A stretch of DNA of 64,000 nt, taken from NCBI RefSeq assembly GCF_009363095.1, contig NZ_CP045295.1:3157501-3221500 (forward strand), written 5' to 3'. The notes beneath the pieces were generated by a model, which was not told where the DNA came from, made no database searches, and saw nothing but the letters and a program-made list of their open reading frames with translations. This DNA comes from Paenibacillus cellulositrophicus (GTDB lineage: Bacteria > Bacillota > Bacilli > Paenibacillales > Paenibacillaceae). Of this stretch, positions 1 to 64,000 are shown piece after piece. A program made the translations under genes and the position numbers. Within the stretch, counting starts at the first letter, position 1; every line of letters starts with the position of its first letter.

Positions 1-30
1 CTGGTTCTCCAGCAGCTCGCGCTGATTCAT
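1..30 (-). CDS. 5' end of a minus-strand gene leaving the window (partial)
   Basis: An ATG on the minus strand at 30 reads MNQRELLENQ to the window edge. A GAGGTGG ribosome binding site lies about 9 bases upstream. Only ten codons are visible, so no family can be named, and it may not be a gene. Confidence 0.4.
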   Translation of the reverse strand, partial: MNQRELLENQ

Positions 31-138
31 CAGCACGACACCACCTCTGCCGCCTACAGATGACATCCCCAGTCACCTTTACTCCGGCATCCGATTATGC
101 TGTACTACGTACTATGGAATCACAAGGAGAGAAACTTG

Positions 139-609
139 ATGAATTCAGACCGTTCCCCCTTTATCTCGTCCAGGCTCAAATCGGGGCTGTACGCCCTGAA
201 CAAGCTCGCATCGGCCGGCTTAACGCTGCTCCTGCTGGTGATACTCTCCGGCATGCTGCCCCTTCAGGATCAGCTTCCTATGGCATCGGACACTGATCTG
301 CCCATTCCCTTGTCCTACTGGGTCTACGGTTATGCGATGACCGCCTCCATTCTGGCGGATTTTGTGCTGTACGTGCTGCCTCCCCTGTCCAGGGACAAAC
401 AAATCTCGATCTACGCGGCGGCCGGTTTTCTGTGCTTCTATGCGCTGTATGTACATGACGCCGCAGGAACGGACCATATCGCCTCCACGGTGGCGGGCAT
501 GTGTACGGTGCTGCTGTTTTACGTCGGGAAAAAGCTGTTTGTACGCGATTCGCTCATCACGCTGATTTTCGCCCTGCTGGTTCCCCTGCTCTGCTGGGGC
601 TTTCTGTAG
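139..609 (+). CDS. Integral membrane protein of unknown function, 156 aa
   Basis: The start at 139 is chosen because AAGGAG precedes it by 9 bases; a more upstream ATG at 97 has no binding site. The product has about four hydrophobic segments (near residues 23-40, 62-80, 88-105 and 118-155), with a short charged N-terminus and the KK pair of VGKKLF between the last two helices. It is probably a small multi-pass protein of the cytoplasmic membrane. I do not recognise the family. It converges on nnr with only 25 bases between the stop codons, so it is probably a single-gene unit. The frame, binding site and hydrophobicity support a real gene; the function is unknown. Confidence 0.75.
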   Translation: MNSDRSPFISSRLKSGLYALNKLASAGLTLLLLVILSGMLPLQDQLPMASDTDLPIPLSYWVYGYAMTASILADFVLYVLPPLSRDKQISIYAAAGFLCFYALYVHDAAGTDHIASTVAGMCTVLLFYVGKKLFVRDSLITLIFALLVPLLCWGFL

Positions 610-634
610 CCACCGCTTTTGCGGCTCCGGCCGG

Positions 635-2263
635 CTACAGCGCCTCGATGATATCGCCCGCCACGAGCGATGCCGGATGGGCACGGCGCCGCGCCGCGGC
701 TTCGCCGGCAAGCCCGTGCAGGTACACGCCGAACGCGGCGGCCTGCGGACCGCTTGCGCCCTGGGCCAGCAGCCCGGCGATGATGCCGGTCAGCACGTCG
801 CCGGCGCCCCCGGTCGCCATGCCCGGGCTGCCGGTCGCGTTCACGAACGCATCGCCGTCCGGCGTGGCGATGACCGTCCGTGCGCCCTTGAGCACCAGCG
901 TCACCCGGTGCGCCTTGGCGTATTCGGACGCCAGGCGAATCCGGTCGCGCTGCACCTCGGCGGTGGACAAGCCGGCCAGCCGCGCCATTTCGCCGGGATG
1001 GGGCGTCAGTACTGTGTCCGCCTGGCGCGGCTTCCACGCGTCCAGGTCGTCGCTGGCGGCCAGCATGTTGAGCGCGTCGGCGTCGACGACCATCGGGCAT
1101 GCCGCCTCCTCCCAGAGCGTGCGCAGCCAGCGTCCGTCGCCCTCGAAGCGCCCCAGCCCGGGGCCGACGGCGAGCACGTCGCGCCCGGCCAGCAGCTCGA
1201 GCACACGGGCGGCGGAGGCCTCGTGCCAGTCGGCGGCGGTCGCCGAGGCGAGCATGACCTCCGGCGCTGCGCCCGCCATATGCGGCAGCAGCGGACCGGG
1301 CAGCGCCCAGGTGACGAGGCCGCTGCCGGCTCGCAGGGCCGCCCGCGAGCAGAGCAGGCCGGCGCCGCTCATCGGCAGGCTGCCCGCCGCTACAAGCACG
1401 TGGCCGTACGTGCCTTTATGGCCGTCCGGCGAGCGGCGGCGCGCCGTATCGACCCCAAGCCGCGTGCGCAGCACCTCCTCCGTCAGCAGGAACGCGCTGA
1501 CGTTCTGCTGCGCGCACAGCAGCGCGGGGATGCCGATGGCGCGCACCACGATCTCCCCGGCGGCTTCCGAGCCGGGGAACTGCGCCAGGCCTCGCTTCAG
1601 GAACGCGAGGCATACAGTCCGCCGTGCACGGATGCAGGGATCGTGCACGGCCCCCGTGTCGGCGTCCAGCCCGCTCGGGATGTCCGCCGACACGATGTCC
1701 CTGCCGCTGCCGTTCGCCGCGGCAATCAGCTCGGCGTAGGCGTCGCGCGGCGCACCGCGGCTGCCGGTGCCGAGCAGGGCATCCACGATGCCCGTGCAGG
1801 CGGTAAAGTCCACGTCGTCTTGGCCGTGGACGAGCACCGGGATGCCCAATGCGCGGGCCGCGTCCCGCTGCAGCGCCGCCTCGCCGGTGAGGCTGCCGGG
1901 CTCTGCGGCGTATACGATCGTGACGCGCACACCCGCTTCACGCAAGTACCGCGCCGCGACCAGGCCGTCCCCGCCGTTGTTGCCCTTGCCGGCCAGGACG
2001 AGCCAATGCTCGCGCTCCGGTTCCTCCAGCCGGAGCGCGGCGTCCCCTTGCACCGCCTGCACAATATCGCCCTGACTTCCATTCTTGGACTCGGCGCCTT
2101 TCCAGCTGCCGCCGCTGACATAACGGCGCTCCCGGCACCACCGGATCACCTCCTCCGCGATGGCTCTGCCGGCGTTCTCCATCAGCGCTACCGCCGGGAT
2201 GCCGACCTCCTCGATCGTTCGGCGGTCCAGCTCTCTCATTTCGTCGGATGTCACGATATACAT
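635..2263 (-). CDS. nnr: Bifunctional NAD(P)HX epimerase / ADP-dependent NAD(P)HX dehydratase
   Basis: This enzyme repairs hydrated NADH and NADPH: the N-terminal YjeF_N domain epimerises R- and S-NAD(P)HX, and the C-terminal CARKD domain dehydrates the S form using ADP. The 542-residue product starts MYIVTSDEMRELD at 2263, with TAAGGAGGAG 6 bases upstream; a further upstream in-frame ATG lacks such a site. VLAGKGNNGGDG marks the epimerase half (about residue 95) and GGAGDVLTG near residue 490 the nucleotide site of the dehydratase half, with TPHPGEMARL before it. About 35 residues rich in Gly, Ser and Glu are inserted in the epimerase domain ahead of the GNNGGDG loop, which is longer than usual. 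It is cytoplasmic and probably constitutive. Family assignment is secure. Confidence 0.95.
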   Translation of the reverse strand: MYIVTSDEMRELDRRTIEEVGIPAVALMENAGRAIAEEVIRWCRERRYVSGGSWKGAESKNGSQGDIVQAVQGDAALRLEEPEREHWLVLAGKGNNGGDGLVAARYLREAGVRVTIVYAAEPGSLTGEAALQRDAARALGIPVLVHGQDDVDFTACTGIVDALLGTGSRGAPRDAYAELIAAANGSGRDIVSADIPSGLDADTGAVHDPCIRARRTVCLAFLKRGLAQFPGSEAAGEIVVRAIGIPALLCAQQNVSAFLLTEEVLRTRLGVDTARRRSPDGHKGTYGHVLVAAGSLPMSGAGLLCSRAALRAGSGLVTWALPGPLLPHMAGAAPEVMLASATAADWHEASAARVLELLAGRDVLAVGPGLGRFEGDGRWLRTLWEEAACPMVVDADALNMLAASDDLDAWKPRQADTVLTPHPGEMARLAGLSTAEVQRDRIRLASEYAKAHRVTLVLKGARTVIATPDGDAFVNATGSPGMATGGAGDVLTGIIAGLLAQGASGPQAAAFGVYLHGLAGEAAARRRAHPASLVAGDIIEAL

Positions 2264-2288
2264 CTGCCGTCTCCTCCTTATATGAAAC

Positions 2289-2308
2289 AACCCCACAGAT
2301 GTGGGGTT
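2289..2308 (-). terminator. Perfect hairpin between the reductase gene and nnr
   Basis: AACCCCACA and TGTGGGGTT form a 9-bp perfect inverted repeat around a GA loop, just upstream of the nnr binding site. Read on the minus strand it is followed by GTTTCATA, a poor T-run. It may be a weak terminator for the gene at 2415-3065 or a structured 5' leader of nnr. Just beyond it a 14-base unit, TTAATATAGAAGCC, occurs twice in tandem (about 2365-2392). Confidence 0.45.
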
Positions 2309-2414
2309 ATCTTCGTATGTCATCCAGCTGTCTTAAAGGGCCCCTCTTATTGTCGCCCGGATACTTAATATAGAAGCCTTAATATAGAAGCCCGACCGCG
2401 AGACCGTCGCTAAC

Positions 2415-3065
2415 CTAGTAAGCTACCGTAAACCGGGTGCGGACAAAATACGGATCCTCCATTTCGTCGATCAGCGCCGCGGCCAGATCTTCGACCGAAA
2501 TTCGGCTATCGCCCAGTTCATCGGAAATGAGCATGTCCATGCCGATCCGGAAGTTTCCGGTACGCCGTCCGGTTTCCAGCACCGCCGCCGGGCTGAGATA
2601 GCTGTAATCCAGATCGGACTGACTGTAAATCTTGTACGCATCCGCATGCGCCCTGGCGAGCGGCACCAGCTCCTGCGGAAATTCCGGCGCATCCATCAGC
2701 AGCGTGTCCGGCCCGGTCTTCAGACTGCCCGCCCCGCCAACGATGAGCAGCCGCTTTACACCGGCACGGCGGACGCCCTCGATCAGTGAGCGCGCGGCTT
2801 CCAGCAGCTCCTGCTCCTCGCCGAACGTCGGACCGTACGCGCTGATGACCGCGTCCTGCCCCTCGCATACGCTGGCCACCGAAGCAGGGTCCAGAATGTT
2901 TCCGGTCACCACCTTCAGCCGTTCATGCTCCTCGGTCAGCTTGGCGGGATCCCGCACGACGGCCGTGACCCCGTGCCCGCGTTTCAGCGCCTCATGGACG
3001 ATGGCTTTTCCGACCTGTCCGCTGGCTCCAAATATCGTAATATGCATTGCATTGATCGTTTCCAT
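2415..3065 (-). CDS. NAD(P)H-binding reductase-like protein (NmrA / atypical SDR, YwnB type)
   Basis: The 216-residue protein opens with the dinucleotide-binding motif GASGQVG (residues 13-19) after the first beta strand MHITIF, then VTAVVRDPAK, as in NmrA-like and atypical short-chain dehydrogenases that often act on flavins, quinones or as redox sensors. The SxxxK active site of classical SDRs is not evident, while YSYLSPA sits near residue 155. The start at 3065 has AAGGAGA about 10 bases upstream; an internal ATG at 3047 is the alternative. It is flanked by nnr and a DUF421 gene on the same strand, but spacing does not require an operon. The substrate is unknown. Confidence 0.85.
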   Translation of the reverse strand: METINAMHITIFGASGQVGKAIVHEALKRGHGVTAVVRDPAKLTEEHERLKVVTGNILDPASVASVCEGQDAVISAYGPTFGEEQELLEAARSLIEGVRRAGVKRLLIVGGAGSLKTGPDTLLMDAPEFPQELVPLARAHADAYKIYSQSDLDYSYLSPAAVLETGRRTGNFRIGMDMLISDELGDSRISVEDLAAALIDEMEDPYFVRTRFTVAY

Positions 3066-3126
3066 AGGTTATTGTCTCCTTCGCTGTTATGCCTGTTATT
3101 ATTCTACATGACCTGTCTTCCGCATG

Positions 3127-3849
3127 CTATCCTTCCGCTTTTTGCAGCCGTCCGCTCCCCGTCTGCCCCTCCCGGTTATGCTGCAAAATGTATAATCCTT
3201 TCCCTTCCTCCCATTCGACATAGGCCAGCTTGCCGGGATCGCTGAAGCCTTTTTCCTTCAGCATGGCCGCCAGCCATTTCCGGTCTCTGCCGATCTGCTG
3301 CAATTTATCGTCGTTATAATCCCCATCCTCCAGCAGATTATAGGTCAGGCCGGATGGATCCGAATCCAGATCCAGATCCTGTTTTTGGACCGCTTCAAAA
3401 TCCGCGTTCTTCAGAACGCTGAGCGAGCCGTTCGTCTCAAAGATGGCATAAGCAACCTCGCGCAGGGAAAAAATATCCTTTTGACGCAGCATCATGCGCA
3501 GCTGCTCGAAATCCAGACGGTTCTTTTTCATTTCCCGCATATCCACTTTCCCGTTGTGTATTAATATGGAAGGCGTACCCTCCAAAGGCCCCCTGGTTCG
3601 GCGCGCATACTGGGTGACTTTTTCAAATAAATACGATAGGATGAACCAAACCGCCAGTCCGAACAGGAGCTGGCCATAGTGGACGTCCTTCTGGTATACC
3701 GTATTCCCCACCAGCTCGCTCAGCATAAGCGAGGAGACGAAGTCGAAGGGGGTCAGCTGGGAAATTTCCTTTTTCCCGAGAATCCGGGTCATCAGCCACA
3801 AGCCGATGAATCCCGTAATTAATTTTATGGTGATCATGCCATAATCCAT
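3127..3849 (-). CDS. DUF421 family membrane protein (YetF/YdfS-like)
   Basis: This 240-residue protein has two to three N-terminal membrane helices (residues 5-22, 35-52 and 58-78) and a soluble C-terminal domain of the DUF421/YetF type. The family landmarks are visible: RILGKKEISQLTPFDFV after helix 1, and GTPSILIHNGKVDMREMKKNRL followed by QLRMMLRQKDIFSLREVAYAIFE. Related proteins are common in Bacillus and Paenibacillus, often expressed in sporulation, with no settled biochemical role. The start has GGAGGC upstream. It diverges from the mgtC-like gene. Confidence 0.9.
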   Translation of the reverse strand: MDYGMITIKLITGFIGLWLMTRILGKKEISQLTPFDFVSSLMLSELVGNTVYQKDVHYGQLLFGLAVWFILSYLFEKVTQYARRTRGPLEGTPSILIHNGKVDMREMKKNRLDFEQLRMMLRQKDIFSLREVAYAIFETNGSLSVLKNADFEAVQKQDLDLDSDPSGLTYNLLEDGDYNDDKLQQIGRDRKWLAAMLKEKGFSDPGKLAYVEWEEGKGLYILQHNREGQTGSGRLQKAEG

Positions 3850-4023
3850 AGCCTCCGCCTCCCGTGTCTCATCGTTTGCTCAATATTTACCCATTTCAGG
3901 GCGGGGGTGAAAATCCCGATTGGCATCGGCGGGCGGAATGGGTAATGTTACCTGGGGAGCAGTACCTTAGGGACGGTGGATGGTTGCAAAAACATTTGTA
4001 GCATGGAGAGGAGCTGTTGTCAC
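3850..4023. promoter_or_regulatory. Structured divergent intergenic region ahead of the mgtC-like gene
   Basis: On the plus strand between 3895 and 3975 there are G/C-rich complementary runs: GGGGGTGAAAATCCC, a CGAT-loop-ATCG hairpin, GGTAATGTTACC, and a GGTA/TACC pair. The first motif superficially resembles a segment of FMN and cobalamin riboswitches, but the rest of those consensus structures is missing, so no known class is assigned. It may be a structured leader for the Mg-related gene. Confidence 0.3.
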
Positions 4024-4674
4024 ATGATTGGTGAATTTATCGTCCGGCTGGCCGTGGCCGGCCTGCTTGGAGCCGTAATCGGTCTTGAGCGGGAGCTGAG
4101 GGCCAAGGAGGCGGGGCTGCGCACCCACTTTCTCGTTGCGGTTGGAAGCGCATTAATTATGCTGGTATCCAAGTACGGTTTCTTCGACATTATGGACCAC
4201 GACCACGTGGCGCTCGACCCGAGCCGGGTCGCCGCCCAAGCCGTCAGCGGCATCGGCTTTTTAGGTGCAGGCATGATCATTATCGAGCGGAAAAGCGTTC
4301 GCGGCCTGACGACCGCGGCCGGCGTGTGGGCTACATCCGGCATCGGCCTGACCATCGGCTCGGGCATGTATGCCGCCGGGATCAGCGCCACGATTCTCGT
4401 CATGATCGGCTTGGAGCTGCTGAGCATATTCAAGACCGGCAAAGCGCTCAGCATTTCATTTGAGCTGGACGACAAGGAGTCCGTGAAGCCGATTCTAGAG
4501 CGCCTGTCGGCGCGGAAAATCGCAGTGACCTCCTACCAGCTCGAACAGGACCCGGGCGATAGCAGCCTGTATCACCTGAACATCAAGGCCAGGGCCAAGC
4601 ATAACGGTACGCTGCAGGACCTGCTGCGGGAGCTGGGTGAACTGCCTCATATATTATCCGCAAACCTTGAGTAG
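4024..4674 (+). CDS. MgtC/SapB family membrane protein
   Basis: The 217-residue protein has the N-terminal MgtC membrane domain: GLLGAVIGLEREL (residues 13-25), GLRTHFLVAVGSALIMLVS and GIGFLGAGMIIIE, about five helices over residues 5-140, followed by a roughly 75-residue cytoplasmic ACT-like tail. MgtC proteins are linked to growth in low magnesium and to control of membrane potential and ATP levels; they are not proven transporters. The start at 4024 is chosen for GAGGAG 10 bases upstream and because homologues begin at this first helix; two upstream in-frame ATGs would add a Cys-rich tail unlike the family. Confidence 0.9.
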   Translation: MIGEFIVRLAVAGLLGAVIGLERELRAKEAGLRTHFLVAVGSALIMLVSKYGFFDIMDHDHVALDPSRVAAQAVSGIGFLGAGMIIIERKSVRGLTTAAGVWATSGIGLTIGSGMYAAGISATILVMIGLELLSIFKTGKALSISFELDDKESVKPILERLSARKIAVTSYQLEQDPGDSSLYHLNIKARAKHNGTLQDLLRELGELPHILSANLE

Positions 4675-4718
4675 CGAAGGTTAACCTGTTGAAATCCCGG
4701 AAAGGTTATGCAATAGTT

Positions 4719-4945
4719 AAGAAAAACGGCTATTGATGTATTTTCAAAGGAGACAGACCACATTTAGCGGAAGTTTTTCTTGCGATCATTGAATTTTTAT
4801 CTTGCTTCGCCTAAAGTTTGTAATTCCATGATCTAAAGAAAAACAGCTGTTGATGCAAATTCACAGGAGACAGACCACATTTAGTGGAAGTTTTTTACGA
4901 TCATTGAATGATTCAGCTTTACCTTTGAAATTCCTGATCTTGATA
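4719..4945. repeat. Imperfect tandem duplication, period about 117 bp
   Basis: Two copies begin at 4719 and 4836. Each contains AAGAAAAACGGC or AAGAAAAACAGC, then an almost identical AGGAGACAGACCACATTTAG, then GGAAGTTTTT and CGATCATTGAAT, and a more diverged second half (TTTGTAATTCCATGATCT versus TTTGAAATTCCTGATCTT). No open frame with a binding site lies inside. It fills most of the 4675-4976 gap. It may be a dispersed intergenic element of the genus or a recent local duplication. Confidence 0.75.
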
Positions 4946-4976
4946 AAATAATAATGAATGAAGGGAGGTGGCGCTG

Positions 4977-5840
4977 TTGTCCCTTGCTCTACAGGCCGGC
5001 CTTGACCGGCTGACCGAAACGGAGTCAAATTTGATCATAGCTGGGCTCGCGGTCATCGTCTTCCTCTGGCTGTACATCCGCACATCCCGTTCCTTGAGGG
5101 CCGAGGCCGCCGCGCGGCTGGAGCTGCTGCAGCGCACCCTCGCCCTGTACAGCCGGGCGCAGGGCGTCCTTGGCGAAGAAGTGGAAGCCGCCCATGTCGG
5201 CGCCCAGGAGCCGGACCAGCTTGTCCAGCTGCTCCAGGAATGCAAAGCGGCTCCGCTGATGACTCCGGAGCTGCTGGACATGATCGATGCTTACATACGC
5301 GAACGGGATTTCTCCCGGCTCCTGATGCTGCAGAAAATGCTGGACCGGGAAATCCACCGGCGGATTCATGAACAATCGGTGCTGATCCGCAAAATAGACA
5401 ATCCCGGCTGGGGCACCAGCTTCTGGAGAATGATCCGTCCGGCGGTTCCTTTCGCCGCTCTGGTCCTCACCCTGTATTGGTTCATCCAGCTGTATAACGG
5501 CTTTCAGGACAGCGGCGCCGCCGCCTTGTCGTGGACAAGCCTCGAGCTGTGGACGCGGCTCATTTCATGCCTCGCGGCCACGCTCTTCCTGTACTGGGTC
5601 ATCATGGATACCCGAAGGGATACGCCGGGCATTCTGTACCGGCTGCTCGCCCTGATCATCGCCGCGGTGGCGCTTCTGCATCTGCTCGGTTTGACCGCGG
5701 CACCTTACATACTGGCCGTCCAGCTGGTGCTGTTCCTGTTCGGCTTTACCCTGAATCCCAAGCCCAGCCGCCGGAACCGGCCCTATGCCGGCCACCGCGA
5801 AGTAACCCAAGACAACGAGGAGGATCCGAAGGATCGCTGA
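4977..5840 (+). CDS. Membrane protein of unknown function, about 287 aa
   Basis: GGGAGGTGG at 4963-4971 fits a TTG start at 4977; the in-frame GTG at 4968 lies inside that binding site. The product has one N-terminal helix (about residues 17-34), a 100-residue charged, probably helical cytoplasmic segment (RAEAAARLELLQRTL, LEEVEAAHVGAQEPDQ), then four helices over residues 145-260 and a polar Arg-rich tail. The arrangement suggests a membrane-anchored helical domain, but I do not recognise a family. It stands alone between the tandem repeat and a bidirectional terminator. Confidence 0.75.
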   Translation: MSLALQAGLDRLTETESNLIIAGLAVIVFLWLYIRTSRSLRAEAAARLELLQRTLALYSRAQGVLGEEVEAAHVGAQEPDQLVQLLQECKAAPLMTPELLDMIDAYIRERDFSRLLMLQKMLDREIHRRIHEQSVLIRKIDNPGWGTSFWRMIRPAVPFAALVLTLYWFIQLYNGFQDSGAAALSWTSLELWTRLISCLAATLFLYWVIMDTRRDTPGILYRLLALIIAAVALLHLLGLTAAPYILAVQLVLFLFGFTLNPKPSRRNRPYAGHREVTQDNEEDPKDR

Positions 5841-5914
5841 GTCTCCAAAGCCTGCGTCCTGCGGACCTTCCCCCTCGTTCCACTAATAGGGTTGACCCTT
5901 CTGATCTCTTAAAA

Positions 5915-5974
5915 AATAACCCCGCTGTCCTGCCCCCTTCCACGATGGAAGGCAAGGCATTCAGCGGGGTTATT
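5915..5974. terminator. Bidirectional terminator
   Basis: AATAACCCCGCTG (5915-5927) and CAGCGGGGTTATT (5962-5974) are perfect 13-bp inverted arms. A smaller hairpin CCTTCC-GGAAGG lies in the loop, and A/T runs sit on both outer sides. It separates the convergent membrane-protein gene and yezD. Confidence 0.85.
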
Positions 5975-6011
5975 TATTGTCCGTTCGTCATGCTGACGGG
6001 GGAGTCCGCGG

Positions 6012-6230
6012 CTAGCGCAGCCCGGACTCTCTTCCGGTCCTCCGCTCGGCTCTGGCTGCCGCCTTCACGGAGCTGCCCGGCGTGTTCTCGAACCGTTTGC
6101 GTTCCGTCCGCTCCATCTGCACGATCTGTCCCTCATGCACAACGATGTGAAGCGATCCGAATTCCATATCGTTCAGTTGACTCGCAATACGTTCCTTCCA
6201 TACTTCATCAACGATAAGAGGTTTTGCCAC
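6012..6230 (-). CDS. yezD: YezD family small protein (DUF2292)
   Basis: The 72-residue product contains the DUF2292 core near residues 23-45: MEFGSLHIVVHEGQIVQMER. The usual family size is 55-70 residues; here a basic tail (KAAARAERRTGRES) is added. YezD-type genes are found beside sulfate and cysteine uptake genes in Firmicutes and may bind a regulatory ligand, but the biochemistry is unknown. The GTG start at 6230 is set by AAAGGAGG 8 bases upstream; a longer reading frame from an upstream ATG crosses this site. It follows cysW on the same strand and has its own promoter and the motif shared with cysP. Confidence 0.85.
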   Translation of the reverse strand: MAKPLIVDEVWKERIASQLNDMEFGSLHIVVHEGQIVQMERTERKRFENTPGSSVKAAARAERRTGRESGLR

Positions 6231-6305
6231 AATTGACGCCTCCTTTAGTTCCTGGATTTTAAGGAATATGAGCCATTGGGGATGAATGTAATAATAATCC
6301 TTCTT

Positions 6306-6359
6306 TTCCAACCAAATTAGTATGGTTTAACATTATCACGCGGGTAAAATCGCTGTCAA
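6306..6359 (-). promoter_or_regulatory. yezD promoter with a conserved motif shared with cysP
   Basis: On the minus strand TTGACA (plus 6354-6359) and GATAAT (plus 6332-6337) are 16 bases apart. Just downstream, 6306-6324 on the plus strand reads TTCCAACCAAATTAGTATG, matching 15 of 19 positions of a site before cysP. AACCA and TGGTT form a dyad in it. This is a candidate operator for a sulfur-responsive regulator. Confidence 0.55.
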
Positions 6360-7216
6360 TGAGCATTTTTCCACGACAGCCAACTTTTAAAAAGAAGAGT
6401 GACCAGCGCCAGTAGCAGGAGCAGAGACGCCACCGCAAACGACGCCGAGAATTGGTATTCGTTATACAAAATTTCAACGTGCAGCGGCAGCGTATTCGTC
6501 TGTCCGCGGATATGCCCGGAGACGACCGACACCGCCCCGAATTCCCCCATAGCGCGGGCGTTGCAGAGGATCATCCCGTACAGGAGGCCCCATTTAATAT
6601 TCGGCAGGGTCACCCGGGTGAATACATGCCAGCCTCGCGCGCCAAGCGTTACAGCCGCCTCCTCTTCCTGGGTGCCCTGGTCCTCCATCAGTGGAATTAA
6701 TTCCCTCGCCACGAAGGGAAAGGTCACGAACAGCGTCGCCAGGATGATGCCCGGCACGGCATAGATGATTTTGATATCGTGGTCGCTCAGCCAGGGGCCG
6801 AACCAGCCGTTCGCCCCAAATACGAGCACGAAGATCAGCCCTCCGATGACGGGCGACACCGCAAAGGGCAGGTCGATCAGCGTGATCAGCGCCCCTTTGC
6901 CGCGAAACTTGAATTTAGTAATGGCCCAGGCGGCGGCGATGCCGAACACCGTGTTCAGCGGAACGGTCACCAGCGCAACGATGAGCGTCAGTTTCAGGGC
7001 GGACAGCGCATCTGGATCGGCGAGAGCCGCGACGTACACATCCCATCCCTTCTTGAGCGCCTCGGTGAGGACGATGAGCAGCGGCAGCACGATCAGCCAG
7101 AGCATCGCCAGCCCAGCCGCCGTAATCAGCAGCCATTTCACCCAGGCCGCTTCCGTCGTGGCCGGCGAAGCCTGGGCACTCGTTTGAACGGAAGTCATGG
7201 GCACGGTACCTGCCAT
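6356..7216 (-). CDS. cysW: Sulfate ABC transporter permease CysW
   Basis: One of the two membrane subunits of the sulfate/thiosulfate importer. The 286-residue protein has six predicted helices and the BPD-type coupling loop EEEAAVTLGARGWHVFTRVTLPNI near residue 190. IDLPFAVSPVIGGL and GAVSVVSGHIRGQT are typical of CysW. Translation starts at 7216 with AAAGGAGG upstream; an ATG six codons later (7198) is an alternative. The operon order is cysP-cysT-cysW, with a 75-base gap from cysT. No cysA follows. Confidence 0.95.
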   Translation of the reverse strand: MAGTVPMTSVQTSAQASPATTEAAWVKWLLITAAGLAMLWLIVLPLLIVLTEALKKGWDVYVAALADPDALSALKLTLIVALVTVPLNTVFGIAAAWAITKFKFRGKGALITLIDLPFAVSPVIGGLIFVLVFGANGWFGPWLSDHDIKIIYAVPGIILATLFVTFPFVARELIPLMEDQGTQEEEAAVTLGARGWHVFTRVTLPNIKWGLLYGMILCNARAMGEFGAVSVVSGHIRGQTNTLPLHVEILYNEYQFSASFAVASLLLLLALVTLLFKSWLSWKNAH

Positions 7217-7291
7217 AGGGAAGCCCTCCTTTTCTTAGTGACACTTGAGCATAGGGTATAGTCCGGGCCGGGGCTAAACCCGGGCGGGGTA

Positions 7292-8125
7292 TTAACGCAC
7301 CGAACGCCGTGTCCACCGCTGCAGCGAATTGATGACGAGCAGCAGCAGAAACGAGATCAGCAGCAGCAGGATCGCTACGGCAGCTGCGCCGGCATAATCG
7401 TACTGCTCCAGCTTTGACATGATGAGCAGCGGGGCGATCTCGGTCTTCATCGGCATATTGCCGGAAATGAATACGACCGAGCCGTATTCCCCGATGCCGC
7501 GTGCGAACGCCAGGGCAAAACCCGTCAGGAGCGGCGGAATCAGCTCCGGCAAAATGATGGTCCGAAACGTCCGGAATCGCTTCGCCCCGAGCGTGGCGGC
7601 CGCCTCCTCGGCGTCCCGCTCCGCATCCTGCAGCACAGGCTGCACAGTCCGCACAACGAACGGAATGCCGATGAACATCAGCGCGATCGTAATGCCCAGC
7701 TGCGTAAAGGCCACCTTGATGCCCAGCGGCTCCAGCAGCGAGCCGATCCAGCCGTTTTGCGAGTAGAGCGCAGTCAGGGCGACCCCCGCTACCGCGGTCG
7801 GAAGTGCAAAGGGCAGGTCGATCAGTGCGTCAAACAGCCTTTTACCGGGAAACTCGTAACGCACCAGCACCCAAGCGATCAGCAGCCCCAGGATCGAGTC
7901 GATCAGGGCGGCCGCAGCCGAGGTCAAAAAGCTGATCTTGTAAGAGGCCAGCACCCGCGGGTCGGTAGCCACATGCCAAAATTTGTCCCAGCTCAGCCCT
8001 GTGGAATTTAGGAGGAGCGCCGACAACGGGATCAGCACCACCAAGCTCAAATACAGCACGCTGTATCCCAGCGTCAGCCCAAAACCCGGCAGCACCCTCC
8101 GCCGGGCCGCATTCACTTGACTCAT
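7292..8125 (-). CDS. cysT: Sulfate ABC transporter permease CysT
   Basis: The partner membrane subunit of the sulfate importer. The 277-residue, six-helix protein has the coupling motif [24 protein letters not shown] around residue 190, plus [16 protein letters not shown] and [15 protein letters not shown], which are characteristic of CysT/CysU. AAAGGATG precedes the ATG by 7 bases. It lies 41 bases downstream of cysP and upstream of cysW in the same operon. Expression is expected to respond to sulfur supply. Confidence 0.95.
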
Positions 8126-8166
8126 GACCGTTCATCCTTTCCTGCCTTCGGCCTTGTGTGCGCCGA

Positions 8167-9285
8167 TCAGCTGCCAGGCGTATAAATTTGATCGAAAATG
8201 CCTCCGTCGCTAAAATGCTTCTTCTGCGTCTCATCCCATGTTCCGAACACATCCTGCAGCGTGAACAGATTGATGTCGTGGAATTTATCCTTGAACTTCT
8301 CCTTGACGCTATCCAGTGTCGGCCGGTAGAAGTTTTCCGCGGCGATCGTTTGGCCTTCCTCTGAGTACAGGTACTTCAGGTAAGCTTCGGCTACCTCGCG
8401 GGTTCCGCGCTTATCCACGACTTTGTCAACGACGGCGACCGGCGGTTCGGCAAGGATACTGACCGACGGATAGACGATGTCGAATTTGTCCGGACCCAGC
8501 TCCTTGACCGACAGCATGGCCTCGTTCTCCCAGGCAAGCAGCACGTCGCCGATGCCGCGCTCTACGAAGGTTGTCGTAGCTCCGCGGGCGCCGGTGTCGA
8601 GCACGGGTACGTGCTTGAACAGTTCCTTGACGAACTCCTGCGCTTTGGCCTCGTCGTTATTGTTTTGCTTCAAGGCATAGCCCCACGCCGCCAGGTAATT
8701 CCAGCGGGCGCCGCCCGATGTCTTCGGATTCGGCGTAATCACTTCCACGTCGCCTTTGATCAGATCGCCCCAATCCTTGATGTTCTTCGGGTTGCCCTTT
8801 TTCACCAGAAACACGATCGTCGAGCTGTACGGCGTGCTGTTGTGCTCGAATTTGCTTTCCCAGCCTTCATTGATCAGGCCTTTCTTCTGAATCGCATCGA
8901 TGTCATAGCCGAGTGCCAACGTGACTACATCCGCTTCGAGTCCGTCGATAACGGAACGGCTTTGCGCCCCCGAGCCCCCATGCGACTGCTTAATTGTGAC
9001 CTTCTGGCCCTTTTCTTTTTCCCAATAGGTCGCAAACGCTTTGTTGTAGTTCTCGTACAGCTCCCGTGTCGGGTCGTAGGAGACGTTCAGCAGTTCAACC
9101 GGTTTGGCCGAGCTGTCCGCCTGCGCCTCCGTGCTTTTTCCTTCGGTCGTGCCCCCCGCCTCTTTGTCCGTACTTCCGCTGCCGCTTCCATTTCCGCAGG
9201 CCGCTAGCGCAGCAGTCAGCAGCAGTGCCAGCCCTGCGCTCACTCCCCGCCTTACGATTTGTTTTCTTCTCCATACGTGTACCAT
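8167..9285 (-). CDS. cysP: Sulfate-binding lipoprotein
   Basis: Extracytoplasmic binding subunit of the sulfate/thiosulfate transporter, 372 residues. The start at 9285 (MVHVWRRKQ) has GGGGAG about 8 bases upstream; the frame is open further upstream without a better site. A signal peptide ends in the lipobox LAAC near residue 30, so the mature protein would be lipid-anchored. Family motifs include [52 protein letters not shown] and AWENEA. It is the first gene of cysP-cysT-cysW. Confidence 0.95.
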
Positions 9286-9485
9286 ATGACCCACTCCCCA
9301 GTGATAAAATGTACGGCCTGACCATGATTCATCGTGAAATTCTCGGTTTGGCCGGTGTTCGCCAAGCAAAAAAGGACAGAGGAAAATCCGGCACAGCCTG
9401 CAGACAAAACGGTCATGAATTGACCTGTCTGCTCCTGTTCCAGAGGTTCCTCCGTCCGTACGGTGAGAACTGCAATTTGTAATTA

Positions 9486-9504
9486 TTCCTACCTGATTAG
9501 TATG
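9486..9504 (-). promoter_or_regulatory. Candidate operator upstream of cysP
   Basis: The plus strand reads TTCCTACCTGATTAGTATG, matching the yezD-upstream site at 6306-6324 in 15 of 19 positions. It lies about 200 bases before the cysP start in an otherwise featureless A/T-rich region. TATAAC on the minus strand adjoins it and may be a -10 element. Confidence 0.5.
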
Positions 9505-9563
9505 TTATATGGGTATATTGTAGTGAGCCGAAACGTACCTGTCAAACCTTTTTTTCACAAAAA

Positions 9564-9752
9564 TCAATTTCTCTTTCTGGACCTGAACGCCAGGTTCGTG
9601 ACGGTGCCGACCACCAGACTGACCAGCATTGCGGATACGGCGAGACTGGCCACAACGGCAGCATAATTGGCCGGCGGGACGATATTGATGATCCCCAGAC
9701 CAAAAACGAGGACAAACACAATCGCGTAATCGAGCCATCGGAACTTCCTCAT
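9564..9752 (-). CDS. Small two-helix membrane protein, 62 aa
   Basis: MRKFRWLDYAIVFVLVFGLG begins a small protein with two hydrophobic helices (about residues 8-24 and 28-50) and a basic end RSRKRN. GAGGGGG sits 5 bases before the ATG. No family is recognised. It lies alone between the cysP promoter region and the bidirectional terminator at 9822. Confidence 0.65.
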   Translation of the reverse strand: MRKFRWLDYAIVFVLVFGLGIINIVPPANYAAVVASLAVSAMLVSLVVGTVTNLAFRSRKRN

Positions 9753-9821
9753 TCTATCCCCCTCTCATCGCTCCGTCATACCGGAAATGTGCAATGGAGC
9801 CTAACCCCAATGTATCACAAC

Positions 9822-9864
9822 AAAAAAACCAGGGGAACCATAAAATGGGACCCTGGTTTTTGGT
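9822..9864. terminator. Bidirectional terminator after the lactonase gene
   Basis: AAAACCAGGG (9825-9834) pairs with CCCTGGTTTT (9851-9860), with A and T runs on the outer sides. It lies 20 bases past the stop of the minus-strand lactonase gene. Confidence 0.85.
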
Positions 9865-9881
9865 TGTTAAGAAATTATTTG

Positions 9882-10940
9882 CTATTCGCCCTTCACCCAC
9901 TGCTGAATGCATACCGGCTTCGGCAGCTCCAGCGCAAAGCCGGTCGGGGTCAAACGCCCGGAATCCGAACCGATTTTGTACGACAGCATATTGCCTGTGT
10001 TCTGGTTTGCCGCTATCAGGTATCCCGAAATGATCGCGAAATTGCGCGGAAACTCGCCGCCCGTCGATACCCAATCCACCGGAGTCAGTTCACCGGTCGA
10101 CTCGTTGATATGGAACAGGACGATGCTGTCATCTCCCCGGTTGGACCCGTACAGAAAACGCCCGCAAGGGGAAATATGGATGTCGGCGCAGAAGCTCTCC
10201 CCGGTAAAATCCTCAGGCAGCGTAGATACGTTCTGCAGCACTTTCAATTCCCCGGCCTGCCCATTATAGGCAAACACCGTTACCGTATTGTCGAGCTCGT
10301 TAATACCGTACGCCCACTTACCGGACGGATGAAAATCAAAGTGGCGCGGTCCCGCTCCAGGCGTCGTTTTTACTTCCCCGTGGGTCACCAGCTTGCCGTC
10401 TTCTAGGCGGTAGAGCACGATTTCATCCAGCCCCAGGTCGCAGACCAGCACAAACCTACCTTCCGGATCCTGAAAAATCGAGTGCGGATGCGGCCCCTCC
10501 TGCCGGTCGTCCCGGATGCTGCGCCCGCTGTGCTTGACGATGGAGCTCATCTCCGCCAGCCCGCCGGTTTCGCCGATCCGGAACACATTGATATGCCCGC
10601 TGGAATAATTGGACACCATCGCAAACTGCCCGTCCCGGGTCAAGGAGACATAGCAGGGGTCCGCCCCTTCCGTCGGCATCCGGTCCAGCAGATGGAGCTC
10701 GCCGGTTTCGTTGTCGATTGAATAGGCGAAGATCTCGCCGCCTCCCGTTTCGCTCACCGCATACAGCCGGTCCCCCGCCGCGTTCAGCGTCAGATACGAG
10801 GGATTGGCAATGCCGGGCAGGCCGTTCACGACATCCATTTCTCCGGTTTCCGTGTCGAGGGAACAGAGGAAAATCCCCTTTTCCGCCTCAGGGGCGTATG
10901 TACCTGTATAGAAGAAGCTTTTATTTTCCGGGTTCACCAT
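9882..10940 (-). CDS. pgl: Beta-propeller lactonase (6-phosphogluconolactonase family, Pgl/YkgB type)
   Basis: The 352-residue protein has seven repeated blades such as NPSYLTLNAAGDRLYAVSE, DPCYVSLTRDGQFAMVSNYSSG and GPRHFDFHPSGKWAYGINE, the signature of the YbhE/YkgB lactonase family. These enzymes hydrolyse 6-phosphogluconolactone in the oxidative pentose phosphate pathway, although some members act on other lactones. HPHSIFQDPEGRFVLVCDLGLDEI, with its conserved His, lies near the presumed active site. No signal peptide is seen, so it is cytoplasmic. AAGGAG is 6 bases before the ATG. It appears monocistronic. Confidence 0.88.
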   Translation of the reverse strand: MVNPENKSFFYTGTYAPEAEKGIFLCSLDTETGEMDVVNGLPGIANPSYLTLNAAGDRLYAVSETGGGEIFAYSIDNETGELHLLDRMPTEGADPCYVSLTRDGQFAMVSNYSSGHINVFRIGETGGLAEMSSIVKHSGRSIRDDRQEGPHPHSIFQDPEGRFVLVCDLGLDEIVLYRLEDGKLVTHGEVKTTPGAGPRHFDFHPSGKWAYGINELDNTVTVFAYNGQAGELKVLQNVSTLPEDFTGESFCADIHISPCGRFLYGSNRGDDSIVLFHINESTGELTPVDWVSTGGEFPRNFAIISGYLIAANQNTGNMLSYKIGSDSGRLTPTGFALELPKPVCIQQWVKGE

Positions 10941-11073
10941 TCACCACTCCTTGTCCATTCAAAAATAGGATCCTCATCTGAATTCATTATAGATTCATTT
11001 CTGTAGTTCATTCTATATATTACCCTATTTTATTCTCGGCGACTGCCTACGGCTGATGAAGAAGAGGCGCAGC

Positions 11074-11097
11074 AAAAAGGCGCTCCTGCGAGCGCCT
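11074..11097 (-). terminator. Terminator of the DUF4395 gene
   Basis: AGGCGCTC-CTGC-GAGCGCCT is a perfect 8-bp hairpin at 11078-11097, followed on the minus strand by TTTTT. It lies 60 bases after the stop at 11157. The remainder of 10941-11073 holds no gene. Confidence 0.85.
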
Positions 11098-11156
11098 AGA
11101 TAGTATGGAAATAAACGGACCGGCAGGCGGTCACTTTCCCTGTATATTAAACCCGT

Positions 11157-11567
11157 TTATGAATGAATCCGTCTTCTCGCCTTAAACTGCTTGTATTGAA
11201 AATACACCGTACAGCCGATGCAGTAACCGCACAGCGCCACGAATGCCGCCAGAAACAGCATCGCCGCAAAAATATACCCGAACACCGGCAGCTGCAGCGC
11301 AAAAAAGAGCAGCGACAGCGTCAGGAAAAGCACGGCCAGCACATTGTTGAACCGCTGCAGTTCCAGTGCCTGAGTCGGTTTGCCTTGGACACGCAGAAAC
11401 GGTTTGGCCAGGAGCACGAACGCATTTTTTCCTGTTAGCAGCCCAAGCACCTGAATGATCCATAGTGCCAGCAAAATGTACGGCTGGTTGAACACGGCGG
11501 TCAGGATCACAAACAGCACGATGCCGGTCTGATTCGCTTTGACATAGGGTTCCGGAATTTCCTTCAT
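11157..11567 (-). CDS. DUF4395 family membrane protein
   Basis: The 136-residue protein has four hydrophobic helices and the DUF4395 end signature CGYCIGCTVYFQYK near residue 120, plus the loop RFNN around residue 71. The Cys-containing CxxC segment suggests a link to thiol or selenium/sulfur chemistry in some members, but no function is established. AAAGGACGG precedes the ATG. A good promoter lies at 11613-11641, and the gene ends at the hairpin at 11074, so it is a single-gene unit. Confidence 0.85.
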   Translation of the reverse strand: MKEIPEPYVKANQTGIVLFVILTAVFNQPYILLALWIIQVLGLLTGKNAFVLLAKPFLRVQGKPTQALELQRFNNVLAVLFLTLSLLFFALQLPVFGYIFAAMLFLAAFVALCGYCIGCTVYFQYKQFKARRRIHS

Positions 11568-11612
11568 CGGGGTTCACCGTCCTTTAAAGAAGAGATTGGG
11601 GTCTTTGACCTT

Positions 11613-11641
11613 ACTATAGAATATTAATCCGATGAGTACAA
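11613..11641 (-). promoter_or_regulatory. Sigma-A-type promoter of the DUF4395 gene
   Basis: On the minus strand TTGTAC (plus 11636-11641) and TATAGT (plus 11613-11618) are exactly 17 bases apart, about 45 bases before the start codon. Confidence 0.6.
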
Positions 11642-11710
11642 TAGGAATAAAATGCGATGTGGTTCACGTAATTAATCTTTTATAATCTAAAACGTTTACC
11701 GACTCCAATG

Positions 11711-11741
11711 AAAAAAGGCCCTGCGTCGCGGCAGAGCCCTT
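11711..11741 (-). terminator. Terminator of the nitrite assimilation operon
   Basis: AAGGGCTCTGC pairs imperfectly with GCAGGGCCTT and is followed on the minus strand by TTTTTT. It lies about 125 bases after the stop of the siroheme methyltransferase gene. The stretch between them has no credible gene. Confidence 0.75.
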
Positions 11742-11865
11742 CTGATCGTGAAGCTTACTTGATCTCAATTTTAAAATCCTGCAGGATTAATCCGCCGGGA
11801 TAATCGGCCAGCCGCTGGTTTAGACCGGCCCCCTTCGGTTGTCCCTTCTCACGGCTTTCCTAAAG

Positions 11866-12633
11866 TTACCCGATCCGCTCCTCAGCCTCCTCGGCCAGGC
11901 GGAGCAGCTGCTCCCGCACATGCACCACCTCGCCGAAAATGAGCAAGGCCGGGTTTTTGACGTGCATGAGGGAAGCCAGTTTGTGGATGCTGCCCACCGT
12001 GCCGGTAATGACCCGCTCCTGCTCGCTCGTCCCCTGCTCGACGATCGCAGCCGGGGCCGAATGCGGCCGGCCGTGAGCGATCAGCTCGCGGCAGATATCG
12101 GCCATGCCGGCGACACCCATGTACACGACCAGGGTGTCGACGCCCTGGGCAAGCAGGTCCCAGCGGGGACCCTGCTCCCGGCCGGCACTGCTCGAGCCGC
12201 TGACGAAGGCGACCGAGGCGCTCCGCCCGCGGTGGGTCAGCGGGATACCCGCCGACGAGGCGGCGCCGATCGCCGAGGTCACGCCCGGCACAAACTCGAA
12301 CGGGATGCCGCGCAGCGCCATCTCCTGTGCCTCTTCGCCGCCGCGGCCAAAGATCAGCGGATCGCCGCCTTTCAGCCGCACGACCTGTTTGCCCTTCATG
12401 GCGAACGCGGCGAGCTGCTCATGGATTTCCGCCTGCGGCACCGCATGCTGTCCCGGCGCCTTGCCGACGTAGACGAGCGCCGCGCCTTTCTTCGCATACC
12501 CAAGCAGTTCCTTGTTCACCAGGCGGTCATACAAGATGACATCCGCCTCCTGGATCCGCCGGAGCGCCTTTACCGTAATGAGCTCCGGATCACCGGGACC
12601 GGCGCCGACGATAGACACCATGCCCGGCTTCAT
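11866..12633 (-). CDS. cobA: Uroporphyrinogen-III C-methyltransferase (SUMT)
   Basis: Transfers two methyl groups from S-adenosylmethionine to uroporphyrinogen III, giving precorrin-2, the precursor of siroheme needed by NirB. The 255-residue protein shows the SUMT signatures VGAGPGDPELIT (residues 8-19), DVILYDRLV, VYVGK and VRLKGGDPLIFGRGGEE (about residues 82-98). No oxidase/chelatase domain is fused, so siroheme completion needs enzymes elsewhere. The start overlaps the stop of the nitrite channel gene by four bases (ATGA), showing translational coupling. Confidence 0.95.
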   Translation of the reverse strand: MKPGMVSIVGAGPGDPELITVKALRRIQEADVILYDRLVNKELLGYAKKGAALVYVGKAPGQHAVPQAEIHEQLAAFAMKGKQVVRLKGGDPLIFGRGGEEAQEMALRGIPFEFVPGVTSAIGAASSAGIPLTHRGRSASVAFVSGSSSAGREQGPRWDLLAQGVDTLVVYMGVAGMADICRELIAHGRPHSAPAAIVEQGTSEQERVITGTVGSIHKLASLMHVKNPALLIFGEVVHVREQLLRLAEEAEERIG

Positions 12634-13499
12634 CGGCCGCGTTCGGCAGACACAGCCGCCGCCTCCATGGAGCCGCGGGCTCCGGCCGATCCGATCGCAC
12701 TCGGCTTGCTTTTGCTAAACCCGCGGATGGACACGTAATACGCTACGCCCGTAAACAAAGCGCCGCCAATGAAGTTGCCGATCAGCACGGGGATCTGGTT
12801 CCACAGCCACCAATCGGCAAAGCTGACGTTGGCGCCCAGCATCATCCCGGCCGGAATGACGAACATATTGACGACGGCATGCTCGAATCCCTGGCCGAAG
12901 AAGATGAGAATCGGCAGCCACATCGCTGCGATTTTGCCAGCGGTAGACTTGGACGTAAACGCCATGACCACGCCCAGCGTCACCATCCAGTTGCACAGCA
13001 TCGCCTTGATCACGATCAGCAGCAGGCCTTCGCCGCCGAGCTCCTTATAGGCCAGCGTCTTTGCTTCGCTCGTCTTGATGATCGTCTGGACAAGCGGGCT
13101 GCTCATGTCGTGCCCCATTTTGGTAATGGTCAGGCCGTACAGCACCGCATAGACCAGGCAGCCGATCACATGGCCGAGGATGACCCAGCCATAATTGCCA
13201 AGCATGGAACGGACCGAGGCCTTTTTCTGCAGCACCGCCAGCGGAATGAGCGCAAAGCTCCCCGTTACCAGCTCCAGCCCGAGCAGCACGATAATCACAA
13301 AGCCTACGGGAAAAATAAGCGCACCGGCCATCGGAATATTCGTTTGGGATGAAGCGGTAAAGGCCAGCGTCGTGGCAGAGGCCAGAATCGCCCCCGCGAG
13401 CATGCTGCGCACCAGCATTTGCCCCGGACTCAGCTTCGTTTTGTTCGCGCCTCCCTCAATCATGTCATTTAGAACTTCGCCTGGTTTTACATAATCCAT
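12630..13499 (-). CDS. nirC: Formate/nitrite transporter family channel (NirC type)
   Basis: A pentameric-type membrane channel, here most likely importing nitrite for NirBD. The 289-residue protein has six helices and FNT signatures such as GAILASATTLAF, PVGFVIIVLLGLELVTGSF and LCNWMVTLGVVMAF, with the AFEHAVVNMF-like element FEHAVVNMFVIPAGMMLGA. The start MDYVKPGEVLN at 13499 follows GGAGGAGGAG; an upstream in-frame ATG would overlap nirD. It is coupled to cobA at its end. Confidence 0.93.
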   Translation of the reverse strand: MDYVKPGEVLNDMIEGGANKTKLSPGQMLVRSMLAGAILASATTLAFTASSQTNIPMAGALIFPVGFVIIVLLGLELVTGSFALIPLAVLQKKASVRSMLGNYGWVILGHVIGCLVYAVLYGLTITKMGHDMSSPLVQTIIKTSEAKTLAYKELGGEGLLLIVIKAMLCNWMVTLGVVMAFTSKSTAGKIAAMWLPILIFFGQGFEHAVVNMFVIPAGMMLGANVSFADWWLWNQIPVLIGNFIGGALFTGVAYYVSIRGFSKSKPSAIGSAGARGSMEAAAVSAERGR

Positions 13500-13522
13500 C
13501 GGCTGCTCCTCCTCCCTCTCGC

Positions 13523-13840
13523 TTAAGATTCCGTCAGGCAATAAATCGCCCCGCTTACCGGATCCACCTCAACCTCATAGGTGCTGACCTTGCCGGTATC
13601 CGGCTCCTGCACGCAACCGCTGCGCAGGTCGATTTTCCAGTCGTGCAGCGGACAATGCACATCCTTGCCGCACACCATGCCTTCGGAGAGCTTTCCTCCT
13701 TTGTGCGGGCACTTGTTCTCCACCGCCAAAATATCCCCATCGCTTAAGCGGAACAAGGCAATCTCCGTCCCCTCCAGCACCACCGTCCGCGATCCTTTCG
13801 GATCGATTTCCGCTATATTTCCGATCAGATGCTTAACCAT
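13523..13840 (-). CDS. nirD: Nitrite reductase small subunit, Rieske-type
   Basis: Small subunit of the assimilatory NAD(P)H nitrite reductase. The 105-residue protein carries the Rieske-like pair CPHKGG (from residue 43) and CPLHDW (about residue 63), which in this protein keeps both Cys-x-His pairs. It therefore probably binds a [2Fe-2S] cluster, unlike the cluster-less NirD of E. coli. The binding site TAAGGGGGGA lies directly between the nirB stop and this ATG. Second gene of the nirB-nirD-nirC-cobA operon. Confidence 0.93.
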   Translation of the reverse strand: MVKHLIGNIAEIDPKGSRTVVLEGTEIALFRLSDGDILAVENKCPHKGGKLSEGMVCGKDVHCPLHDWKIDLRSGCVQEPDTGKVSTYEVEVDPVSGAIYCLTES

Positions 13841-13852
13841 CCCGTTCCCCCC

Positions 13853-16288
13853 TTAGTTCTTCACAGGCTCTGCATTCGGCAGAGGTTCAAAATTTTTACG
13901 GAGTTCCTTGTCGGACAAAATCTCCTTCCACGGATCCTTCTGCGTGCTGAGCGCCAGCTTCAGCCGCGCATGGAGAGCCTCACGGTCTTCCTTCTTCTCC
14001 AGCGCCTTCTTTACGCTGTCCAGCCCGATCCGCTCAATCCAGACCGAAGTCCGTTCATTCCACTGCGCATGCTCGCGGTAATATTGAATAAAGGCACTCG
14101 CCCATTCGACCACTTCATCCTCCGTCTTCACGACGCAGAGCAGCTCGGTTGCCCGCACATGCACGCCGCCGTTGCCGCCGACATGCAGCTCCCAGCCGCC
14201 ATCGATGGCGACCACGCCGAAATCCTTAATCGTCGCTTCCGCGCAGTTCCGCGGACATCCCGATACGGCCAGCTTCACCTTGGCCGGTGTACTCAGACGT
14301 TCCAGCTCTTTTTCAAGCCGGATGCCCATGCCGATGGAGTCCTGGGTACCGAACCGGCAAAAGGTTGAACCGACGCAGGTTTTCACCGTGCGGAGCGCTT
14401 TGCCGTATGCATAGCCTGAAGGCATGTCGAGCTCCTCCCACATTTTCGGGAGATCCTCCTTTTTGACGCCAAGCAGGTCGATCCGCTGCCCTCCGGTGAT
14501 CTTGACCATCGGCACGTCGAATTTCTCGGCGACCTCGGCGATTTTCTTCAGCTCTGACGGGGAAGTGACACCGCCGTAAATCCGCGGCACTACGGAATAG
14601 GTTCCGTCCTTCTGAATGTTCCCGTGGTATCTCTCGTTGGTGAACCGGGATTCTTTTTCATCCTTATAAGACTCGGGGAACAGCATGCCCAAATAGTAGT
14701 TCAGCGACGGACGGCATTTGGAGCAGCCTTCGGGATTGTTCCAGCCCAGCACGTTCATCACTTCTTTAATGGACTTCAGTCCCATCCGGGAGATTTCTGC
14801 GACGATTTCGTCCCGGTTCAGCGTTGTGCAGCCGCAAATGCCTTCTTTGACCGGCTCTCCTGCTGCATCGCCCGCGTAGAGCTGAACCAGGCCCTCGACG
14901 AGCGGTTTGCAGCCGCCGCAGGATCCGGACGCCTTGGTGCAGGCTTTGACCGAGGATACAGTCGTGCAATTTTTGTTCAGGATCGCGTCCTTGATCGTCT
15001 CTTTGGTGACGCCGTTGCAGCCGCAGATGATTTCGTCATCCGGCAGACTGGCCAGCCGTTCTTCCGGCGATACGGAAGCTCCCGCGCCGACGGCGAAGCC
15101 GAGCAGCAGCTCCTTTTCCCGGCCCTTGACCGATTCCCGGCTTTTCATCAGCGAGAACAGCTTGGAGCCGTCGCCTGTGTCCCCGAACAGGACGGCGCCG
15201 ACAAGCCGATCGTCGTGGATGACGATCTTTTTATACACGCCCTCTACTTCATCTTGGTAGCGCAAAGCCCTGGTGCCCTCCGGTTCGGCAAAATGCCCCG
15301 CGGAGAATACATCTACGCCCGACACTTTCAATTTGGTGGAAGTCACGGAGCCGGCATAACCGGCGGTTTCCACGCCCGCGAGCCGTTTGGCGAGCACAGC
15401 CCCTTGTTCATATAGGGGAGCGACCAGTCCGTAGGCGATGCCCCGATGCTCCGCGCACTCACCGACAGCATAGATGCCGGGAATGTTCGTTTCCATATAA
15501 TCGTTGACGACGATGCCCCGGTTGACCTCAATTCCGGCGGACTTCGCCAAGGCCACATTCGGCCGGATGCCGACCGCCATAACGATTAAATCGGCGTCGA
15601 CCCGGGTTCCGTCGGTGAAGCGAAGCTCCTTGACCCGCTTGCGCCCCATAATGGACTCGGAATGCTTGCTCAGCAGAAACGTCATCCCTTGGGCTTCCAG
15701 CTCCCGCTGCAGCATCCGCGATGCGGTTTCGTCCAGCTGACGCTCCATTAAATAAGGATGGATATGGACGACCGAGACGTCCATGCCGAGGTGCAGCAGC
15801 CCTCTCGCCGCTTCGAGCCCCAGCAGTCCGCCGCCGATGATCACAGCTTTTTTATGCTTTTTAGACGTCTCCATCATCATTTCGCAGTCCTTGATATCCC
15901 GGAAGGCGATGACCCCTTCCTTATCTGCGCCCGGAAGCGGGAGCATGAACGGATTGGAGCCCGTCGCCATAATCAGCACGTCATATTTCGCCTCTGCACC
16001 TTGATCGGAGTAAACGACGCGGTTTTTCGTATCGATTCGGGTCACCATGTGCCCGGCATATAGTTGAATCCGGTTCTCTTTGTACCAGTCCCAGTCGTTG
16101 ATCACAATTTCCTGAATATCCGCACCGCCCGTAAGGACCGATGACAGCATGATCCGATTGTAGTTGGGATAAGGCTCCGCCCCGAAAATCGTGATTTCGT
16201 ACGCATCCGGCGCCAGCTTCAGCAGATGCTCCAGCGCCCTTACCCCCGCCATCCCGTTACCGACCATGACCAGCTTTTTCGTCGCCAT
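13853..16288 (-). CDS. nirB: Nitrite reductase large subunit (NAD(P)H, siroheme)
   Basis: Reduces nitrite to ammonium with six electrons from NAD(P)H in the cytoplasm. The 811-residue protein has an N-terminal FAD/NAD(P) module (VGNGMAGVRALEHLL at residues 8-22; IIGGGLLGLEAARGL near 150), then two BFD-type [2Fe-2S] segments (CGCNGVTKETI with CGGCKPLV, and CGCTTLNRDEI with CSKCRP), then the ferredoxin-like half and the siroheme/4Fe-4S domain with CVGSTFCRFG and GCPRNCAEA. The start at 16288 (MATKKLVMVG) follows AGGGGAGCGG; the upstream extension is in the leader. It heads the operon and is preceded by an ANTAR-type antitermination leader. Confidence 0.97.
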   Translation of the reverse strand: MATKKLVMVGNGMAGVRALEHLLKLAPDAYEITIFGAEPYPNYNRIMLSSVLTGGADIQEIVINDWDWYKENRIQLYAGHMVTRIDTKNRVVYSDQGAEAKYDVLIMATGSNPFMLPLPGADKEGVIAFRDIKDCEMMMETSKKHKKAVIIGGGLLGLEAARGLLHLGMDVSVVHIHPYLMERQLDETASRMLQRELEAQGMTFLLSKHSESIMGRKRVKELRFTDGTRVDADLIVMAVGIRPNVALAKSAGIEVNRGIVVNDYMETNIPGIYAVGECAEHRGIAYGLVAPLYEQGAVLAKRLAGVETAGYAGSVTSTKLKVSGVDVFSAGHFAEPEGTRALRYQDEVEGVYKKIVIHDDRLVGAVLFGDTGDGSKLFSLMKSRESVKGREKELLLGFAVGAGASVSPEERLASLPDDEIICGCNGVTKETIKDAILNKNCTTVSSVKACTKASGSCGGCKPLVEGLVQLYAGDAAGEPVKEGICGCTTLNRDEIVAEISRMGLKSIKEVMNVLGWNNPEGCSKCRPSLNYYLGMLFPESYKDEKESRFTNERYHGNIQKDGTYSVVPRIYGGVTSPSELKKIAEVAEKFDVPMVKITGGQRIDLLGVKKEDLPKMWEELDMPSGYAYGKALRTVKTCVGSTFCRFGTQDSIGMGIRLEKELERLSTPAKVKLAVSGCPRNCAEATIKDFGVVAIDGGWELHVGGNGGVHVRATELLCVVKTEDEVVEWASAFIQYYREHAQWNERTSVWIERIGLDSVKKALEKKEDREALHARLKLALSTQKDPWKEILSDKELRKNFEPLPNAEPVKN

Positions 16289-16331
16289 GTCTCTTCCGCT
16301 CCCCTCAATAGTCCAATCTTCTGAATCTTGT

Positions 16332-16441
16332 ACCAAAAACCAGAAAAGCCCGCCTTCGGGCCCCGGGCAGAGTGGACACACTCTGGTTCAGGAGTCGAAA
16401 GCAGGCTTCATTGCCGCTATAAAGGATACACCGTTGTATCC
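16332..16441 (-). promoter_or_regulatory. ANTAR-type antitermination leader of nirB
   Basis: In minus-strand RNA order: hairpin P1 GGATACAACGGTGTATCC (plus 16424-16441) with hexaloop AACGGT; a 5-base linker; hairpin P2 AGCGGCAATGAAGCCTGCT (plus 16400-16418) with hexaloop AATGAA; then an internal hairpin (16368-16385). GCGGGCTT (plus 16346-16353) follows, then TTCTGGTTTTT. Both hexaloops have A at position 1 and G at position 4, the hallmark of ANTAR target RNAs. AAGCCTGC in P2 is fully complementary, with one G-U pair, to GCGGGCTT, so P2 and the terminator are mutually exclusive. The ANTAR gene lies next door. Confidence 0.8.
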
Positions 16442-16448
16442 GGCTGTT

Positions 16449-16495
16449 ATCAAGTTCTTGATGGAAATATACACTACCTCGCGAATGTTTGTCAA
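16449..16495 (-). promoter_or_regulatory. nirB promoter and start-site palindrome
   Basis: On the minus strand TTGACA (plus 16490-16495) and TATATT (plus 16466-16471) are 18 bases apart, giving a start near 16459 and a leader of about 170 bases. A perfect 14-bp palindrome ATCAAGTTCTTGAT (16449-16462) sits on the start site and may bind a repressor. Confidence 0.6.
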
Positions 16496-16569
16496 CATAT
16501 TTAACATGAGAAAACCATTTCGATTTGGTTATCGACATGTCACCTTATTTTATGTTATATAAATTAACA
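16490..16569. promoter_or_regulatory. Two TnrA/GlnR-like boxes between nirB and the ANTAR gene
   Basis: TGTCAACATATTTAACA (16490-16506) and TGTTATATAAATTAACA (16553-16569) each match the TnrA/GlnR consensus TGTNANAWWWTNTNACA at all fixed positions but one. They are 63 bases apart, about six helical turns. The first overlaps the nirB -35 element, and both are also well placed for the divergent ANTAR gene. Nitrogen-source control is inferred. Confidence 0.55.
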
Positions 16570-16632
16570 TACAAATCTGTTGCACTCATCTTAAACTCTG
16601 ACTGGACTGAATTAAGAAGGGAGCGTCTATGC

Positions 16633-17256
16633 ATGCGTTCATTGCTGGTTATCCACCGCCAGACCCCTCCTTCAGAGCGAAGTGATTCAGATAGCAGGAC
16701 GCTTCTGCCGGAGTACATCCTTCGTTCCTACGGGTACCAAGTCCATCTAGCGCGCAATGAGGAGCAGGCGATCGCCGGAATCGGAGATGCGGACGGTGCG
16801 GTGCTTCATCTTCCCGTCTCCGAGATCAAGGCTTGGTGCGGCAAGCTCGAGAAACACAAACAAACGCCGGTTCTTTGGTGGTGCAGCGATACGGCCGCTT
16901 CCATGTCCCTCGAGGCATGTGAGGATGATGTTATTATTGACGGGCTTTTATTTCCGACCATGAAAGCGCACGAGCTGCATTGGTCGCTGCATTTCAGCTC
17001 CGCCCACTTTTATGAGCGGCAGCAGTGGAAGAACGAGCGCAAGCAGCTTCTCGCCCGCATTGAGGAACGAAAGTGGATCGATATGGCCAAGGGGATTCTG
17101 TGCGAACTCAAAAATATATCGGAATCCGAAGCCTATGACGTCCTGCGCAAGCAGGCGATGAATGAACGGAAACGGATGGTGGACGTCGCGACCTCCATCG
17201 TCAAGCTGTATCAGCTGCTTCAGGAATCCGGTTCGGGAGGTGCCAAGAAATCATGA
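16633..17256 (+). CDS. ANTAR-domain RNA-binding antiterminator with degenerate receiver
   Basis: The 207-residue protein ends in an ANTAR domain (about residues 145-200): ERKWIDMAKGILCELKNIS followed by YDVLRKQAMNERKRMVDVA. Proteins of this type bind tandem hexaloop hairpins and prevent termination, and such hairpins precede nirB next door. The N-terminal 125 residues look like a receiver fold, but the phospho-acceptor Asp position reads GAVLHLPVSE, so phosphorylation is doubtful. The ATG at 16633 follows AAGGGAG; the frame is open further upstream without a binding site. The stop overlaps the next start (ATGA). It is related in role to NasR/NasT but lacks a NIT domain. Confidence 0.9.
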   Translation: MRSLLVIHRQTPPSERSDSDSRTLLPEYILRSYGYQVHLARNEEQAIAGIGDADGAVLHLPVSEIKAWCGKLEKHKQTPVLWWCSDTAASMSLEACEDDVIIDGLLFPTMKAHELHWSLHFSSAHFYERQQWKNERKQLLARIEERKWIDMAKGILCELKNISESEAYDVLRKQAMNERKRMVDVATSIVKLYQLLQESGSGGAKKS

Positions 17257-18287
17257 TCCATTTATTAAAAGAAGTCGGACGGGGCAAGCGAGGCGCCCGT
17301 GACCTGACCTATGAGGAAGCCCTCCAGGCGGCTGAAGCGATCCTCGGTTTAACGGCCACGCCCGCCCAGATCGGGGCGTTTTTTATCGCCGAACGCATCA
17401 AAATGGAAAGCGTAGAAGAGCTGGAAGCCTTCGTGTCGGTCCTGCGCAAACACGCCGCCCGTTCGGACCTTCCGCAGGGCATCGACTGCGCCGGCCCGTA
17501 TGATGGGCGAAAATCGTCCTTTATGTCCACGATTGCCACCTCGTTTGTGCTGGCTGCCGCCGGGCTGCCTGTCACCCTGCACGGGTCGGCGTCCCTTCCG
17601 CCGAAGTGGGGGATGACGCTGGCCGATGTTTTTGCCGCAATGGGTATTTCCGATCCGTCGCTGTCCAGGGAGCTGTGCCTGGAAGCAGCGCGCCAGACGG
17701 GCGTACTGTACGCCCATGCCGAGACTTGGTGCCCGCCGCTGGCGAAGCTTCGCCCCATTCGCGAGGAGCTCGGCATGCGGACCGTGCTCAACACGGCCGA
17801 GAAATTTGCGGATTACGGGCACTCCCCTTTCTTAACGTTCGGGGTGTACCATAACACGGTTTTTGACCGGCTCGGCCGGCTCATCATGAACCTCGGCTAT
17901 GAGCGGGCCATGATTATCCAGGGAAGCGAAGGCTCGGATGAGCTGTACATCCACCGCCCGACGCGAACCTACCGGATCGAACACGGGGAGGCTTCGCTCC
18001 AGATCATCGATCCGGAGAGCTTTGGCCTGGATACGCCGCTGCCGGAGGTCGACTGGACGCCAGCCGAGCAGGCGGCGGTCACCGGCCAGGTGCTGCAGGG
18101 CAAGGGCAATATGGCTTTTATGTATCAGGTGCTGCTGAACGCGGCAGTGCGCCTGCATCTGGCGGATCGGGTGCAATCTGTTGAGGAAGGCCTGTATACG
18201 GGCAAGGCACTGCTGGAATCCGGCAAGCCGCGGGAGCTGTACAAAAAGTGGCAGGCGGTGCTTAAAAACCAGCCGTTAACGGTCTGA
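17253..18287 (+). CDS. TrpD2-like glycosyltransferase-family protein (YbiB type)
   Basis: The 344-residue protein has the anthranilate phosphoribosyltransferase fold: N-terminal helical domain (LTYEEALQAAEAIL), then AAAGLPVTLHGSASL near residue 105. The GTGGDG phosphate loop of true TrpD is replaced by GPYDGRKSSF, as in TrpD2/YbiB proteins. E. coli YbiB binds nucleic acids and lacks TrpD activity. A role in tryptophan synthesis is unlikely here: the gene is translationally coupled (4-base overlap) to the ANTAR gene and diverges from nirB. It may be a nucleic-acid-binding or sensory partner in nitrite/nitrate control; this is inference. Confidence 0.85.
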   Translation: MIHLLKEVGRGKRGARDLTYEEALQAAEAILGLTATPAQIGAFFIAERIKMESVEELEAFVSVLRKHAARSDLPQGIDCAGPYDGRKSSFMSTIATSFVLAAAGLPVTLHGSASLPPKWGMTLADVFAAMGISDPSLSRELCLEAARQTGVLYAHAETWCPPLAKLRPIREELGMRTVLNTAEKFADYGHSPFLTFGVYHNTVFDRLGRLIMNLGYERAMIIQGSEGSDELYIHRPTRTYRIEHGEASLQIIDPESFGLDTPLPEVDWTPAEQAAVTGQVLQGKGNMAFMYQVLLNAAVRLHLADRVQSVEEGLYTGKALLESGKPRELYKKWQAVLKNQPLTV

Positions 18288-18323
18288 ATCCCCTGTCTTC
18301 CTGCTGTCGGTAGAGGCAGAACA

Positions 18324-18360
18324 AAGAACGTCCCGGAAAGTTCCGGGGCGTTCTTCGGTT
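18324..18360 (+). terminator. Terminator of the ANTAR/TrpD2 operon
   Basis: AAGAACGTCCCGG and CCGGGGCGTTCTT form a near-perfect 13-bp stem around AAAGTT, followed by a weak T-rich tail CGGTTTGTC. The region 18360-18557 after it has no supported gene. Confidence 0.75.
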
Positions 18361-18557
18361 TGTCTCCAGCTTGTCTTTGATTTGTCTTCGGTGCGGCGTC
18401 GGTCTACATGGCGGGCTCACTTTGCTTTAGCCGGGACCGGCCTTGCCTCAGATCATGAGGTTTGGCGTAGCCTATGGCTTCATTGCGCCGCCTGTCCAAG
18501 AAGGCGTCCATTAGCGGATCAACGCCGCCTACTACATCGCACTGCCTAGCCCGCCGC

Positions 18558-18836
18558 TTACGCCTCTGCCGTTCCGAACCGCTTGGCCGACCGCTCTTTC
18601 GCCTTCTGAGCCTCGATCTCGCGGTCACGGGGACTGGAGTTTGTAACCAGGGAGTCCAGCAGCTTCCTGGATGCCGCAGCGACCTCCGCTATCGCCAGAT
18701 TAAAAGCTTCCTCATTCGCCTTCGACGGGCTCTGGAAGCCTGACAGCTTGCGCACATACTGCAGGGATGCAGCCTGAATCTCTTCATCGGTAGCCGGCGG
18801 ATCAAAATTAAACAGCGTTTTGATATTTCTGCACAT
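18558..18836 (-). CDS. DUF2277 family protein
   Basis: The 92-residue protein starts MCRNIKTLFNFDPPATDEEI and continues ASLQYVRKLSGFQSPSKANE, then LLDSLVTNSSPRDREIEAQK, the complete DUF2277 pattern. The family is widespread in bacteria and has no known function. The start at 18836 is fixed by AAAGGAG 8 bases upstream and by family alignment; the frame is open for 33 further codons upstream. It is likely cytoplasmic and monocistronic. Confidence 0.92.
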   Translation of the reverse strand: MCRNIKTLFNFDPPATDEEIQAASLQYVRKLSGFQSPSKANEEAFNLAIAEVAAASRKLLDSLVTNSSPRDREIEAQKAKERSAKRFGTAEA

Positions 18837-18952
18837 AGCCCTTCTCCTTTGGAATGTTTTTCGAATGCGTTTTATGTCCAATATAACGCACCTGCTGCCG
18901 TTTTCCAAGAAAAGGGATACGCTCTCCTGCATCAAGTCTGTTTCCCGGACTT

Positions 18953-19750
18953 TTAAAACCGCATAGGAATCGGCTTCGCCTCATGATGGGCCAGCGCCGC
19001 AACGCAGTCCTCTCTCCCGGCAAAATCCCGCACCCACTGCAGCGATTTCATCGCCTGATCCGGATCCGATGTAATCCCCGGCAGAATCATCTCCTGCCAG
19101 GATCTTTCCGCATACCCAGCATCGGAAGCCAGGAGCAGCCATCCTTTCTCTACTTTGGCCAAAATAGACAAATGTCCTGGCGTATGTCCCGGGGTATGAA
19201 CCAGATACAGCAAGCCGTCGCCGAATACATCCAGACCCGCTTGATACGGGCCGTAGGGAATCGGCTCGAGAGCAAACGGAGTTACGGGCACTTCCCGGTG
19301 CCACGCCTCCTGGCTCACGGCCGCAAACTCCCATTCCGGCTGGCTGACGAGAAAACGACCCGCACCCTTCAGCAGCCCAAGGCCGCTGATATGATCGACG
19401 TCCAGATGGCTGATGACAACAAGATCAATATCCCTCGGGGTAAGCCCGCGAGTCTGCAGCTGTTCCCTGACAGAGCTGCCGGCAGGCAAATCGTATTCGA
19501 TGAACTGCCATAAATCGCTGCCCAGGTGCTGCTCCGGCCGGGTTCGTATATCCTCATGCCATCCGGCATCGACGACAACGCGCAGTCCACTGGGGTGCTC
19601 AATCAAATAGCTGGACAGCGGGACCTCGGACTGGAAGGATTCGCCCCGCTGATTCACCGGAGGTATGCTGTCCAGTTCCTTAAATGCGAGCGAGCGGTCA
19701 TATTTCAATCGGCCTGTATGCAGCACCTCTACCTTAACAAAATCGTTCAT
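18953..19750 (-). CDS. Metallo-beta-lactamase-fold hydrolase, N-acyl homoserine lactonase-like
   Basis: The 265-residue protein has the MBL-fold motifs in order: SHLDVDHISG (near residue 110), HTPGHTPGHLS (near 190), LLASDAGYAE (near 212) and AHHEAKPIPMRF at the end. The layout and length fit the AiiA/AhlD-like lactonase group, which opens acyl-homoserine lactones. The HxHxDH motif here reads HLDVDH, with Asp replacing the second His, seen in a subset of these enzymes. The start at 19750 follows AGGAAGGGGAG; an upstream ATG at 19783 has no good site. No signal peptide is present. The true substrate is unproven. Confidence 0.82.
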   Translation of the reverse strand: MNDFVKVEVLHTGRLKYDRSLAFKELDSIPPVNQRGESFQSEVPLSSYLIEHPSGLRVVVDAGWHEDIRTRPEQHLGSDLWQFIEYDLPAGSSVREQLQTRGLTPRDIDLVVISHLDVDHISGLGLLKGAGRFLVSQPEWEFAAVSQEAWHREVPVTPFALEPIPYGPYQAGLDVFGDGLLYLVHTPGHTPGHLSILAKVEKGWLLLASDAGYAERSWQEMILPGITSDPDQAMKSLQWVRDFAGREDCVAALAHHEAKPIPMRF

Positions 19751-19831
19751 GCTAACTCCCCTTCCTAGATCGGTTAACAGCATTATGCAGCGTTCCCTTC
19801 ATTTCGTGAAGACGGCACTTTTTAGTGATAT

Positions 19832-19849
19832 ACGAACCCGAAGGTTCGT
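19832..19849. repeat. Perfect hairpin upstream of the lactonase-like gene
   Basis: ACGAACC-CGAA-GGTTCGT is a perfect 7-bp inverted repeat about 80 bases before the lactonase start. It could be an operator or a leader hairpin. There is no T-run, so it is not a terminator. Confidence 0.4.
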
Positions 19850-19870
19850 GCTGAACTCCAGGAACAGCAC

Positions 19871-19896
19871 AAAAAAGCCCGGCTTACGCCGGACTT
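19871..19896 (-). terminator. Terminator of the Rrf2 gene
   Basis: GTCCGGC-GTAA-GCCGGGC is a 7-bp stem with one G-T pair, followed on the minus strand by TTTTTT, about 25 bases after the Rrf2 stop. Confidence 0.85.
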
Positions 19897-19917
19897 CATG
19901 TCGTTCCATTCTGTTCA

Positions 19918-20355
19918 TCACGTGGGGTTTGCCGCGCTGCCCGCTTCCTCGATCTGCTTAATGACATCCGTCAGCGTAATGCCATCCAGATACCGCTCCA
20001 GCGCGGCCTCTCCGCCGCTGTATATCTGATCCATAATTCCCTCGATATTGGAAGCCACTTCGCAAGGCAGCTCCTCTCCGCCTGAACACCAGCTCGGCTT
20101 CAAGGATCCTCTTGCAAGCAGACGGTACAAATCACCCAATGTGACCTTCTCGGTGCCTGGATTCAGCAAATAGCCTCCGCCGACACCTTCCTTGGTCGTT
20201 ACATACCCCTGTTTGCGCAGCAGTCCAAGCACTTTCCGAATCCGTGCCGGATGCGTGCAGACACTCTTGGCAATCTCTTCACTGTTAGCCATTCGTTCTT
20301 CTTTCAAGCTAAGAAGGGTTAAACAATGGACGGCAATGTTGAACTCACTATTCAT
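19918..20355 (-). CDS. Rrf2 family transcriptional regulator (YwnA-like)
   Basis: The 145-residue protein begins MNSEFNIAVHCLTLL and has an N-terminal winged helix (SEEIAKSVCTHPARIRKVLG, then KEGVGGGYLLN wing near residue 60), typical of Rrf2 regulators. It resembles YwnA more than CymR, which starts differently. Cys90 and Cys99 (WCSGGEELPC) could sense redox state or bind metal, but the three-Cys cluster of IscR/NsrR is not present. TAAGGGGGAG precedes the ATG. A dyad at 20373-20395 suggests autoregulation. Confidence 0.9.
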   Translation of the reverse strand: MNSEFNIAVHCLTLLSLKEERMANSEEIAKSVCTHPARIRKVLGLLRKQGYVTTKEGVGGGYLLNPGTEKVTLGDLYRLLARGSLKPSWCSGGEELPCEVASNIEGIMDQIYSGGEAALERYLDGITLTDVIKQIEEAGSAANPT

Positions 20356-20372
20356 TTTCGCTCCCCCTTATT

Positions 20373-20395
20373 ACTGTAATTATATGGTTTACAGT
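20373..20395. promoter_or_regulatory. Candidate autoregulatory operator of the Rrf2 gene
   Basis: ACTGTAA and TTACAGT are perfect 7-bp inverted arms separated by 9 bases, 18 bases upstream of the Rrf2 start codon. Spacing and position suit a dimeric winged-helix repressor. Confidence 0.55.
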
Positions 20396-20580
20396 TGCTT
20401 GTGTCAACCGGATTGCCAGGGTTTGGAACGTTTTCCGCTGAAAAATAAATAAAGGAGGTTAACGAGACTGCCGGAGCTGTTTTTCCTCCGGACCAGTATG
20501 CTTAGTTTGACTTAATTCCCCTTGGATTAAACCTCCTCTCCTGACAGATCCAGCGATCGTTTTCCCGGCTTTGAAAAGTT
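20396..20580. other. Intergenic region between the Rrf2 gene and the rlmA leader
   Basis: No gene is seen. AGGAGGTT (20453-20460) is repeated inverted as AACCTCCT (20530-20537). CCGGAG and CTCCGG form a hairpin near 20474-20494, and TTAATTCC with GGATTAA makes an imperfect dyad near 20514-20530. The AGGAGG here has no start codon at a suitable distance. Confidence 0.35.
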
Positions 20581-20589
20581 TGTTATACT
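20571..20589 (+). promoter_or_regulatory. Extended -10 promoter of the rlmA leader
   Basis: TGTTATACT at 20581-20589 matches an extended -10 (TGnTATAAT). No good -35 lies at 17 bases. It places the RNA start near 20596, about 65 bases before the leader peptide. Confidence 0.55.
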
Positions 20590-20662
20590 AAAGCGGGATC
20601 CTGTCCTTTAGATCTAAGGCTGCAGGCTCCCTAAATCCTGCGTGAAAGAGGTTGTGTAAACC

Positions 20663-20692
20663 ATGATCATTCAATTTATTCGTTACCGTTAA
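20663..20692 (+). CDS. Leader peptide MIIQFIRYR of the rlmA-type gene
   Basis: ATG at 20663 follows AAAGAGGT by 10 bases and opens a nine-codon frame MIIQFIRYR ending in TAA at 20690-20692. It ends in Arg-Tyr-Arg, which fits the +X+ (Arg/Lys-any-Arg/Lys) rule for macrolide-dependent ribosome stalling, as in ErmD-type leaders (MRLR). The terminator 5' arm begins 7 bases after the stop. A ribosome stalled at the last codons would cover it, allowing read-through. No protein evidence exists; the inference rests on binding site, motif and position. Confidence 0.7.
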   Translation: MIIQFIRYR

Positions 20693-20698
20693 TGTAAG

Positions 20699-20765
20699 GT
20701 ACAGATAACAAAAGCCCCGTTTTTTAAAAAATACTGACGAGGGTTTATTTGTCTGTGCCTTTTTC
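20699..20765 (+). terminator. Attenuator ahead of the rlmA-type gene
   Basis: GGTACAGATAACAAAAGCCC (20699-20718) pairs along its length with GGGTTTATTTGTCTGTGCC (20741-20759), with a few mismatches and G-U pairs. TTTTT follows at 20760-20764. A second A/T hairpin (TTTTTTAAAAAA) lies in the loop. It sits between the leader peptide and the methyltransferase start, so it should block expression unless prevented from folding. Confidence 0.75.
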
Positions 20766-20782
20766 ATTCAAACGGAATACGA

Positions 20783-21769
20783 ATGAATGGGGTGTTTTTG
20801 GTGCACAACGCTAAATTAACCGTGCTCGCCGGACTGATATCCCGGCACGAGCACCTGTTTCGCTGTCCGATCTGTTCCCGCCCATTGAAAATGGACGGAT
20901 CGCGCAGCATGATTTGCGGCAGTCGGCATTGTTTTGATTTGTCCAAGGACGGTTACATCAACTTGATTCCGCACGCCGTGCGGTCCAAATACAACAAAGA
21001 CCTGTTTACTTCACGGCGGGAAACCAGCCGCCACGGCTTGTTTGACCCGCTGATCGATGCGATTCGCAAGAAAATTGATGATATGGCTTCATCTAGATCA
21101 GAGGAGCTCCGCATTTTGGATGCGGGATGCGGCGAGGGCTCCCATTTGGCGGCGATTCTGTCTGCCCTGCAGAAGCCGGATGCTCCAGACATCCTGGGCG
21201 TGGGCGTGGATATCGCCAAAGAAGGGATTCGCCTGGCCGCCAAATCGGGTGCACCGGCGATCTGGTGTGCGGCCGACCTGGCCGGCAGCCCGTTTGCCGA
21301 CCGGCAGTTCGACGTCATCCTGAACATCTTGTCTCCGGCGAACTACCAGGAGTTCCAGCGCCTAATCCGGGATGATGGCCTGGTAATCAAAGTCATCCCG
21401 GGGAGCCGATATCTGCAGGAAATCCGTGCCTTGTTCCAAGGTGAGGCTCCAAACCGGCCGTCTCCGGCCGAGGAGTTTACCGACGGATACACAATCGACC
21501 GCCCGTCTCCTGCTGCCGACAGAACCACCCGACGGCTCGTTCCTGTTACCGGACGTACCGCTGAATTATTCGGCAGGAATTTTGCCAGCGTGGATGTTCA
21601 GCATGTGGAATACAACATGCTCGTCGCCGGAGAAGCTTTGGAGCATCTTCTGCGCATGACCCCGCTCTCCTGGGGCGTGCCGGAAGCAGCGATTCAAAAG
21701 GCTGCCGGGCAAGGCCCCCTGCGTGTCACCTTTGATTATGTAATGTTATGCGGCGGAATGAACGAATAA
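20783..21769 (+). CDS. rlmA: 23S rRNA (guanine-N1)-methyltransferase, RlmA family
   Basis: Family members methylate N1 of G745 or G748 in 23S rRNA at the peptide exit tunnel; the G748 type (TlrB) contributes to tylosin and mycinamicin resistance. The product has an N-terminal zinc ribbon (CPIC near residue 28, then C and HC around 46-50, DLSKDGYINLI), then the SAM site LDAGCGEGSH (about residue 114) and NILSPANYQEFQRLI. It is 328 residues from the ATG at 20783. A GTG at 20801 with GGGGTG 7 bases upstream is an equally good start, giving 322. A leader peptide and attenuator precede it, suggesting induction by ribosome-targeting drugs. Whether it modifies G745 or G748 cannot be told. Confidence 0.88.
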   Translation: MNGVFLVHNAKLTVLAGLISRHEHLFRCPICSRPLKMDGSRSMICGSRHCFDLSKDGYINLIPHAVRSKYNKDLFTSRRETSRHGLFDPLIDAIRKKIDDMASSRSEELRILDAGCGEGSHLAAILSALQKPDAPDILGVGVDIAKEGIRLAAKSGAPAIWCAADLAGSPFADRQFDVILNILSPANYQEFQRLIRDDGLVIKVIPGSRYLQEIRALFQGEAPNRPSPAEEFTDGYTIDRPSPAADRTTRRLVPVTGRTAELFGRNFASVDVQHVEYNMLVAGEALEHLLRMTPLSWGVPEAAIQKAAGQGPLRVTFDYVMLCGGMNE

Positions 21770-21790
21770 GTGATCGGTCATATCGACATC

Positions 21791-21831
21791 AAAGCCCCTA
21801 TCGGCCAGCAGCGGCCGGTAGGGGCTTTTTT
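21791..21831 (+). terminator. Terminator of the rlmA-type gene
   Basis: AAAGCCCCTATCGGCC and GGCCGGTAGGGGCTTT form a long stem around AGCAGC with a TTTTTT tail, 22 bases after the stop codon. Confidence 0.9.
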
Positions 21832-21869
21832 CATACAAAGATTCGGTTATGGGGTGGACGGAGAAATCG

Positions 21870-23501
21870 TCATGGAGCTTCCCAATAATCCTCCGGATTC
21901 ACGTTTTCCAGCCCCTTGATCGGCTCGCCCTTCGGCAGGTCGAAGGACCAATTGACGTTGGTGTACCACTTGTCGGTGACCTTGCGGATGAGGGTCGCTT
22001 TTTCGGGGAGGGTTGTTAAGCCTTCGACGATGAAGCCGGGGTCGCCGTTGACGTCCTGAAACTCGTTCAATCCTCCATAAGAGCCCCTAAAGCTTGCGGG
22101 AAATTCCCTACCTGATTTTTCGTCTCTCATCACCCATTCGTCATAGGAAAACATATTTCTGAATTTTCCTTCCACCTGAAGCAAACCAACCATTTCTTTC
22201 TCGAGCGAATTCGGATCTTTGCCAATCTTCATGCTGCTGATCGTTAATGAATCCCCTTGCCCTTTAAACTCTACAGGCTTCAAAGACAATTCAAGAGGAT
22301 GAAATTGCACCGAATCGTCACTTATCACAGGAATGGAATACCCGTCCAAAACAAACCTTACCTTCTCGCGGTCATAGGGAAGATACTTAAACGTGTAGTA
22401 CCAGTGAAGCGTATCTCCATCCAACTGAGGCTGTTGGGCAATCAACGTTTCCCTATGCGGACTTCTATGGTTATTGACGCTTGAAAAGTCATTTCCATTC
22501 TTATCCTCAAAATGGTACATGAGTAGCATATTCTCCAAACCTGATTCCGGGACAAGCTTAGCCAGCTTCCCATCTAATGAAGTAGATAGCTCCAGCCGTA
22601 CAGCACTTGGCGTTCGAACCAGCCGTTCCATCTTAACGTGTAATCCATCTGGTGTAGTATACTGCTGATCCAATAGCGTTACTTTGGTCAGTTCATTCGC
22701 TTTTTTCATATCCAGGGAAAATTTGAAGTTCCAATTCCCCTTAACGACCTTATGGGAAAACAGCTTCCGCCCAATTTGGGTGATCTTCCCCTCCACGGTG
22801 AGCGTATCGGATTTAACTCCGTCCGGGAAAAGTGACGAAACATTTTCAATTACGGCGGATCCCCCTAAAGAATAAAGCTTTGCCACTTCTTTGCCTTCGG
22901 TATCCTTAACTGTAACTTGGCTCCAGTCTACCTTGTTTACCACTGGCTTCCCATTCGGGTCGGTAATTTTGACTCCCATCATAATCCTCGCCGCATCCAC
23001 AACAACTTCATTAATTTCTAATGTATATCCTTTGTCCTTTACTTTGATATGCGGATTTTGGACAAGTCCGAGTGTTTGAGAGTCCAACAGCCCAATATCC
23101 GTATTGTCCCTCGCAAATATCGACCTCACCCAATCCGCTATCGAAGGCTGGGCGTAAACCGTCAGTGCGGCGGCGACGATCAGTAAGCAGGCTGCGGCCA
23201 GAGCGGCCCGGCGAATGAAGGGAGAACGTCTCTTTTTTCTCAACAAAATCGTGTCCGGCTCGTTCTCCTCAACTGCAGGCTCAATCGGGACATCAGCCAG
23301 GGAAGCCATCACCTGTCGGGTGAAATCATCCGTCAACTGCTCCGGGTACAGCGCTTGGCTCCAGGCCTCCTGCTCCTGTCGGACTTCTGCCATCAATGCC
23401 TGACAGCGAGAGCAGTTCTGCACATGAATAGTTAACCCAGCCCCAGCAGACGCTTCTTCAAGAATGAACTCTTCCATCTGAGCACGATTCAAGCATTTCA
23501 C
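21870..23501 (-). CDS. Anti-sigma factor with DUF4179 sensor domain
   Basis: The 543-residue protein has a short cytoplasmic zinc-finger-like N-terminus (HVQNCSRCQ around residues 26-34, an HxxxCxxC pattern), one membrane helix (about residues 97-116, ALAAACLLIVAAALTVYA), and an outside domain of the DUF4179 type (NTDIGLLDSQTLGLVQNPHIK onward). Such proteins hold an ECF sigma factor at the membrane until a signal releases it. The GTG start at 23501 has AAAGGAGGGG upstream, and the gene overlaps the 3' end of the sigma gene by 44 bases, so the two are co-expressed. The signal is unknown. Confidence 0.9.
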   Translation of the reverse strand: MKCLNRAQMEEFILEEASAGAGLTIHVQNCSRCQALMAEVRQEQEAWSQALYPEQLTDDFTRQVMASLADVPIEPAVEENEPDTILLRKKRRSPFIRRAALAAACLLIVAAALTVYAQPSIADWVRSIFARDNTDIGLLDSQTLGLVQNPHIKVKDKGYTLEINEVVVDAARIMMGVKITDPNGKPVVNKVDWSQVTVKDTEGKEVAKLYSLGGSAVIENVSSLFPDGVKSDTLTVEGKITQIGRKLFSHKVVKGNWNFKFSLDMKKANELTKVTLLDQQYTTPDGLHVKMERLVRTPSAVRLELSTSLDGKLAKLVPESGLENMLLMYHFEDKNGNDFSSVNNHRSPHRETLIAQQPQLDGDTLHWYYTFKYLPYDREKVRFVLDGYSIPVISDDSVQFHPLELSLKPVEFKGQGDSLTISSMKIGKDPNSLEKEMVGLLQVEGKFRNMFSYDEWVMRDEKSGREFPASFRGSYGGLNEFQDVNGDPGFIVEGLTTLPEKATLIRKVTDKWYTNVNWSFDLPKGEPIKGLENVNPEDYWEAP

Positions 23502-24054
23502 GGCTGATCCCCTCCTTTCCTTTCAGCTTTTTTTGCAGCTGCTTTCTGGCCCGGTGCAGCCGGTTGCGAACCTGATCCACTGTCAGGCCCGTGACGCTGC
23601 CGATTTCGTCATAGCTCAGCTCATTTGTGTACCGCAGCAAAAACACCAGACGGTATTGTTCAGGCAGTTCCCGAACTAACTGCAAAGCCTCCTGCCGAGT
23701 TTCCTTGCGAAGGAGAGCCCTCTCGGGCGTGTTCTCATCCCGTACCGCCTGGTACGCTTCTTCCTCCGGGGCCTGCGGAAACGACTTTCGCCTTCCCGCA
23801 TCCCGCAGCACATTCACCGCGATCGTATACAGCCAGGACGCAAAGCTCGATTCCAGGCGGTAGCTGGCCAGCTTGCGGTACGCCTTGACAAAAGCCTCCT
23901 GCGTATAATCCTGGGCATCCTGATGACCCGCCCCCATACTCCGTAGCAGACCATATATTTTGTTTTTATGCGCATCGACCAACTCGGCAAAGACTTCCTT
24001 GCGCCCCGCCAACACCTGCTCGATCAGCATGCTTTCCCGTTTCGGGTCTATCAT
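23458..24054 (-). CDS. ECF-type RNA polymerase sigma factor
   Basis: The 198-residue protein has sigma region 2 (AHKNKIYGLLRSMGAGHQDA, then DYTQEAFVKAYRKL, FASWLYTIAVNVLRD) and region 4 (LPEQYRLVFLLRYTNELSYD, then VTGLTVDQVRNRLHRARKQL). It is an extracytoplasmic-function sigma factor controlled by the overlapping anti-sigma gene. The start at 24054 (MIDPKRES) follows GGGAGGATCGTC; a start 27 bases upstream has no binding site. Its upstream region contains several minus-strand terminator-like hairpins. Its regulon is unknown. Confidence 0.93.
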   Translation of the reverse strand: MIDPKRESMLIEQVLAGRKEVFAELVDAHKNKIYGLLRSMGAGHQDAQDYTQEAFVKAYRKLASYRLESSFASWLYTIAVNVLRDAGRRKSFPQAPEEEAYQAVRDENTPERALLRKETRQEALQLVRELPEQYRLVFLLRYTNELSYDEIGSVTGLTVDQVRNRLHRARKQLQKKLKGKEGISREMLESCSDGRVHS

Positions 24055-24127
24055 GACGATCCTCCCTGCTTTAATAGCCATCTGAAACTATAGACGGCAT
24101 ACGAGGACGAATGCTCTCACTTTCTGG

Positions 24128-24311
24128 AAAAAACATCTGCCCATCGGTCGAACAGATGCCAAAGTGGATTGTCCCAACTCTATCCGACTACCCGATCAGG
24201 CGCAAAAAAAGTCCGCCACACTGAACATCACAGCGGCGGACCCGAGAGGGATTTTCGGAGTCAAAATCCCCATAAACACAAAAAAATGAGCCCTTCAGCG
24301 AAGGAGCTCCA
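24128..24311 (-). terminator. Series of terminator-like hairpins upstream of the sigma gene
   Basis: Read on the minus strand: GAGC/GCTC with CCTT/AAGG then ATTTTTTT (24280-24311); a hairpin GGGATTTT/AAAATCCC without T-run (24248-24270); GTCCGCC/GGCGGAC then TTTTTTT (24204-24241); and CATCTG/CAGATG then TTTTTT (24128-24159). No coding gene on this strand lies immediately to the right. They may terminate a short RNA started at the promoter at 24348-24376, or attenuate a long sigma-gene leader. Confidence 0.6.
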
Positions 24312-24341
24312 AATCAGATTAGACATATGAAAGGGTTTACA
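24281..24341 (-). ncRNA. Candidate short RNA ending in a terminator
   Basis: A promoter at 24348-24376 would start RNA near 24341, and the first strong hairpin with a T-run ends near 24281, giving about 60 bases with no coding capacity. This could be a small RNA or the prematurely ended leader of the sigma operon. It is based only on promoter and terminator patterns. Confidence 0.35.
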
Positions 24342-24347
24342 ATAGGT

Positions 24348-24384
24348 ATTATAGTATAAATCTTCCTGATTGAAAACGCTTTTT
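24348..24384 (-). promoter_or_regulatory. Minus-strand promoter with overlapping cre-like site
   Basis: TTTTCA (plus 24371-24376) and TATAAT (plus 24348-24353) are exactly 17 bases apart on the minus strand. TGAAAACGCTTTTT (24371-24384) overlaps the -35 and resembles a CcpA cre site except at its last positions. Confidence 0.55.
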
Positions 24385-24460
24385 TATCCTTTAATTTCAT
24401 TTTATCTCATGCGTACTGTGTATCGTATATCTCTTGTACCTCATATCTCGTCTTACCTTC

Positions 24461-24499
24461 ATGTCCTCATATCCTCATGTCCTCATATCCTCATGTCCT
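24461..24499. repeat. 16-bp tandem repeat, 2.4 copies
   Basis: The unit ATGTCCTCATATCCTC occurs at 24461-24476 and 24477-24492, with ATGTCCT at 24493-24499. It is low-complexity, noncoding, and a likely site of slippage. Confidence 0.85.
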
Positions 24500-24589
24500 A
24501 GATTCTACAAGTTTCTCATTACATGTTTCTTCATTAACATGATTACCAAGCCATTCCCGTTTCTCCGCCAATTATTTTTAAATTGGGTA

Positions 24590-24624
24590 TTGCAAAAACT
24601 AACGTCATTAGTTATTATACTAAT
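24590..24624 (+). promoter_or_regulatory. Promoter and operator of the MBL/TetR operon
   Basis: TTGCAA (24590-24595) and TATTAT (24613-24618) are 17 bases apart. The -10 lies exactly at the centre of the palindrome ATTAGT-TATTAT-ACTAAT (24607-24624), with another TTAGT just after. This is a likely operator for the TetR-type regulator encoded as the second gene. Confidence 0.65.
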
Positions 24625-24651
24625 ATGATTAGTTTTGAGGAGGAGTTATCC

Positions 24652-25377
24652 ATGAAAATGACGACCGTTCAGCAAGTAACCCAGGTTGCTTTTATGCCCC
24701 GCTTGTTTCCCATTAATGTGTATCTCGTTGAAGAAGAAGACGGGTTGACCCTAATCGATGCCGGCATGCCTTTTAGCATAAAAGGCATCCAGCAAGCCGC
24801 CGCCCGCCTAGGCAAACCGATCGTAAGGATCGTTCTGACGCATGCGCATGGCGACCATATCGGGGCATTCGACCTGCTGAAGGCGGCTCTTCCTCAAGTG
24901 ACGACTTATATTTCCCGCCGCGACAGCCGCCTCCTTGCAGGCAGCAAGGAGCTCGAGCCCGGCGAGCCGCAGGAGCAGGTCCGCGGAGACATCCCCGCCC
25001 CGGGCAAGGTCACCACGAAGCCTGACGTGCTGCTGGAAGACGGAGACCGCATCGGGTCGCTGCTGGCCGTCGCCTCCCCCGGGCACACGCCGGGACATAT
25101 GGCGTTCTACGACACGCGCAGCGGCGTCCTCATCGCGGGCGACGCCTTTCAGACCCGCGCTGCCCTGGCCGTATCCGGCCATATGCAGCCGCTGTTCCCT
25201 TTCCCGGCGATGGCCACCTGGAGCAAGGCGACCTCCATCGCCAGCGCCAAACGACTCGCCGGTTTGAATCCAACCTGGCTGGCGGTCGGCCACGGCAAAA
25301 TGATTCCGCAGCCGACCGATAAGATGGCTGTCGCCATTTCCCGGGCCGAGGAGGCCCTGAAGAAGGGGGCGGTCTAA
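24652..25377 (+). CDS. MBL-fold metallo-hydrolase
   Basis: The 241-residue protein shows the MBL-fold metal motifs THAHGDHIG (about residue 63; HxHxDH), SPGHTPGHMAFYD (about 145), LIAGDAFQ (about 165), and VGHGKMI near the C-terminus. The protein starts MKMTTVQQVTQVAF at 24652 after GAGGAGGAG; the frame is open further upstream across the operator, so the later start is preferred. It is the first gene of a two-gene operon with a TetR-type regulator, overlapping it by one base (TAATG). Substrate unknown; a detoxification or quorum-related lactonase or glyoxalase-like role is possible. Confidence 0.88.
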   Translation: MKMTTVQQVTQVAFMPRLFPINVYLVEEEDGLTLIDAGMPFSIKGIQQAAARLGKPIVRIVLTHAHGDHIGAFDLLKAALPQVTTYISRRDSRLLAGSKELEPGEPQEQVRGDIPAPGKVTTKPDVLLEDGDRIGSLLAVASPGHTPGHMAFYDTRSGVLIAGDAFQTRAALAVSGHMQPLFPFPAMATWSKATSIASAKRLAGLNPTWLAVGHGKMIPQPTDKMAVAISRAEEALKKGAV

Positions 25378-25943
25378 TGGTGCGCCGCATGGGGCTTGAC
25401 CGCGAAACCCTGCTGGTTGCTGCGGCCGAACTGGCCGATGAAGCCGGATTGGATAACCTGACGCTGTCCGCTTTGGCCCAGAAGCTCGGCGTCCGTTCCC
25501 CTTCCCTGTACAACCATGTGAACGGACTGCCGGACCTGCGCAGCGCGCTTGCCGCTTACTGCATACAGCATCTCGTCGATTTGATGCGCGACGCGGTCAT
25601 CGGCAAATCGGGCGAGGAAGCGATTCTGAGCTTGAGCACAAGCTATTTGACATTTGCCCGCCAGCGCCCCGGCCTCTATGAGGCCTTTTACAAAATCGAG
25701 GCGTCGGATTCCCCGGAAACCGCAAAGCTGGGTGAGCAGCTGTTGAGCATCTTTATCCGGGTTCTCGAACCCTACGGTCTCGGGGAACAGAACACATTGC
25801 ATACGATCCGCGGTCTGCGGAGCCTCCTGCACGGCTTCGCCTCCCTGGAACAGAACAATGGCTTTCAGATGAAGCTGGATTTTGACGAGAGCCTGCATTT
25901 TGTTATGAAAGCCTTTCTGAAAGGACTGGAATCCGGCGCATAA
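25377..25943 (+). CDS. TetR/AcrR family regulator with WHG domain
   Basis: The 188-residue protein has an N-terminal helix-turn-helix (LTLSALAQKLGVRSPSLYNH, residues 27-46) and a C-terminal TetR_C_33/WHG-type ligand domain (RPGLYEAFYKIEAS, then IRGLRSLLHGFASLE). It overlaps the metallo-hydrolase stop by one base. The palindrome over the shared promoter suggests it represses its own operon and is released by a compound that the hydrolase may act on. Confidence 0.9.
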   Translation: MVRRMGLDRETLLVAAAELADEAGLDNLTLSALAQKLGVRSPSLYNHVNGLPDLRSALAAYCIQHLVDLMRDAVIGKSGEEAILSLSTSYLTFARQRPGLYEAFYKIEASDSPETAKLGEQLLSIFIRVLEPYGLGEQNTLHTIRGLRSLLHGFASLEQNNGFQMKLDFDESLHFVMKAFLKGLESGA

Positions 25944-26067
25944 CCGCCCGGCAGGCTTGCCCTCAAGGCCCGGTAAAGATGTCATATGACGTTCAAGTTT
26001 ACTTCTCTATTTGTGTGATATACTATTAGATGTGATAAATTATATTGACAAGAGGGGAGTCCTTGAC

Positions 26068-26586
26068 GTGCCTCATATCAGTCCCTTGTATTTGCAAATT
26101 GGAACGACCGTGGGGACGTTGGTTTTGGCCCTGATGACCATATTCATCCGTCTCAAGGCGAGCCACAGACCCGTTACGATAAAGAAAATACTAATTCCGC
26201 CGATGGGCATGGCGACCGGTTTTCTGATGTTCGTCGCCCCGGCTGTGAGAATCCCGCTGTGGTGGGCGCTCATCGCCTTTTTAGTCGGCTGGTTCCTGTT
26301 CTCCTATCCGCTGATACGCAGCACCAAATTTGAAGTAAGCGGAGGACAGGTCTTTGCACAGCGCTCCAAGAGCTTTATCATTATTCTCTTCGCCCTGCTG
26401 GCTGTCCGCATGCTGCTGCACCAGGTGATTGAGGAATATGTATCGATTCCGCAGACCGGCGCCCTGTTCTTCATTCTGGCCTTTGGCATGATCCTCCGCT
26501 GGCGGATTTTCATGCTGAGACAGTACCGGAAGTATGCGCCCGCTGCCGTAGATCCGGTATCCGATCCCTTAAATCCGGCGGAATGA
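26068..26586 (+). CDS. ccdC: CcdC-like membrane protein
   Basis: The 172-residue protein has five hydrophobic segments and fits CcdC/DUF1453: FIRLKASHRPVTIKKILIPP (about residues 30-49), FVAPAVRIPLWWALIAF and TGALFFILAFGMILRWRIFML. CcdC was first found next to CcdA in cytochrome c maturation loci, but its role is not essential and remains unclear. The GTG at 26068 is chosen because AGAGGGGAG lies 8 bases upstream; the frame is also open to an ATG at 26011 without a site. No ccdA or ccdB is nearby. Confidence 0.8.
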   Translation: MPHISPLYLQIGTTVGTLVLALMTIFIRLKASHRPVTIKKILIPPMGMATGFLMFVAPAVRIPLWWALIAFLVGWFLFSYPLIRSTKFEVSGGQVFAQRSKSFIIILFALLAVRMLLHQVIEEYVSIPQTGALFFILAFGMILRWRIFMLRQYRKYAPAAVDPVSDPLNPAE

Positions 26587-26651
26587 TCCCATGATCGATA
26601 CTAAGCCAAATAACGTCTTCCACGCAGGGTTTCCTGCCCGGGGCAAACGAT

Positions 26652-26686
26652 AAGCCAATTTCCTTGATAAGGAGATTGGCTTTTTT
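26652..26686 (+). terminator. Terminator after ccdC
   Basis: AAGCCAATTTCC and GGAGATTGGCTT form a stem with a TTTTTT tail. From here to 26900 no gene is supported. Confidence 0.85.
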
Positions 26687-26896
26687 GATATCAGAAGATT
26701 TCCTCAAAAAATAAACCCGCCAATGCATAGCGCCAGGCCGTTTGGAAAATGCTTAAAACGAATGAAATAAGCGGGTCCGCTGCGCTGGACGCCCGGCCTG
26801 CAAGCTCTTTTCCAATCGATGGCGGCGATACCATGTATATTTTTTCACATTTCTTTCGTAAAGTGGTCCTTTTTACGATCATTTATGTTAACATTA

Positions 26897-26990
26897 GGAG
26901 GACGATAGTGACTAGGCCTTTTCGGACGGAAAAGGTCTTGTGGCTTGTAGATACTCCTTCGAAGGGAGTCTATGAGCTCCTTTTCATTAT
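26897..26990 (+). promoter_or_regulatory. Structured leader of the yjlC-ndh operon with a spare binding site
   Basis: AGGAGG at 26897-26902 is followed 5 bases later by GTG at 26908, in frame with yjlC for 42 codons. The same stretch holds hairpins CCTTTTC/GAAAAGG (26917-26935) and CTCC/GGAG (26954-26968). An alternative weak one, GGAG/CTCC, runs into TTTT (26965-26984). It could be a translated leader or a regulatory structure. Confidence 0.35.
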
Positions 26991-27033
26991 AAAAATACTT
27001 AAGCACAACTGCTTACGCAAAGGAGAAATGGAC

Positions 27034-27465
27034 ATGTCAGAAGCAATTTCTGAACAAGAGACACAAAACGTGTCTGTCGGCAAGGAACAAAACGACGTGC
27101 TGGACCAGCTGCTCAAACCTGAGGTGCAGGAATCCCTTACGATTCTGGTCGACCAGCTTCCAAAGCTGACTGAGCTTGTGAATCTATTGACAAAGTCTTA
27201 TGACTTCGCTCAAACCGTCGCTACCGACAAAGTGCTGAAGAGCGACACCGTCGGCGCGATCACCGAAATTGTGGAGCCTGTGAAGCATTCGGTGAAGAAC
27301 ATCGCCGCTAATGTCATCGAAGCGAAAGACCGCGCTGAAGACAGCAACGAAGTGATCGGTCTTTTTGGTCTGCTTAAAATGCTGAAGGATCCGCAAGCTC
27401 AAAAAATCTTCCGGTTCCTGAACGCTTACCTTCAAATCTCTGCGGAAAAAGCAAAACAACAATAA
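27034..27465 (+). CDS. yjlC: DUF1641 family protein (YjlC-like)
   Basis: The 143-residue protein contains the DUF1641 pattern: LVDQLPKLTELVNLLTKSYD mid-protein and VIGLFGLLKMLKDPQAQKIF near the end (GLFGLLKxLKDP). In B. subtilis yjlC precedes ndh in a Rex-controlled operon, and here it lies 39 bases before ndh. The start at 27034 has AAAGGAG 8 bases upstream; the ATG at 27028 is too close to it. The frame remains open for nearly 100 codons upstream, with a second strong AGGAGG before a GTG at 26908, so an N-terminally extended form cannot be excluded. Confidence 0.88.
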   Translation: MSEAISEQETQNVSVGKEQNDVLDQLLKPEVQESLTILVDQLPKLTELVNLLTKSYDFAQTVATDKVLKSDTVGAITEIVEPVKHSVKNIAANVIEAKDRAEDSNEVIGLFGLLKMLKDPQAQKIFRFLNAYLQISAEKAKQQ

Positions 27466-27504
27466 TCTTTTATACATCTAACCAGTAAGGACGGAGGAAA
27501 AACC

Positions 27505-28683
27505 ATGTCAAAACATATTGTCATTTTGGGTGCCGGTTACGGCGGCTTGCTTGCCGCTCTGACCGTACGCAAATATATGAACAAAGATCAAGCACGGGTT
27601 ACGGTCGTGAACCAATACCCTACGCACCAAATCATTACCGAGCTGCACCGTCTGGCTGCAGGCAGCATTGCTGAGAAAGCGATCGCTATGCCGCTCGAAA
27701 AACTGTTCAAGGGCAAAGAAGTCGACCTGAAGATCGCAACGGTCAACTCTTTCTCCGTAGACAGCAAAGAAATCAAACTTTCCGACGGTTCCAGCCTGTC
27801 TTACGACGCTTTGGTTGTCGCACTCGGAAGTAAAACGGCTTACTTCGGCATTCCAGGGCTCGAGCAGTACAGCTTCGTGCTGAAGTCTGCTGAAGACGCG
27901 CTGAACATTCATAAGCACATCGAAGACCGCATTCGCGAATACTCCAAAACCAAAAACGAAGCTGACGCAACGATTCTCATCGGCGGCGGCGGCTTGACCG
28001 GCGTTGAGCTTGTCGGCGAAATCGCTGATATCATGCCTGGTCTGGCTAAAAAATACGGCGTAAATCCAGCCGAAGTGAAGCTGCTTCTGGTTGAAGCCGG
28101 CCCTAAAATCCTGCCTGTGCTGCCTGATCACCTCATCGAGCGCGCGCAAAGCAGTCTGGAAAAACGCGGCGTAACCTTCCTGACAGGATTGCCTGTAACA
28201 AACGTGGAAGGCAACGTGGTTGACCTGAAAGACGGTCAAAAGATCGTAACCAACACCTTCGTATGGACAGGCGGCGTGCAAGGCAACCCGCTCGTAGGCG
28301 AATCCGGCCTCGAAGTAAACCGCGGACGCGCTACCGTCAACGAATTCCTGCAGTCCACTTCCCATCCGGACGTGTTTGTGGCTGGGGACAGCGCCGTTGT
28401 ATTTGATCCAAGCGGACGTCCACAACCGCCAACCGCGCAAATCGCTTGGCAAATGGGCGAGCTGATCGGTTACAACCTGTATGCCCTGCTCGAAAACCAT
28501 GCGTTCGAAACATTTGCTCCGGTGAACTCCGGTACGCTTGCAAGCCTTGGCCGTAAAGATGCCGTGGCTACCATCGGCGAAAGCAACACGTCCCTCAAAG
28601 GTCTGCCTGCATCCCTGATGAAGGAAGCAAGTAACATCCGTTACCTGTCCCACATCAAAGCTCTCTACACGTTGGCTTACTAA
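27505..28683 (+). CDS. ndh: Type II NADH:quinone dehydrogenase
   Basis: A single-subunit flavoprotein that passes electrons from NADH to menaquinone at the membrane surface without pumping protons. The 392-residue protein has the FAD motif GAGYGGLLAALTV (residues 8-20), the NAD motif GGGGLTGVELVGEIAD (about 155-170), and the second FAD segment VFVAGDSAV with QPPTAQIAWQMGE (about 290-318). GGAGG precedes the ATG. It forms an operon with yjlC. A perfect Rex site was not seen upstream. Confidence 0.95.
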   Translation: MSKHIVILGAGYGGLLAALTVRKYMNKDQARVTVVNQYPTHQIITELHRLAAGSIAEKAIAMPLEKLFKGKEVDLKIATVNSFSVDSKEIKLSDGSSLSYDALVVALGSKTAYFGIPGLEQYSFVLKSAEDALNIHKHIEDRIREYSKTKNEADATILIGGGGLTGVELVGEIADIMPGLAKKYGVNPAEVKLLLVEAGPKILPVLPDHLIERAQSSLEKRGVTFLTGLPVTNVEGNVVDLKDGQKIVTNTFVWTGGVQGNPLVGESGLEVNRGRATVNEFLQSTSHPDVFVAGDSAVVFDPSGRPQPPTAQIAWQMGELIGYNLYALLENHAFETFAPVNSGTLASLGRKDAVATIGESNTSLKGLPASLMKEASNIRYLSHIKALYTLAY

Positions 28684-28715
28684 TCTGTAAACCATCGTTT
28701 GACGCATTAAACCAA

Positions 28716-28761
28716 ACAGCCCTCTTTCCAAGGCATTTGCCATGGAAGAGGGCTGTTTTTT
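28716..28761 (+). terminator. Terminator after ndh
   Basis: ACAGCCCTCTT and AAGAGGGCTGT are perfect arms with further pairing (TCC/GGA) inside and a TTTTTT tail. Confidence 0.9.
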
Positions 28762-28779
28762 GTTGGGATTGGTGCCCGC

Positions 28780-30654
28780 TCACCTGCCGTTCAGCGCATG
28801 CCGGAGATCGGCGAGCTCCTGCCCGATATCCGGCACCAGCGGCAGCTCCAGCCCGTCGGTTCCCTCTGGCCCCTCTTCCGTCTCCCGCCGCTGCTCTGCG
28901 GACTGGGCCATTTTCTCGAGATGGAGCAGCACCGCTCCCAGCTCCTGGTCGGGCAGAACGGGCCGGAGGGCGCTCAGCGCGTAGGAGTTCAGCACGTACC
29001 CGAACTGATCCAGCGACCAGATGACGGGCAGCAGCTTTTCCAGCTCCTCCTCGCTGCGCGGAATCTCGCCGAGCGCGGTCTGGTACACCGTCCTCAGATT
29101 GGACAGGTGCCGCCGCATGGAGCGCTGCTGGAGGATGAGGCTCAGCTTCGCTGTGGCACTCGCAGGCTGCCGAATGAACAGCAGCGCCAGAAACTGCGCC
29201 TGGCTGCGGATCGTCCGGCCGAGAAGGTACGGAATCCGGCTGGAAGCCGAGCGGCTGCCGACCAGCAGCACGCCGATCAGGCCGATGACGCTGCCGACGA
29301 GCACGTCGGTCAGCCTGGCGCCGGCAAAGTAGCCGAAGTTATGTATCCGGGTATTGGTCTCCGCCATCAGCAGCGCGTTGGGCGTGATGAACAGCATGGC
29401 CAGGGCGTAGTTACGCACGATCAGCAGTTCCGTAAAAAAGGTGAACAGCATGATCGCTATGGATACGACGAAGTCCTCCGGGTGGGTCCACAATATCGCG
29501 CTCGCGATGAGGATGCCGAGTATCGTTCCGAGGGATCGCTGAATCGCCCGGTGAAAGGTCGCGATAACGGTGGCGCCGAGCATCACCGAAGCACAGGAGA
29601 GCGGCACCCAGTAGGACCGGTTCAGCTGAAACGCATACGCGGCAGCGGCAGCCACCATCAAAATGACACCGAACCGGATCGCCTGCAGAAATACGATCGA
29701 GTCCTTATCCAAATTGCCCTCTAGGATGCTCCACACCGGCGTGCGGGTCAGCTTGCGGCGGTCCTGCTCCCCCTCGGGTTCCGCATCGCTAAAAATAGCA
29801 TCCAGCTGCCCAACAAGGTTCCTCAGATCCCGGATGCGGGGATCCGGGCCGTCCGGCAGCGGCGTTTGAACCCATGCATCCGGCTGCCCGCACGCTTCCC
29901 CTGCCCTTCTGACCGCGGCGCTGAGCTCAGGCGGCAGCTTCTCCCCCACGGCCAACGGAATTTTGTCCGTAATCAGATAAATGTGGTGCGCAAGCGAGTA
30001 CATCCGCGACAACCGGCGCGGTGTTGCGTCGCTTCGCCGATCGAACCCGCCTGTCGCGAGTGTGGTTTCCGCGCTGTACATGGACAGCAGCGTTTGATGC
30101 CGGGCCCGGCTGTATTCCCGGGTACCCGCACCATCCAATAGGGAGCCCAGGTCGAGATACAGCTGGCGGACGGCGCCGATTTCGGGACCGTGCGGCCGAA
30201 GCAGCCAGCCGGCCATGGCAAAGCACCAGGCCAGCATTCCGCCTAGAAACACCAAGCCGCCGCGGAGGAACGCCTGGGAAGGATCGGGCGGCATCCCCGT
30301 GGCCAGCGTGAAGCTGAGCACGAAGAATAACGCCCCCGGACCTTTAAACTTCAGCACGCCGAACAGGTAGGACGCCGCTGCCCCGATGCAGCCCAGAACA
30401 AAGGCGGCAAGGAGCGGGTAAGGAGCCAGCAGCGTTCCAGCTGCCACAGAGAACGTCAGGCCCAGGGCGGCAAACAGAATTTTTTTAGCCCTTAACGCAT
30501 ACGGCTCGCTCGCCACGTATAGATAGGCGAATCCGCCTGTTCCTGCCAGCATCCCGTACGAAAATTGGCCAAGCCAAAATCCGATCAGGGATGGCAGGCC
30601 AATGCACAAGCCGGCGCATAAAGCCCGGTTCCACGGGAGCGCAACCTTCTTCAC
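28780..30654 (-). CDS. FUSC family membrane protein (YccS-like putative exporter)
   Basis: The 624-residue protein has two membrane blocks (about residues 8-155 and 325-445), each with five to six helices, separated by a soluble region. The second block carries the FUSC signature WVPLSCASVMLGATVIATFH, then AIQRSLGTILGILIAS. Members include aromatic acid and fusaric acid efflux proteins, with unknown substrate here. The only in-frame start is GTG at 30654; its binding site is poor (TTTGAG). A strong GGAAGGAGGG further upstream has no matching start in this frame, so the N-terminus is uncertain. Confidence 0.85.
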   Translation of the reverse strand: MKKVALPWNRALCAGLCIGLPSLIGFWLGQFSYGMLAGTGGFAYLYVASEPYALRAKKILFAALGLTFSVAAGTLLAPYPLLAAFVLGCIGAAASYLFGVLKFKGPGALFFVLSFTLATGMPPDPSQAFLRGGLVFLGGMLAWCFAMAGWLLRPHGPEIGAVRQLYLDLGSLLDGAGTREYSRARHQTLLSMYSAETTLATGGFDRRSDATPRRLSRMYSLAHHIYLITDKIPLAVGEKLPPELSAAVRRAGEACGQPDAWVQTPLPDGPDPRIRDLRNLVGQLDAIFSDAEPEGEQDRRKLTRTPVWSILEGNLDKDSIVFLQAIRFGVILMVAAAAAYAFQLNRSYWVPLSCASVMLGATVIATFHRAIQRSLGTILGILIASAILWTHPEDFVVSIAIMLFTFFTELLIVRNYALAMLFITPNALLMAETNTRIHNFGYFAGARLTDVLVGSVIGLIGVLLVGSRSASSRIPYLLGRTIRSQAQFLALLFIRQPASATAKLSLILQQRSMRRHLSNLRTVYQTALGEIPRSEEELEKLLPVIWSLDQFGYVLNSYALSALRPVLPDQELGAVLLHLEKMAQSAEQRRETEEGPEGTDGLELPLVPDIGQELADLRHALNGR

Positions 30655-31029
30655 CTCAAAGGCTTGTTTGAGGGTACGCGATAAAAACCGGTGCTGCTTT
30701 TTCGTTACCCCAACTTGGATCCCTCCTTCCCCACCTGATCATGCCAAAAGAGCAGCCCTACACTTGTAAGGCCGCTCCCGGTTTACCATGTACTATATTT
30801 ATTGCCAACCGTAATCCGCAATATGCTGAGAACGGCTTGTATCGCCGCACACTTTTGATGTCTTCTCCCATTGATCAGGGTACGAAAAAAAAGGACGCCC
30901 TGCGACCGAAACCTTCCACTCCGCGTGAGGAGCGAATAGCCCAAGCCCGATTTTCCATAAAATAATATGATTCCACGATTCAAAGTGCCGCTTCAAAATT
31001 ACCCCAGGGCACAGGGCAGGAGGAAAGGA
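30655..31029. other. Intergenic region between the FUSC gene and a small plus-strand gene
   Basis: A stem GAGC-GCC-TAC/GTA-GGC-GCTC (30750-30777) is followed on the minus strand by TTTT and looks like a weak terminator, but no minus-strand gene upstream of it is convincing. No other feature is supported. Confidence 0.35.
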
Positions 31030-31302
31030 ATGAAGAAGGACCTAGGGCGCCCCAGGCGGCGTTCCGAGTTTACGGTTTGGGTCGTGTCCCGATCCGATGT
31101 GTTTACGTTTGTGGTCTACGAAATTATTCTCAGCTCTGCGGTGTATGCCGGCCTCAAGCGGGCCAACGGGCATGAGCTGATCGCCATACTGGGAAGTTCG
31201 GTCAGCACGACCATGTGTAAAAGGTGGGTTCGCCTGGATGCGCTGGCCTGGTGGAGGCGCGGGCGGGAGCTCCATATTGTTCCCTGGCCAAATCGCCCTT
31301 AG
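31030..31302 (+). CDS. Hypothetical protein, 90 aa
   Basis: ATG at 31030 follows AGGAGG by 6 bases. The product has a basic start (MKKDLGRPRRRSEF), a central weakly hydrophobic part (VFTFVVYEIILSSAVYAGL) and an Arg/Trp-rich end (WWRRGRELHIVPWPNRP). No family is recognised. It lies 45 bases before the lactate dehydrogenase-like gene on the same strand and may be co-transcribed. Its validity rests mainly on the binding site. Confidence 0.55.
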   Translation: MKKDLGRPRRRSEFTVWVVSRSDVFTFVVYEIILSSAVYAGLKRANGHELIAILGSSVSTTMCKRWVRLDALAWWRRGRELHIVPWPNRP

Positions 31303-31347
31303 GGTAATTTAAAAGAATTCTAGCTCACGGAGAAGAAGGTGGCGGAA

Positions 31348-32301
31348 ATGAAAAGAAGAAAGCGCAGGGTCGCCATCGTCGGCTCGGGCATGGTCGGTGC
31401 AACTGCAGCCTATTCCATGATCAACCAATCGATCTGCGACGAGATCATGATGGTCGACCGCACTTATGACCGCGCGCTGGCACAGGCGCTCGACTTGTCG
31501 CACTGCATTGATTTTACGCATACGCGCACTTCGGTTTACGCTGGAACATACGCGGACTGTTCGGATATGGACGTCGTAATATTGACGGCAGGAGCTAATC
31601 CGAAGCCGGGCCAGACCCGGCTGGATGTGCTTGAAGAGGCGGTACTTATCACCCGGCAGATCGTTACGCCGATTTTGAAGAGCAGCTTTGAGGGCATATT
31701 CATCACCGCGGCCAATCCGGTCGATATCGTCACCTATCTGATCCGGCAGTTGTCGGGCTTTCCACGGCACCGGGTTATCGGCACCGGAACGTCCATCGAC
31801 TCTTCGCGCCTCAAAACGCTGCTGTCGGACATCTTTTCGATCGATCCCCGCAGTGTTCACGGGTATGCTCTGGGTGAACACGGCGAGTCCCAGTTCGTCG
31901 CCTGGTCGCATGTCACGATTGGCGGCAAACCGGTTCTGGACATTCTCTCACAACACAAGGAGCGCTTTAAGCACGTGGACCTGACGGACATCGCCCGAAA
32001 AACGAAGGACGCCGGCTGGGAGATCTACACTCGCAAAGGATCTACTCATTTTGGCATCGGTAGTGCCATTGCCCACATCACCCGCTCGGTGCTGAACGAT
32101 GAGCATAAAATAATCGCCGTGTCAGCCATCCTCGAGGGAGAATACGGCGAACACGGCGTGTGTACCGGCGTCCCGGCGATTATTCACAGCGACGGGATCC
32201 AAGAAATTATCGAGCTGAATCTGAATGAAGATGAGCGCGGGCTGTTTGCCGCGTCCTGTGGCGTCATCCGCAGCAATTTGGATAAGCTGAATCTGGTCTA
32301 G
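31348..32301 (+). CDS. L-lactate dehydrogenase family protein, altered specificity loop
   Basis: The 317-residue protein belongs to the LDH/MDH family: NAD site VGSGMVGA (residues 11-18), acceptor loop [14 protein letters not shown] (81-94), [12 protein letters not shown] (145-156) and catalytic His in GEHGES (His178). In bacterial LDHs the loop usually reads AGANQKPGETRLDL; here the specificity Gln is Pro85 and the following Glu is Gln89. Pyruvate may not be the preferred substrate, and another 2-oxoacid is possible. ATG at 31348 follows AAGGTGG; a GTG three codons earlier is an alternative. Confidence 0.85.
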
Positions 32302-32305
32302 CCGG

Positions 32306-32758
32306 CTACATCCACCGGATAAAAAATCTCTGTTCCACGGGGATGGTATGCTCCTCCGCCCATTGGAGAAGCTCTGGCTCGCCAGCGGGCTGACGGGGCT
32401 GCAGGACAAAGCACAGCTTCATCGGCACGATCCGCCGCTGCTTCAGCTTGATTCCATACCAGCGCTCGTTGATCCACACGCCCTGAATGTCCGCAGCGGA
32501 TACTTCCTTGCCTTCCAGAACAAGCTTTCCCGGTTCGAGCAGCAGTGACTTGGGTTTGCCTGCTGAGCGAAAGAGTGCAACCGTAATGGCCCCGGCAATA
32601 AATAGAAGCAGCAATATATTCATGACGTAAATACTTATTTTAAAATTGTCATTCAACGAATTAACAATTAACATTTGAATCGTAATGGCTAGAATCACAA
32701 CCATGCTGATCAAAAATTTTGCCCGCAGCGGATATTTAATGGCAAGCTGGGAACGCAT
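32306..32758 (-). CDS. Two-helix membrane protein with soluble C-terminal domain
   Basis: The 150-residue protein has two helices (about residues 14-32 and 42-62), then a domain of about 80 residues starting LLLEPGKLVLEGKEVSAADIQ, which resembles small PH-like beta folds in membrane proteins. The family is not certain. GGAAAGGGGGC precedes the ATG. It diverges from another small membrane-protein gene, and the two binding-site regions are perfect inverted copies. It converges on the lactate dehydrogenase-like gene with four bases between stops. Confidence 0.7.
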   Translation of the reverse strand: MRSQLAIKYPLRAKFLISMVVILAITIQMLIVNSLNDNFKISIYVMNILLLLFIAGAITVALFRSAGKPKSLLLEPGKLVLEGKEVSAADIQGVWINERWYGIKLKQRRIVPMKLCFVLQPRQPAGEPELLQWAEEHTIPVEQRFFIRWM

Positions 32759-32849
32759 GGGCTGCCCCCTTTCCGTGTGTTATTTTACATATTATGGGAC
32801 GCAAGCTATACTGCTATCATACATCACTTTTCTGGAAAGGGGGCAGCCC
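32759..32849. repeat. 16-bp perfect inverted repeats at both ends of a divergent promoter region
   Basis: GGGCTGCCCCCTTTCC (32759-32774) and GGAAAGGGGGCAGCCC (32834-32849) are exact reverse complements, 59 bases apart. Each includes the ribosome binding site of one of the two divergent genes, so both mRNAs start with the same 16-base sequence next to the start codon. Confidence 0.85.
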
Positions 32850-32851
32850 GC

Positions 32852-33127
32852 GTGAATTTCGCCTTGATCGGTTTGGCTGCTGTCTTGATGGTGTTGTTTT
32901 GGTCCGCTCTAGTGATCGGGGGTATCAAGCTCCTGTTCAGCAAGGGATTAAAACGCAGGCTGGACCCGTTTATCCTGTTGTCACTCATTCTTGGACTGGC
33001 TGCCGTCGCCCGGATCGTCCAATGCTGGATTTACGGCCAACCTATGCCCGCAAGTCTCATCATGCTTTTCGTTTCCATCCTTCTGGTCGGGTCATCGCGG
33101 CGGCGTTACTTGAAAAACCAGCTTTAA
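32852..33127 (+). CDS. Small three-helix membrane protein, 91 aa
   Basis: GTG at 32852 is preceded by GGAAAGGGGGC. The product has three hydrophobic segments (about residues 2-26, 38-55 and 63-80) and a basic end SSRRRYLKN. No family recognised. An ATG at 32777 in the same frame would extend it through the shared inverted repeat and lacks a binding site. Its divergent neighbour is also a small membrane protein. Confidence 0.7.
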   Translation: MNFALIGLAAVLMVLFWSALVIGGIKLLFSKGLKRRLDPFILLSLILGLAAVARIVQCWIYGQPMPASLIMLFVSILLVGSSRRRYLKNQL

Positions 33128-33147
33128 GTTTTCACCATCCCCCTTGC

Positions 33148-34635
33148 CTACTCCAGAACAGGAGGCACCCGGTGCCTGGTGGCCTGTTCATAGCCATAAG
33201 CGATCTTGATCAGCGTCGGCTCGCTGAAAGCCCGGCCGATAAAAGTAATCCCCTGAGGCCCTTTGGTGGTATAACCGCCGGGTGCAATGACTCCGCGCTC
33301 TGCGAATCCGCCCGGCACCGTAATGACCGGGAAACCGGCCCGTGCCGCCAGGTCATCTCCCCCTTCACTCCCCAGAAACAAGACGGCATCCAGCTTATGC
33401 TCATCGAAAGCCCCGTTCAGCCCCTGCCTTGCCTGACTGACGCTGCGCTTCAGGCTGTCGGTATACTCCTTTTCGGTCAGCGTGCCGCTGGTAGCCTCCG
33501 AATGGATCAGAACGTCCTGCCCGTAGCGCAGGCAGGTATCCGCATGCTCCTCATTGAACCGGATCACCTCTTCGAGAGAATGCACCGGCACGTCTTCCGA
33601 CAAGCGGGACAAGTAGTCATTGACCCCTTTTTTAAATTCGTAGGTCAGCACATGCCCATCCCACTCCGCCTGCTCGCAGGATAATTCAACCGGGTCGATG
33701 ATCTCCGCTCCCTTCTCCTTCAGCACCTTGATCGCGGCTTCGATGATATTCAGCCGGTCCTCATCCAGATCCTGATAATAAAACCTCGGAATCCCGATTC
33801 TCGCCTGCGGGAGAAATTCGGCATCCAGAAACGGCGTATAGTCCGTATAAAATTGACCGCTGCTGCCTTGCGTCACCTCGTCTTCCGGGTCTACGCCGGT
33901 CAAAGCGCCAAGCAGCACCGCCGCGTCGGCCACCGTTCGGGCCATGGGGCCTGCCGTATCCTGCGTATGCGATATCGGGATAATGCCGGCTCGGCTTACC
34001 AGGCCGATCGTCGGTTTGATCCCGACGATATTGTTCTGGCTGGCCGGGCTGATGATCGACCCGGAGGTCTCCGTGCCGATGGCGGCCGCGGCCAGATTCG
34101 CCGCCACCGCGCTGGCCGAGCCGGAGCTCGAGCCGCCGACGAACAGTTCGCCGGGCCCGTAAGGGTTCAGGCATAACCCAGCCCGGCTGCTGTAACCTGA
34201 CCACATCGTGCTGGACATAAAGTTGGCCCACTCGGTCATATTGGCTTTTCCAAGCAATACCGCCCCGGCGGCCCGCAATTTTTCCGCCACGAAGGAGTCC
34301 TTCACGGCTATCGAATCCGCCAGCGCCAGCGCCCCTGCGCTGGTATGCATCGCATCCTGCGTAGCAATGTTGTCCTTCAGCAAAATCGGGATGCCGTGCA
34401 GCGGCCCGCGGGTGCCGATTTCGTACCGCTCTTCGTCGAGCGCCCGCGCGATATCCAGCGCCTCGGGGTTCACTTCGATGACCGATTTCAGTTTTCCGTC
34501 AAACTGCCGGATTCGTTCCAAATACAGCTGGACCAGCTCTTCCGAAGTGATGGTGCCGGTATTCATCGCTTCCTGCATGCCGGCGATATCGGCCTCCACG
34601 ATCCACTCAGCCGGGTTTATTGGACTGCTGCTCAT
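33148..34635 (-). CDS. Amidase signature family hydrolase
   Basis: The 495-residue protein has the amidase signature triad: Lys87 in PILLKDN, Ser169 in VGGSSSGSA and Ser193 in TSGSIISPA. The family hydrolyses amides; GatA and fatty-acid amide hydrolases are relatives. It is not a GatA, because no gatB or gatC is adjacent and the C-terminus resembles stand-alone amidases (GFPVITVPGGF, GITFIGRAFSEPTLI). No signal peptide is seen. AGGGGGCG precedes the ATG. Substrate unknown. Confidence 0.9.
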   Translation of the reverse strand: MSSSPINPAEWIVEADIAGMQEAMNTGTITSEELVQLYLERIRQFDGKLKSVIEVNPEALDIARALDEERYEIGTRGPLHGIPILLKDNIATQDAMHTSAGALALADSIAVKDSFVAEKLRAAGAVLLGKANMTEWANFMSSTMWSGYSSRAGLCLNPYGPGELFVGGSSSGSASAVAANLAAAAIGTETSGSIISPASQNNIVGIKPTIGLVSRAGIIPISHTQDTAGPMARTVADAAVLLGALTGVDPEDEVTQGSSGQFYTDYTPFLDAEFLPQARIGIPRFYYQDLDEDRLNIIEAAIKVLKEKGAEIIDPVELSCEQAEWDGHVLTYEFKKGVNDYLSRLSEDVPVHSLEEVIRFNEEHADTCLRYGQDVLIHSEATSGTLTEKEYTDSLKRSVSQARQGLNGAFDEHKLDAVLFLGSEGGDDLAARAGFPVITVPGGFAERGVIAPGGYTTKGPQGITFIGRAFSEPTLIKIAYGYEQATRHRVPPVLE

Positions 34636-34732
34636 TATAATCGCCCCCTGGGTAAGCTGCCTTCGTCAGCATGTATCTGCTTACCATTTTTCGTAACACT
34701 TGATCTGTATAACCGCTTTTTCCTTTTGTATT

Positions 34733-35152
34733 CTATAGGCCGCTAGTATTTTGCAGCACGATGCGCCAGCCGTCCGGGTCACAGATGGTGATGCCGTTAA
34801 CGTCCCAGTACGGGTTCTCGGCTTTGACAGCCGGGTAACCCATCGCCTGAAGACGCTGCGCGATGGCATTTCGCTTGTCGGTATCCGGTATGTAGAACAC
34901 CAGCAGATTGTCCTCTGAAGGCGGCGGCACGGGAACCCCGTGTTCATGCTGCGTAAATTCAAGATGGTAGGCGGAATCCGGCAAGCCGAACATCACACCG
35001 TCATAGCCTTGATGCTGCTGAAATGAGCCGATGACCGGCGGTCCGAGCCCTTCATGGTAGAACTGTTTGATTTTCTCGATTTGGTGCGTCGGGCGCGCCA
35101 CCCGGAACTGAACGGCCGGCATCTGCTCCGACCAGACAGGGTTGTTGTCCAT
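34733..35152 (-). CDS. VOC (glyoxalase/dioxygenase) family protein
   Basis: The 139-residue protein has the paired beta-alpha-beta-beta-beta units of the vicinal oxygen chelate fold: VQFRVARPTHQIEKIKQFYH, then YHLEFTQHEHG, and in the second half LLVFYIPDTDKRNAIAQRL and GITICDPDGWRIVL. Candidate metal residues are His and Glu in these strands. The start at 35152 has TAGGAGG 6 bases upstream; an upstream in-frame ATG overlaps the binding site. It diverges from an acetyltransferase gene. Substrate unknown. Confidence 0.88.
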   Translation of the reverse strand: MDNNPVWSEQMPAVQFRVARPTHQIEKIKQFYHEGLGPPVIGSFQQHQGYDGVMFGLPDSAYHLEFTQHEHGVPVPPPSEDNLLVFYIPDTDKRNAIAQRLQAMGYPAVKAENPYWDVNGITICDPDGWRIVLQNTSGL

Positions 35153-35217
35153 GATTGACCTCCTATATAGTAAAGTCATACCAACTCATTTCATTTTCAG
35201 GAAAGAAGGTACACTCA

Positions 35218-35634
35218 ATGATTATTTACCAGGACCATTTGCAGGGAATCACGGAGTCGTCGGTTGCCCCAGGCTTTTTCGACGGCTGGCCCAACCCGCC
35301 CACCCCCGCTGTGCTGATCCGGCTGCTTGCGAACTCTACCTTTATCATACTGGCTATCGATTCTGATACCAAGCGAATGATTGGCTTTATTAATTGTTTA
35401 TCAGACAAAGTATTAACGGCCTATATTCCTTTGCTTGAAGTGATTCCGGAATATCAAGGCCGGGGGATCGGCAAGGAGCTGACGGCACGGATGCTGGAGA
35501 GGCTGAAGGGGCTGTATATGGTGGATCTGCTGTGCGATCCGGATGTGCAGGAGTTTTACGCCCGTTTGGGTATGAAAAAAGCGACCGGCATGCTGATGAG
35601 GAACTACGAGCATCAATCAGGGGCCGAGCAATAG
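35218..35634 (+). CDS. GNAT family N-acetyltransferase
   Basis: The 138-residue protein has the acetyl-CoA binding motif YQGRGIGKEL (about residues 80-89, Q/RxxGxG/A) after IPLLEVIPE, and the C-terminal EFYARLGMKKATGMLMRNY. It transfers an acetyl group to an unknown amine. The start at 35218 follows AAGAAGG; upstream in-frame codons lack a site. It is a single gene divergent from the VOC protein. Confidence 0.9.
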   Translation: MIIYQDHLQGITESSVAPGFFDGWPNPPTPAVLIRLLANSTFIILAIDSDTKRMIGFINCLSDKVLTAYIPLLEVIPEYQGRGIGKELTARMLERLKGLYMVDLLCDPDVQEFYARLGMKKATGMLMRNYEHQSGAEQ

Positions 35635-35719
35635 GATAGGCGGTCTCCGGGTCTTCCGAACTCGAGGAGGGTGTTCCCCATGGACGACATCATCCTGATG
35701 CAGGCGCGTTTACACGCCC

Positions 35720-36232
35720 TCATCGTTCCCCTCCCGATTCGCCGGCAGGCTGCTTCAGCGCTTCCTCCAGCACCAGTCCCAATAAGGCATGATCAATGAC
35801 ATAACGAAACTCTTCAGGCTCCACCCAAATTCGGGCCAGGCACTCGTTTTCCCGGTTAAACGGCAGGCATTCCTCAATGTCCATCCGGTAAAACAGCTGG
35901 TAGCCGACCAGCGGATATTTGCCGTTCGGGTCAAAATGCTCATTCTCCTCGTGGCTCACTTCCATCATCCCGATGTACACGGCACGGCCGCGGACGCTGC
36001 CTTCCTCCAGCACCTCGCGGTGAAACGCCTCCTCCGGCGTCTCGCCCGGCTCGACATGCCCCCCAGGGATATCAAAACCGCGCCCGTCCACATGAACGGC
36101 CAGCACGTTACCCCGTAGCATACAGATGCCGTGAACGCTGGTCACTTTGGCCGGATCCGGCATGTCCTTCGTTGGGATCCAGGTCAGCTTGACCGGCTGG
36201 CCGCCCCATTCTACGCGTATCGTTTGACTCAC
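35720..36232 (-). CDS. Nudix hydrolase
   Basis: The 170-residue protein carries a Nudix box near residues 57-80: GGHVEPGETPEEAFHREVLE then EGSV. The last Gly of the consensus (REUXEEXGU) is Ser. It hydrolyses nucleoside diphosphate-linked substrates using a divalent cation. The GTG start at 36232 has GGAGG about 10 bases upstream. Substrate cannot be deduced. Confidence 0.9.
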   Translation of the reverse strand: MSQTIRVEWGGQPVKLTWIPTKDMPDPAKVTSVHGICMLRGNVLAVHVDGRGFDIPGGHVEPGETPEEAFHREVLEEGSVRGRAVYIGMMEVSHEENEHFDPNGKYPLVGYQLFYRMDIEECLPFNRENECLARIWVEPEEFRYVIDHALLGLVLEEALKQPAGESGGER

Positions 36233-36357
36233 AGATATAATCCTCCTTCATTGCAGTGCACGATGTTTGCCGTCAGCCTACGCTCATTTTCTCAATACAA
36301 AATGATGAGGGCAGCGGACATTTGATTCTCTTTCCACACCGCCCAAAGTACCTTTAT

Positions 36358-36873
36358 ATGGGAATGAATACTTGGGAGGTGACTACTATTCCTCGTAAAC
36401 CACTATTCATATTATTTCTCCGCCGCCGCGCTCTGATCCTGCCCTCCGCACTCCTGGCCATTGTTCTGCTGCTCACGACACTGCCGGGATGCGGCAGCCG
36501 AGAACCAGGGAACACTGGTGCACACGAGACGGTGCGAACCGGCATCTCGCATTCCTGGGCTTTTCCGTTTATCCGCTGGGATAGCCGTCTGTATCGGCTG
36601 ACCGAGCTGCACTCCGTCGAACTCGGCACCCGCCTCGGTACCGTAGAAACCTACGCCGATGTCGAAGGCCACGAATACCACGGAACCTATTCCAATGCAT
36701 ACGAAGTGGGAACCGGCATATTTTCCATCCAGGGAACGGCTCCTGATCAGGCTATTGCCGTCCAAACCATGGATGGGATCGATGTGCTGATCGAGTCTAC
36801 GCTGAAGGATCCCCCCGATTCGCTGAAGCCGGCTGAAACGGCCGATCCAAGCGAGCCGGACTCATCCCGCTAG
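36358..36873 (+). CDS. Putative lipoprotein of unknown function
   Basis: The product has a basic start, a hydrophobic stretch and the lipobox LPGC (about residue 45), so it would be lipid-anchored outside. The mature part of about 125 residues (HSWAFPFIRWDSRLYRLTE, later YSNAYEVGTGIFSIQGTA) is not recognised. Start choice is difficult: ATGs at 36358 and 36364 have no binding site, while GGGAGGTG at 36373-36380 would suit an ATT at 36388, a rare start. It converges with a decayed acetyltransferase. Confidence 0.7.
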   Translation: MGMNTWEVTTIPRKPLFILFLRRRALILPSALLAIVLLLTTLPGCGSREPGNTGAHETVRTGISHSWAFPFIRWDSRLYRLTELHSVELGTRLGTVETYADVEGHEYHGTYSNAYEVGTGIFSIQGTAPDQAIAVQTMDGIDVLIESTLKDPPDSLKPAETADPSEPDSSR

Positions 36874-37030
36874 TCTACCGGATTGATAATGGCCAGCACC
36901 TGATGATCCTCCCACTTGCCGTTGATCAGCACATTGCTGCGGGCGATGCCTTCACGGTGAAAGCCTGCCTTTTCGAGCACGCGGATGGATCCCAGGTTGC
37001 GTGGCATGACGCTGTTTCCCTTTAAAAACA
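36870..37030 (-). pseudogene. C-terminal remnant of a RimJ/RimL-type acetyltransferase
   Basis: The minus-strand frame reads MPRNLGSIRVLEKAGFHREG and then INGKWEDHQVLAI, the standard end of ribosomal-protein-type GNAT acetyltransferases (N-x-x-S-x-x-V-L-E-K-x-G-F). The 5' two thirds with the acetyl-CoA motif are missing. It overlaps the end of the lipoprotein gene by four bases. Confidence 0.75.
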
Positions 37031-37156
37031 TGACATGTCCTCCCTTCATCCCTATGTAATAACGTCCATCGGTGTACATTCAGCTTTCCTTTGGAAAGTT
37101 CTTAGAACGCTTCGCCTCTTCGGAATCATTCTACTCCCGCTTATACCTTTATATCT

Positions 37157-37193
37157 AAAAAAACCGACAGCCCGCTCTTGCAGGCCATCGGTT
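37157..37193 (-). terminator. Terminator of the K+ channel operon
   Basis: AACCGA and TCGGTT, with GGCC/GGCT-type inner pairing, form a hairpin followed on the minus strand by TTTTTTT. It lies 38 bases after the channel gene. Confidence 0.8.
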
Positions 37194-37231
37194 CTTTCGG
37201 GAAATGATCTCTATCGACAAGTGCATTGGCT

Positions 37232-38257
37232 TTATTTCCCGGCAATCCGCCGGTACGTCGCCTCATCGGCAACCACATACAGCCTTGCATCAGCCGGGAT
37301 TGGCTCGCTTAACCGCCGGTTGATCGACATGTCGTTCCGGTCGGCCAGCAGGGTGGCGCCCTGCGCTAGCAGCGCCTGAAACGCTTCGCCGTAGGTTTTC
37401 CAGGCCGGATTGCACGGAACTTCGTAGATATCGTCCCCGTGCTCGCGGCTGATCAGCTGGCTGATCACCGCCGAATTTCCCTCCTGCAGCGCAGCCCGCA
37501 CCGCCAGGCTGGAGATCGCATCGTGGGACAGCACGAATTCGTTGACCTGGACAAACCGGAAGTTCTGAATGTGCTTCTCGTGCATGATTTCCACCGTCGT
37601 GTGCACTTCGGGCGCGATTCGTTCGATACTGGAGGCGATCAGCAGCGACTTGCCATCGGTCAGCGATGTTTCCTCGATCCGGGTGTCGGCGAAAATAATA
37701 GCCGCCCGCGCCCGCTCAATCCCAGCCTTGATCAGCGTCTCCGCGGACGAAGGATCCCCGCTGACAAAATGCACCTGGTGCATCTGCAGCGCCGGATGGC
37801 GGTCCGTCTCATCGACGATGACGATCTGCGCCTTCGGGTCGTACGTGAGAATTTCGTCGATGGCGGACCTCGCCTTTCGGCTCCAATTGATTAAAATGAC
37901 ATGATTGCCTCCGTGAAAATTCAACGTTCCCGCCTCCCTTTGGCGCTGAATGCCCGCGATGGAATCGATGATTTTACCGATGACCAAGCTGAGCAGCCCG
38001 ATACCGAAGATGTATAAAAACAGCGTAAATATTTTACCGGCCACCGTAGCAGCAAAGAAGTCGCCGTACCCGACCGTGGCCATCGTCGTCATAACCCAGT
38101 ACAGGGCATTAAACCAGCTATGAAAGGTAGACGGCTCGAGCAGATAGGCGATCGTTGCGCTCAACGTTACAAAAATAACAATAATCAGGCCAATCGTCGT
38201 TTTGCGCATCCGCATCATCCGGGCGGATAGCCGGAGGAAAAAATGCAGCGGTCTCAC
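37232..38257 (-). CDS. Two-helix potassium channel with TrkA-N (RCK) domain
   Basis: The 341-residue protein has two membrane helices (about residues 20-40 and 74-95) flanking a pore with the K+ filter TVGYGD (residues 61-66). A cytoplasmic Rossmann domain of the TrkA-N type (NHVILINWSRKARSAIDEIL, then IVIVDETDRHP) follows. It resembles YugO, the B. subtilis K+ channel involved in electrical signalling in biofilms. GTG at 38257 is the first in-frame start, but its binding site is too close (GAGAGG directly adjacent), so an ATG at 38218 is possible. Last gene of the 41446-37232 operon. Confidence 0.92.
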   Translation of the reverse strand: MRPLHFFLRLSARMMRMRKTTIGLIIVIFVTLSATIAYLLEPSTFHSWFNALYWVMTTMATVGYGDFFAATVAGKIFTLFLYIFGIGLLSLVIGKIIDSIAGIQRQREAGTLNFHGGNHVILINWSRKARSAIDEILTYDPKAQIVIVDETDRHPALQMHQVHFVSGDPSSAETLIKAGIERARAAIIFADTRIEETSLTDGKSLLIASSIERIAPEVHTTVEIMHEKHIQNFRFVQVNEFVLSHDAISSLAVRAALQEGNSAVISQLISREHGDDIYEVPCNPAWKTYGEAFQALLAQGATLLADRNDMSINRRLSEPIPADARLYVVADEATYRRIAGK

Positions 38258-38290
38258 CCTCTCTTCAGCATCGCAGCTTGATCTACAGCT

Positions 38291-38680
38291 TTATACAATC
38301 AGGCTGCTGATGGCAAAAGCCATGCCGACGAACACCATGGACAAGAGGACGGCAACGGCCGTATTTCCCTTTTGCAGCTGCTCGGAAATTTTAAAGCCAG
38401 GGGTCACCAGCTCGAAAATCCAGTATACGGCGATCAGGCACACGTACCCGACGGCAAACCACATGGCCAAAAACCAAATGGACGTGTTCGTATAAGCCGC
38501 CACGCCGAGAATGATGGCCGTCCCCAAAAATTTGCCCCCAAGCGCGATGCCGACGGCCGTATTGCCTTTCTTCAGCTCTTCCATGTCCTTGAACGGCGTC
38601 ATCCAGCTGAAGATCACCATCCCGAGCAGCTGCAGGATGATGATGACGATGACACTGACAACAATATTAACGACGACCAT
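38291..38680 (-). CDS. DUF350 membrane protein (YjfL-like)
   Basis: The 129-residue protein has four helices arranged as two repeats, each with an L-K/Q-K-G-N-T-A-V motif: LKKGNTAVGIAL and LQKGNTAVAVLL. This duplicated half is the DUF350/YjfL pattern. The ATG at 38680 overlaps the preceding stop (TAATG), and AGGGGG lies upstream. The family is found beside ATP-grasp ligases and ion channels; no activity is proven. Confidence 0.9.
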   Translation of the reverse strand: MVVVNIVVSVIVIIILQLLGMVIFSWMTPFKDMEELKKGNTAVGIALGGKFLGTAIILGVAAYTNTSIWFLAMWFAVGYVCLIAVYWIFELVTPGFKISEQLQKGNTAVAVLLSMVFVGMAFAISSLIV

Positions 38681-39315
38681 TAACTGGCCCACCCCCTGAA
38701 TTTTGCGTATGCCGAATCGTAATCGGCGAAATCATGAACTTCCTCGAGTTTGACGGAAACTTTCTTCTTCTTCTCCAGTTCCTTGTAGCGCGCATCGTCG
38801 ATCGGCTGCTTGATCCGGTTGCCGGAAGGCAGCTCCACGACCGCAAAGTCCCGCGTCTGATCCTTGTATTTTGTTTGGTATACGCCGACCAGGTCGACTT
38901 CGGTCGTCACGTTAACTTTTAGATTGGCCAAGTCTTTCTTGGCCTCCTCCTGCGTCTTGAACGTCTTGATCGTGTCCCAGGAGGACAGGCGGACGTCGGT
39001 CTTCTGGTTGGCACCGGTCGTCATCTCGGCGTCCATGTACTGCAAAGACCAAATTTTGTCCCCCGTAGCATAGTTACCGTCGTTAGGCATCAGCTCGTTG
39101 TCCGGAAGGACCGTCATGTCGCTGCCGATGAGATCGCCGACCGTTCCTTCGACAATCCGGTAATCCCAAGGAACCCGGGATACGTTCGTATCCTCCGACG
39201 TCGACACACTTGTATCGAATACGGAGGGTTCATTCGAGGAGCATGCGCTCAGCAGGAGCGCCGCCAGCAGGAACAGTCCCAGACCCGTCCGGAAGAACTT
39301 GTGGTAGGTCTTCAT
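38680..39315 (-). CDS. DUF4247-type lipoprotein
   Basis: The 211-residue protein has a signal peptide with lipobox LSAC (about residues 22-25), so it is membrane-anchored outside. The mature part (VPWDYRIVEGTVGDLIGSDM, later DKIWSLQYMDAEMTTGANQ) appears to fit DUF4247, seen in similar clusters in Bacillales. The binding site GGGAGTG lies inside the end of the ligase gene, whose stop directly abuts this ATG. It is coupled to the DUF350 gene at its end. Confidence 0.78.
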   Translation of the reverse strand: MKTYHKFFRTGLGLFLLAALLLSACSSNEPSVFDTSVSTSEDTNVSRVPWDYRIVEGTVGDLIGSDMTVLPDNELMPNDGNYATGDKIWSLQYMDAEMTTGANQKTDVRLSSWDTIKTFKTQEEAKKDLANLKVNVTTEVDLVGVYQTKYKDQTRDFAVVELPSGNRIKQPIDDARYKELEKKKKVSVKLEEVHDFADYDSAYAKFRGWAS

Positions 39316-40509
39316 TTATTTCACTCCCATCGCGATAAAATGGCTCGTATTCCCCGTAATCAATCCGCCCGCTCTTCCGAGCAGCCCGCACGGCTGTCCG
39401 TTGATCACGAACATACCGGTCAGCAGGTGCCGCGGCCCTGCGGCGGTCTCAATCCGCGGGAGCTCCGCCCGCAGCTGATAGACGGACGGGAACAGGACGC
39501 TCGTGTCGAATCCGGCCTCGTCCTGGATATCCATCTCTCCTTGTTCATTGAACATCCGCACCGATCCGCCCTCGCGGCCGAACATCGATTTGGACACATA
39601 GCTTCCCGAGAACACGGGCTTATTGTAGGTTGGCAAAATATATTTCTCTACCGTCTCCTGCTCCCACTCGTCAAACAGGAGACCCAGTTCATACAGGCCC
39701 CAGGCTGCCGCCAGCAGTCCTTTGGACTGCAGCAGGATGCTGTGTGGTCCGTTAAAAAGCGCAAGCTTGCCGGTCTCGATCGCATAGGCGAGCGCGTCCC
39801 CGCCGTCGTCGACGGCCATCCACTCCTTCGGGTACAGCGCGAACATCCGCTTGATTTCCCGGCCCGTCGCGTCCTTGACGATCCCCTCGTCGATCCACAG
39901 ATCGAGGCAGTCGACGCAGGTCACGGGAAGGCCGCTGTGCTTCACCAGCGCCTCGATCGTTCCCGAGTCCTCGAGGTGGCTGCCGTAGGCGACGCAGGCG
40001 GCGGTATCCGGGCGCTCCACGGCCCAGGCAGCTTTCACGAGCTCCTTCATCCGCCCGTTCGGCGTCGGAATTCCCGCTTCGCCGCACAGCCAGGGGGTCG
40101 CGATCGACGCTTCCACATAGCCGGTCGGCGTATCGGCGTTCAGCTCATACAGCTTGATGCTTCCGTCATGGTCGACCGCGTAATCGAACCGGGCATAGCG
40201 GCTGATCAGACCTTTATCGGGAATCGGACAGTCGTCCAGCATATCCCACAAAATCTGCGGTATGCCGATCAGCTCATACAGGTCGCGGCGCTTGTGCACA
40301 TAGCGGACCGTCTTGTCGAGCACGCCCCACAGCCTCGAGGAGGCCTCCTCGAGTTCGCGGTACGTCTCCCCGTTCATGACGACGATCTGGTCCAGCCAGT
40401 ACTCCTCGTCCTCCAGATCGGCCCAGGCAAAGCCCAGCTGCCGCAGCTGCTCCACCCGCTCCGTGCGTTCCCCGGTTCCCGGGGCAAGCACCTCAAATAC
40501 GCTGCTCAT
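39316..40509 (-). CDS. Glutathionylspermidine synthase-like ATP-grasp ligase (YjfC/YgiC type)
   Basis: The 397-residue protein fits the pre-ATP-grasp/ATP-grasp domain of glutathionylspermidine synthase: ISRYARFDYAVDHDGSIKLY, then ELNADTPTGYVEA (about residues 120-132), and PVFSGSYVSKSMFGREGGSV near 290. It has no amidase domain, as in E. coli YjfC and YgiC. It would join an amine to a carboxylate using ATP; the natural substrate is unknown. It overlaps the preceding gene by four bases. Confidence 0.9.
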   Translation of the reverse strand: MSSVFEVLAPGTGERTERVEQLRQLGFAWADLEDEEYWLDQIVVMNGETYRELEEASSRLWGVLDKTVRYVHKRRDLYELIGIPQILWDMLDDCPIPDKGLISRYARFDYAVDHDGSIKLYELNADTPTGYVEASIATPWLCGEAGIPTPNGRMKELVKAAWAVERPDTAACVAYGSHLEDSGTIEALVKHSGLPVTCVDCLDLWIDEGIVKDATGREIKRMFALYPKEWMAVDDGGDALAYAIETGKLALFNGPHSILLQSKGLLAAAWGLYELGLLFDEWEQETVEKYILPTYNKPVFSGSYVSKSMFGREGGSVRMFNEQGEMDIQDEAGFDTSVLFPSVYQLRAELPRIETAAGPRHLLTGMFVINGQPCGLLGRAGGLITGNTSHFIAMGVK

Positions 40510-41201
40510 CCGCCAAACCCGCCGCTTCTGGAGCTGGAGTGGGAGCTCGAAGAGGAGCTGAATCCGCTTGACTTGCCGCCGATGCTGCCGGACGAAGACG
40601 ACGTTCCTCTTCGGGTGATCGACCCGGTCGAAGTCGACGTTTTCGGGCGCACCGTCGAGCCGACGACCGGCTTGTTCTGGAACGTGCCGCTGGTATAGGT
40701 CCGCGGCTTATACGTCTGGCTGGTGCCGGTGTAGTACGTCGGCCGGCCGTTGTAATAGTTGGTGGTAGAATAGCTGGATCCGCTGTTGAACAGCATGTGG
40801 TACAGCAGCAGGTCATCCCAGCCGAATCCGGAATGAGCCGAGCCGTAATTGTTAATGACGGTCGTTCCGCCGCCCGACGATCCGGAACCTGTCGACGCCG
40901 ATTGCCCCTCCTTGTCTTCCTCCGGCTGCTCCTTAAGCGGAATGTTCCAGTCCGCGTTTTTATCAAAATACTGTTTAACTTCCTCTGTCGACCAGGAGAC
41001 CAGGATCGGTTCATCCGCCGAGGTCTGGTCACCTGATGTATTGGCCGACGCTCCGGCCGCTGTCGCTCCCGGGATCAGAAAGGCATTGGCCAGCAGCGCT
41101 ACGCCCAGGGACGTGGACAATACCCGGGCTGCCTTCCCTTCAACCGGAAACCGTCTTGATCCGGATTCGTCGCTCCGCTTCGCCTTTTCTTCGTTTGCCA
41201 T
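40506..41201 (-). CDS. Ser/Gly-rich membrane-anchored protein, YjfM-like
   Basis: The 231-residue protein has a charged N-terminus, one hydrophobic segment (about residues 28-48), then polar sequence that becomes Ser, Thr, Tyr and Gly rich and ends SSSRSGGFGG. Low-complexity SGGFG-type ends occur in YjfM/YgiB proteins, partners of YjfC/YgiC-type ligases. Such a tail could be the substrate of the adjacent ligase; this is inference. AAAGGAG precedes the ATG and the stop overlaps the ligase start. Confidence 0.75.
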   Translation of the reverse strand: MANEEKAKRSDESGSRRFPVEGKAARVLSTSLGVALLANAFLIPGATAAGASANTSGDQTSADEPILVSWSTEEVKQYFDKNADWNIPLKEQPEEDKEGQSASTGSGSSGGGTTVINNYGSAHSGFGWDDLLLYHMLFNSGSSYSTTNYYNGRPTYYTGTSQTYKPRTYTSGTFQNKPVVGSTVRPKTSTSTGSITRRGTSSSSGSIGGKSSGFSSSSSSHSSSRSGGFGG

Positions 41202-41230
41202 GATCGCATCTCCTTTCGCCGAGTTCCCTG

Positions 41231-41446
41231 TTACTCGTTTCGTATCTGCACCAGCAAAAGCTCAAGCTTGCCGGTATCGACATTCAGCCTTCCCTCAATC
41301 GTTTCGTATTCCTTGCCGTCGACGACGATATAGTTGACATGCTCCAGCGCAGCCACCATATTCATGCCCCATCTGCGCTCTTCCATCGTCCGCAGGCTGC
41401 CGTTTGACATCTTCTCGACCAAAATGACATCCATCTCATTTCCCAT
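41231..41446 (-). CDS. Small acidic protein, first gene of the ligase/channel operon
   Basis: The 71-residue protein MGNEMDVILVEKMSNGSLRT continues into a basic middle and a beta-rich end (NYIVVDGKEYETIEGRLNVD). ATG at 41446 follows AAGGGG; upstream in-frame codons lack a site. No family recognised. It lies 29 bases ahead of the Ser/Gly-rich protein gene and appears to begin the operon. Confidence 0.7.
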   Translation of the reverse strand: MGNEMDVILVEKMSNGSLRTMEERRWGMNMVAALEHVNYIVVDGKEYETIEGRLNVDTGKLELLLVQIRNE

Positions 41447-41782
41447 TTTCGTTACACCCCTTATTTCATTGCTTTGTACTTTACAGCATTTTTTTACGTC
41501 GGATCTTCCAGCCGGTTCCAAATGATTTTCACTTCCGACTATGAAAGGATGTACATATCCTCCCAAAACGCTCTCCATTCAAGCCTTGATGGCATTTTGT
41601 CAAATTTAAGTATAAATTGTCTGCTGCTGGAGGGAAACCAAAAGTTTGGGGTTTTTCCTGTTTTCCGAATCTTACCTGCCGACGCGATTGGAGAAATCGC
41701 AGTACGGTGATATGATTCAACGCCTCGAACACAACACTCGCAGTGAAAAGGGACGTCCTTAACGAGTCTTGTGGCCTACGAT
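41447..41782. other. Intergenic region upstream of the ligase/channel operon
   Basis: A/T-rich sequence that must hold the operon promoter, but no clear -35/-10 pair stands out. No gene, repeat or strong hairpin is seen up to the terminator at 41783. Confidence 0.4.
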
Positions 41783-41817
41783 AAAAGGCTGCCCCGGATT
41801 AAACGGAGCAGCCCCTT
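41783..41817 (-). terminator. Terminator of the MurR/RpiR gene
   Basis: AAGGGGCTGCTCCG pairs with CGGGGCAGCCTTTT on the minus strand around TTTAATC, with a T-run. It lies about 100 bases after the gene. Confidence 0.8.
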
Positions 41818-41920
41818 TGCCGCAGCGTTACTCTTATACGTATTGGGCCTGTCCCCGCGGGTGCGGACGCGGTCAAGCGCGGAATGGCACGCTTCAACCC
41901 GGGTCACAGCTTCCCTGAGC

Positions 41921-42778
41921 TCAGCCTCCCTTTTGCTTCGTCTTGTTGATCATCGCCCGGCTCTTCTCCAGGTAGTCCACCGACTGGTCATAGCTGCGGC
42001 TGGCGACACCCAGGTACAGCATGTCGATGATGTTCAGCTGGGTGATCCGGGAGGCGGTCGCCCCGCTGCGGATATCGTTTTCGGTCGATGATGTGTACAG
42101 CTGGATATCGGCAATCCCGCTCAGTGGCGAATTTCCGTATTTCGTAATGCAGATCGTCACCGCCCCCGCCTCCTTGGCGGCTTTCATACCGGAGATGACA
42201 TAGTCCGTTTTGCCGGAATACGAAATGCCGACGGCGGCATCCCGCTCCGTGAGCAGCACCGAAGAGGTCAGCTGCAGATGCGGGTCGGCAAACGAAAAGC
42301 TTGGCTTGTTGATCCGCAGAAACTTGTGCTGCGCATCCTGGGCAATGAGGTTCGAGGCGCCGATCCCGAAGAAAAAAATCCGCTCCGCCCGGCCGAGCGC
42401 CTCGATCGCCCGTTCAACCATGTGCTTGTCCAGCACCTTAACCGTGTTACGGATCGACTGAATATTGTTATTCGTCACATTATGAATAATGGCATCCACC
42501 GAGTCATGCGGGCGGATCTCCTGATACCCTCCGGGCTCCTCCTGGCCTTCCTGCAGATCGCCCGCCACCTTAAGCATCAGCTCCTGGTAGCTCTTAAATC
42601 CGGCCGATTTGCACAGTCTGACGACGGCGGCCTGGCTCCCCCCGCTCCGGCGGGACAACTCGGCGATCGAAAGCCCGATCATCTCGCCCGGGTGCTGCAG
42701 AATAAAATCGGCTACCTTGCGCTCCGATGGTGTAATGTCATCCAGAATTTCCCGCAGTCGGACTATTCCTCCGTTCAT
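41921..42778 (-). CDS. MurR/RpiR family transcriptional regulator
   Basis: The 285-residue protein has an N-terminal HTH_6 domain (LTP-like ITPSERKVADFIL, then SIAELSRRSGGSQAAVVRLC) and a C-terminal SIS sugar-isomerase domain (RIFFFGIGASNLIAQDAQHK, GISYSGKTDYVISGMKAAKE) that binds a sugar phosphate. ATG at 42778 has GAGG 6 bases upstream; a GTG four codons earlier is an alternative. It has no sugar gene next to it, so its target is unknown. Confidence 0.93.
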   Translation of the reverse strand: MNGGIVRLREILDDITPSERKVADFILQHPGEMIGLSIAELSRRSGGSQAAVVRLCKSAGFKSYQELMLKVAGDLQEGQEEPGGYQEIRPHDSVDAIIHNVTNNNIQSIRNTVKVLDKHMVERAIEALGRAERIFFFGIGASNLIAQDAQHKFLRINKPSFSFADPHLQLTSSVLLTERDAAVGISYSGKTDYVISGMKAAKEAGAVTICITKYGNSPLSGIADIQLYTSSTENDIRSGATASRITQLNIIDMLYLGVASRSYDQSVDYLEKSRAMINKTKQKGG

Positions 42779-43051
42779 GTCATTCCTCACTTTCGCTGGC
42801 TCGAAAATATGGATCCGTTATGATCCGCTGACCTTCACATAACTGGAAAATGTTCACAGACCTTATCCCTCTATTTTAAAGGAATCATACTCCCGAGATA
42901 AAGTGATTTTTTAAAGATATCCGCACGCATCCGAGGTTCCTCCATCTCCGAGATCCGGCCTGGTTGTCGCCCGATGAGTCTGATGGTAGAATACACCTGA
43001 TTTTACCAGTATGGTTTGGAACGAGCTGAGCCAAGAGGAAGGTGAGATGAG

Positions 43052-43153
43052 CTGAGAAAGTTTGAATTATTTACGGGCCACCGGAGCGTTAAAAATATCC
43101 GACTGTACGAAAGCATCGGATATCGCATGGTTCGTACCGCCGTCATTAATTGA
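43052..43153 (+). pseudogene. C-terminal remnant of a GNAT acetyltransferase
   Basis: The plus-strand frame reads LRKFELFTGHRSVKNIRLYE then SIGYRMVRTAVIN and a stop, the typical end of a GNAT protein (LFTG...S-x-K-N-I-x-L-Y-E-x-x-G-Y). Nothing upstream encodes the rest. The surrounding 42779-43260 has no other feature. Confidence 0.75.
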
Positions 43154-43260
43154 CAGTTGAGATTAGTTTATATGGAGAAAGAGTTGGAGAATTGGTAATT
43201 CCGGCCGGTTAAGCTGGACCCTATAAGCCGTTGGGAGTTTTGAATCGTGTGACATCATTA

Positions 43261-43302
43261 AAAAAGGAGCCGTTTGCCATAGCGCAGACTGCTCCTTTTT
43301 TT
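43261..43302. terminator. Bidirectional terminator
   Basis: AAAAAGGAGC and GCTCCTTTTT are perfect 10-bp arms with CGT/ACT inner pairing and a T-run on each strand. It ends the GntR gene and the decayed acetyltransferase. Confidence 0.85.
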
Positions 43303-43342
43303 GATTTCAGAAAGGATACGTGGCGATTTGAAGGGTATCCGC

Positions 43343-44008
43343 TTATCGATGGTCAAACAGGATATCCGCAGTGAGTTGGATGTGCGCCTTAAAAATCTCG
43401 ACGGCACGATCGCCGTCACGGCTTACTACGGCATCCGCTAATGCCTTATGTTCGGCGCGGCCATCACGAACGGACTGCTGCGGGGGTGAATAATGCCGAT
43501 AAAATTCGCTTAAATCCCACAGGCGTCTGCAAATATCCAGAAGCACCGGATTGGGACATGCAGCGATAAGTTCGTAATGAAATTGACGGTGAATGTCGGA
43601 CCACTCTTCGCGAACGACGAGCTTTGGAAGACCATCCTCGTACTCGGGTGTTTGCGATAGTTTATGGTGAACAGCGATGACGTTGGATTCCCATGTGAGA
43701 TCGCCGTGAGCGATGGACAGGCGTAAGGCTGCGGATTCATTGATCGACCGCGCTTCTATAATGCTTTTCAGTTCTTCTTCCGACGCCGTCTTCACGGAAA
43801 ATCCGTGATTCGGGTTCTGTATGACGAGGCCTTGGGTCGCTAAGCGGGTTAGCGCTTCCCGAACGACGGCAACCGAGACCTCGAAACCTTTGGCTAATTC
43901 CGAAACGGTTAATGGAGCGCCCGGTTCATATTGTCCGTCCAAAATATCATACCTCAGTTTTTTTGTGACATTTTCACTTAAAGTGGAAGAACCGTTTCTC
44001 TTGGCCAT
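43343..44008 (-). CDS. GntR family regulator, FadR/FCD subfamily
   Basis: The 221-residue protein has the GntR winged helix (LRYDILDGQYEPGAPLTVSE, then VREALTRLATQGLVI) and a C-terminal all-helical FCD domain with metal-ligand candidates (DIHRQFHYELIAAC, GRAEHKALADAVVSRD). It diverges from the PEBP-family gene and likely regulates it: the region between carries repeated AAATCGAT elements (about 44092, 44128). The binding site AAAGGATGG is about 12 bases from the ATG. Confidence 0.92.
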   Translation of the reverse strand: MAKRNGSSTLSENVTKKLRYDILDGQYEPGAPLTVSELAKGFEVSVAVVREALTRLATQGLVIQNPNHGFSVKTASEEELKSIIEARSINESAALRLSIAHGDLTWESNVIAVHHKLSQTPEYEDGLPKLVVREEWSDIHRQFHYELIAACPNPVLLDICRRLWDLSEFYRHYSPPQQSVRDGRAEHKALADAVVSRDGDRAVEIFKAHIQLTADILFDHR

Positions 44009-44122
44009 GAAGCTGACACCATCCTTTATGCATATCGGGATTGTACACGTTTAAATAATTTACACCGAAACCTACAAAAAAACAAGAAATAAATCGATAA
44101 TTCACACATAAAACGATTTATA

Positions 44123-44151
44123 TTTACAAAATCGATTCTTGCGTATATAAT
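44123..44151 (+). promoter_or_regulatory. Promoter of the PEBP-family gene
   Basis: TTTACA (44123-44128) and TATAAT (44146-44151) are exactly 17 bases apart. ATCGAT and related ATCGA elements occur four times between 44092 and 44156 and may be GntR sites. Confidence 0.65.
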
Positions 44152-44180
44152 CGACTCATACAAAAAAGGAGGAGTTTACA

Positions 44181-44708
44181 ATGAACAACAACCCATTTGC
44201 CAAATTGCCGGAAGTTGAAGCCTTTCGGTTAACGAGTAATGATATTGCGGAAGGCCTTCCCCTGCCTCCCCAGCAATACGCGTCTGGAGTGGAGGGCGGT
44301 AAAGATCTTTCGCCCCATTTGAAATGGTCCGGTGCGCCCGAAGGGACGAAGAGTTACGCCGTAACCGCATATGACCCGGATGCCCCGACCGGATCGGGCT
44401 TCTGGCACTGGGCCGTCATCAACATCCCTGCCAATGTCACCGAGCTGCCGACTGGCGCAGGCGACGAGCATGGTAGCGGTTTGCCGCAAGGCGCCCTGCA
44501 GCTGCCGAACGATGCCCGGCTTGAACGCTTTATCGGTGCGGCGCCTCCAGCGGGACATGGTCCGCATCGGTATTATTTTGTCGTTCATGCGCTGGATGTC
44601 GAGGATATCGGCGTTGATCGCAGCGCCACGCCGGCCGTCTTAGGATTCACCATGCTGGGGCATACGCTGGGGAGAGCCGTGCTCGTGGCTACAGGGGAAA
44701 GCAAGTAA
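44181..44708 (+). CDS. YbhB/YbcL family PEBP-like protein
   Basis: The 175-residue protein has the PEBP signature YDPDAPTGSGFWHWAVINIP (about residues 64-83) and GHGPHRYYFVVHALD (about 123-137). E. coli YbhB and YbcL share it; bacterial roles are poorly known. No signal peptide. AAAGGAGGAG precedes the ATG by 6-7 bases. It is divergent from an FCD-type GntR regulator. Confidence 0.92.
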   Translation: MNNNPFAKLPEVEAFRLTSNDIAEGLPLPPQQYASGVEGGKDLSPHLKWSGAPEGTKSYAVTAYDPDAPTGSGFWHWAVINIPANVTELPTGAGDEHGSGLPQGALQLPNDARLERFIGAAPPAGHGPHRYYFVVHALDVEDIGVDRSATPAVLGFTMLGHTLGRAVLVATGESK

Positions 44709-44833
44709 CCCAAACCGTTTGTCGATGGAATATGAAAAAAGAGTTCGTTTGCGTTGTTGCCGGTATAAAGCATCGAGGCAGGAACCGCATGACAAATGCA
44801 TCAAGCGAAGCCGAGTTAAGTACGGAGGTGGCT

Positions 44834-44959
44834 GTGAGTTTGAACGATCCAATTCATCAAAGCATATGCCCCCTGTGCCATCAGCCAATTAAAGATTTGA
44901 AGCACACGATCATATGCGGCTGTGGGAGCAAAATTAAAAACACCATCAAATTCAAATAA
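44834..44959 (+). CDS. Small zinc-ribbon protein, about 41 aa
   Basis: CGGAGG at 44823-44828 precedes a GTG at 44834 by 5 bases, giving MSLNDPIHQSICPLCHQPIK and then CGCGSKIKNTIKFK. CPLC and CGCG are a likely four-Cys zinc site. The frame is open further upstream (ATGs at 44732 and 44789) with poorer sites. It lies shortly after the PEBP gene and before a strong terminator. Confidence 0.6.
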   Translation: MSLNDPIHQSICPLCHQPIKDLKHTIICGCGSKIKNTIKFK

Positions 44960-44971
44960 CCCAGTAAGCAA

Positions 44972-45026
44972 AAAAGGTACCCGTACACTAAACACTTTTT
45001 GAAGTGTCAGTGTACGGGTACCTTTT
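44972..45026. terminator. Strong bidirectional terminator
   Basis: AAAAGGTACCCGTACACT (44972-44989) and AGTGTACGGGTACCTTTT (45009-45026) are perfect 18-bp arms, with a smaller ACACTT/AAGTGT hairpin in the loop. It serves the zinc-ribbon gene and the ABC operon from the other side. Confidence 0.9.
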
Positions 45027-45121
45027 CAGTTCCCTAACCTTTTTTTCTATAGCAAACGGCGGCACGGTTTACCCCTGCGTTCGGTCTTCAACCTAACGCC
45101 GCTCAAAGCCAACCCTTCTCC

Positions 45122-45865
45122 TTATCTCGCTTCAATCTTTTTCTCTATACACCATTTGATCACGTACAAAAATGCTACGCAGAGCAGCCCTTCAAACACG
45201 ATGGAGCCCCAGGTTTGCCAGGCAGACAGGAGACCCGGCAGCTCCCGGGCCAGCACGCCGGACTGAGAGCTCCACTCCAGATCTACGCTTCCGAACAACG
45301 CGGACGAATCCTGGCCGAACAGAAAGTCTTCAACATAAGACAGGACGATGGTCAGGACGATAAAAATCAGCAGTCCGATCCAAAACACGCCTTTGGTCAC
45401 CAGGCTGCGCGCCAAGGCGATCGTCACATAAAAGGTCAAAAAGCCGTATACGAGCAGAAACAGATATTCGACAACGATCAGCACGATGGCCCAGACCGGT
45501 ATCTGGCCGGCCCAGCTGAATCCGCCCCCTAAGTTGACCACCATATAAGCAGTGAACGCCGCGCCAATTACGGTCAGCACCAGTGAGTTCAGCAGTCCGT
45601 ACAGCAGGGAAGCTCCCACGTAAGACAAAGCACCTACCGGTACGAGCCGGCGGCTGACCGTGGTGATATTGTAGTCGAACACACGGAGGCTGGAAATGAA
45701 GTAAATCACCGCGACTGCGCCGAAGAACAGAACCGAGAGGACGATTTTGACTTCATCCGTGGCCCTGGACCAGAGGAGGACGAACTCGCACAGGAGGAGA
45801 ATCGCCATCCCGCCGAGCAGCAGCGTCGCGTTGCGCTTTAAATCGTATTTTAACAGCTTGATCAT
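45122..45865 (-). CDS. ABC transporter permease of a YtrA-type operon
   Basis: The 247-residue protein has six hydrophobic helices and no ATPase motif. It starts with the MIKLLKYDLKRN end common to ABC-2 type permeases. Its ATG overlaps the ATPase stop by four bases. It is the last gene of the operon, followed by the terminator at 44972. Substrate unknown; neighbours of YtrA regulators often export antibiotics or lipids. Confidence 0.85.
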   Translation of the reverse strand: MIKLLKYDLKRNATLLLGGMAILLLCEFVLLWSRATDEVKIVLSVLFFGAVAVIYFISSLRVFDYNITTVSRRLVPVGALSYVGASLLYGLLNSLVLTVIGAAFTAYMVVNLGGGFSWAGQIPVWAIVLIVVEYLFLLVYGFLTFYVTIALARSLVTKGVFWIGLLIFIVLTIVLSYVEDFLFGQDSSALFGSVDLEWSSQSGVLARELPGLLSAWQTWGSIVFEGLLCVAFLYVIKWCIEKKIEAR

Positions 45866-46560
45866 TCGCCAAACACCTCTTTAAACAGATCGTCAATGCC
45901 TTTACCACGGTTGATGCGGATGCTCTCGACTTCCTCGTGCAGGACGATGACGCCGTCTTGGATAAACATGACTTCATCAAAAATCCGCTCCATATCGCGC
46001 ACCAAATGCGTGCTGACAATCAGGCTGCTGTCTTCGCTGTAGAAGCGGACGATCGCGTCCAGAATTTTACCCCGTGCCACCGGATCCACGCCGCCGATCG
46101 GCTCGTCAAGCAGATACAGGTTCACTTGGCGGGAGAGGGCCAGCGTCAGCTGCAGCCGTTCGCCCATGCCCTTGGAAAGGGAGCTGACCCGGTCGTTCTC
46201 CTTCAAATTCATAAAGTCGAGCATCTCGCGCGCCTTTTCCAAGTCGAAATCATCATAGAAATCCCGGTAAAAAGCAACCGCATCCTTCACCCGCATCCAG
46301 CTCTCCGTCAGCGGAAGGTCCGGCATATAAGAGATCAGGCTGCGCGTCTCCTTGCCCACCGGCTTGCCCAGCACGGAAATGCTTCCCGCGGTAGGCGGCG
46401 TCAGCCCGGCGGCGATCCGCATCAGCGTGCTCTTCCCGCTGCCGTTCGACCCGAGCAGGCCGACGATCCGTCCCGGTCCGATGCGCAGTGACACGCTGTT
46501 CAGCGCCAGCTTGCCTCCGTATTTCTTGGATACGCCGTCAACTTTGAGCAGTGTTTCCAC
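45862..46560 (-). CDS. ABC transporter ATP-binding protein
   Basis: The 232-residue protein has Walker A GSNGSGKST (residues 37-45), signature LSKGMGER (about 131-138), Walker B LYLLDEP (about 151-157) and switch His in STHLVRD. It pairs with the downstream permease (4-base overlap) and overlaps the upstream GntR gene by 23 bases. Together they form a YtrB-like transporter. Confidence 0.93.
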   Translation of the reverse strand: METLLKVDGVSKKYGGKLALNSVSLRIGPGRIVGLLGSNGSGKSTLMRIAAGLTPPTAGSISVLGKPVGKETRSLISYMPDLPLTESWMRVKDAVAFYRDFYDDFDLEKAREMLDFMNLKENDRVSSLSKGMGERLQLTLALSRQVNLYLLDEPIGGVDPVARGKILDAIVRFYSEDSSLIVSTHLVRDMERIFDEVMFIQDGVIVLHEEVESIRINRGKGIDDLFKEVFGE

Positions 46561-46954
46561 CCTTAGCCCCCTCCTTTACGCCTTGCTTTCGGTCCTCCGC
46601 GACCGCCTCGCTTACGATGGAGACGATGTCTTGATTTTTGAACCCCAGCTCCTGCATGCCATGGATAAACTGGTGAAGCAATTCGCCCGCCATTTCCTTT
46701 TTAATCGCCATAATCTTCGATTCCTCGCTTGTCACATATCTTCCCAGCCCGCGCCGGGTCTCTACGACTTCCTCGCGTTCCAGCTCCTGAAACGTGCGCT
46801 GGATCGTGTTCGGGTTGATCTGCAGGTCGGCCGCCAGTTCCCTTACGGAAGGGATTTTATCGCCCGGCTGCAGGATGCCTGAGACAATTTGTCTCTTGAT
46901 ATGGTTCATGATTTGCAGATAGATCGGCAAATTGTTGTCGAATTCAATACTCAC
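46538..46954 (-). CDS. GntR family regulator, YtrA subfamily
   Basis: The 138-residue protein is a GntR winged helix (IYLQIMNHIKRQIVSGILQP, then IPSVRELAADLQINPNTIQR) with only a short dimerisation tail, the YtrA layout. The GTG start at 46954 has AAAGGAG about 11 bases upstream. A candidate operator lies at 48743-48768 before the first gene of the series, which suggests it controls all five ABC genes. Confidence 0.92.
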   Translation of the reverse strand: MSIEFDNNLPIYLQIMNHIKRQIVSGILQPGDKIPSVRELAADLQINPNTIQRTFQELEREEVVETRRGLGRYVTSEESKIMAIKKEMAGELLHQFIHGMQELGFKNQDIVSIVSEAVAEDRKQGVKEGAKGGNTAQS

Positions 46955-46997
46955 TTCAGGACAGACTCCTTTCGCCGTCAGCTTACGTTCCCGCGCA

Positions 46998-47753
46998 TCA
47001 GGCTATATCACGTTTCTTAAACGTAACAAAGCTGGCGACAAGAAACAAGACGAGATATGCCGCCAGAACGGCGATGGAAAAGCCCAGGCTCATCCCCTGA
47101 ATCGGTGCGTGTCCGCCCTGACTGTACACCGACAGGTCTGCGTTCGGGAACAGCACGTATTTATAGAAGCTTTTCGGAATAACGATTCCGCTGAACATCA
47201 CCGAGGCCATACCTACGCCCATCGCGGCACCCGTCGACCGGGTCAGCACCCCCATCATAAAGGCCAATGTCATGAAAATAATGCTGTACACCAGCGTGCT
47301 GCCTCCGGCCACCAGCACATCCCGCCAGCCGGCTTCCCCTGCATCCGTGCCGAAGAAGAACGCACCCGCTGCGAAGCTCAGCACCGTCAGCCATACGGCC
47401 AGCGACAGTGTAAACAGGACGGCCGCCGTGTACTTGGATGCCAGAACTGCGGACCGGCTCTGCCCGCGGATCAGCAGGAACTTGATCGTCCCTTGGCCAT
47501 GCTCCCCGGATACGATGCCGGCTGTGAAGATGATCGCCAGCATGGCCGTCATTTGGCCAAATCCGCTCATTCCCGCCATCAATACCGTATAATCCAGGGC
47601 GCTCGCCCCTGTCATCATCTCGCCACCCCAACGCTTGAGAATCCAGCCCAGGGCGATCGCGGCCACCGCAGCGATGGCGTAAGGAATGAAGAAGCTGCGC
47701 TTCTTGGCCATCTTGAGCCATTCGTTGACCACCAGCAAAGAAAAACTACGCAA
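46998..47753 (-). CDS. ABC-2 type transporter permease
   Basis: The 251-residue protein has six helices and the ABC-2 permease signature AGIVSGEHGQGTIKFLLIRG (about residues 78-97), as in BcrB-like proteins. The TTG start at 47753 is set by GGAGG 8 bases upstream inside the end of the ATPase gene (8-base overlap). With the ATPase it forms a BcrAB-like exporter, a type often involved in bacitracin or lantibiotic resistance. No two-component system is adjacent. Confidence 0.88.
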   Translation of the reverse strand: MRSFSLLVVNEWLKMAKKRSFFIPYAIAAVAAIALGWILKRWGGEMMTGASALDYTVLMAGMSGFGQMTAMLAIIFTAGIVSGEHGQGTIKFLLIRGQSRSAVLASKYTAAVLFTLSLAVWLTVLSFAAGAFFFGTDAGEAGWRDVLVAGGSTLVYSIIFMTLAFMMGVLTRSTGAAMGVGMASVMFSGIVIPKSFYKYVLFPNADLSVYSQGGHAPIQGMSLGFSIAVLAAYLVLFLVASFVTFKKRDIA

Positions 47754-48723
47754 TTTGGTTTCCTCCCGTCCATTTCAGGAATTCGTCTTCTAGAGACTGC
47801 TTGAGCTCGGTAATGAGGTAAATCGGGATCCGGCCGGTGCCCAGCCGCTCCACTACTCCCGGAATGTCCTTGTACTGCAAGGAAAGTATCAGCTCGCTTT
47901 GTTCCGGGTTCACCGCCAGTACCTCCGCCAGATCCAGCCCTTCGAGCAGCCTCTTCGCCTCTTCGAGGCGGCCAACGCGGAACATGACGCGCATCGCTTC
48001 CTGCTGCCCCGGCTGCTCCGCTTCCCCGCTGCCTCCGCCAATGGAGCGGACCGTCACCAGCTTGCCGTCTTGAATGACGACGACCCGGCTGCACAGCTGC
48101 TCCATTTCAAGCAGGAGGTGACTCGACACCAGAATGGAGATGCCTTCTTCGCGGGCGATATTTTTGAGATAGTCGCGCATCTCCCGGATGCCCGCCGGAT
48201 CCAGGCCGTTCGTCGGCTCATCCAGAATCAGGACCGACGGCTCATGCAGCAGCGCCTGGGCGATACCGAGCCGCTGGCGCATGCCGAGCGAGTAGGCTTT
48301 GACCTTCTTCTTCATGGCCTGCTCCAGCCCTACGAGCCGGACGACCTCGTCGATCCGCTCCCGGCTGATCCAGGGATTCATCCGCTGGTACTGCTTCAAA
48401 TTATCGTATCCGGTCATATACGGGTAGAACTCCGGGTTCTCGATAATCGCCCCGATATGGCGGATCGCCTGCTTCCATTCGCGGCGGATGCTGCTCCCGC
48501 GGACCAGCACATCTCCTTCCGTCATCCCGATCAATCCGGCGATCATGCGGATGGTTGTCGTCTTGCCCGCACCGTTGGGCCCCAGCAGGCCTACCACTTC
48601 GCCTTTATGCACATCAAAAGAAAGCTGGCTGACGATCCACTTGCTTCCGATCCGTTTCGATACCCCTTGGAGTGAAAGAACCGGCGCATCGGCATCCGCC
48701 TGCATATTTGTTCGATGGTTCAT
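47746..48723 (-). CDS. ABC transporter ATP-binding protein, BcrA-like
   Basis: The 325-residue protein has Walker A GPNGAGKTT (about residues 47-55), signature YSLGMRQR, Walker B VLILDEP and His loop SSHLL, plus a C-terminal extension of about 100 residues typical of BcrA/CcmA-type ATPases. ATG at 48723 follows AAGGGAG; a GTG two codons earlier is an alternative. First gene of the operon, next to the YtrA-type operator. Confidence 0.93.
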   Translation of the reverse strand: MNHRTNMQADADAPVLSLQGVSKRIGSKWIVSQLSFDVHKGEVVGLLGPNGAGKTTTIRMIAGLIGMTEGDVLVRGSSIRREWKQAIRHIGAIIENPEFYPYMTGYDNLKQYQRMNPWISRERIDEVVRLVGLEQAMKKKVKAYSLGMRQRLGIAQALLHEPSVLILDEPTNGLDPAGIREMRDYLKNIAREEGISILVSSHLLLEMEQLCSRVVVIQDGKLVTVRSIGGGSGEAEQPGQQEAMRVMFRVGRLEEAKRLLEGLDLAEVLAVNPEQSELILSLQYKDIPGVVERLGTGRIPIYLITELKQSLEDEFLKWTGGNQIA

Positions 48724-48742
48724 GATCACAACTCCCTTGTAT

Positions 48743-48768
48743 TAGTGTTATAGTTAGATAGTACACTA
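48743..48768 (-). promoter_or_regulatory. YtrA-type operator over the ABC operon promoter
   Basis: TAGTGT (48743-48748) and ACACTA (48763-48768) are perfect inverted arms with a 14-base spacer, resembling AGTGT-spacer-ACACT boxes of YtrA regulators. A TATAAC -10 on the minus strand (plus 48747-48752) lies inside it, 20-25 bases before the ATPase start. The repressor is the third gene of the operon. Confidence 0.6.
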
Positions 48769-48865
48769 GAACATTAAGATTGTAAAGCCCAATCATTTGG
48801 TTTCGGAGTAAATTCTCTTTGTGTCACTCCGACCAAGCCGCGCAGTTTGTAGGAAAATTTGAGAA

Positions 48866-48916
48866 GAAAAAAAACGGCGACCACTCTCCGGTTGAATACC
48901 GGGAAGCGATCGCCGT
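48866..48916 (-). terminator. Terminator of the GH30 gene
   Basis: ACGGCGA and TCGCCGT with inner CCGG pairing form a long stem on the minus strand ending in TTTTTTTT. It lies about 90 bases past the GH30 stop. Confidence 0.85.
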
Positions 48917-49007
48917 GCAGTGTGATCCTCTTTTATACTTTTCAATCGGTGCAGGCCGTTTTCTCATGTAACAAGCTGGTTTTTATTATAAAAGGCCCAG
49001 CTACTAG

Positions 49008-50351
49008 TTACACTTCAAACATTACCGTCAAAGCGCTCTTGGGCGGCATCTCAAGCTGCAATGCCTCTTTTCCGTACAGCTGAACAGCAACACTCTCCGA
49101 TGCTTCGCTGTCGTTAAACATAACGGCTGCGATCGATCCATCCGTATTTTTAAAGGCAACCGAGCGGATCAGATCATTGCTGGTCGAAGCAATACGACGC
49201 GCTCTCGGACGGATACCTTTGCTGAAATGCGCCAGCGCGTAGTAGTCCAGCGTATAGGTTAGTTCCTTCGTCTGTTGATTCACGGTCACAATACCGCGAC
49301 AGGTGCTTGTACCAAAGCCGGGTACGGTAGGGCCATTTTTCTCATCCAGTGCCATATTCCACAAGACGTAAGACTTGCTGTGATTGCGGAGAATCTCGAT
49401 ACCTGTCCGCATGACATTCGAGAAGGCTTGCTCAAACGGCGGAATCCACTCCCCGCCTGACCCTTCCGTGAAATGAACCTCTTTATCAGGGAAAGCTTCG
49501 AATACGTCCGATTGGGCTGACGGCTTACCGCCGTACCAGTGCCAGGCGACACCATCCACTGCATCGCCGGCCTGCTCAAGCACCGTCAGCGGGTAGTCGG
49601 GTTTATCCCAATTATGATCATAGCAGAGAATTTTCGTATCGATATGATTCTTCACGAATTGCGGCTTCAGGTGATTCTTAATGAAATCACTTTGTGTCTC
49701 AGGCAGCATGATCATGCCGGGATAATGACCCGGTGAATACAATGCCTCATTTTGCGGTGTAATCGCATAGATAGGCAGACCTTTAGATGCATACTCCTGA
49801 ATATAACGGACGAAATAATGGGCATAAACCGAATAGCACTCTTGCTTCAGCTCCCCGCCGATCATCGACCCGCTAGTCTTCATCCAGCCAGGCGGACTCC
49901 AAGGCGAACCCATCAGCTTGATATCCGGATTCAATCGCAGTGCTTCCTGCAGGAGTGGAATAATATCGTCCTCATCGTGTGCAATGGAGAACTGTTTCAG
50001 CTCCATATCGGACTGGCCTTCCGGCAGATCATTATAACTGTAGAAGTCACGTGCATAATCAGATGCGCCCATGGGCTGGCGCAGTACCGACAAACCAATC
50101 CCTTCCTTCGGATCGAACAATTGGGTCATAAGCTCCGAACGCTGATCGGCCCCCAGTACTTGATGAATCAGATAAGCCGCGGAATCCGTGAAGGACGCGC
50201 CAAAGCCATCCATCTCCTGATACGTCTGCTCCTCATCGATAACAACCGTATTCAGCGGTACAGTGGGAGATACAGGCGACAGCTCCTCCTTGGTTTTCTT
50301 AATGAATAATTCCTCTTCCCCATTCGACTGGTAGATTGTCATGTTCAGCAT
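49008..50351 (-). CDS. Glycoside hydrolase family 30 enzyme
   Basis: The 447-residue protein fits GH30 (glucosylceramidase-like, endo-beta-1,6-glucanase and related): MDGFGASFTDSAAYLI near residue 47, acid/base Glu202 in TPQNEALY, nucleophile Glu296 in FTEGSGG, and a beta-sandwich end (SIAAVMFNDSEASESV). No signal peptide, so it acts inside the cell, probably on an imported oligosaccharide. TGGAGGG precedes the ATG. It is the last gene after the binding protein at 50398, and probably uses the sugar taken up by that transporter. Confidence 0.92.
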   Translation of the reverse strand: MLNMTIYQSNGEEELFIKKTKEELSPVSPTVPLNTVVIDEEQTYQEMDGFGASFTDSAAYLIHQVLGADQRSELMTQLFDPKEGIGLSVLRQPMGASDYARDFYSYNDLPEGQSDMELKQFSIAHDEDDIIPLLQEALRLNPDIKLMGSPWSPPGWMKTSGSMIGGELKQECYSVYAHYFVRYIQEYASKGLPIYAITPQNEALYSPGHYPGMIMLPETQSDFIKNHLKPQFVKNHIDTKILCYDHNWDKPDYPLTVLEQAGDAVDGVAWHWYGGKPSAQSDVFEAFPDKEVHFTEGSGGEWIPPFEQAFSNVMRTGIEILRNHSKSYVLWNMALDEKNGPTVPGFGTSTCRGIVTVNQQTKELTYTLDYYALAHFSKGIRPRARRIASTSNDLIRSVAFKNTDGSIAAVMFNDSEASESVAVQLYGKEALQLEMPPKSALTVMFEV

Positions 50352-50397
50352 GTTGTTCCCTCCAGATTTCTATATATCGTTTCCTATCCGTGAACGC

Positions 50398-52044
50398 TTA
50401 TTTCAGCCCAAGCTTTTCTTTGTTCGCTTTCATCTTCTCATTGCGAACCTCCACGATTTTGTCCCAATTGTTACTGTCCAGGAACTTTTTGTATTCATTC
50501 AAGAGGCTATCGAACGCAGCCTCATCCTTCGAACGAATCATACTTATGAGTGTTGAGTTCCATTTGGTATTGATTGCGGTCAAAGAACGCGCTTCCGGTG
50601 TGCCTTGGTCAGGGTTGATATTTTCCAGAATAAAGTGTGGTACCAGCTTTCCTTTACCCCATTCCTGCATTTGCTTGATGGCATCCGGGAATGCGTCACC
50701 ACTGAGCGCTTTGTGGCGGTCATGGCCAAAGAACATGAATTCGCCCATGCGGTAATCCTTTTTAAAAGAATCCGGGTTGTTCAACTGAAGCTCCTTCACA
50801 GCAGGCAGGAACTCAACCTTTCCATCGGCGTTCACTTTATAGGTCTCGCCTTCAATACCATAGTTCATCAGCATTTGTCCTTCTTCGCTTAACAAGTAGG
50901 TGAAGAGCTGAATCGATTTAGCGGGATCCACGTTATTTTTCGTAATAAAGCTGATCATCCAGCCTGTGATCCCGGATTGGTTCAGTGTCGGTGAATGCCC
51001 GACCGTGCTTTGGGGTCCGTCAATCGCGATATACTCTTTGCCTTTATTATTACTGTAGAAGCTTTGCAGGTTGCCGCCCTGCTGCGGTGTTCCATCCAGC
51101 AAAATGGTTGCATATTTGCCGGCCTTGACCTTTTCTTCAAAAGCTGTTCCGTCATCGGCAAAGCTGTCATCGCTGATCGCCCCGGCTCTGTATACGGAAT
51201 TAAGCGTCTTTACCCAAGTTAAATAGTCTTCATCGAGGTTACGGTTATAGAATCCACCATTCTTGTCTTCCAGCGGCACGCCGATGAAGTCCTGAAGCGT
51301 ATCGCCAAGCGATCCTGTTCCTTCACCTATGGAGTTGAATCCCAGTGGAATCAGGTCAGGGAATTTATTCTTGATATCCTGGAGGACAGCCTGAAATTGT
51401 TCTGGTGTGCCCATGACAGGCTTACCCAAGGCTTCGTAAACATCCTTACGGATGATAAATGCCGTTTTCGCAGGAATATTGCCGCTGTCATAGTCCTTTT
51501 GTGTATTGGAATAGTTCGGATATCCGTAGGTTTTGCCGTCCTTGAGCTGGAACCAGTTGAGTGTGTCTTGTGCAGCAACTTTATTGAAGTAGGGATCATA
51601 TTTCTCAGCCAGATCATTTAACGGCAGCGCCCAAGTAGCCGCTTTTTGTACCACCGGGGAGTTGGAGTCAAACGTTGTGATCAAATCCGGCATTTCCCCG
51701 CCGGCAAAAAACGTATTCAATTTGGTATCGTCACCCGTGATGAACTTGATATTGATATTCAGATCTTCCTTGATTTTCTTGGTGACCACGTCCTTGCCGA
51801 AATCCGTATTCCACCAATCCGCATTTACATACCAAGTCAGGTTGGTTACCTCTTCTTTTTTATCCAGCTTCCAGGCCGGAGTCTCGGCATCCGGTGTATA
51901 ACGGTCTTCGATCGAAACCCAATTCTCCTTCTTTGAGCCGGACTTGCCGCCCGACCCGCTGCAGCCACTCACAACCAATACAACACTCATCAATACAGTA
52001 AACAGTGTGAGTCCTTTCTTTCCAAAAGCTTTGTTCGTAAACAT
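50398..52044 (-). CDS. Sugar ABC transporter solute-binding lipoprotein (LplA type)
   Basis: The 548-residue protein has a signal peptide with lipobox VSGC (about residues 25-28) and a Gly/Ser linker. The large size and motifs such as GGEMPDLITTFDSN and TWYVNADWWNTDFGKDVVTK fit the LplA/YtcQ type that imports complex oligosaccharides. AAAAGGGAGG precedes the ATG. It follows the two permease genes at 53019 and 54032 and precedes GH30. A cre-like AAAGCGCTTT lies just before it. Confidence 0.92.
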   Translation of the reverse strand: MFTNKAFGKKGLTLFTVLMSVVLVVSGCSGSGGKSGSKKENWVSIEDRYTPDAETPAWKLDKKEEVTNLTWYVNADWWNTDFGKDVVTKKIKEDLNINIKFITGDDTKLNTFFAGGEMPDLITTFDSNSPVVQKAATWALPLNDLAEKYDPYFNKVAAQDTLNWFQLKDGKTYGYPNYSNTQKDYDSGNIPAKTAFIIRKDVYEALGKPVMGTPEQFQAVLQDIKNKFPDLIPLGFNSIGEGTGSLGDTLQDFIGVPLEDKNGGFYNRNLDEDYLTWVKTLNSVYRAGAISDDSFADDGTAFEEKVKAGKYATILLDGTPQQGGNLQSFYSNNKGKEYIAIDGPQSTVGHSPTLNQSGITGWMISFITKNNVDPAKSIQLFTYLLSEEGQMLMNYGIEGETYKVNADGKVEFLPAVKELQLNNPDSFKKDYRMGEFMFFGHDRHKALSGDAFPDAIKQMQEWGKGKLVPHFILENINPDQGTPEARSLTAINTKWNSTLISMIRSKDEAAFDSLLNEYKKFLDSNNWDKIVEVRNEKMKANKEKLGLK

Positions 52045-52065
52045 CCTATACCCTCCCTTTTAATT

Positions 52066-52075
52066 AAAGCGCTTT
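52066..52075. promoter_or_regulatory. cre-like site ahead of the solute-binding protein gene
   Basis: AAAGCGCTTT is the perfect core of a CcpA cre site; the flanks match only partly. It lies about 20 bases before the binding site of the solute-binding protein gene and suggests glucose repression. Confidence 0.4.
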
Positions 52076-52134
52076 CCTGATAGAGCCTGTGTTTTTACAG
52101 CCAGCTTCATTTCCACTCCCTTAGAGTTGCTTCT

Positions 52135-53019
52135 CTATTCTTTGACTGCTCCAAGCATCATTCCCGAGATAAAATATCTTTGCAATATCGGATACATCAC
52201 AACAATCGGCAGTGTTGTTACGACGATTGTTGCTAGTTGGACCCCTTTCGTGGTGGTTTGAATCGCTACCGAACCGATATTTTGCATCGATTGCGTCTGA
52301 GACTGCACAATAATTTCATACAGCATCATCTGTAAGGGATATAGCGATTGGTCGGTGATATACAGTTTCGTGGTCATAAAATCATTCCACTGCCCTACCC
52401 CGTTAAACAGGGCGATTGTGGCCATGGCCGGCATAGAAAGAGGAATGAATATGCTCAGAAAAACTCTCCAGTCGCCACCGCCATCGATCTTTGCCGACTC
52501 TTCCAGCGAATCCGGCACATTGCGGAAGAAATTCATCAGGATGATGACATCATAGAAGCTTAAGAGAGCCGGAATAATATAAACCCAGAAGGTGTTCAGC
52601 AAGCCCAAGCTTTTAATCAATAAGTAGGTCGGAATCATACCGCCCGAGAAAAACATGGTGATGACACCCATCGCAACGTAGAACTTGCGGCCGCGGACGT
52701 ATTTTTTGCTCAGGCCATAACCTACCATGGCACAGAAGAATACATGGGTGATAACCCCGATCACGGTTTTGGCAACCGAGATGAAAAAGGCCTGCCATAT
52801 GCCTGTATCTCTGAATACAGCCTGATAATTTTCAAGCGATAATTCCTTAGGCCAGAAAATAAACCCGCCCTCGGCAAGGGCCCTGCCCGAACTGAAGGAT
52901 GAAACGACAACGTTCCATAACGGAACGACAATAATAATCGTAAATACAACCAATAGAATGATGTTGATCGTATCAAAGATCTTGCTATCGAGATCCCCTT
53001 TAGCTGCTTTCAAATTCAC
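52135..53019 (-). CDS. Sugar ABC transporter permease (LplC/YtcP type)
   Basis: The 294-residue protein has six helices and the coupling motif EESAKIDGGGDWRVFLSIFI (about residues 182-201) of MalG-type permeases. The GTG start at 53019 has GGGGGAGG upstream. It lies 23 bases after the partner permease. The transporter lacks its own ATPase gene here, as is usual because MsmX-type ATPases are shared. Confidence 0.93.
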   Translation of the reverse strand: MNLKAAKGDLDSKIFDTINIILLVVFTIIIVVPLWNVVVSSFSSGRALAEGGFIFWPKELSLENYQAVFRDTGIWQAFFISVAKTVIGVITHVFFCAMVGYGLSKKYVRGRKFYVAMGVITMFFSGGMIPTYLLIKSLGLLNTFWVYIIPALLSFYDVIILMNFFRNVPDSLEESAKIDGGGDWRVFLSIFIPLSMPAMATIALFNGVGQWNDFMTTKLYITDQSLYPLQMMLYEIIVQSQTQSMQNIGSVAIQTTTKGVQLATIVVTTLPIVVMYPILQRYFISGMMLGAVKE

Positions 53020-53042
53020 CGTAATGCCTCCCCCTGCATGGC

Positions 53043-54032
53043 CTATAGAACGGATTGATTATCATTTAGTTTGCTGGTCACCTTATTAGCCGTAACGAGC
53101 AGAATGACCGATATGATGGATACACCCAAACCAACCGCGGTGGCATAAGAGAAATCCCCTTGCGTCATCCCCATCCGGTACACGTAGGAGTTAATGACTT
53201 CCGCCTTTTCCCGGTTCTGTGAATTCATGAGCACCAAGGTTTGATCCAAATTCGACCCCAATAAACCGCTTACAGTCAAGATCAGATTTAAGCTGATAAT
53301 CATCTTCATGTTAGGCAGTGTGATGTTCCAGATTTGTCTGAGGCGACTCGCACCATCGATTTTTGCGGCTTCATAGTAGGTAGGATCAATCTTGGACATG
53401 ACCGCCAAGTACAGAATCGTCCCCCATCCAGCTTCCTTCCAGATGTCCGATAAGGTCGCGATCCACCAATACTTGCTCGGGTCGAGCAAAATGTTTTGCG
53501 GCTGCGAGATCAGCCCTAAACCAAGCAGCACTTCGTTAAGTAAACCGGAGGTGGAGAACCAAGTAATGAGCATTCCGCCCAGCACGATCCATGACAAGAA
53601 GTGAGGCAGATACGAAATGGTCTGTACGAACTTTTTGAACCGGCCCATGCTAACCTCGTAAATCATAATGGCCAAAATGATCGGAATGACAAAGCCCACC
53701 GCCAGTTTCAAAAAGCTGATGCCCAGCGTGTTGACTACGGAATCCCAAAAATACTTGTCCGATATAATAATTTTGAAATTGTCCAGGCCAACCCACGGAG
53801 CGGAATCCAGCGTATCAATGACGGTGTAATTTTTAAAAGCAATGGATAAACCATAAATCGGTATGTAGCAAAAAATAAACATAAAGATAATACCGGGAAG
53901 AATCATCGATTGAAGCTCCCATTGCCGCCTGAAATCAATGAAAAACTCCTTGATTCTCTGCCCTCGCGGCTTCTTTCCGGTTGATTGAACCGGGCCTGTG
54001 CCGGTTGGCTGAACTAAAACTGTTTTGCCCAC
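53043..54032 (-). CDS. Sugar ABC transporter permease (LplB type)
   Basis: The 329-residue protein has six helices after a polar N-terminus, with the MalF-type loop YEAAKIDGASRLRQIWNITL (about residues 217-236) and IIFMFIFCYIPIYGLSIAFK near residue 48. The GTG start at 54032 has AAAGGAGG 8 bases upstream. First gene after the LacI-type operator at 54069. Confidence 0.93.
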   Translation of the reverse strand: MGKTVLVQPTGTGPVQSTGKKPRGQRIKEFFIDFRRQWELQSMILPGIIFMFIFCYIPIYGLSIAFKNYTVIDTLDSAPWVGLDNFKIIISDKYFWDSVVNTLGISFLKLAVGFVIPIILAIMIYEVSMGRFKKFVQTISYLPHFLSWIVLGGMLITWFSTSGLLNEVLLGLGLISQPQNILLDPSKYWWIATLSDIWKEAGWGTILYLAVMSKIDPTYYEAAKIDGASRLRQIWNITLPNMKMIISLNLILTVSGLLGSNLDQTLVLMNSQNREKAEVINSYVYRMGMTQGDFSYATAVGLGVSIISVILLVTANKVTSKLNDNQSVL

Positions 54033-54068
54033 CTGGTAAGCCTCCTTTGATCACAAAATGACAGACTT

Positions 54069-54088
54069 AAATAAAAACGTTTTTATTT
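54069..54088. promoter_or_regulatory. LacI-type operator before the permease genes
   Basis: AAATAAAAACGTTTTTATTT is a perfect 20-bp palindrome about 37 bases upstream of the permease start. Its core ATAAAAACGTTTTTAT recurs before the LacI gene. Confidence 0.75.
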
Positions 54089-54161
54089 TTTGACAAAAAA
54101 TATCCTCCTATTTTGTATCATTTTTAAAAAAAAGAATCGGAATAATCATCAGCCCTTTCAC

Positions 54162-55181
54162 TTAAACCGGTTTATTCCGATTGATCTTCACATGACTGGT
54201 GCCGCGAACGACAAGCTCCCCAGGCAATTTCTGAGTCTTGCCTTGCTCTTTCTTCTGAATCATGCGAACCAGGTGATCCACGGCCAGAATGCCTTGTCTT
54301 GCAATCTGATTGCGTACGGTCGATAGAGGCGGTGTAAAATACTGTGCAATATCAATATCATCGAAGCCCACGACGCTTATATCTTGGGGAACCTCGTATC
54401 CCAGAGATTTCAGGGCCCGAATACAACCGATGGCACTCACGTCGTTACCGGCAAGAAAAGCATCCGGCACTTTGTCGGGGTGCAGGTGAAGAAAGGATTT
54501 CACAGCGTTATAGGAGCCTTCTTCCTCAAAATAACCCTGCAGGATATAGTCTCCATCGATGGGAAACTGACACTCGCGCAGTGCAGCCAGATATCCTTCT
54601 TTCCGCTGAACGCTGTCAAACATCGTATCCACGCCGGAAATATAGGCAATCTTCTTATGCCCCAGGCTGATCAAATATTTCGTCGCTTCATAACCGGCCT
54701 CATAGGAGTCGAAAATGATGCTGCCCATCGTCTCTTTCTGGATCTCGCGATCCAGGAACACGGCATTGATCTTGTCCTTCTCCATAGCGGCGATGTCTTT
54801 GTCGTCGATCCTCAGCTCTTCGAATATGATGACGCCATCCACCCGGCCGCCCATAATATTGCTCATGATAACCTGCTTATCCTTCGTAATAAACACATTC
54901 AATCCGTAACCCAGACGGTCGCATTCATGTGACATCGACTCAACCAGTGTGTAGAAGTAGGGCCCTGCCACGCTTGTTGTAAAGAAGCCAAGCATCTTGG
55001 TCTTCCCCGACTTCAGCAGCTTCCCGTTCAGGTTCGGTACATAATTTAATTGTTCTGCCACCTTCAGAACATGTGATTTGGTCTCCGGAGTCAATACATC
55101 CACGTCATTCAATGCATTCGAAACCGTAGAAATGGAGACTCCGGCCGCTTTAGCCACATCCTTGATCGTTACCTTACCCAT
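54162..55181 (-). CDS. LacI family transcriptional regulator
   Basis: The 339-residue protein has the LacI helix-turn-helix (IKDVAKAAGVSISTVSNALN, residues 6-25) followed by a sugar-binding periplasmic-type domain (GFFTTSVAGPYFYTLVESMS, DAFLAGNDVSAIGCIRALKS, DISVVGFDDIDIAQ). It probably represses the adjacent oligosaccharide transporter and GH30 genes as well as itself, since the same palindrome precedes both. The ATG at 55181 has only a modest site (AAAGGAAG). Effector unknown. Confidence 0.95.
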   Translation of the reverse strand: MGKVTIKDVAKAAGVSISTVSNALNDVDVLTPETKSHVLKVAEQLNYVPNLNGKLLKSGKTKMLGFFTTSVAGPYFYTLVESMSHECDRLGYGLNVFITKDKQVIMSNIMGGRVDGVIIFEELRIDDKDIAAMEKDKINAVFLDREIQKETMGSIIFDSYEAGYEATKYLISLGHKKIAYISGVDTMFDSVQRKEGYLAALRECQFPIDGDYILQGYFEEEGSYNAVKSFLHLHPDKVPDAFLAGNDVSAIGCIRALKSLGYEVPQDISVVGFDDIDIAQYFTPPLSTVRNQIARQGILAVDHLVRMIQKKEQGKTQKLPGELVVRGTSHVKINRNKPV

Positions 55182-55201
55182 ATAACCATTCTTCCTTTGC
55201 T

Positions 55202-55217
55202 ATAAAAACGTTTTTAT
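55202..55217. promoter_or_regulatory. LacI autoregulatory operator
   Basis: ATAAAAACGTTTTTAT is a perfect 16-bp palindrome identical to the core of the site at 54069-54088, 20 bases before the LacI start. Confidence 0.7.
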
Positions 55218-55232
55218 GTACATAAAATACCA

Positions 55233-55246
55233 TACAAGCGCTTTCA
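55233..55246 (-). promoter_or_regulatory. cre-like site before the LacI gene
   Basis: On the minus strand TGAAAGCGCTTGTA matches the CcpA cre consensus TGWAARCGYTWNCW at all but one fixed position. Confidence 0.5.
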
Positions 55247-55282
55247 ACACAATCCTTTTTTTAGCAAGCGGGAAAACAAACC

Positions 55283-55311
55283 AAAAGACCGCCCACTTTA
55301 CGTGAACGGTC
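55283..55311 (-). terminator. Terminator after the GH76 gene
   Basis: GACCG and CGGTC with CAC/GTG inner pairing form a hairpin followed on the minus strand by TTTTGG, about 60 bases past the GH76 stop. Confidence 0.7.
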
Positions 55312-55373
55312 CACTGAGCCTGCCTTCCATACCAACGATGCAGTTCTACTGTTTAAGATATCGTTAAACATGC

Positions 55374-56429
55374 TTATTGTTTATTCTCATGATCGGCAAA
55401 CCCCAGTTTCTCCAGCACCGCCATGCGCTCCAGCAGCTTCACACCGCTCAGCTGGGTGCTCAGGGATACCGGTTCTGCCGGCGCCTGCCTCCAGTCCGTT
55501 CCGAACAGGCATGCGGCGCTTCGCCCGGCGTCCCACAGCACGCCGGCATTTGCGGCGAGCATCGGGACGGCAAGCCGGGCCGCCTCCTCCGAGGCTAGGC
55601 TCAGCTCAGCCAGGTAGCGGACCAGGATGCCTTTGAACAGGCCGCCGTCCCCGCTTCCTTCGTCCGGGAACACGCCGTCATCCGCGGCAAGCTCTGCCTT
55701 GGCGGCCTCGGCCGTGCGCAGAGCATCCCTGAGGAAGCCCGGCTCCCCGCTCACCCGCCACAACTCCACGCCCGCTCCGATAAAGACACCCTGGCAGTAG
55801 GTAAACTTCCAGTCCTTATCAATCCTTCCGTCCCCGGTCCGGTTCATGCCGTCCCAGACGAAGCCGGTGGCGGGATCAACCAAAGAGCGCTGCTGCCAAT
55901 CATAAATGTTGCGGGCCCACTCCAAATCCTCCGCGCTGCCAAAGCACCGGTACAGCCTTGCCGCGAGAATGGCGGCGGGCGCATTGGCCGGGGTGTTTTT
56001 ATAAGCCAGCTGGGATTTATGCCACGCAATGCCGCCTCCCATATGGTCGTTCCATCCGCTCTGGATGTCCTCCCACAGGATGTGGACGGTTTCCTTGTAC
56101 TTCTCCTCGCCGGTCGCCTCATACGCGCGCAGCCAGGCGAGCGCCATCCATTCCATATCGTCGTACAGCTCATTCGGGTACACGCCGCCGTTCCGGCGCC
56201 GGATGCCGTCATGGAGCTCCGCGAGCATTTCCCCATACACCGCCTCGCCGGTGCGCAGCAGTCCGTCCACCAGCACGTCGGCGGCATGCGCCATCCACCA
56301 GTAATGGAAAATCGTGTTGCACTCGCCGTTTGGGCACGGCGTTTCAATATTAAACATGGCGATATCCGGATTCCAATAATGCCGGCGCAGCGCTTCCTGC
56401 GCCGCATCCGCGCGTTCTGACCACAGCAT
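55374..56429 (-). CDS. Glycoside hydrolase family 76 enzyme
   Basis: The 351-residue protein has the (alpha/alpha)6-barrel pattern of GH76 with the catalytic Asp pair Asp90-Asp91 in YPNELYDDMEWMALAWL. GH76 enzymes cleave alpha-1,6-mannan. FHYWWMAHAADVLVDG and FTYCQGVFIGAGVEL are further family segments. No signal peptide is present, so it acts on imported fragments. AAAGGGGAG precedes the ATG. It follows the permease at 56483 and likely ends that operon. Confidence 0.9.
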   Translation of the reverse strand: MLWSERADAAQEALRRHYWNPDIAMFNIETPCPNGECNTIFHYWWMAHAADVLVDGLLRTGEAVYGEMLAELHDGIRRRNGGVYPNELYDDMEWMALAWLRAYEATGEEKYKETVHILWEDIQSGWNDHMGGGIAWHKSQLAYKNTPANAPAAILAARLYRCFGSAEDLEWARNIYDWQQRSLVDPATGFVWDGMNRTGDGRIDKDWKFTYCQGVFIGAGVELWRVSGEPGFLRDALRTAEAAKAELAADDGVFPDEGSGDGGLFKGILVRYLAELSLASEEAARLAVPMLAANAGVLWDAGRSAACLFGTDWRQAPAEPVSLSTQLSGVKLLERMAVLEKLGFADHENKQ

Positions 56430-56482
56430 GGCGACCTCTCTCCCCTTTCAACGGCACCCGAATGGAGGGCTGTTCATTCCAC

Positions 56483-57469
56483 TTACTCAACCAGCCCGGA
56501 ACGCTCCACACCTTGAATGAAATACCGCTGCAGAAAGAGATAGACGACAAGCATTGGAATCAGCGCAAGGAATGTAGCGGCCATGACGACAGGCAGGCTG
56601 AACACTTCAAAGCTGCTGCCTGTCAATGTATCCAGGGATTGATAGAGCCGCGGAAGCATCATCGGCAAGGTGAACTTCTCCTCCGACGTCAGGAAGATCG
56701 ACGGCTCGAAGAAGTCATTCCAGTGCCATACCAAGGACAGCAGGGTTGTTACGACGATCGCAGGCGGTGTAAGCGGGAGAATAATTTTCCAGTATACGCG
56801 GAAGCTTCCGCAGCCATCCACCCTAGCCGCATCCTCCAGCTCCCACGGAAGCCCGCGGAACAGCTGGCGGAAGATAAAGATGAACAGGGCACCCCTAAGC
56901 CCATTCGCAAAAAAGGAAGGCACGATCAGCGGCATCACGCTGTCCAGCCAGCCGATCGTCTTGTACTGCATATACAAAGGGACAATGATCGTTTGCGGCG
57001 GAATGATCATCGTGAACATGCACAGCACGAACAGGACTTCCCGTCCGGGAAACCTAATGCGGGAGAAACCATAGGCGACGAAAGAGCAGGATAATACCTG
57101 GCCGATCACGCTCACTACGGAAATCAGGGCCGAGTTATTGAAATGCGTCCAAAACTGCAGCCCCTTCATGCCGTAGTAGAAGTTTTCCCACGCCAGACTC
57201 GTCGGAATCCACTTGATCGCGAAGTCGATCAGATCCACCGGATGCTTGAGCGAGGTCGTGATCATATAGATAAACGGATAGAGAAAAACAAAGGCCAAGT
57301 CAATTAGAATCACGTACACGAAGATGCGGTAAATGAGCGCGAACCAGCGGCTTCTGCTGCTGATCCGGCTGATGACGCTGTTATTTCTTAACGCTTTCGC
57401 CCGGTTAGCGATACTTTCGGGCTGCACAGCCACACGCTGCTTGGTCTTCGACATCGGAATCGGTTTCAC
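56483..57469 (-). CDS. Carbohydrate ABC transporter permease (MalG type)
   Basis: The 328-residue protein has a polar basic N-terminal 40 residues, then six helices and the loop LEDAARVDGCGSFRVYWKII (about residues 220-239). The GTG start at 57469 is preceded by AAGGAGGTGG. It lies 27 bases after its partner permease. Confidence 0.92.
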   Translation of the reverse strand: MKPIPMSKTKQRVAVQPESIANRAKALRNNSVISRISSRSRWFALIYRIFVYVILIDLAFVFLYPFIYMITTSLKHPVDLIDFAIKWIPTSLAWENFYYGMKGLQFWTHFNNSALISVVSVIGQVLSCSFVAYGFSRIRFPGREVLFVLCMFTMIIPPQTIIVPLYMQYKTIGWLDSVMPLIVPSFFANGLRGALFIFIFRQLFRGLPWELEDAARVDGCGSFRVYWKIILPLTPPAIVVTTLLSLVWHWNDFFEPSIFLTSEEKFTLPMMLPRLYQSLDTLTGSSFEVFSLPVVMAATFLALIPMLVVYLFLQRYFIQGVERSGLVE

Positions 57470-57496
57470 GCTGCACCACCTCCTTGCTCCTCATTC

Positions 57497-58366
57497 TCAT
57501 TTTTCACCTGTGTATACGACTAAGCGTCTGGTTGAAGCAAATACGATAATGAGCAGCAAGAAGATAAACAAGAAGTAGATCCAGCCCATACCGGACGCGT
57601 AGCCCATTTCGATCTTCGTAAAGGCCGTATCTTTGATATAGACCATCATCCTGTTGTTGATATCCGTAAAGGAATCCACGCATGTATAGACCAGATTAAG
57701 CAGGATGATCGGCGAAATCAGCGGCAGCGTGATTTTCCAGAACATCTCCCATTCGGTTGCCCCGTCGCATCTTGCCGATTCATAGAGCGACGGAGAAATC
57801 CCCTGAAGTCCGGCTAAAAAGAGCAGGATCTGCACGCCCGTTTTCCAGAAGATCACGGTAAGCCTGCTCAGCATATCAAAAACGATCTGCGAGAACGTCG
57901 GGCCCATATACAGAAATACTTCTTCCGGAACGCCGATGCCGTTCACCAGCGTGTCTTTGCCGACCCCTGCATAGAGCAGCTGCTGCATTGCAAGGCCGGA
58001 GCCGATCAAGACGGGCAGGAAGAACGCCGCGCGGAAGAAGGCGCGTCCGCGGATCTTATGATTCAGCAGGATCGCGATAAACAAAGAGAAGACCAGAATC
58101 AGCGGCGTATTGATGACAGCATCCTGTACCACCGAAATGAACAACGGAATAAACTGCGTATCCAGCACGAACGCTTTGTTGAAATTTCCCCAGCCGACAG
58201 ACTCCAAGTCGAAATTGCCAACGCCGACAACTTCATGAAAGGCCAGCCAAAGGGAGTAAATCAAGGGATATAACATGAACAATGCGAAACCGATCGCCCA
58301 TGGAGCGATATAAACATAGCCTGCCAGCATTTTTTTTCGTTCCAGACTCAACTTTTTCCCTGTCAT
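57497..58366 (-). CDS. Carbohydrate ABC transporter permease (MalF type)
   Basis: The 289-residue protein has six helices and the loop YESARCDGATEWEMFWKITL (about residues 193-212). AAGGGGGGATC precedes the ATG, which overlaps the DUF5696 stop by four bases. It forms a transporter with the next gene. Confidence 0.92.
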   Translation of the reverse strand: MTGKKLSLERKKMLAGYVYIAPWAIGFALFMLYPLIYSLWLAFHEVVGVGNFDLESVGWGNFNKAFVLDTQFIPLFISVVQDAVINTPLILVFSLFIAILLNHKIRGRAFFRAAFFLPVLIGSGLAMQQLLYAGVGKDTLVNGIGVPEEVFLYMGPTFSQIVFDMLSRLTVIFWKTGVQILLFLAGLQGISPSLYESARCDGATEWEMFWKITLPLISPIILLNLVYTCVDSFTDINNRMMVYIKDTAFTKIEMGYASGMGWIYFLFIFLLLIIVFASTRRLVVYTGEK

Positions 58367-60612
58367 GCTGATCCCCCCTTCGGCACCACGATGAAGTTTT
58401 TCTCCGGAACAACATAATGATCGACCGTTACCTCACCCGGCGTATAATTGACAATGACGCGAGTCCCGTCCTCATATACGACCTCATAAACATCATCCTG
58501 CAGCTTGCGGTGCTCCTTCATCGTCTGCGACCAAACCGGCCTCAGCTTGTCGTTCATCTCTTTGTAGTATTGGACCGCTTGATCCACCCAGTTGCTGTAG
58601 GCCGAGCTGAACAAATCGCTGTAGATGGTGTCCTTCAAATCTTCAGAGTGGTTCATCGTTAATTGGTAGTAAGGCATATAGCCGTATTCCACCATCTTTA
58701 GGTACTGCAGCTGTGGATCGTAAAATAAATTTTGCGGATCGCCCGAGTAAGGAATAATGCCATGCAGCGCCATTTGGTAGAACGGGATCGTTTCGTCGGT
58801 AAAGAAGAAGCCGCTGTCCTCCATCGGGATGCCGAACAGGCGGGAGGAATGCTTCAGGCTGTATCCATTGCCCCCAACCGAGGCCGCACCGCCGAATTGC
58901 AGGACCGATTTCTCCATCATTTCCGTCCACTGCTTGGCTGTCCCCCCGCGCTTCAGCGGGTAATCGTCATTATAATCGTAGTAGAGCTGACTGCCGATGC
59001 CGTCGAAGTTAATGCCGGTAATGCCCAGCTTGCGCAGCGGATTCAGCACTTTTTTCTGGAAATGCGCATTCTGTTTGCCTGCATTCAAGTAGAAAAGCTC
59101 GCTGTAACGGTCGGTCACGACAAAATGATTGGCTCCGACAACGACGTCTTTACGCGACGAGAACCCGTCGTTGCCCTTCCATGCCTCGACATAGTTGTCC
59201 TGCAGAAAAAGCTGGTAGTTCTTCGCCTTCGCATACTCGCTCAGCTTCGCCAGCCCGCTTGTGCCGCCCAGCTTACCGGAAGGCTTATATCCCGACGGAT
59301 AACTCATATAGCCTTCACCCGTCCATCCGAGCAGGTTCGCCGAAATCGACTGCACGCCGCGTTGGCTGAGGTCTTCCATCATGTCCTGCGCCTCTGAGAA
59401 GGTCGTATTTTGAATAAAATGATCGATCAGAATCTGGTCCTTCTTAATGCCCATAAGCAGGTCAAGCCCGAAAGGAACCGCCTCCCCTTTCTTCACCTTC
59501 GGAACCACGCCTTGCTCGTCGAGCAAATACTCCCTGTAGGCGGTCGCCATATGGCTGTAATCGGCCTCTTTGCCGCTAAAGAACACGTAGCGGATGGTAT
59601 GATCCTCGCGGATCAGATCCTTTTCGGGCTTCTTCGTCAGGTTGCCGTCTTTTTTAACTGCTTCATACTCGCGCCTGTAAACGAGCTCGGAAGATACACG
59701 GTTCAAATTAATGAGATAGCCGCTCGGCGAATACAGGACATTCGCGTCGTATTCCCCCTGGGTGATGATCCCCATAAAGGAGTTATCGGCCACTTTCAAG
59801 CCGAATATCGGCAGCATCGCGTTCTGTTCCCGTCCGAAAAAATTGAAAGTAATCGTATCCGCGCCGTAAACGCTCGCACGATAAGGATTCAAATAATTCG
59901 GGTGGTTCGTCTTAAAGTAAGACAGCGCACCCGGCCCGTCGGGATAGACCGCATAGCCTTGATCGTGATCCGATGCCGCTCCGAAGAAGGGAAGTGGAGC
60001 AACCGACATGAGCCAGTTGTCTTCCCCTTCCTGGATCGATTGGCCGGGTACGGTGACTTCGAGGGCGTTTCCCTTCAATTGGAAGCTCATATCGAAGCTG
60101 ATTTTCAGCCTCGGCAGCTCGTAACGAACCGATATCCCGTTTTCCAGTGAGGTCGTCGTCATCTTCGGCTGCTCGAGGGCAAAGTTCGTCTCCTGCGTTT
60201 CCAGCGCAGGCAGATGGGGATCCGTGTAGGTCAGATGAAAAATCGACTGACTGCTGGCGGTCCACAGCTCATTCCCGTCCGTTTCGACATCCTGGAGCGG
60301 AACTGCCGATTCCCACCGGTACCCGTTGCTCTTGTCGATCACCGCGATGGCGGAATCGGATGAGCGGAACTGCAGCTCAAGCCGGTTGTTTTCGGCGATC
60401 TTCTCATAATTGGTTGGCTTCTGCGGCTGTCCGCTCTCCTCCGGAGCCGGCATCTGCTCACTCTCAACGACCTGGTTCTTATTCGGCCGCATTTCCTCCT
60501 TGGCCCGTTCAATAGCTTTTTGCACGGAGGGTAACGCCAGGAGCACGAGCGCAGCAATGATGACGCTGACGGTTAAATAGTAGATCCATCGTTTGGCGAG
60601 TCTCGTTTTCAT
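58363..60612 (-). CDS. DUF5696 domain protein, membrane-anchored, probable glycosidase-like fold
   Basis: The 749-residue protein has one N-terminal helix (about residues 11-30), a charged linker, a beta-rich region (FRSSDSAIAVIDKSNGYRWE onward) and a C-terminal half that looks like a TIM barrel (GITGINFDGIGSQLYYDYND, about residue 530, an Asp-rich strand end). I assign DUF5696 from memory of the family. It is anchored outside the cell. A role in handling an extracellular glycan is likely, since it is coupled to ABC sugar permeases, but no activity is known. TTGAGGGGGG precedes the ATG. Confidence 0.78.
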   Translation of the reverse strand: MKTRLAKRWIYYLTVSVIIAALVLLALPSVQKAIERAKEEMRPNKNQVVESEQMPAPEESGQPQKPTNYEKIAENNRLELQFRSSDSAIAVIDKSNGYRWESAVPLQDVETDGNELWTASSQSIFHLTYTDPHLPALETQETNFALEQPKMTTTSLENGISVRYELPRLKISFDMSFQLKGNALEVTVPGQSIQEGEDNWLMSVAPLPFFGAASDHDQGYAVYPDGPGALSYFKTNHPNYLNPYRASVYGADTITFNFFGREQNAMLPIFGLKVADNSFMGIITQGEYDANVLYSPSGYLINLNRVSSELVYRREYEAVKKDGNLTKKPEKDLIREDHTIRYVFFSGKEADYSHMATAYREYLLDEQGVVPKVKKGEAVPFGLDLLMGIKKDQILIDHFIQNTTFSEAQDMMEDLSQRGVQSISANLLGWTGEGYMSYPSGYKPSGKLGGTSGLAKLSEYAKAKNYQLFLQDNYVEAWKGNDGFSSRKDVVVGANHFVVTDRYSELFYLNAGKQNAHFQKKVLNPLRKLGITGINFDGIGSQLYYDYNDDYPLKRGGTAKQWTEMMEKSVLQFGGAASVGGNGYSLKHSSRLFGIPMEDSGFFFTDETIPFYQMALHGIIPYSGDPQNLFYDPQLQYLKMVEYGYMPYYQLTMNHSEDLKDTIYSDLFSSAYSNWVDQAVQYYKEMNDKLRPVWSQTMKEHRKLQDDVYEVVYEDGTRVIVNYTPGEVTVDHYVVPEKNFIVVPKGGSA

Positions 60613-60622
60613 GGTACCCCCC

Positions 60623-61270
60623 TCAATTTTCCAGTAAGTATCTGACTTCTACGGCCACTTCACGCACAAATTGAAGAACGTGGTTCGTCAAGGCAAAGAC
60701 AAGCCCTACCGTTCCCCAGAAAATAATAAAGGCAAAGATGGATAAAAGGAGGACGCCGACCGCCTTCTTAAAGGTATAGTCATTCAGCACCTTCAGTTGA
60801 ATGAAGATGAGCAGGGCCACCCACAGCCATATGATCGAATTGATGCTGTTGTACAGCCCCATTTCACCCCTTGACATCACCAAGGAGACGGCAGCCAGCG
60901 GGATGGTAAATACGATATAGGGAATCAAGGCATAGGACATCGCGGTCAGCACCTGGCTGAAGTAGGCCTCGCCGTCCATAATCGCCGTAATTAAATAGCA
61001 GGCAATCACGCCCGAGATCAGCGGCACGACGAAGCGGATGATTTCCAAATTCAAATTGGCATCCTTCGGCTGAAGCGACGTCATATGAAAGCTGGTCATA
61101 TAGATCGAGATAATTCTGACGCTGATGGTCAGCAGGATTAAGACGAATGCCGAGATCAGATGCTTGTTTTTCTGCAGCTCCTCGAATCCGTCCACGGGAT
61201 GAAACAGTATTGCTATGCCCAGCCGTAGTGACCGGAGACCCGACTGTTTGAAATCCGCCGTTCTGATCAA
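60623..61270 (-). CDS. YIP1 family membrane protein
   Basis: The 215-residue protein has five predicted helices typical of the Yip1 domain, starting HPVDGFEELQKNKHLISAFV (family pattern P-x-x-x-F-E-x-L). The TTG start at 61270 overlaps the previous stop (TTGA) and has AAGGAGG 8 bases upstream. Bacterial YIP1 proteins have no assigned role. In this operon it lies between the NHL/TPR protein and DUF5696 and may help build a membrane complex. Confidence 0.85.
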   Translation of the reverse strand: MIRTADFKQSGLRSLRLGIAILFHPVDGFEELQKNKHLISAFVLILLTISVRIISIYMTSFHMTSLQPKDANLNLEIIRFVVPLISGVIACYLITAIMDGEAYFSQVLTAMSYALIPYIVFTIPLAAVSLVMSRGEMGLYNSINSIIWLWVALLIFIQLKVLNDYTFKKAVGVLLLSIFAFIIFWGTVGLVFALTNHVLQFVREVAVEVRYLLEN

Positions 61271-62691
61271 TAGCCATACCTCCTTATGACGGTATTCGTG
61301 ACGCGGATCATGAATTTGACGATAAAGTAGATGGCGACCACGATGAGAACGACGGCCATAATGATCCAGCCCAAATATTCGCGCAACAAGCCATGCCGAT
61401 ACTCGGCGAAGGCCAGTGAATACCCTTCCTGGTCATTGCCCAGCTTAAATTCCCGCATCGCTTCCTTCCATCTCTCTTCCTTCATCAGCGCTTTGGCCAC
61501 GCCGCGGTGGGCGAGCGGATAGTTCTCGTCGATCTTCAGCACTTCCTTCCAGGGCACCATCGCTTCCTGGTAACGCCCGTTGAAGTGCAGCTGGCTCGCT
61601 TGGTGGACCAATTCCGCGAAGCGTGTCGGCTGAAAAATTTGAATGTTATTGCGGTCCCGGTCCAGCACGTAGATTTTGCCCGCCTTATCGACGACGATAC
61701 TCGTCGGGTATTCGAAGCGCCCCTTCTCATCGCCTTGTCCCCCGAATACGGCAAGCAGATTGCCTTCCTGATCGTATTGATAGATCTTCCGCGACATTGC
61801 GTCGAGCGCGTTCACAACCCCGTACTGATCGACAGCCATATCGATGAAATAAGGGTTTTCCAGCGCCCCGCTTTCGATCGAGGCTTCGCCGAAAAATGCC
61901 TTCTTGTAGATGTTTTCACCCATGGCATTGAACTTCTTGAGCTGGTCCGCTTCGATCAGAACCGTCGGCGTATAGATAAATCCTTTACCGTCGATCGTGA
62001 TATTTGAATTTTGCGGAGGAACCGCATTGTTCAGCTGCTCCCGCTGCTCCGGCGTTGCCAGTAAACGGATGAGCAGCTTCTTCCAGTCGAACGGAACGCG
62101 GTTGGCGCCGATGTAGCCGCGGAACTGGTTCATCGCGTCGATCATCATGAAGCCGCTGTAGTCATTTTTATTGAGCGCATAAAGATAACCGCGCCGGTCC
62201 ATGATGACTTTATCCGGGGAAAAATCCAAATCCTCGCTCAGCAAGGAAGATTCCGGCTTGACGAATTCTTCGATCAATTCACCTTTCGGAGACAGATGAA
62301 TGATCCTGCCGCTGCCCGTGTCGGCTACGAACATATGACCGAGGCTATCGACATAGATACCGCTCGGACTGCTGAGCTCGACGCCTTGTTCTTTCCCGAA
62401 GATGCCCAGCACTTTCCCTTGACCGTCCAATTTCACAATCCGGTTGTTATCCGTGTCGGCTACGTATAAGAGCCCCTTCTCGTCGATAAACAAGTCGTTC
62501 GGTTTATTCAAGCCGGGCTGGCCAACATCCATAATGATCGTGTCTACCGTATAGGTCAGGGGGATCGGCATCCGATGGCCATACATCGGATCGAGCGTAT
62601 AGGACATTTGCGGGAGCGCATGGGCAGGCAAGCTGCAGATCAGAAACAGCAGACCGCCGAGTATACTCGCCGTTATTCGTTTGTACACCAT
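61267..62691 (-). CDS. Exported NHL-repeat protein with TPR segment and C-terminal anchor
   Basis: The 474-residue protein has a signal peptide (about residues 1-25), at least five NHL repeats (LNKPNDLFIDEKGLLYVADT, LSSPSGIYVDSLGHMFVADT, FEYPTSIVVDKAGKIYVLDR), a TPR-like helix pair (FNGRYQEAMVPWKEVLKIDE, then AHRGVAKALMKEERWKEAMR) and a C-terminal membrane helix (about residues 440-462). It would be a beta-propeller outside the membrane. AGGGGGCGG precedes the ATG. It lies nine bases after the permease stop and is coupled to the YIP1 gene. Confidence 0.88.
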   Translation of the reverse strand: MVYKRITASILGGLLFLICSLPAHALPQMSYTLDPMYGHRMPIPLTYTVDTIIMDVGQPGLNKPNDLFIDEKGLLYVADTDNNRIVKLDGQGKVLGIFGKEQGVELSSPSGIYVDSLGHMFVADTGSGRIIHLSPKGELIEEFVKPESSLLSEDLDFSPDKVIMDRRGYLYALNKNDYSGFMMIDAMNQFRGYIGANRVPFDWKKLLIRLLATPEQREQLNNAVPPQNSNITIDGKGFIYTPTVLIEADQLKKFNAMGENIYKKAFFGEASIESGALENPYFIDMAVDQYGVVNALDAMSRKIYQYDQEGNLLAVFGGQGDEKGRFEYPTSIVVDKAGKIYVLDRDRNNIQIFQPTRFAELVHQASQLHFNGRYQEAMVPWKEVLKIDENYPLAHRGVAKALMKEERWKEAMREFKLGNDQEGYSLAFAEYRHGLLREYLGWIIMAVVLIVVAIYFIVKFMIRVTNTVIRRYGY

Positions 62692-62700
62692 ATCCGCCCC

Positions 62701-63558
62701 CTATGATTTGATCCCGGAATGAACCATCGTATTCATAATCAGCTTCTGGAACAGCAGGAAGATGAGAATCGGAGGAAGCGTCATCAGGAACGTGCCGGCA
62801 GCCAGCGCACCTGTCCGTGCGACGACGCCCGGCCCTCCAGCCAGCGTCTGAATCGCCAGGGGCAGCGTCTTCATCGATTCGCTTGTCGTAAACACGAGCG
62901 CCGAAAAGAAATCGTTCCAGTTCCCGATGAAGGAGAAAATAATCAACGTTGCCCAGGCCGGCTTACTCACCGCCATAATCACCCTCCAGAAGATTTTCCA
63001 ATCCGATGCGCCGTCGATATGCGCCGCCTCAATCAGGGCATCGGGAATTTGGTCGAAGAACTGTTTCATGAGGAAGATGTTGAAGGCCACAGCGATCTTC
63101 GGCAGAATTAACGCCCAATACGTATTGACCAAGCCTAAGCTCGATACGATCATATAGGTCGGAATCTGGGTCACCTGCGGCGAAAACATCAGGGCCGACA
63201 AGATAACAGAGAAGATGAAGCCCGCACCCGGCGGTTTGAACTTGGATAACACGTACGCTCCCAGGCAGCACACAACCAAGCTGGAGAGCACGACCGCAAC
63301 GGAGACGAACAAGCTGTTAAAGATGTACCGCGAGAAAGGAACGACAGAGCTGTCCGTCGCGGTCAGCAGATCAAAGAAGCTGCGCAGGGTCGGCTTCTGC
63401 ACGAAAAATCTCGGCGGGTAAAGGAACAGCTCGTCGAGCGGTTTGAAAGCCGTGGAAATCATATATACGATCGGCAAGGACGTAAATCCGACCAATGCGA
63501 TCATAAACGCGTATAACAACCCCCTGTTGAAACGGGTGATAAATTTCGTAAAGCTCAT
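62701..63558 (-). CDS. Carbohydrate ABC transporter permease (MalG type), second pair
   Basis: The 285-residue protein has six helices and the loop IEAAHIDGASDWKIFWRVIM (about residues 183-202). ATG at 63558 follows AAAGGA by 7 bases; a GTG two codons upstream is possible. It partners the truncated permease gene at the window end. A cluster with two separate permease pairs is notable. Confidence 0.9.
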   Translation of the reverse strand: MSFTKFITRFNRGLLYAFMIALVGFTSLPIVYMISTAFKPLDELFLYPPRFFVQKPTLRSFFDLLTATDSSVVPFSRYIFNSLFVSVAVVLSSLVVCCLGAYVLSKFKPPGAGFIFSVILSALMFSPQVTQIPTYMIVSSLGLVNTYWALILPKIAVAFNIFLMKQFFDQIPDALIEAAHIDGASDWKIFWRVIMAVSKPAWATLIIFSFIGNWNDFFSALVFTTSESMKTLPLAIQTLAGGPGVVARTGALAAGTFLMTLPPILIFLLFQKLIMNTMVHSGIKS

Positions 63559-63579
63559 CGTCACGTCCTTTAACCCCCC

Positions 63580-64000
63580 TTATTGATCTTTGGACGATAG
63601 CAACCGCATCACGATGCGGCCTAAGCCGAACGTGACTACAAACAGGAAGACGGCGATTGCCGATGCGTATCCCAGCTCGAACCGGATAAAGGCATAGTCG
63701 AACAGATGCGCAATAATCGTATGGCCCGCATAGTTCGGGCTCGGCATCCCGGAGATGGCCACGGCAATGTCGAACACCCCGAAAGCGCCGACGATGGCGT
63801 TGACTGCGCCGAACAGCAGCTGCGGCTTCATCAGCGGCAGCGTAATGAACCACAATTCCTGAAACCGGCTGGAAATCCCGTCAATGGCGCCTGCTTCATA
63901 CAGCTCTGGCGATACATTCTGCAGCCCCGCCAGGAACACCAGGAATCCCGTACCCATGCTCATCCACAAAGAAACGATGATGATGACCGGCATGATCGTA
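63580..64000 (-). CDS. Carbohydrate ABC transporter permease (MalF type), partial
   Basis: The frame is open to the window edge, so the N-terminus lies outside. The visible 140 residues include the loop YEAGAIDGISSRFQELWFIT and three to four helices. It should be the partner of the 62701-63558 permease. The solute-binding protein is presumably beyond the edge. Confidence 0.9.
   Translation of the reverse strand, partial: TIMPVIIIVSLWMSMGTGFLVFLAGLQNVSPELYEAGAIDGISSRFQELWFITLPLMKPQLLFGAVNAIVGAFGVFDIAVAISGMPSPNYAGHTIIAHLFDYAFIRFELGYASAIAVFLFVVTFGLGRIVMRLLSSKDQ

Follow-up and report, generated by a model that had tools for sequence, protein, structure and literature searches.

The leader of an RlmA-type methyltransferase gene in Paenibacillus cellulositrophicus is, in our judgement, very probably a chromosomal switch of the tlrB type, by which tylosin would induce an rRNA methyltransferase. 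The mechanism of this switch is already known from B. subtilis, and the window, i.e., the whole 64,000-nucleotide stretch of contig NZ_CP045295.1 analyzed here, contains a well-preserved member of the tlrB leader family. The elements of the switch, their conservation and their pairing were established directly from the sequences. The leader, of around 205 nt, lies between a divergent Rrf2-type regulator gene and the methyltransferase gene. The parts named in the initial annotation (an extended -10, a MIIQFIRYR frame with its own SD, a terminator stem with TTTTT, and the RlmA-type gene) can all be read in the DNA, while two further elements, an outer hairpin (20669-20694 / 20765-20793) and a NusG-type motif, TTATTT (20745-20750), were absent from it. 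The features of the locus are as follows.

19918-20355, minus strand: divergent Rrf2-type regulator gene
20581..20589, plus strand: extended -10 promoter element TGTTATACT, read from the sequence
near 20596, plus strand: inferred transcription start
20645..20651, plus strand: leader SD AAAGAGG, weak, 11 nt before ATG 20663, from the sequence
20663..20692, plus strand: leader ORF MIIQFIRYR with a single TAA stop, from the sequence; identical to the printed B. subtilis TlrB peptide
20684..20689, plus strand: Tyr8 (P site) and Arg9 (A site) codons, putative stall site by homology to the toeprint described in PMC6851288
near 20700-20701, plus strand: expected toeprint, by the same homology
20669..20694, plus strand: outer SD-sequestering hairpin, 5' arm inside the leader ORF (MFE fold)
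20696..20708, plus strand: terminator stem, 5' arm (MFE fold)
20712..20746, plus strand: apical hairpin 20712-20721 / 20736-20746 (MFE fold), candidate pause hairpin by homology to B. subtilis
20745..20750, plus strand: NusG pause motif TTATTT (TTNTTT), matched by eye to B. subtilis T123-T125 and U129-U131
20749..20761, plus strand: terminator stem, 3' arm (MFE fold, alignment pairing counts)
20760..20764, plus strand: terminator T-run TTTTT, from the sequence; corresponds to the B. subtilis termination at +142
20765..20793, plus strand: outer hairpin, 3' arm, extending into the methyltransferase SD (MFE fold)
20789..20794, plus strand: methyltransferase SD GGGGTG, a conserved G-rich block ending GTG in the leader alignment
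20801..21769, plus strand: tlrB / rlmA-type 23S rRNA (guanine-N1) methyltransferase, GTG start, 322 aa
21791..21831, plus strand: terminator-like hairpin with T-run 3' of the methyltransferase gene, found by eye

The codons of the leader frame, read directly, are ATG ATC ATT CAA TTT ATT CGT TAC CGT TAA. The TGTTATACT element lies 82 nt upstream of the leader in the window and 81 nt upstream of it in the closest relatives, Paenibacillus sp. XY044 (L064) and Paenibacillus rhizosphaerae (L090), where AAAGAGG also occupies the same position. No good -35 box is visible by eye with the extended -10 at 20581-20589. A simple pattern scanner reported neither the promoter nor the terminator of the leader, the latter because its loop is longer than the scanner allows, and it did not report the terminator-like hairpin at 21791-21831 either. 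A search of Rfam gave no family at the gathering threshold in the window or in the loci of seven relatives, and a tRNA search returned none. On the minus strand, a perfect TTGACA-17-TATAAT promoter (20407-20379) is directed toward the Rrf2-type regulator gene. Upstream of the tlrB promoter, the region 20440-20545 contains a CCGGAG/CTCCGG hairpin and AGGAGGTTAA/TTAAACCTCCT arms; its promoter-proximal part is similar in L064 and L090, and the fold of the intergenic stretch 20440-20560 is ordinary (z -0.92).

The product of the downstream gene is assigned to the RlmA family by several searches. The RlmA zinc ribbon of Pfam (PF21302) is matched with E 1.9e-13 and 50.6 bits against a cut-off of 27, Methyltransf_25 is matched at 31.8 against a cut-off of 27, and two methyltransferase models in total score above cut-off. 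The closest solved structure by sequence is PDB 1p91, ribosomal RNA large subunit methyltransferase A (RlmA), at E 1.7e-33. The enzyme is the sole RlmA match in its genome and is 35% identical to B. spizizenii TlrB. Among NCBIfam models, the G745 (RlmA-I) model outscores the G748 models, all of them below cut-off, and B. spizizenii TlrB shows the same ranking; therefore, the models do not tell the target. Translation most likely starts at GTG 20801, as judged from the SD spacing in relatives compared by eye. The alternative start ATG 20783 lies within the conserved GAATGAATGRGGTG block and was rejected as probably wrong on the position of the SD and on the relatives.

Support comes from the conservation of the leader, for which a comparison of related genomes had been suggested. 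DNA encoding exactly MIIQFIRYR followed by TRR was sought across the genomes of 84,980 species, from which records very near the window's genome were possibly omitted, and 62 loci besides the window were found. An rlmA homologue follows on the same strand in 59 of them by tblastn, with a projected start 118-153 nt away, although among these 59 no ORF longer than 200 aa is present near the expected start in L058, L065 and L072, and L077 and L093 are truncated at the locus end. Two other loci (L070 and L073) end 210 and 264 bases past the leader start, too early to tell. In the remaining one, L040:4071-4400 of Bacillus renqingensis, an intact leader, terminator and SD arm are followed by what by eye is a decayed and truncated rlmA start, i.e., an orphan leader. 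The initial annotation had also envisaged such leaders before ABC-F genes; none of the 60 informative exact-peptide loci has this arrangement, the next gene always being rlmA or its remnant. The exact peptide was searched for genome-wide, and variant leaders were sought only upstream of rlmA.

The conservation extends to the peptide as such. In 25 leaders gathered through rlmA, with the R-x-R codons forming part of the search rule, the minority letters fall at first, second and third codon positions 19, 11 and 55 times. This preponderance of third positions suggests that the peptide itself is constrained, beyond the RNA. The enzymes encoded at the exact-peptide loci are around 33-44% identical to that of the window, with 83-84% for the two closest. 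A tandem stop is present in 20 of the 63 exact-peptide leaders and is lacking in the window (TAA TGT). In three TlrB-type leaders, the stall motif is followed by an additional basic residue (MIHFIRLRK in L005, MIIQFMRYRK in L096 and MIIQFIRYRR in L099). A full-text literature search for MIIQFIRYR returned PMC6851288 as the sole match, and for FIRLR, FIRYR and IHFIR only unrelated papers were among the matches listed.

The RNA of the leader is folded far more stably than expected from its composition: the stretch 20593-20800 reaches -71.1 kcal/mol versus -45.1 +/- 4.3 kcal/mol in shuffled sequences (z -6.0), and none of 200 shuffles was as stable. The initial annotation had placed the 5' arm of the terminator next to the leader stop, and indeed GGTACAG (20698-20704) begins five bases past the stop, opposite CTGTGCC (20753-20759). 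The terminator stem is conserved as well; its seven basal pairs are formed in 99.1% of cells in 63 sequences, with double changes in three pairs. By analogy with B. subtilis, the base of this intrinsic terminator would underlie a ribosome stalled at RYR, and a premature transcript end is expected near 20765-20767.

The outer hairpin was followed in 76 leaders, comprising 13 RLR variants and the 63 with the exact peptide, that of the window among them. In all 76 MFE folds, the leader ORF is paired with the SD arm, by 18-22 pairs each; the script that prepared the segments ended them at the SD (after a fixed 150 bases in L004 and L007), so the pairing was sought within a fixed stretch. The number of paired bases among the last five of the SD is five in 28 leaders, four in 26, three in six and two in 16. 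Pairing of the two helices holds in 96.9% of the cells of the 63-row alignment, versus 94.1% after shuffling and 28-51% with slid partners. Cells changed on both sides number 66 versus 29.6 in shuffled alignments, and the covariation score is 0.226 versus 0.166, neither value being reached in 500 shuffles. Two other counts do not stand out, namely the pairs with a double change (5, matched by 174 of 500 shuffles) and the further pair types (16, matched by 208 of 500). When arms were exchanged between leaders, own leader and SD arms paired at a mean of -21.8 kcal/mol versus -17.9 kcal/mol for swapped ones, and 19% of swapped arms on average (median 11%) were as strong as the own pair. With leaders grouped by their Arg9 codon, own SD arms were the best partners in four of five groups, and CGT leaders did slightly better with two CGG arms. 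Relatedness of the sequences may inflate those pairing, covariation and arm-swap measures that do stand out.

The TTNTTT pause motif is kept in 75 of the 76 leaders, the exception being L015. In the 63-leader alignment, the GGTTTNTTT stretch is invariant or nearly so while the facing arm is variable, which fits a motif read by a protein to cause pausing rather than one kept for pairing. A by-eye alignment to the B. subtilis numbering places the predicted pause at 20754-20756 and its T-tract at 20748-20750. The main NusG of the window's genome has N81-T82, named in PMC12288461 as the residues of NusG that recognize the pause motif. A second, weaker NusG-like match (G000:C1:11605-12162, L138), at 54.3 bits and below cut-off, is present in the same genome.

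The precedent for reading these elements together is the work of Yakhnin et al. (2019, mBio; PMC6851288), in which B. subtilis yxjB was renamed tlrB as the gene encoding RlmA(II). As described there, the gene is preceded by the leader peptide MIIQFIRYR, on which tylosin arrests ribosomes at RYR, Tyr occupying the P site. At 0.5 ug/ml tylosin, a translational fusion rose from <1 to 5-17 units and a transcriptional fusion around 2-fold; the larger effect is exerted at translation, through the SD-sequestering hairpin, and NusG pausing is required. The same paper reports 180 leaders carrying R/K-x-R/K at the C-terminus, upstream of tlrB homologues of Gram-positive organisms. Stalling, pausing, termination, drug specificity and the G748 target are predicted for the window by homology to this system. 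Without drug, the ribosome would complete MIIQFIRYR and depart, and RNA polymerase would partly stop at the terminator around 20765. In transcripts that read through, the leader ORF would fold onto the SD arm (20669-20694 / 20765-20793) and block translation. NusG may hold the polymerase at about 20754-20756, giving a ribosome time to load on the leader. If tylosin or a similar macrolide occupied the exit tunnel, stalling at Arg-Tyr-Arg would place the ribosome over the foot of the terminator stem as well as over the 5' arm of the SD-sequestering hairpin. Transcription would continue, the SD would remain accessible, and the enzyme would be made. Methylation of G748 of 23S rRNA would then lower the action of tylosin and end the induction. 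The initial annotation had proposed that a drug-stalled ribosome on Tyr8 and Arg9 frees the gene from the terminator. This is borne out by what the same peptide does in B. subtilis, but the proposal was incomplete, missing the SD-sequestering hairpin and NusG pausing. It also drew the inducing drugs too broadly: for erythromycin, PMC6851288 reports neither induction of a fusion nor a toeprint (data not shown there).

One alternative, the one drawn in the initial annotation, is transcription attenuation alone, in which covering of the terminator arm by the stalled ribosome accounts for the whole switch. The terminator stem and its T-run do occur and are conserved, as this account expects; however, every one of the 76 leaders also forms the outer hairpin with the SD arm, and in B. 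subtilis the effect on the translational fusion is the larger one (PMC6851288), which makes this account very unlikely. Another alternative keeps the whole switch and changes only the inducer, which would be some other 16-membered macrolide or a ketolide acting in the exit tunnel; it thus overlaps with the tlrB-type explanation. The discussion of PMC6851288 holds that the context of R/K-x-R/K is thought to set drug specificity, and relatives do carry different leaders such as MIIKFIRLR and MIHFIRLR. Nevertheless, the leader peptide of the window is unchanged from that of B. subtilis, and PMC6851288 notes that all nine residues are lodged in the tunnel, so a different inducer seems unlikely, if less so than attenuation alone.

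The least probable account, to which we give almost no credence, is that a chance short ORF lies next to an unrelated palindrome or a constitutive gene. The failure of the simple scanner to report a terminator would fit it, but it is refuted by conservation, i.e., by the 62 exact-peptide loci and by rlmA or its remnant in 60 of 60 informative cases; also, the 141-base stretch of the leader has no second copy in the genome. A mobile palindrome or repeat element was considered separately and rejected on the same single occurrence. Against the tlrB-type switch itself we counted the weak leader SD at its 11-nt distance, the lack of a tandem stop, the scanner negatives, the top score of the G745 model (though B. 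spizizenii TlrB behaves alike), the pairing of only two of five SD bases in 16 of 76 leaders, the two covariation counts no better than shuffles, and the 34 of 100 sampled RlmA genes with neither leader pattern described below.

The survey of leaders upstream of RlmA genes was made on a leader-blind sample of 100 genes, for which the upstream DNA was fetched. The sample was assembled from three overlapping draws that include close relatives: relatives from the genus and order (30 of 60 genomes with an RlmA match, weak ones included), the class (45 of 161 genomes) and the family (43 of 148 genomes). A second RlmA match in G020 (C149), the short or weak L023-L030 and five partial matches (G114, G138, two in G178, and G325) were excluded before the count, and fixed stretches were scanned for the anchorless L124 and L128-L130 and for L164-L174. 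Both leader patterns were written after part of the data had been seen, with GTG and TTG starts counted as M. A TlrB-type leader was found before 53 of the 100 genes, in the forms MIIKFIRLR (15), MIIQFIRYR (13), MIHYIRLR (6), MIHFIRLR (5), MIIQFIRLR (5) and eight rarer ones. Thirteen genes (L018, L019, L021, L022, L103, L110, L122, L162, L164-L167 and L169) have an ErmD/ErmK-type leader instead, e.g., MTHFMRLRFPTLNQ or MVHYIRLRFPALNL, in which R-L-R precedes a tail (FPALN or HSALN, for example), around 260-400 nt upstream in the measured cases. Markov resamples matched the patterns in 1 of 10,000 (TlrB-type) and 13 of 10,000 cases (ErmD/ErmK-type). Of the 34 genes without either pattern, two have other R-x-R frames, MGIHFIRIR in L106 and MSHYIRYMRLR in L170.

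On an RlmA tree of 104 rows (63 A_RYR, 17 A_RLR, 7 B and 17 none), in which the exact-peptide scan makes RYR rows over-represented, the best tree needs at least 10, 8, 4 and 9 label changes for A_RYR, A_RLR, B and none, respectively. Well-supported branches force 4, 2, 2 and 4 of them, thus supporting more than one switch per label but not an exact number.

An RNA element directly 3' of the ErmK-type leader, TTCAAAGGCTCTGN{3,20}CAGAGTAAACGGGA, was found in 20 of the 398 class genomes scanned (L175-L194), with no match to the reversed control among the matches listed. An R-x-R leader frame stands just before the element in 17 of the 20 and was not found there in L179, L186 and L187. The product of the next gene resembles an Msr-type ABC-F protein in 11 cases, RlmA in three (L176, L181 and L193), Mef-type efflux in two, Mph in two, and HflX and Erm in one each; L181 and L193 come from the genomes of L103 and L110. 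Of ten of these proteins run against NCBIfam, HflX, Erm and all but one of the three ABC-F proteins scored above cut-off; the remaining ABC-F and the Mef, Mph and RlmA proteins gave strong matches, yet below the curated cut-offs. For the other ten, the assignment (eight ABC-F, two RlmA) is a by-eye judgement of the sequence. In L176, around 1 kb separates the ErmK-type leader from rlmA, with no same-strand ORF longer than 69 aa, perhaps an insertion in the leader. A narrow literature search found, among the papers listed, no report of an ErmK-type element shared across resistance genes.

Taken jointly, these data lead us to a reading that we favor with some reserve, namely that two exchangeable drug-sensing leader cassettes serve the RlmA (tlrB) genes of Bacilli. 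The TlrB type, as the exact peptide, would occur only before rlmA, its peptide being kept while the enzyme drifts to around 35% identity. The ErmD/ErmK type would travel, standing before at least six kinds of macrolide-resistance genes (erm, msr-type ABC-F, mef, mph, hflX and rlmA). At the middle residue of the TlrB-type stall motif, Tyr and Leu would have replaced one another on more than one occasion, perhaps altering which drug induces. A fully dissected resistance switch of B. subtilis extends, with the same nine residues, into Paenibacillus, and peptide, terminator, SD hairpin and pause motif are retained together. This distribution points to a modular arrangement of drug sensing and drug resistance, with one leader tied to one enzyme and another common to many resistance genes; hence, the choice of the inducing drug would be a testable property of the leader and not of the gene it controls.

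Among known systems, the B. subtilis vmlR leader resembles the one described here in combining pausing with transcription and translation attenuation, as stated in the title of PMC9226507; it differs in controlling an ABC-F protein and in responding to other drugs. PMC10314930 and the text of PMC4335068 give the ErmD/ErmK leader as MTHSMRLRFPTLNQ, and a table of PMC4335068 has MTHAMRLRFPTLNQ for erm(K). With these leaders the tlrB type shares macrolide stalling at R-x-R in a short leader peptide and transcription attenuation, whereas they have an internal MRLR with a six-residue tail, a length of some 250-400 nt and other hairpins. The TTCAAAGGCTCTG...CAGAGTAAACGGGA element of the ErmD/ErmK-type attenuator has no exact match in the window's genome, and the leader in the window differs from the ErmD/ErmK type. 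The closest counterpart is B. subtilis tlrB as presented in PMC6851288. The two differ in host genus (Paenibacillus versus Bacillus), in the length before the leader ATG (about 67 nt in B. subtilis by the numbering of the paper versus about 35 in the window), in the stop (tandem in B. subtilis, single in the window), in the promoter (an extended -10 without a good -35 in the window) and in the enzyme, which has around 30 extra residues around 215-250 relative to B. spizizenii TlrB, taken as a stand-in at 35% identity. They have in common an identical peptide, a terminator directly after it, a leader ORF engaged in an SD-sequestering hairpin, a T-rich pause motif at the same place, and an RlmA-type gene downstream.
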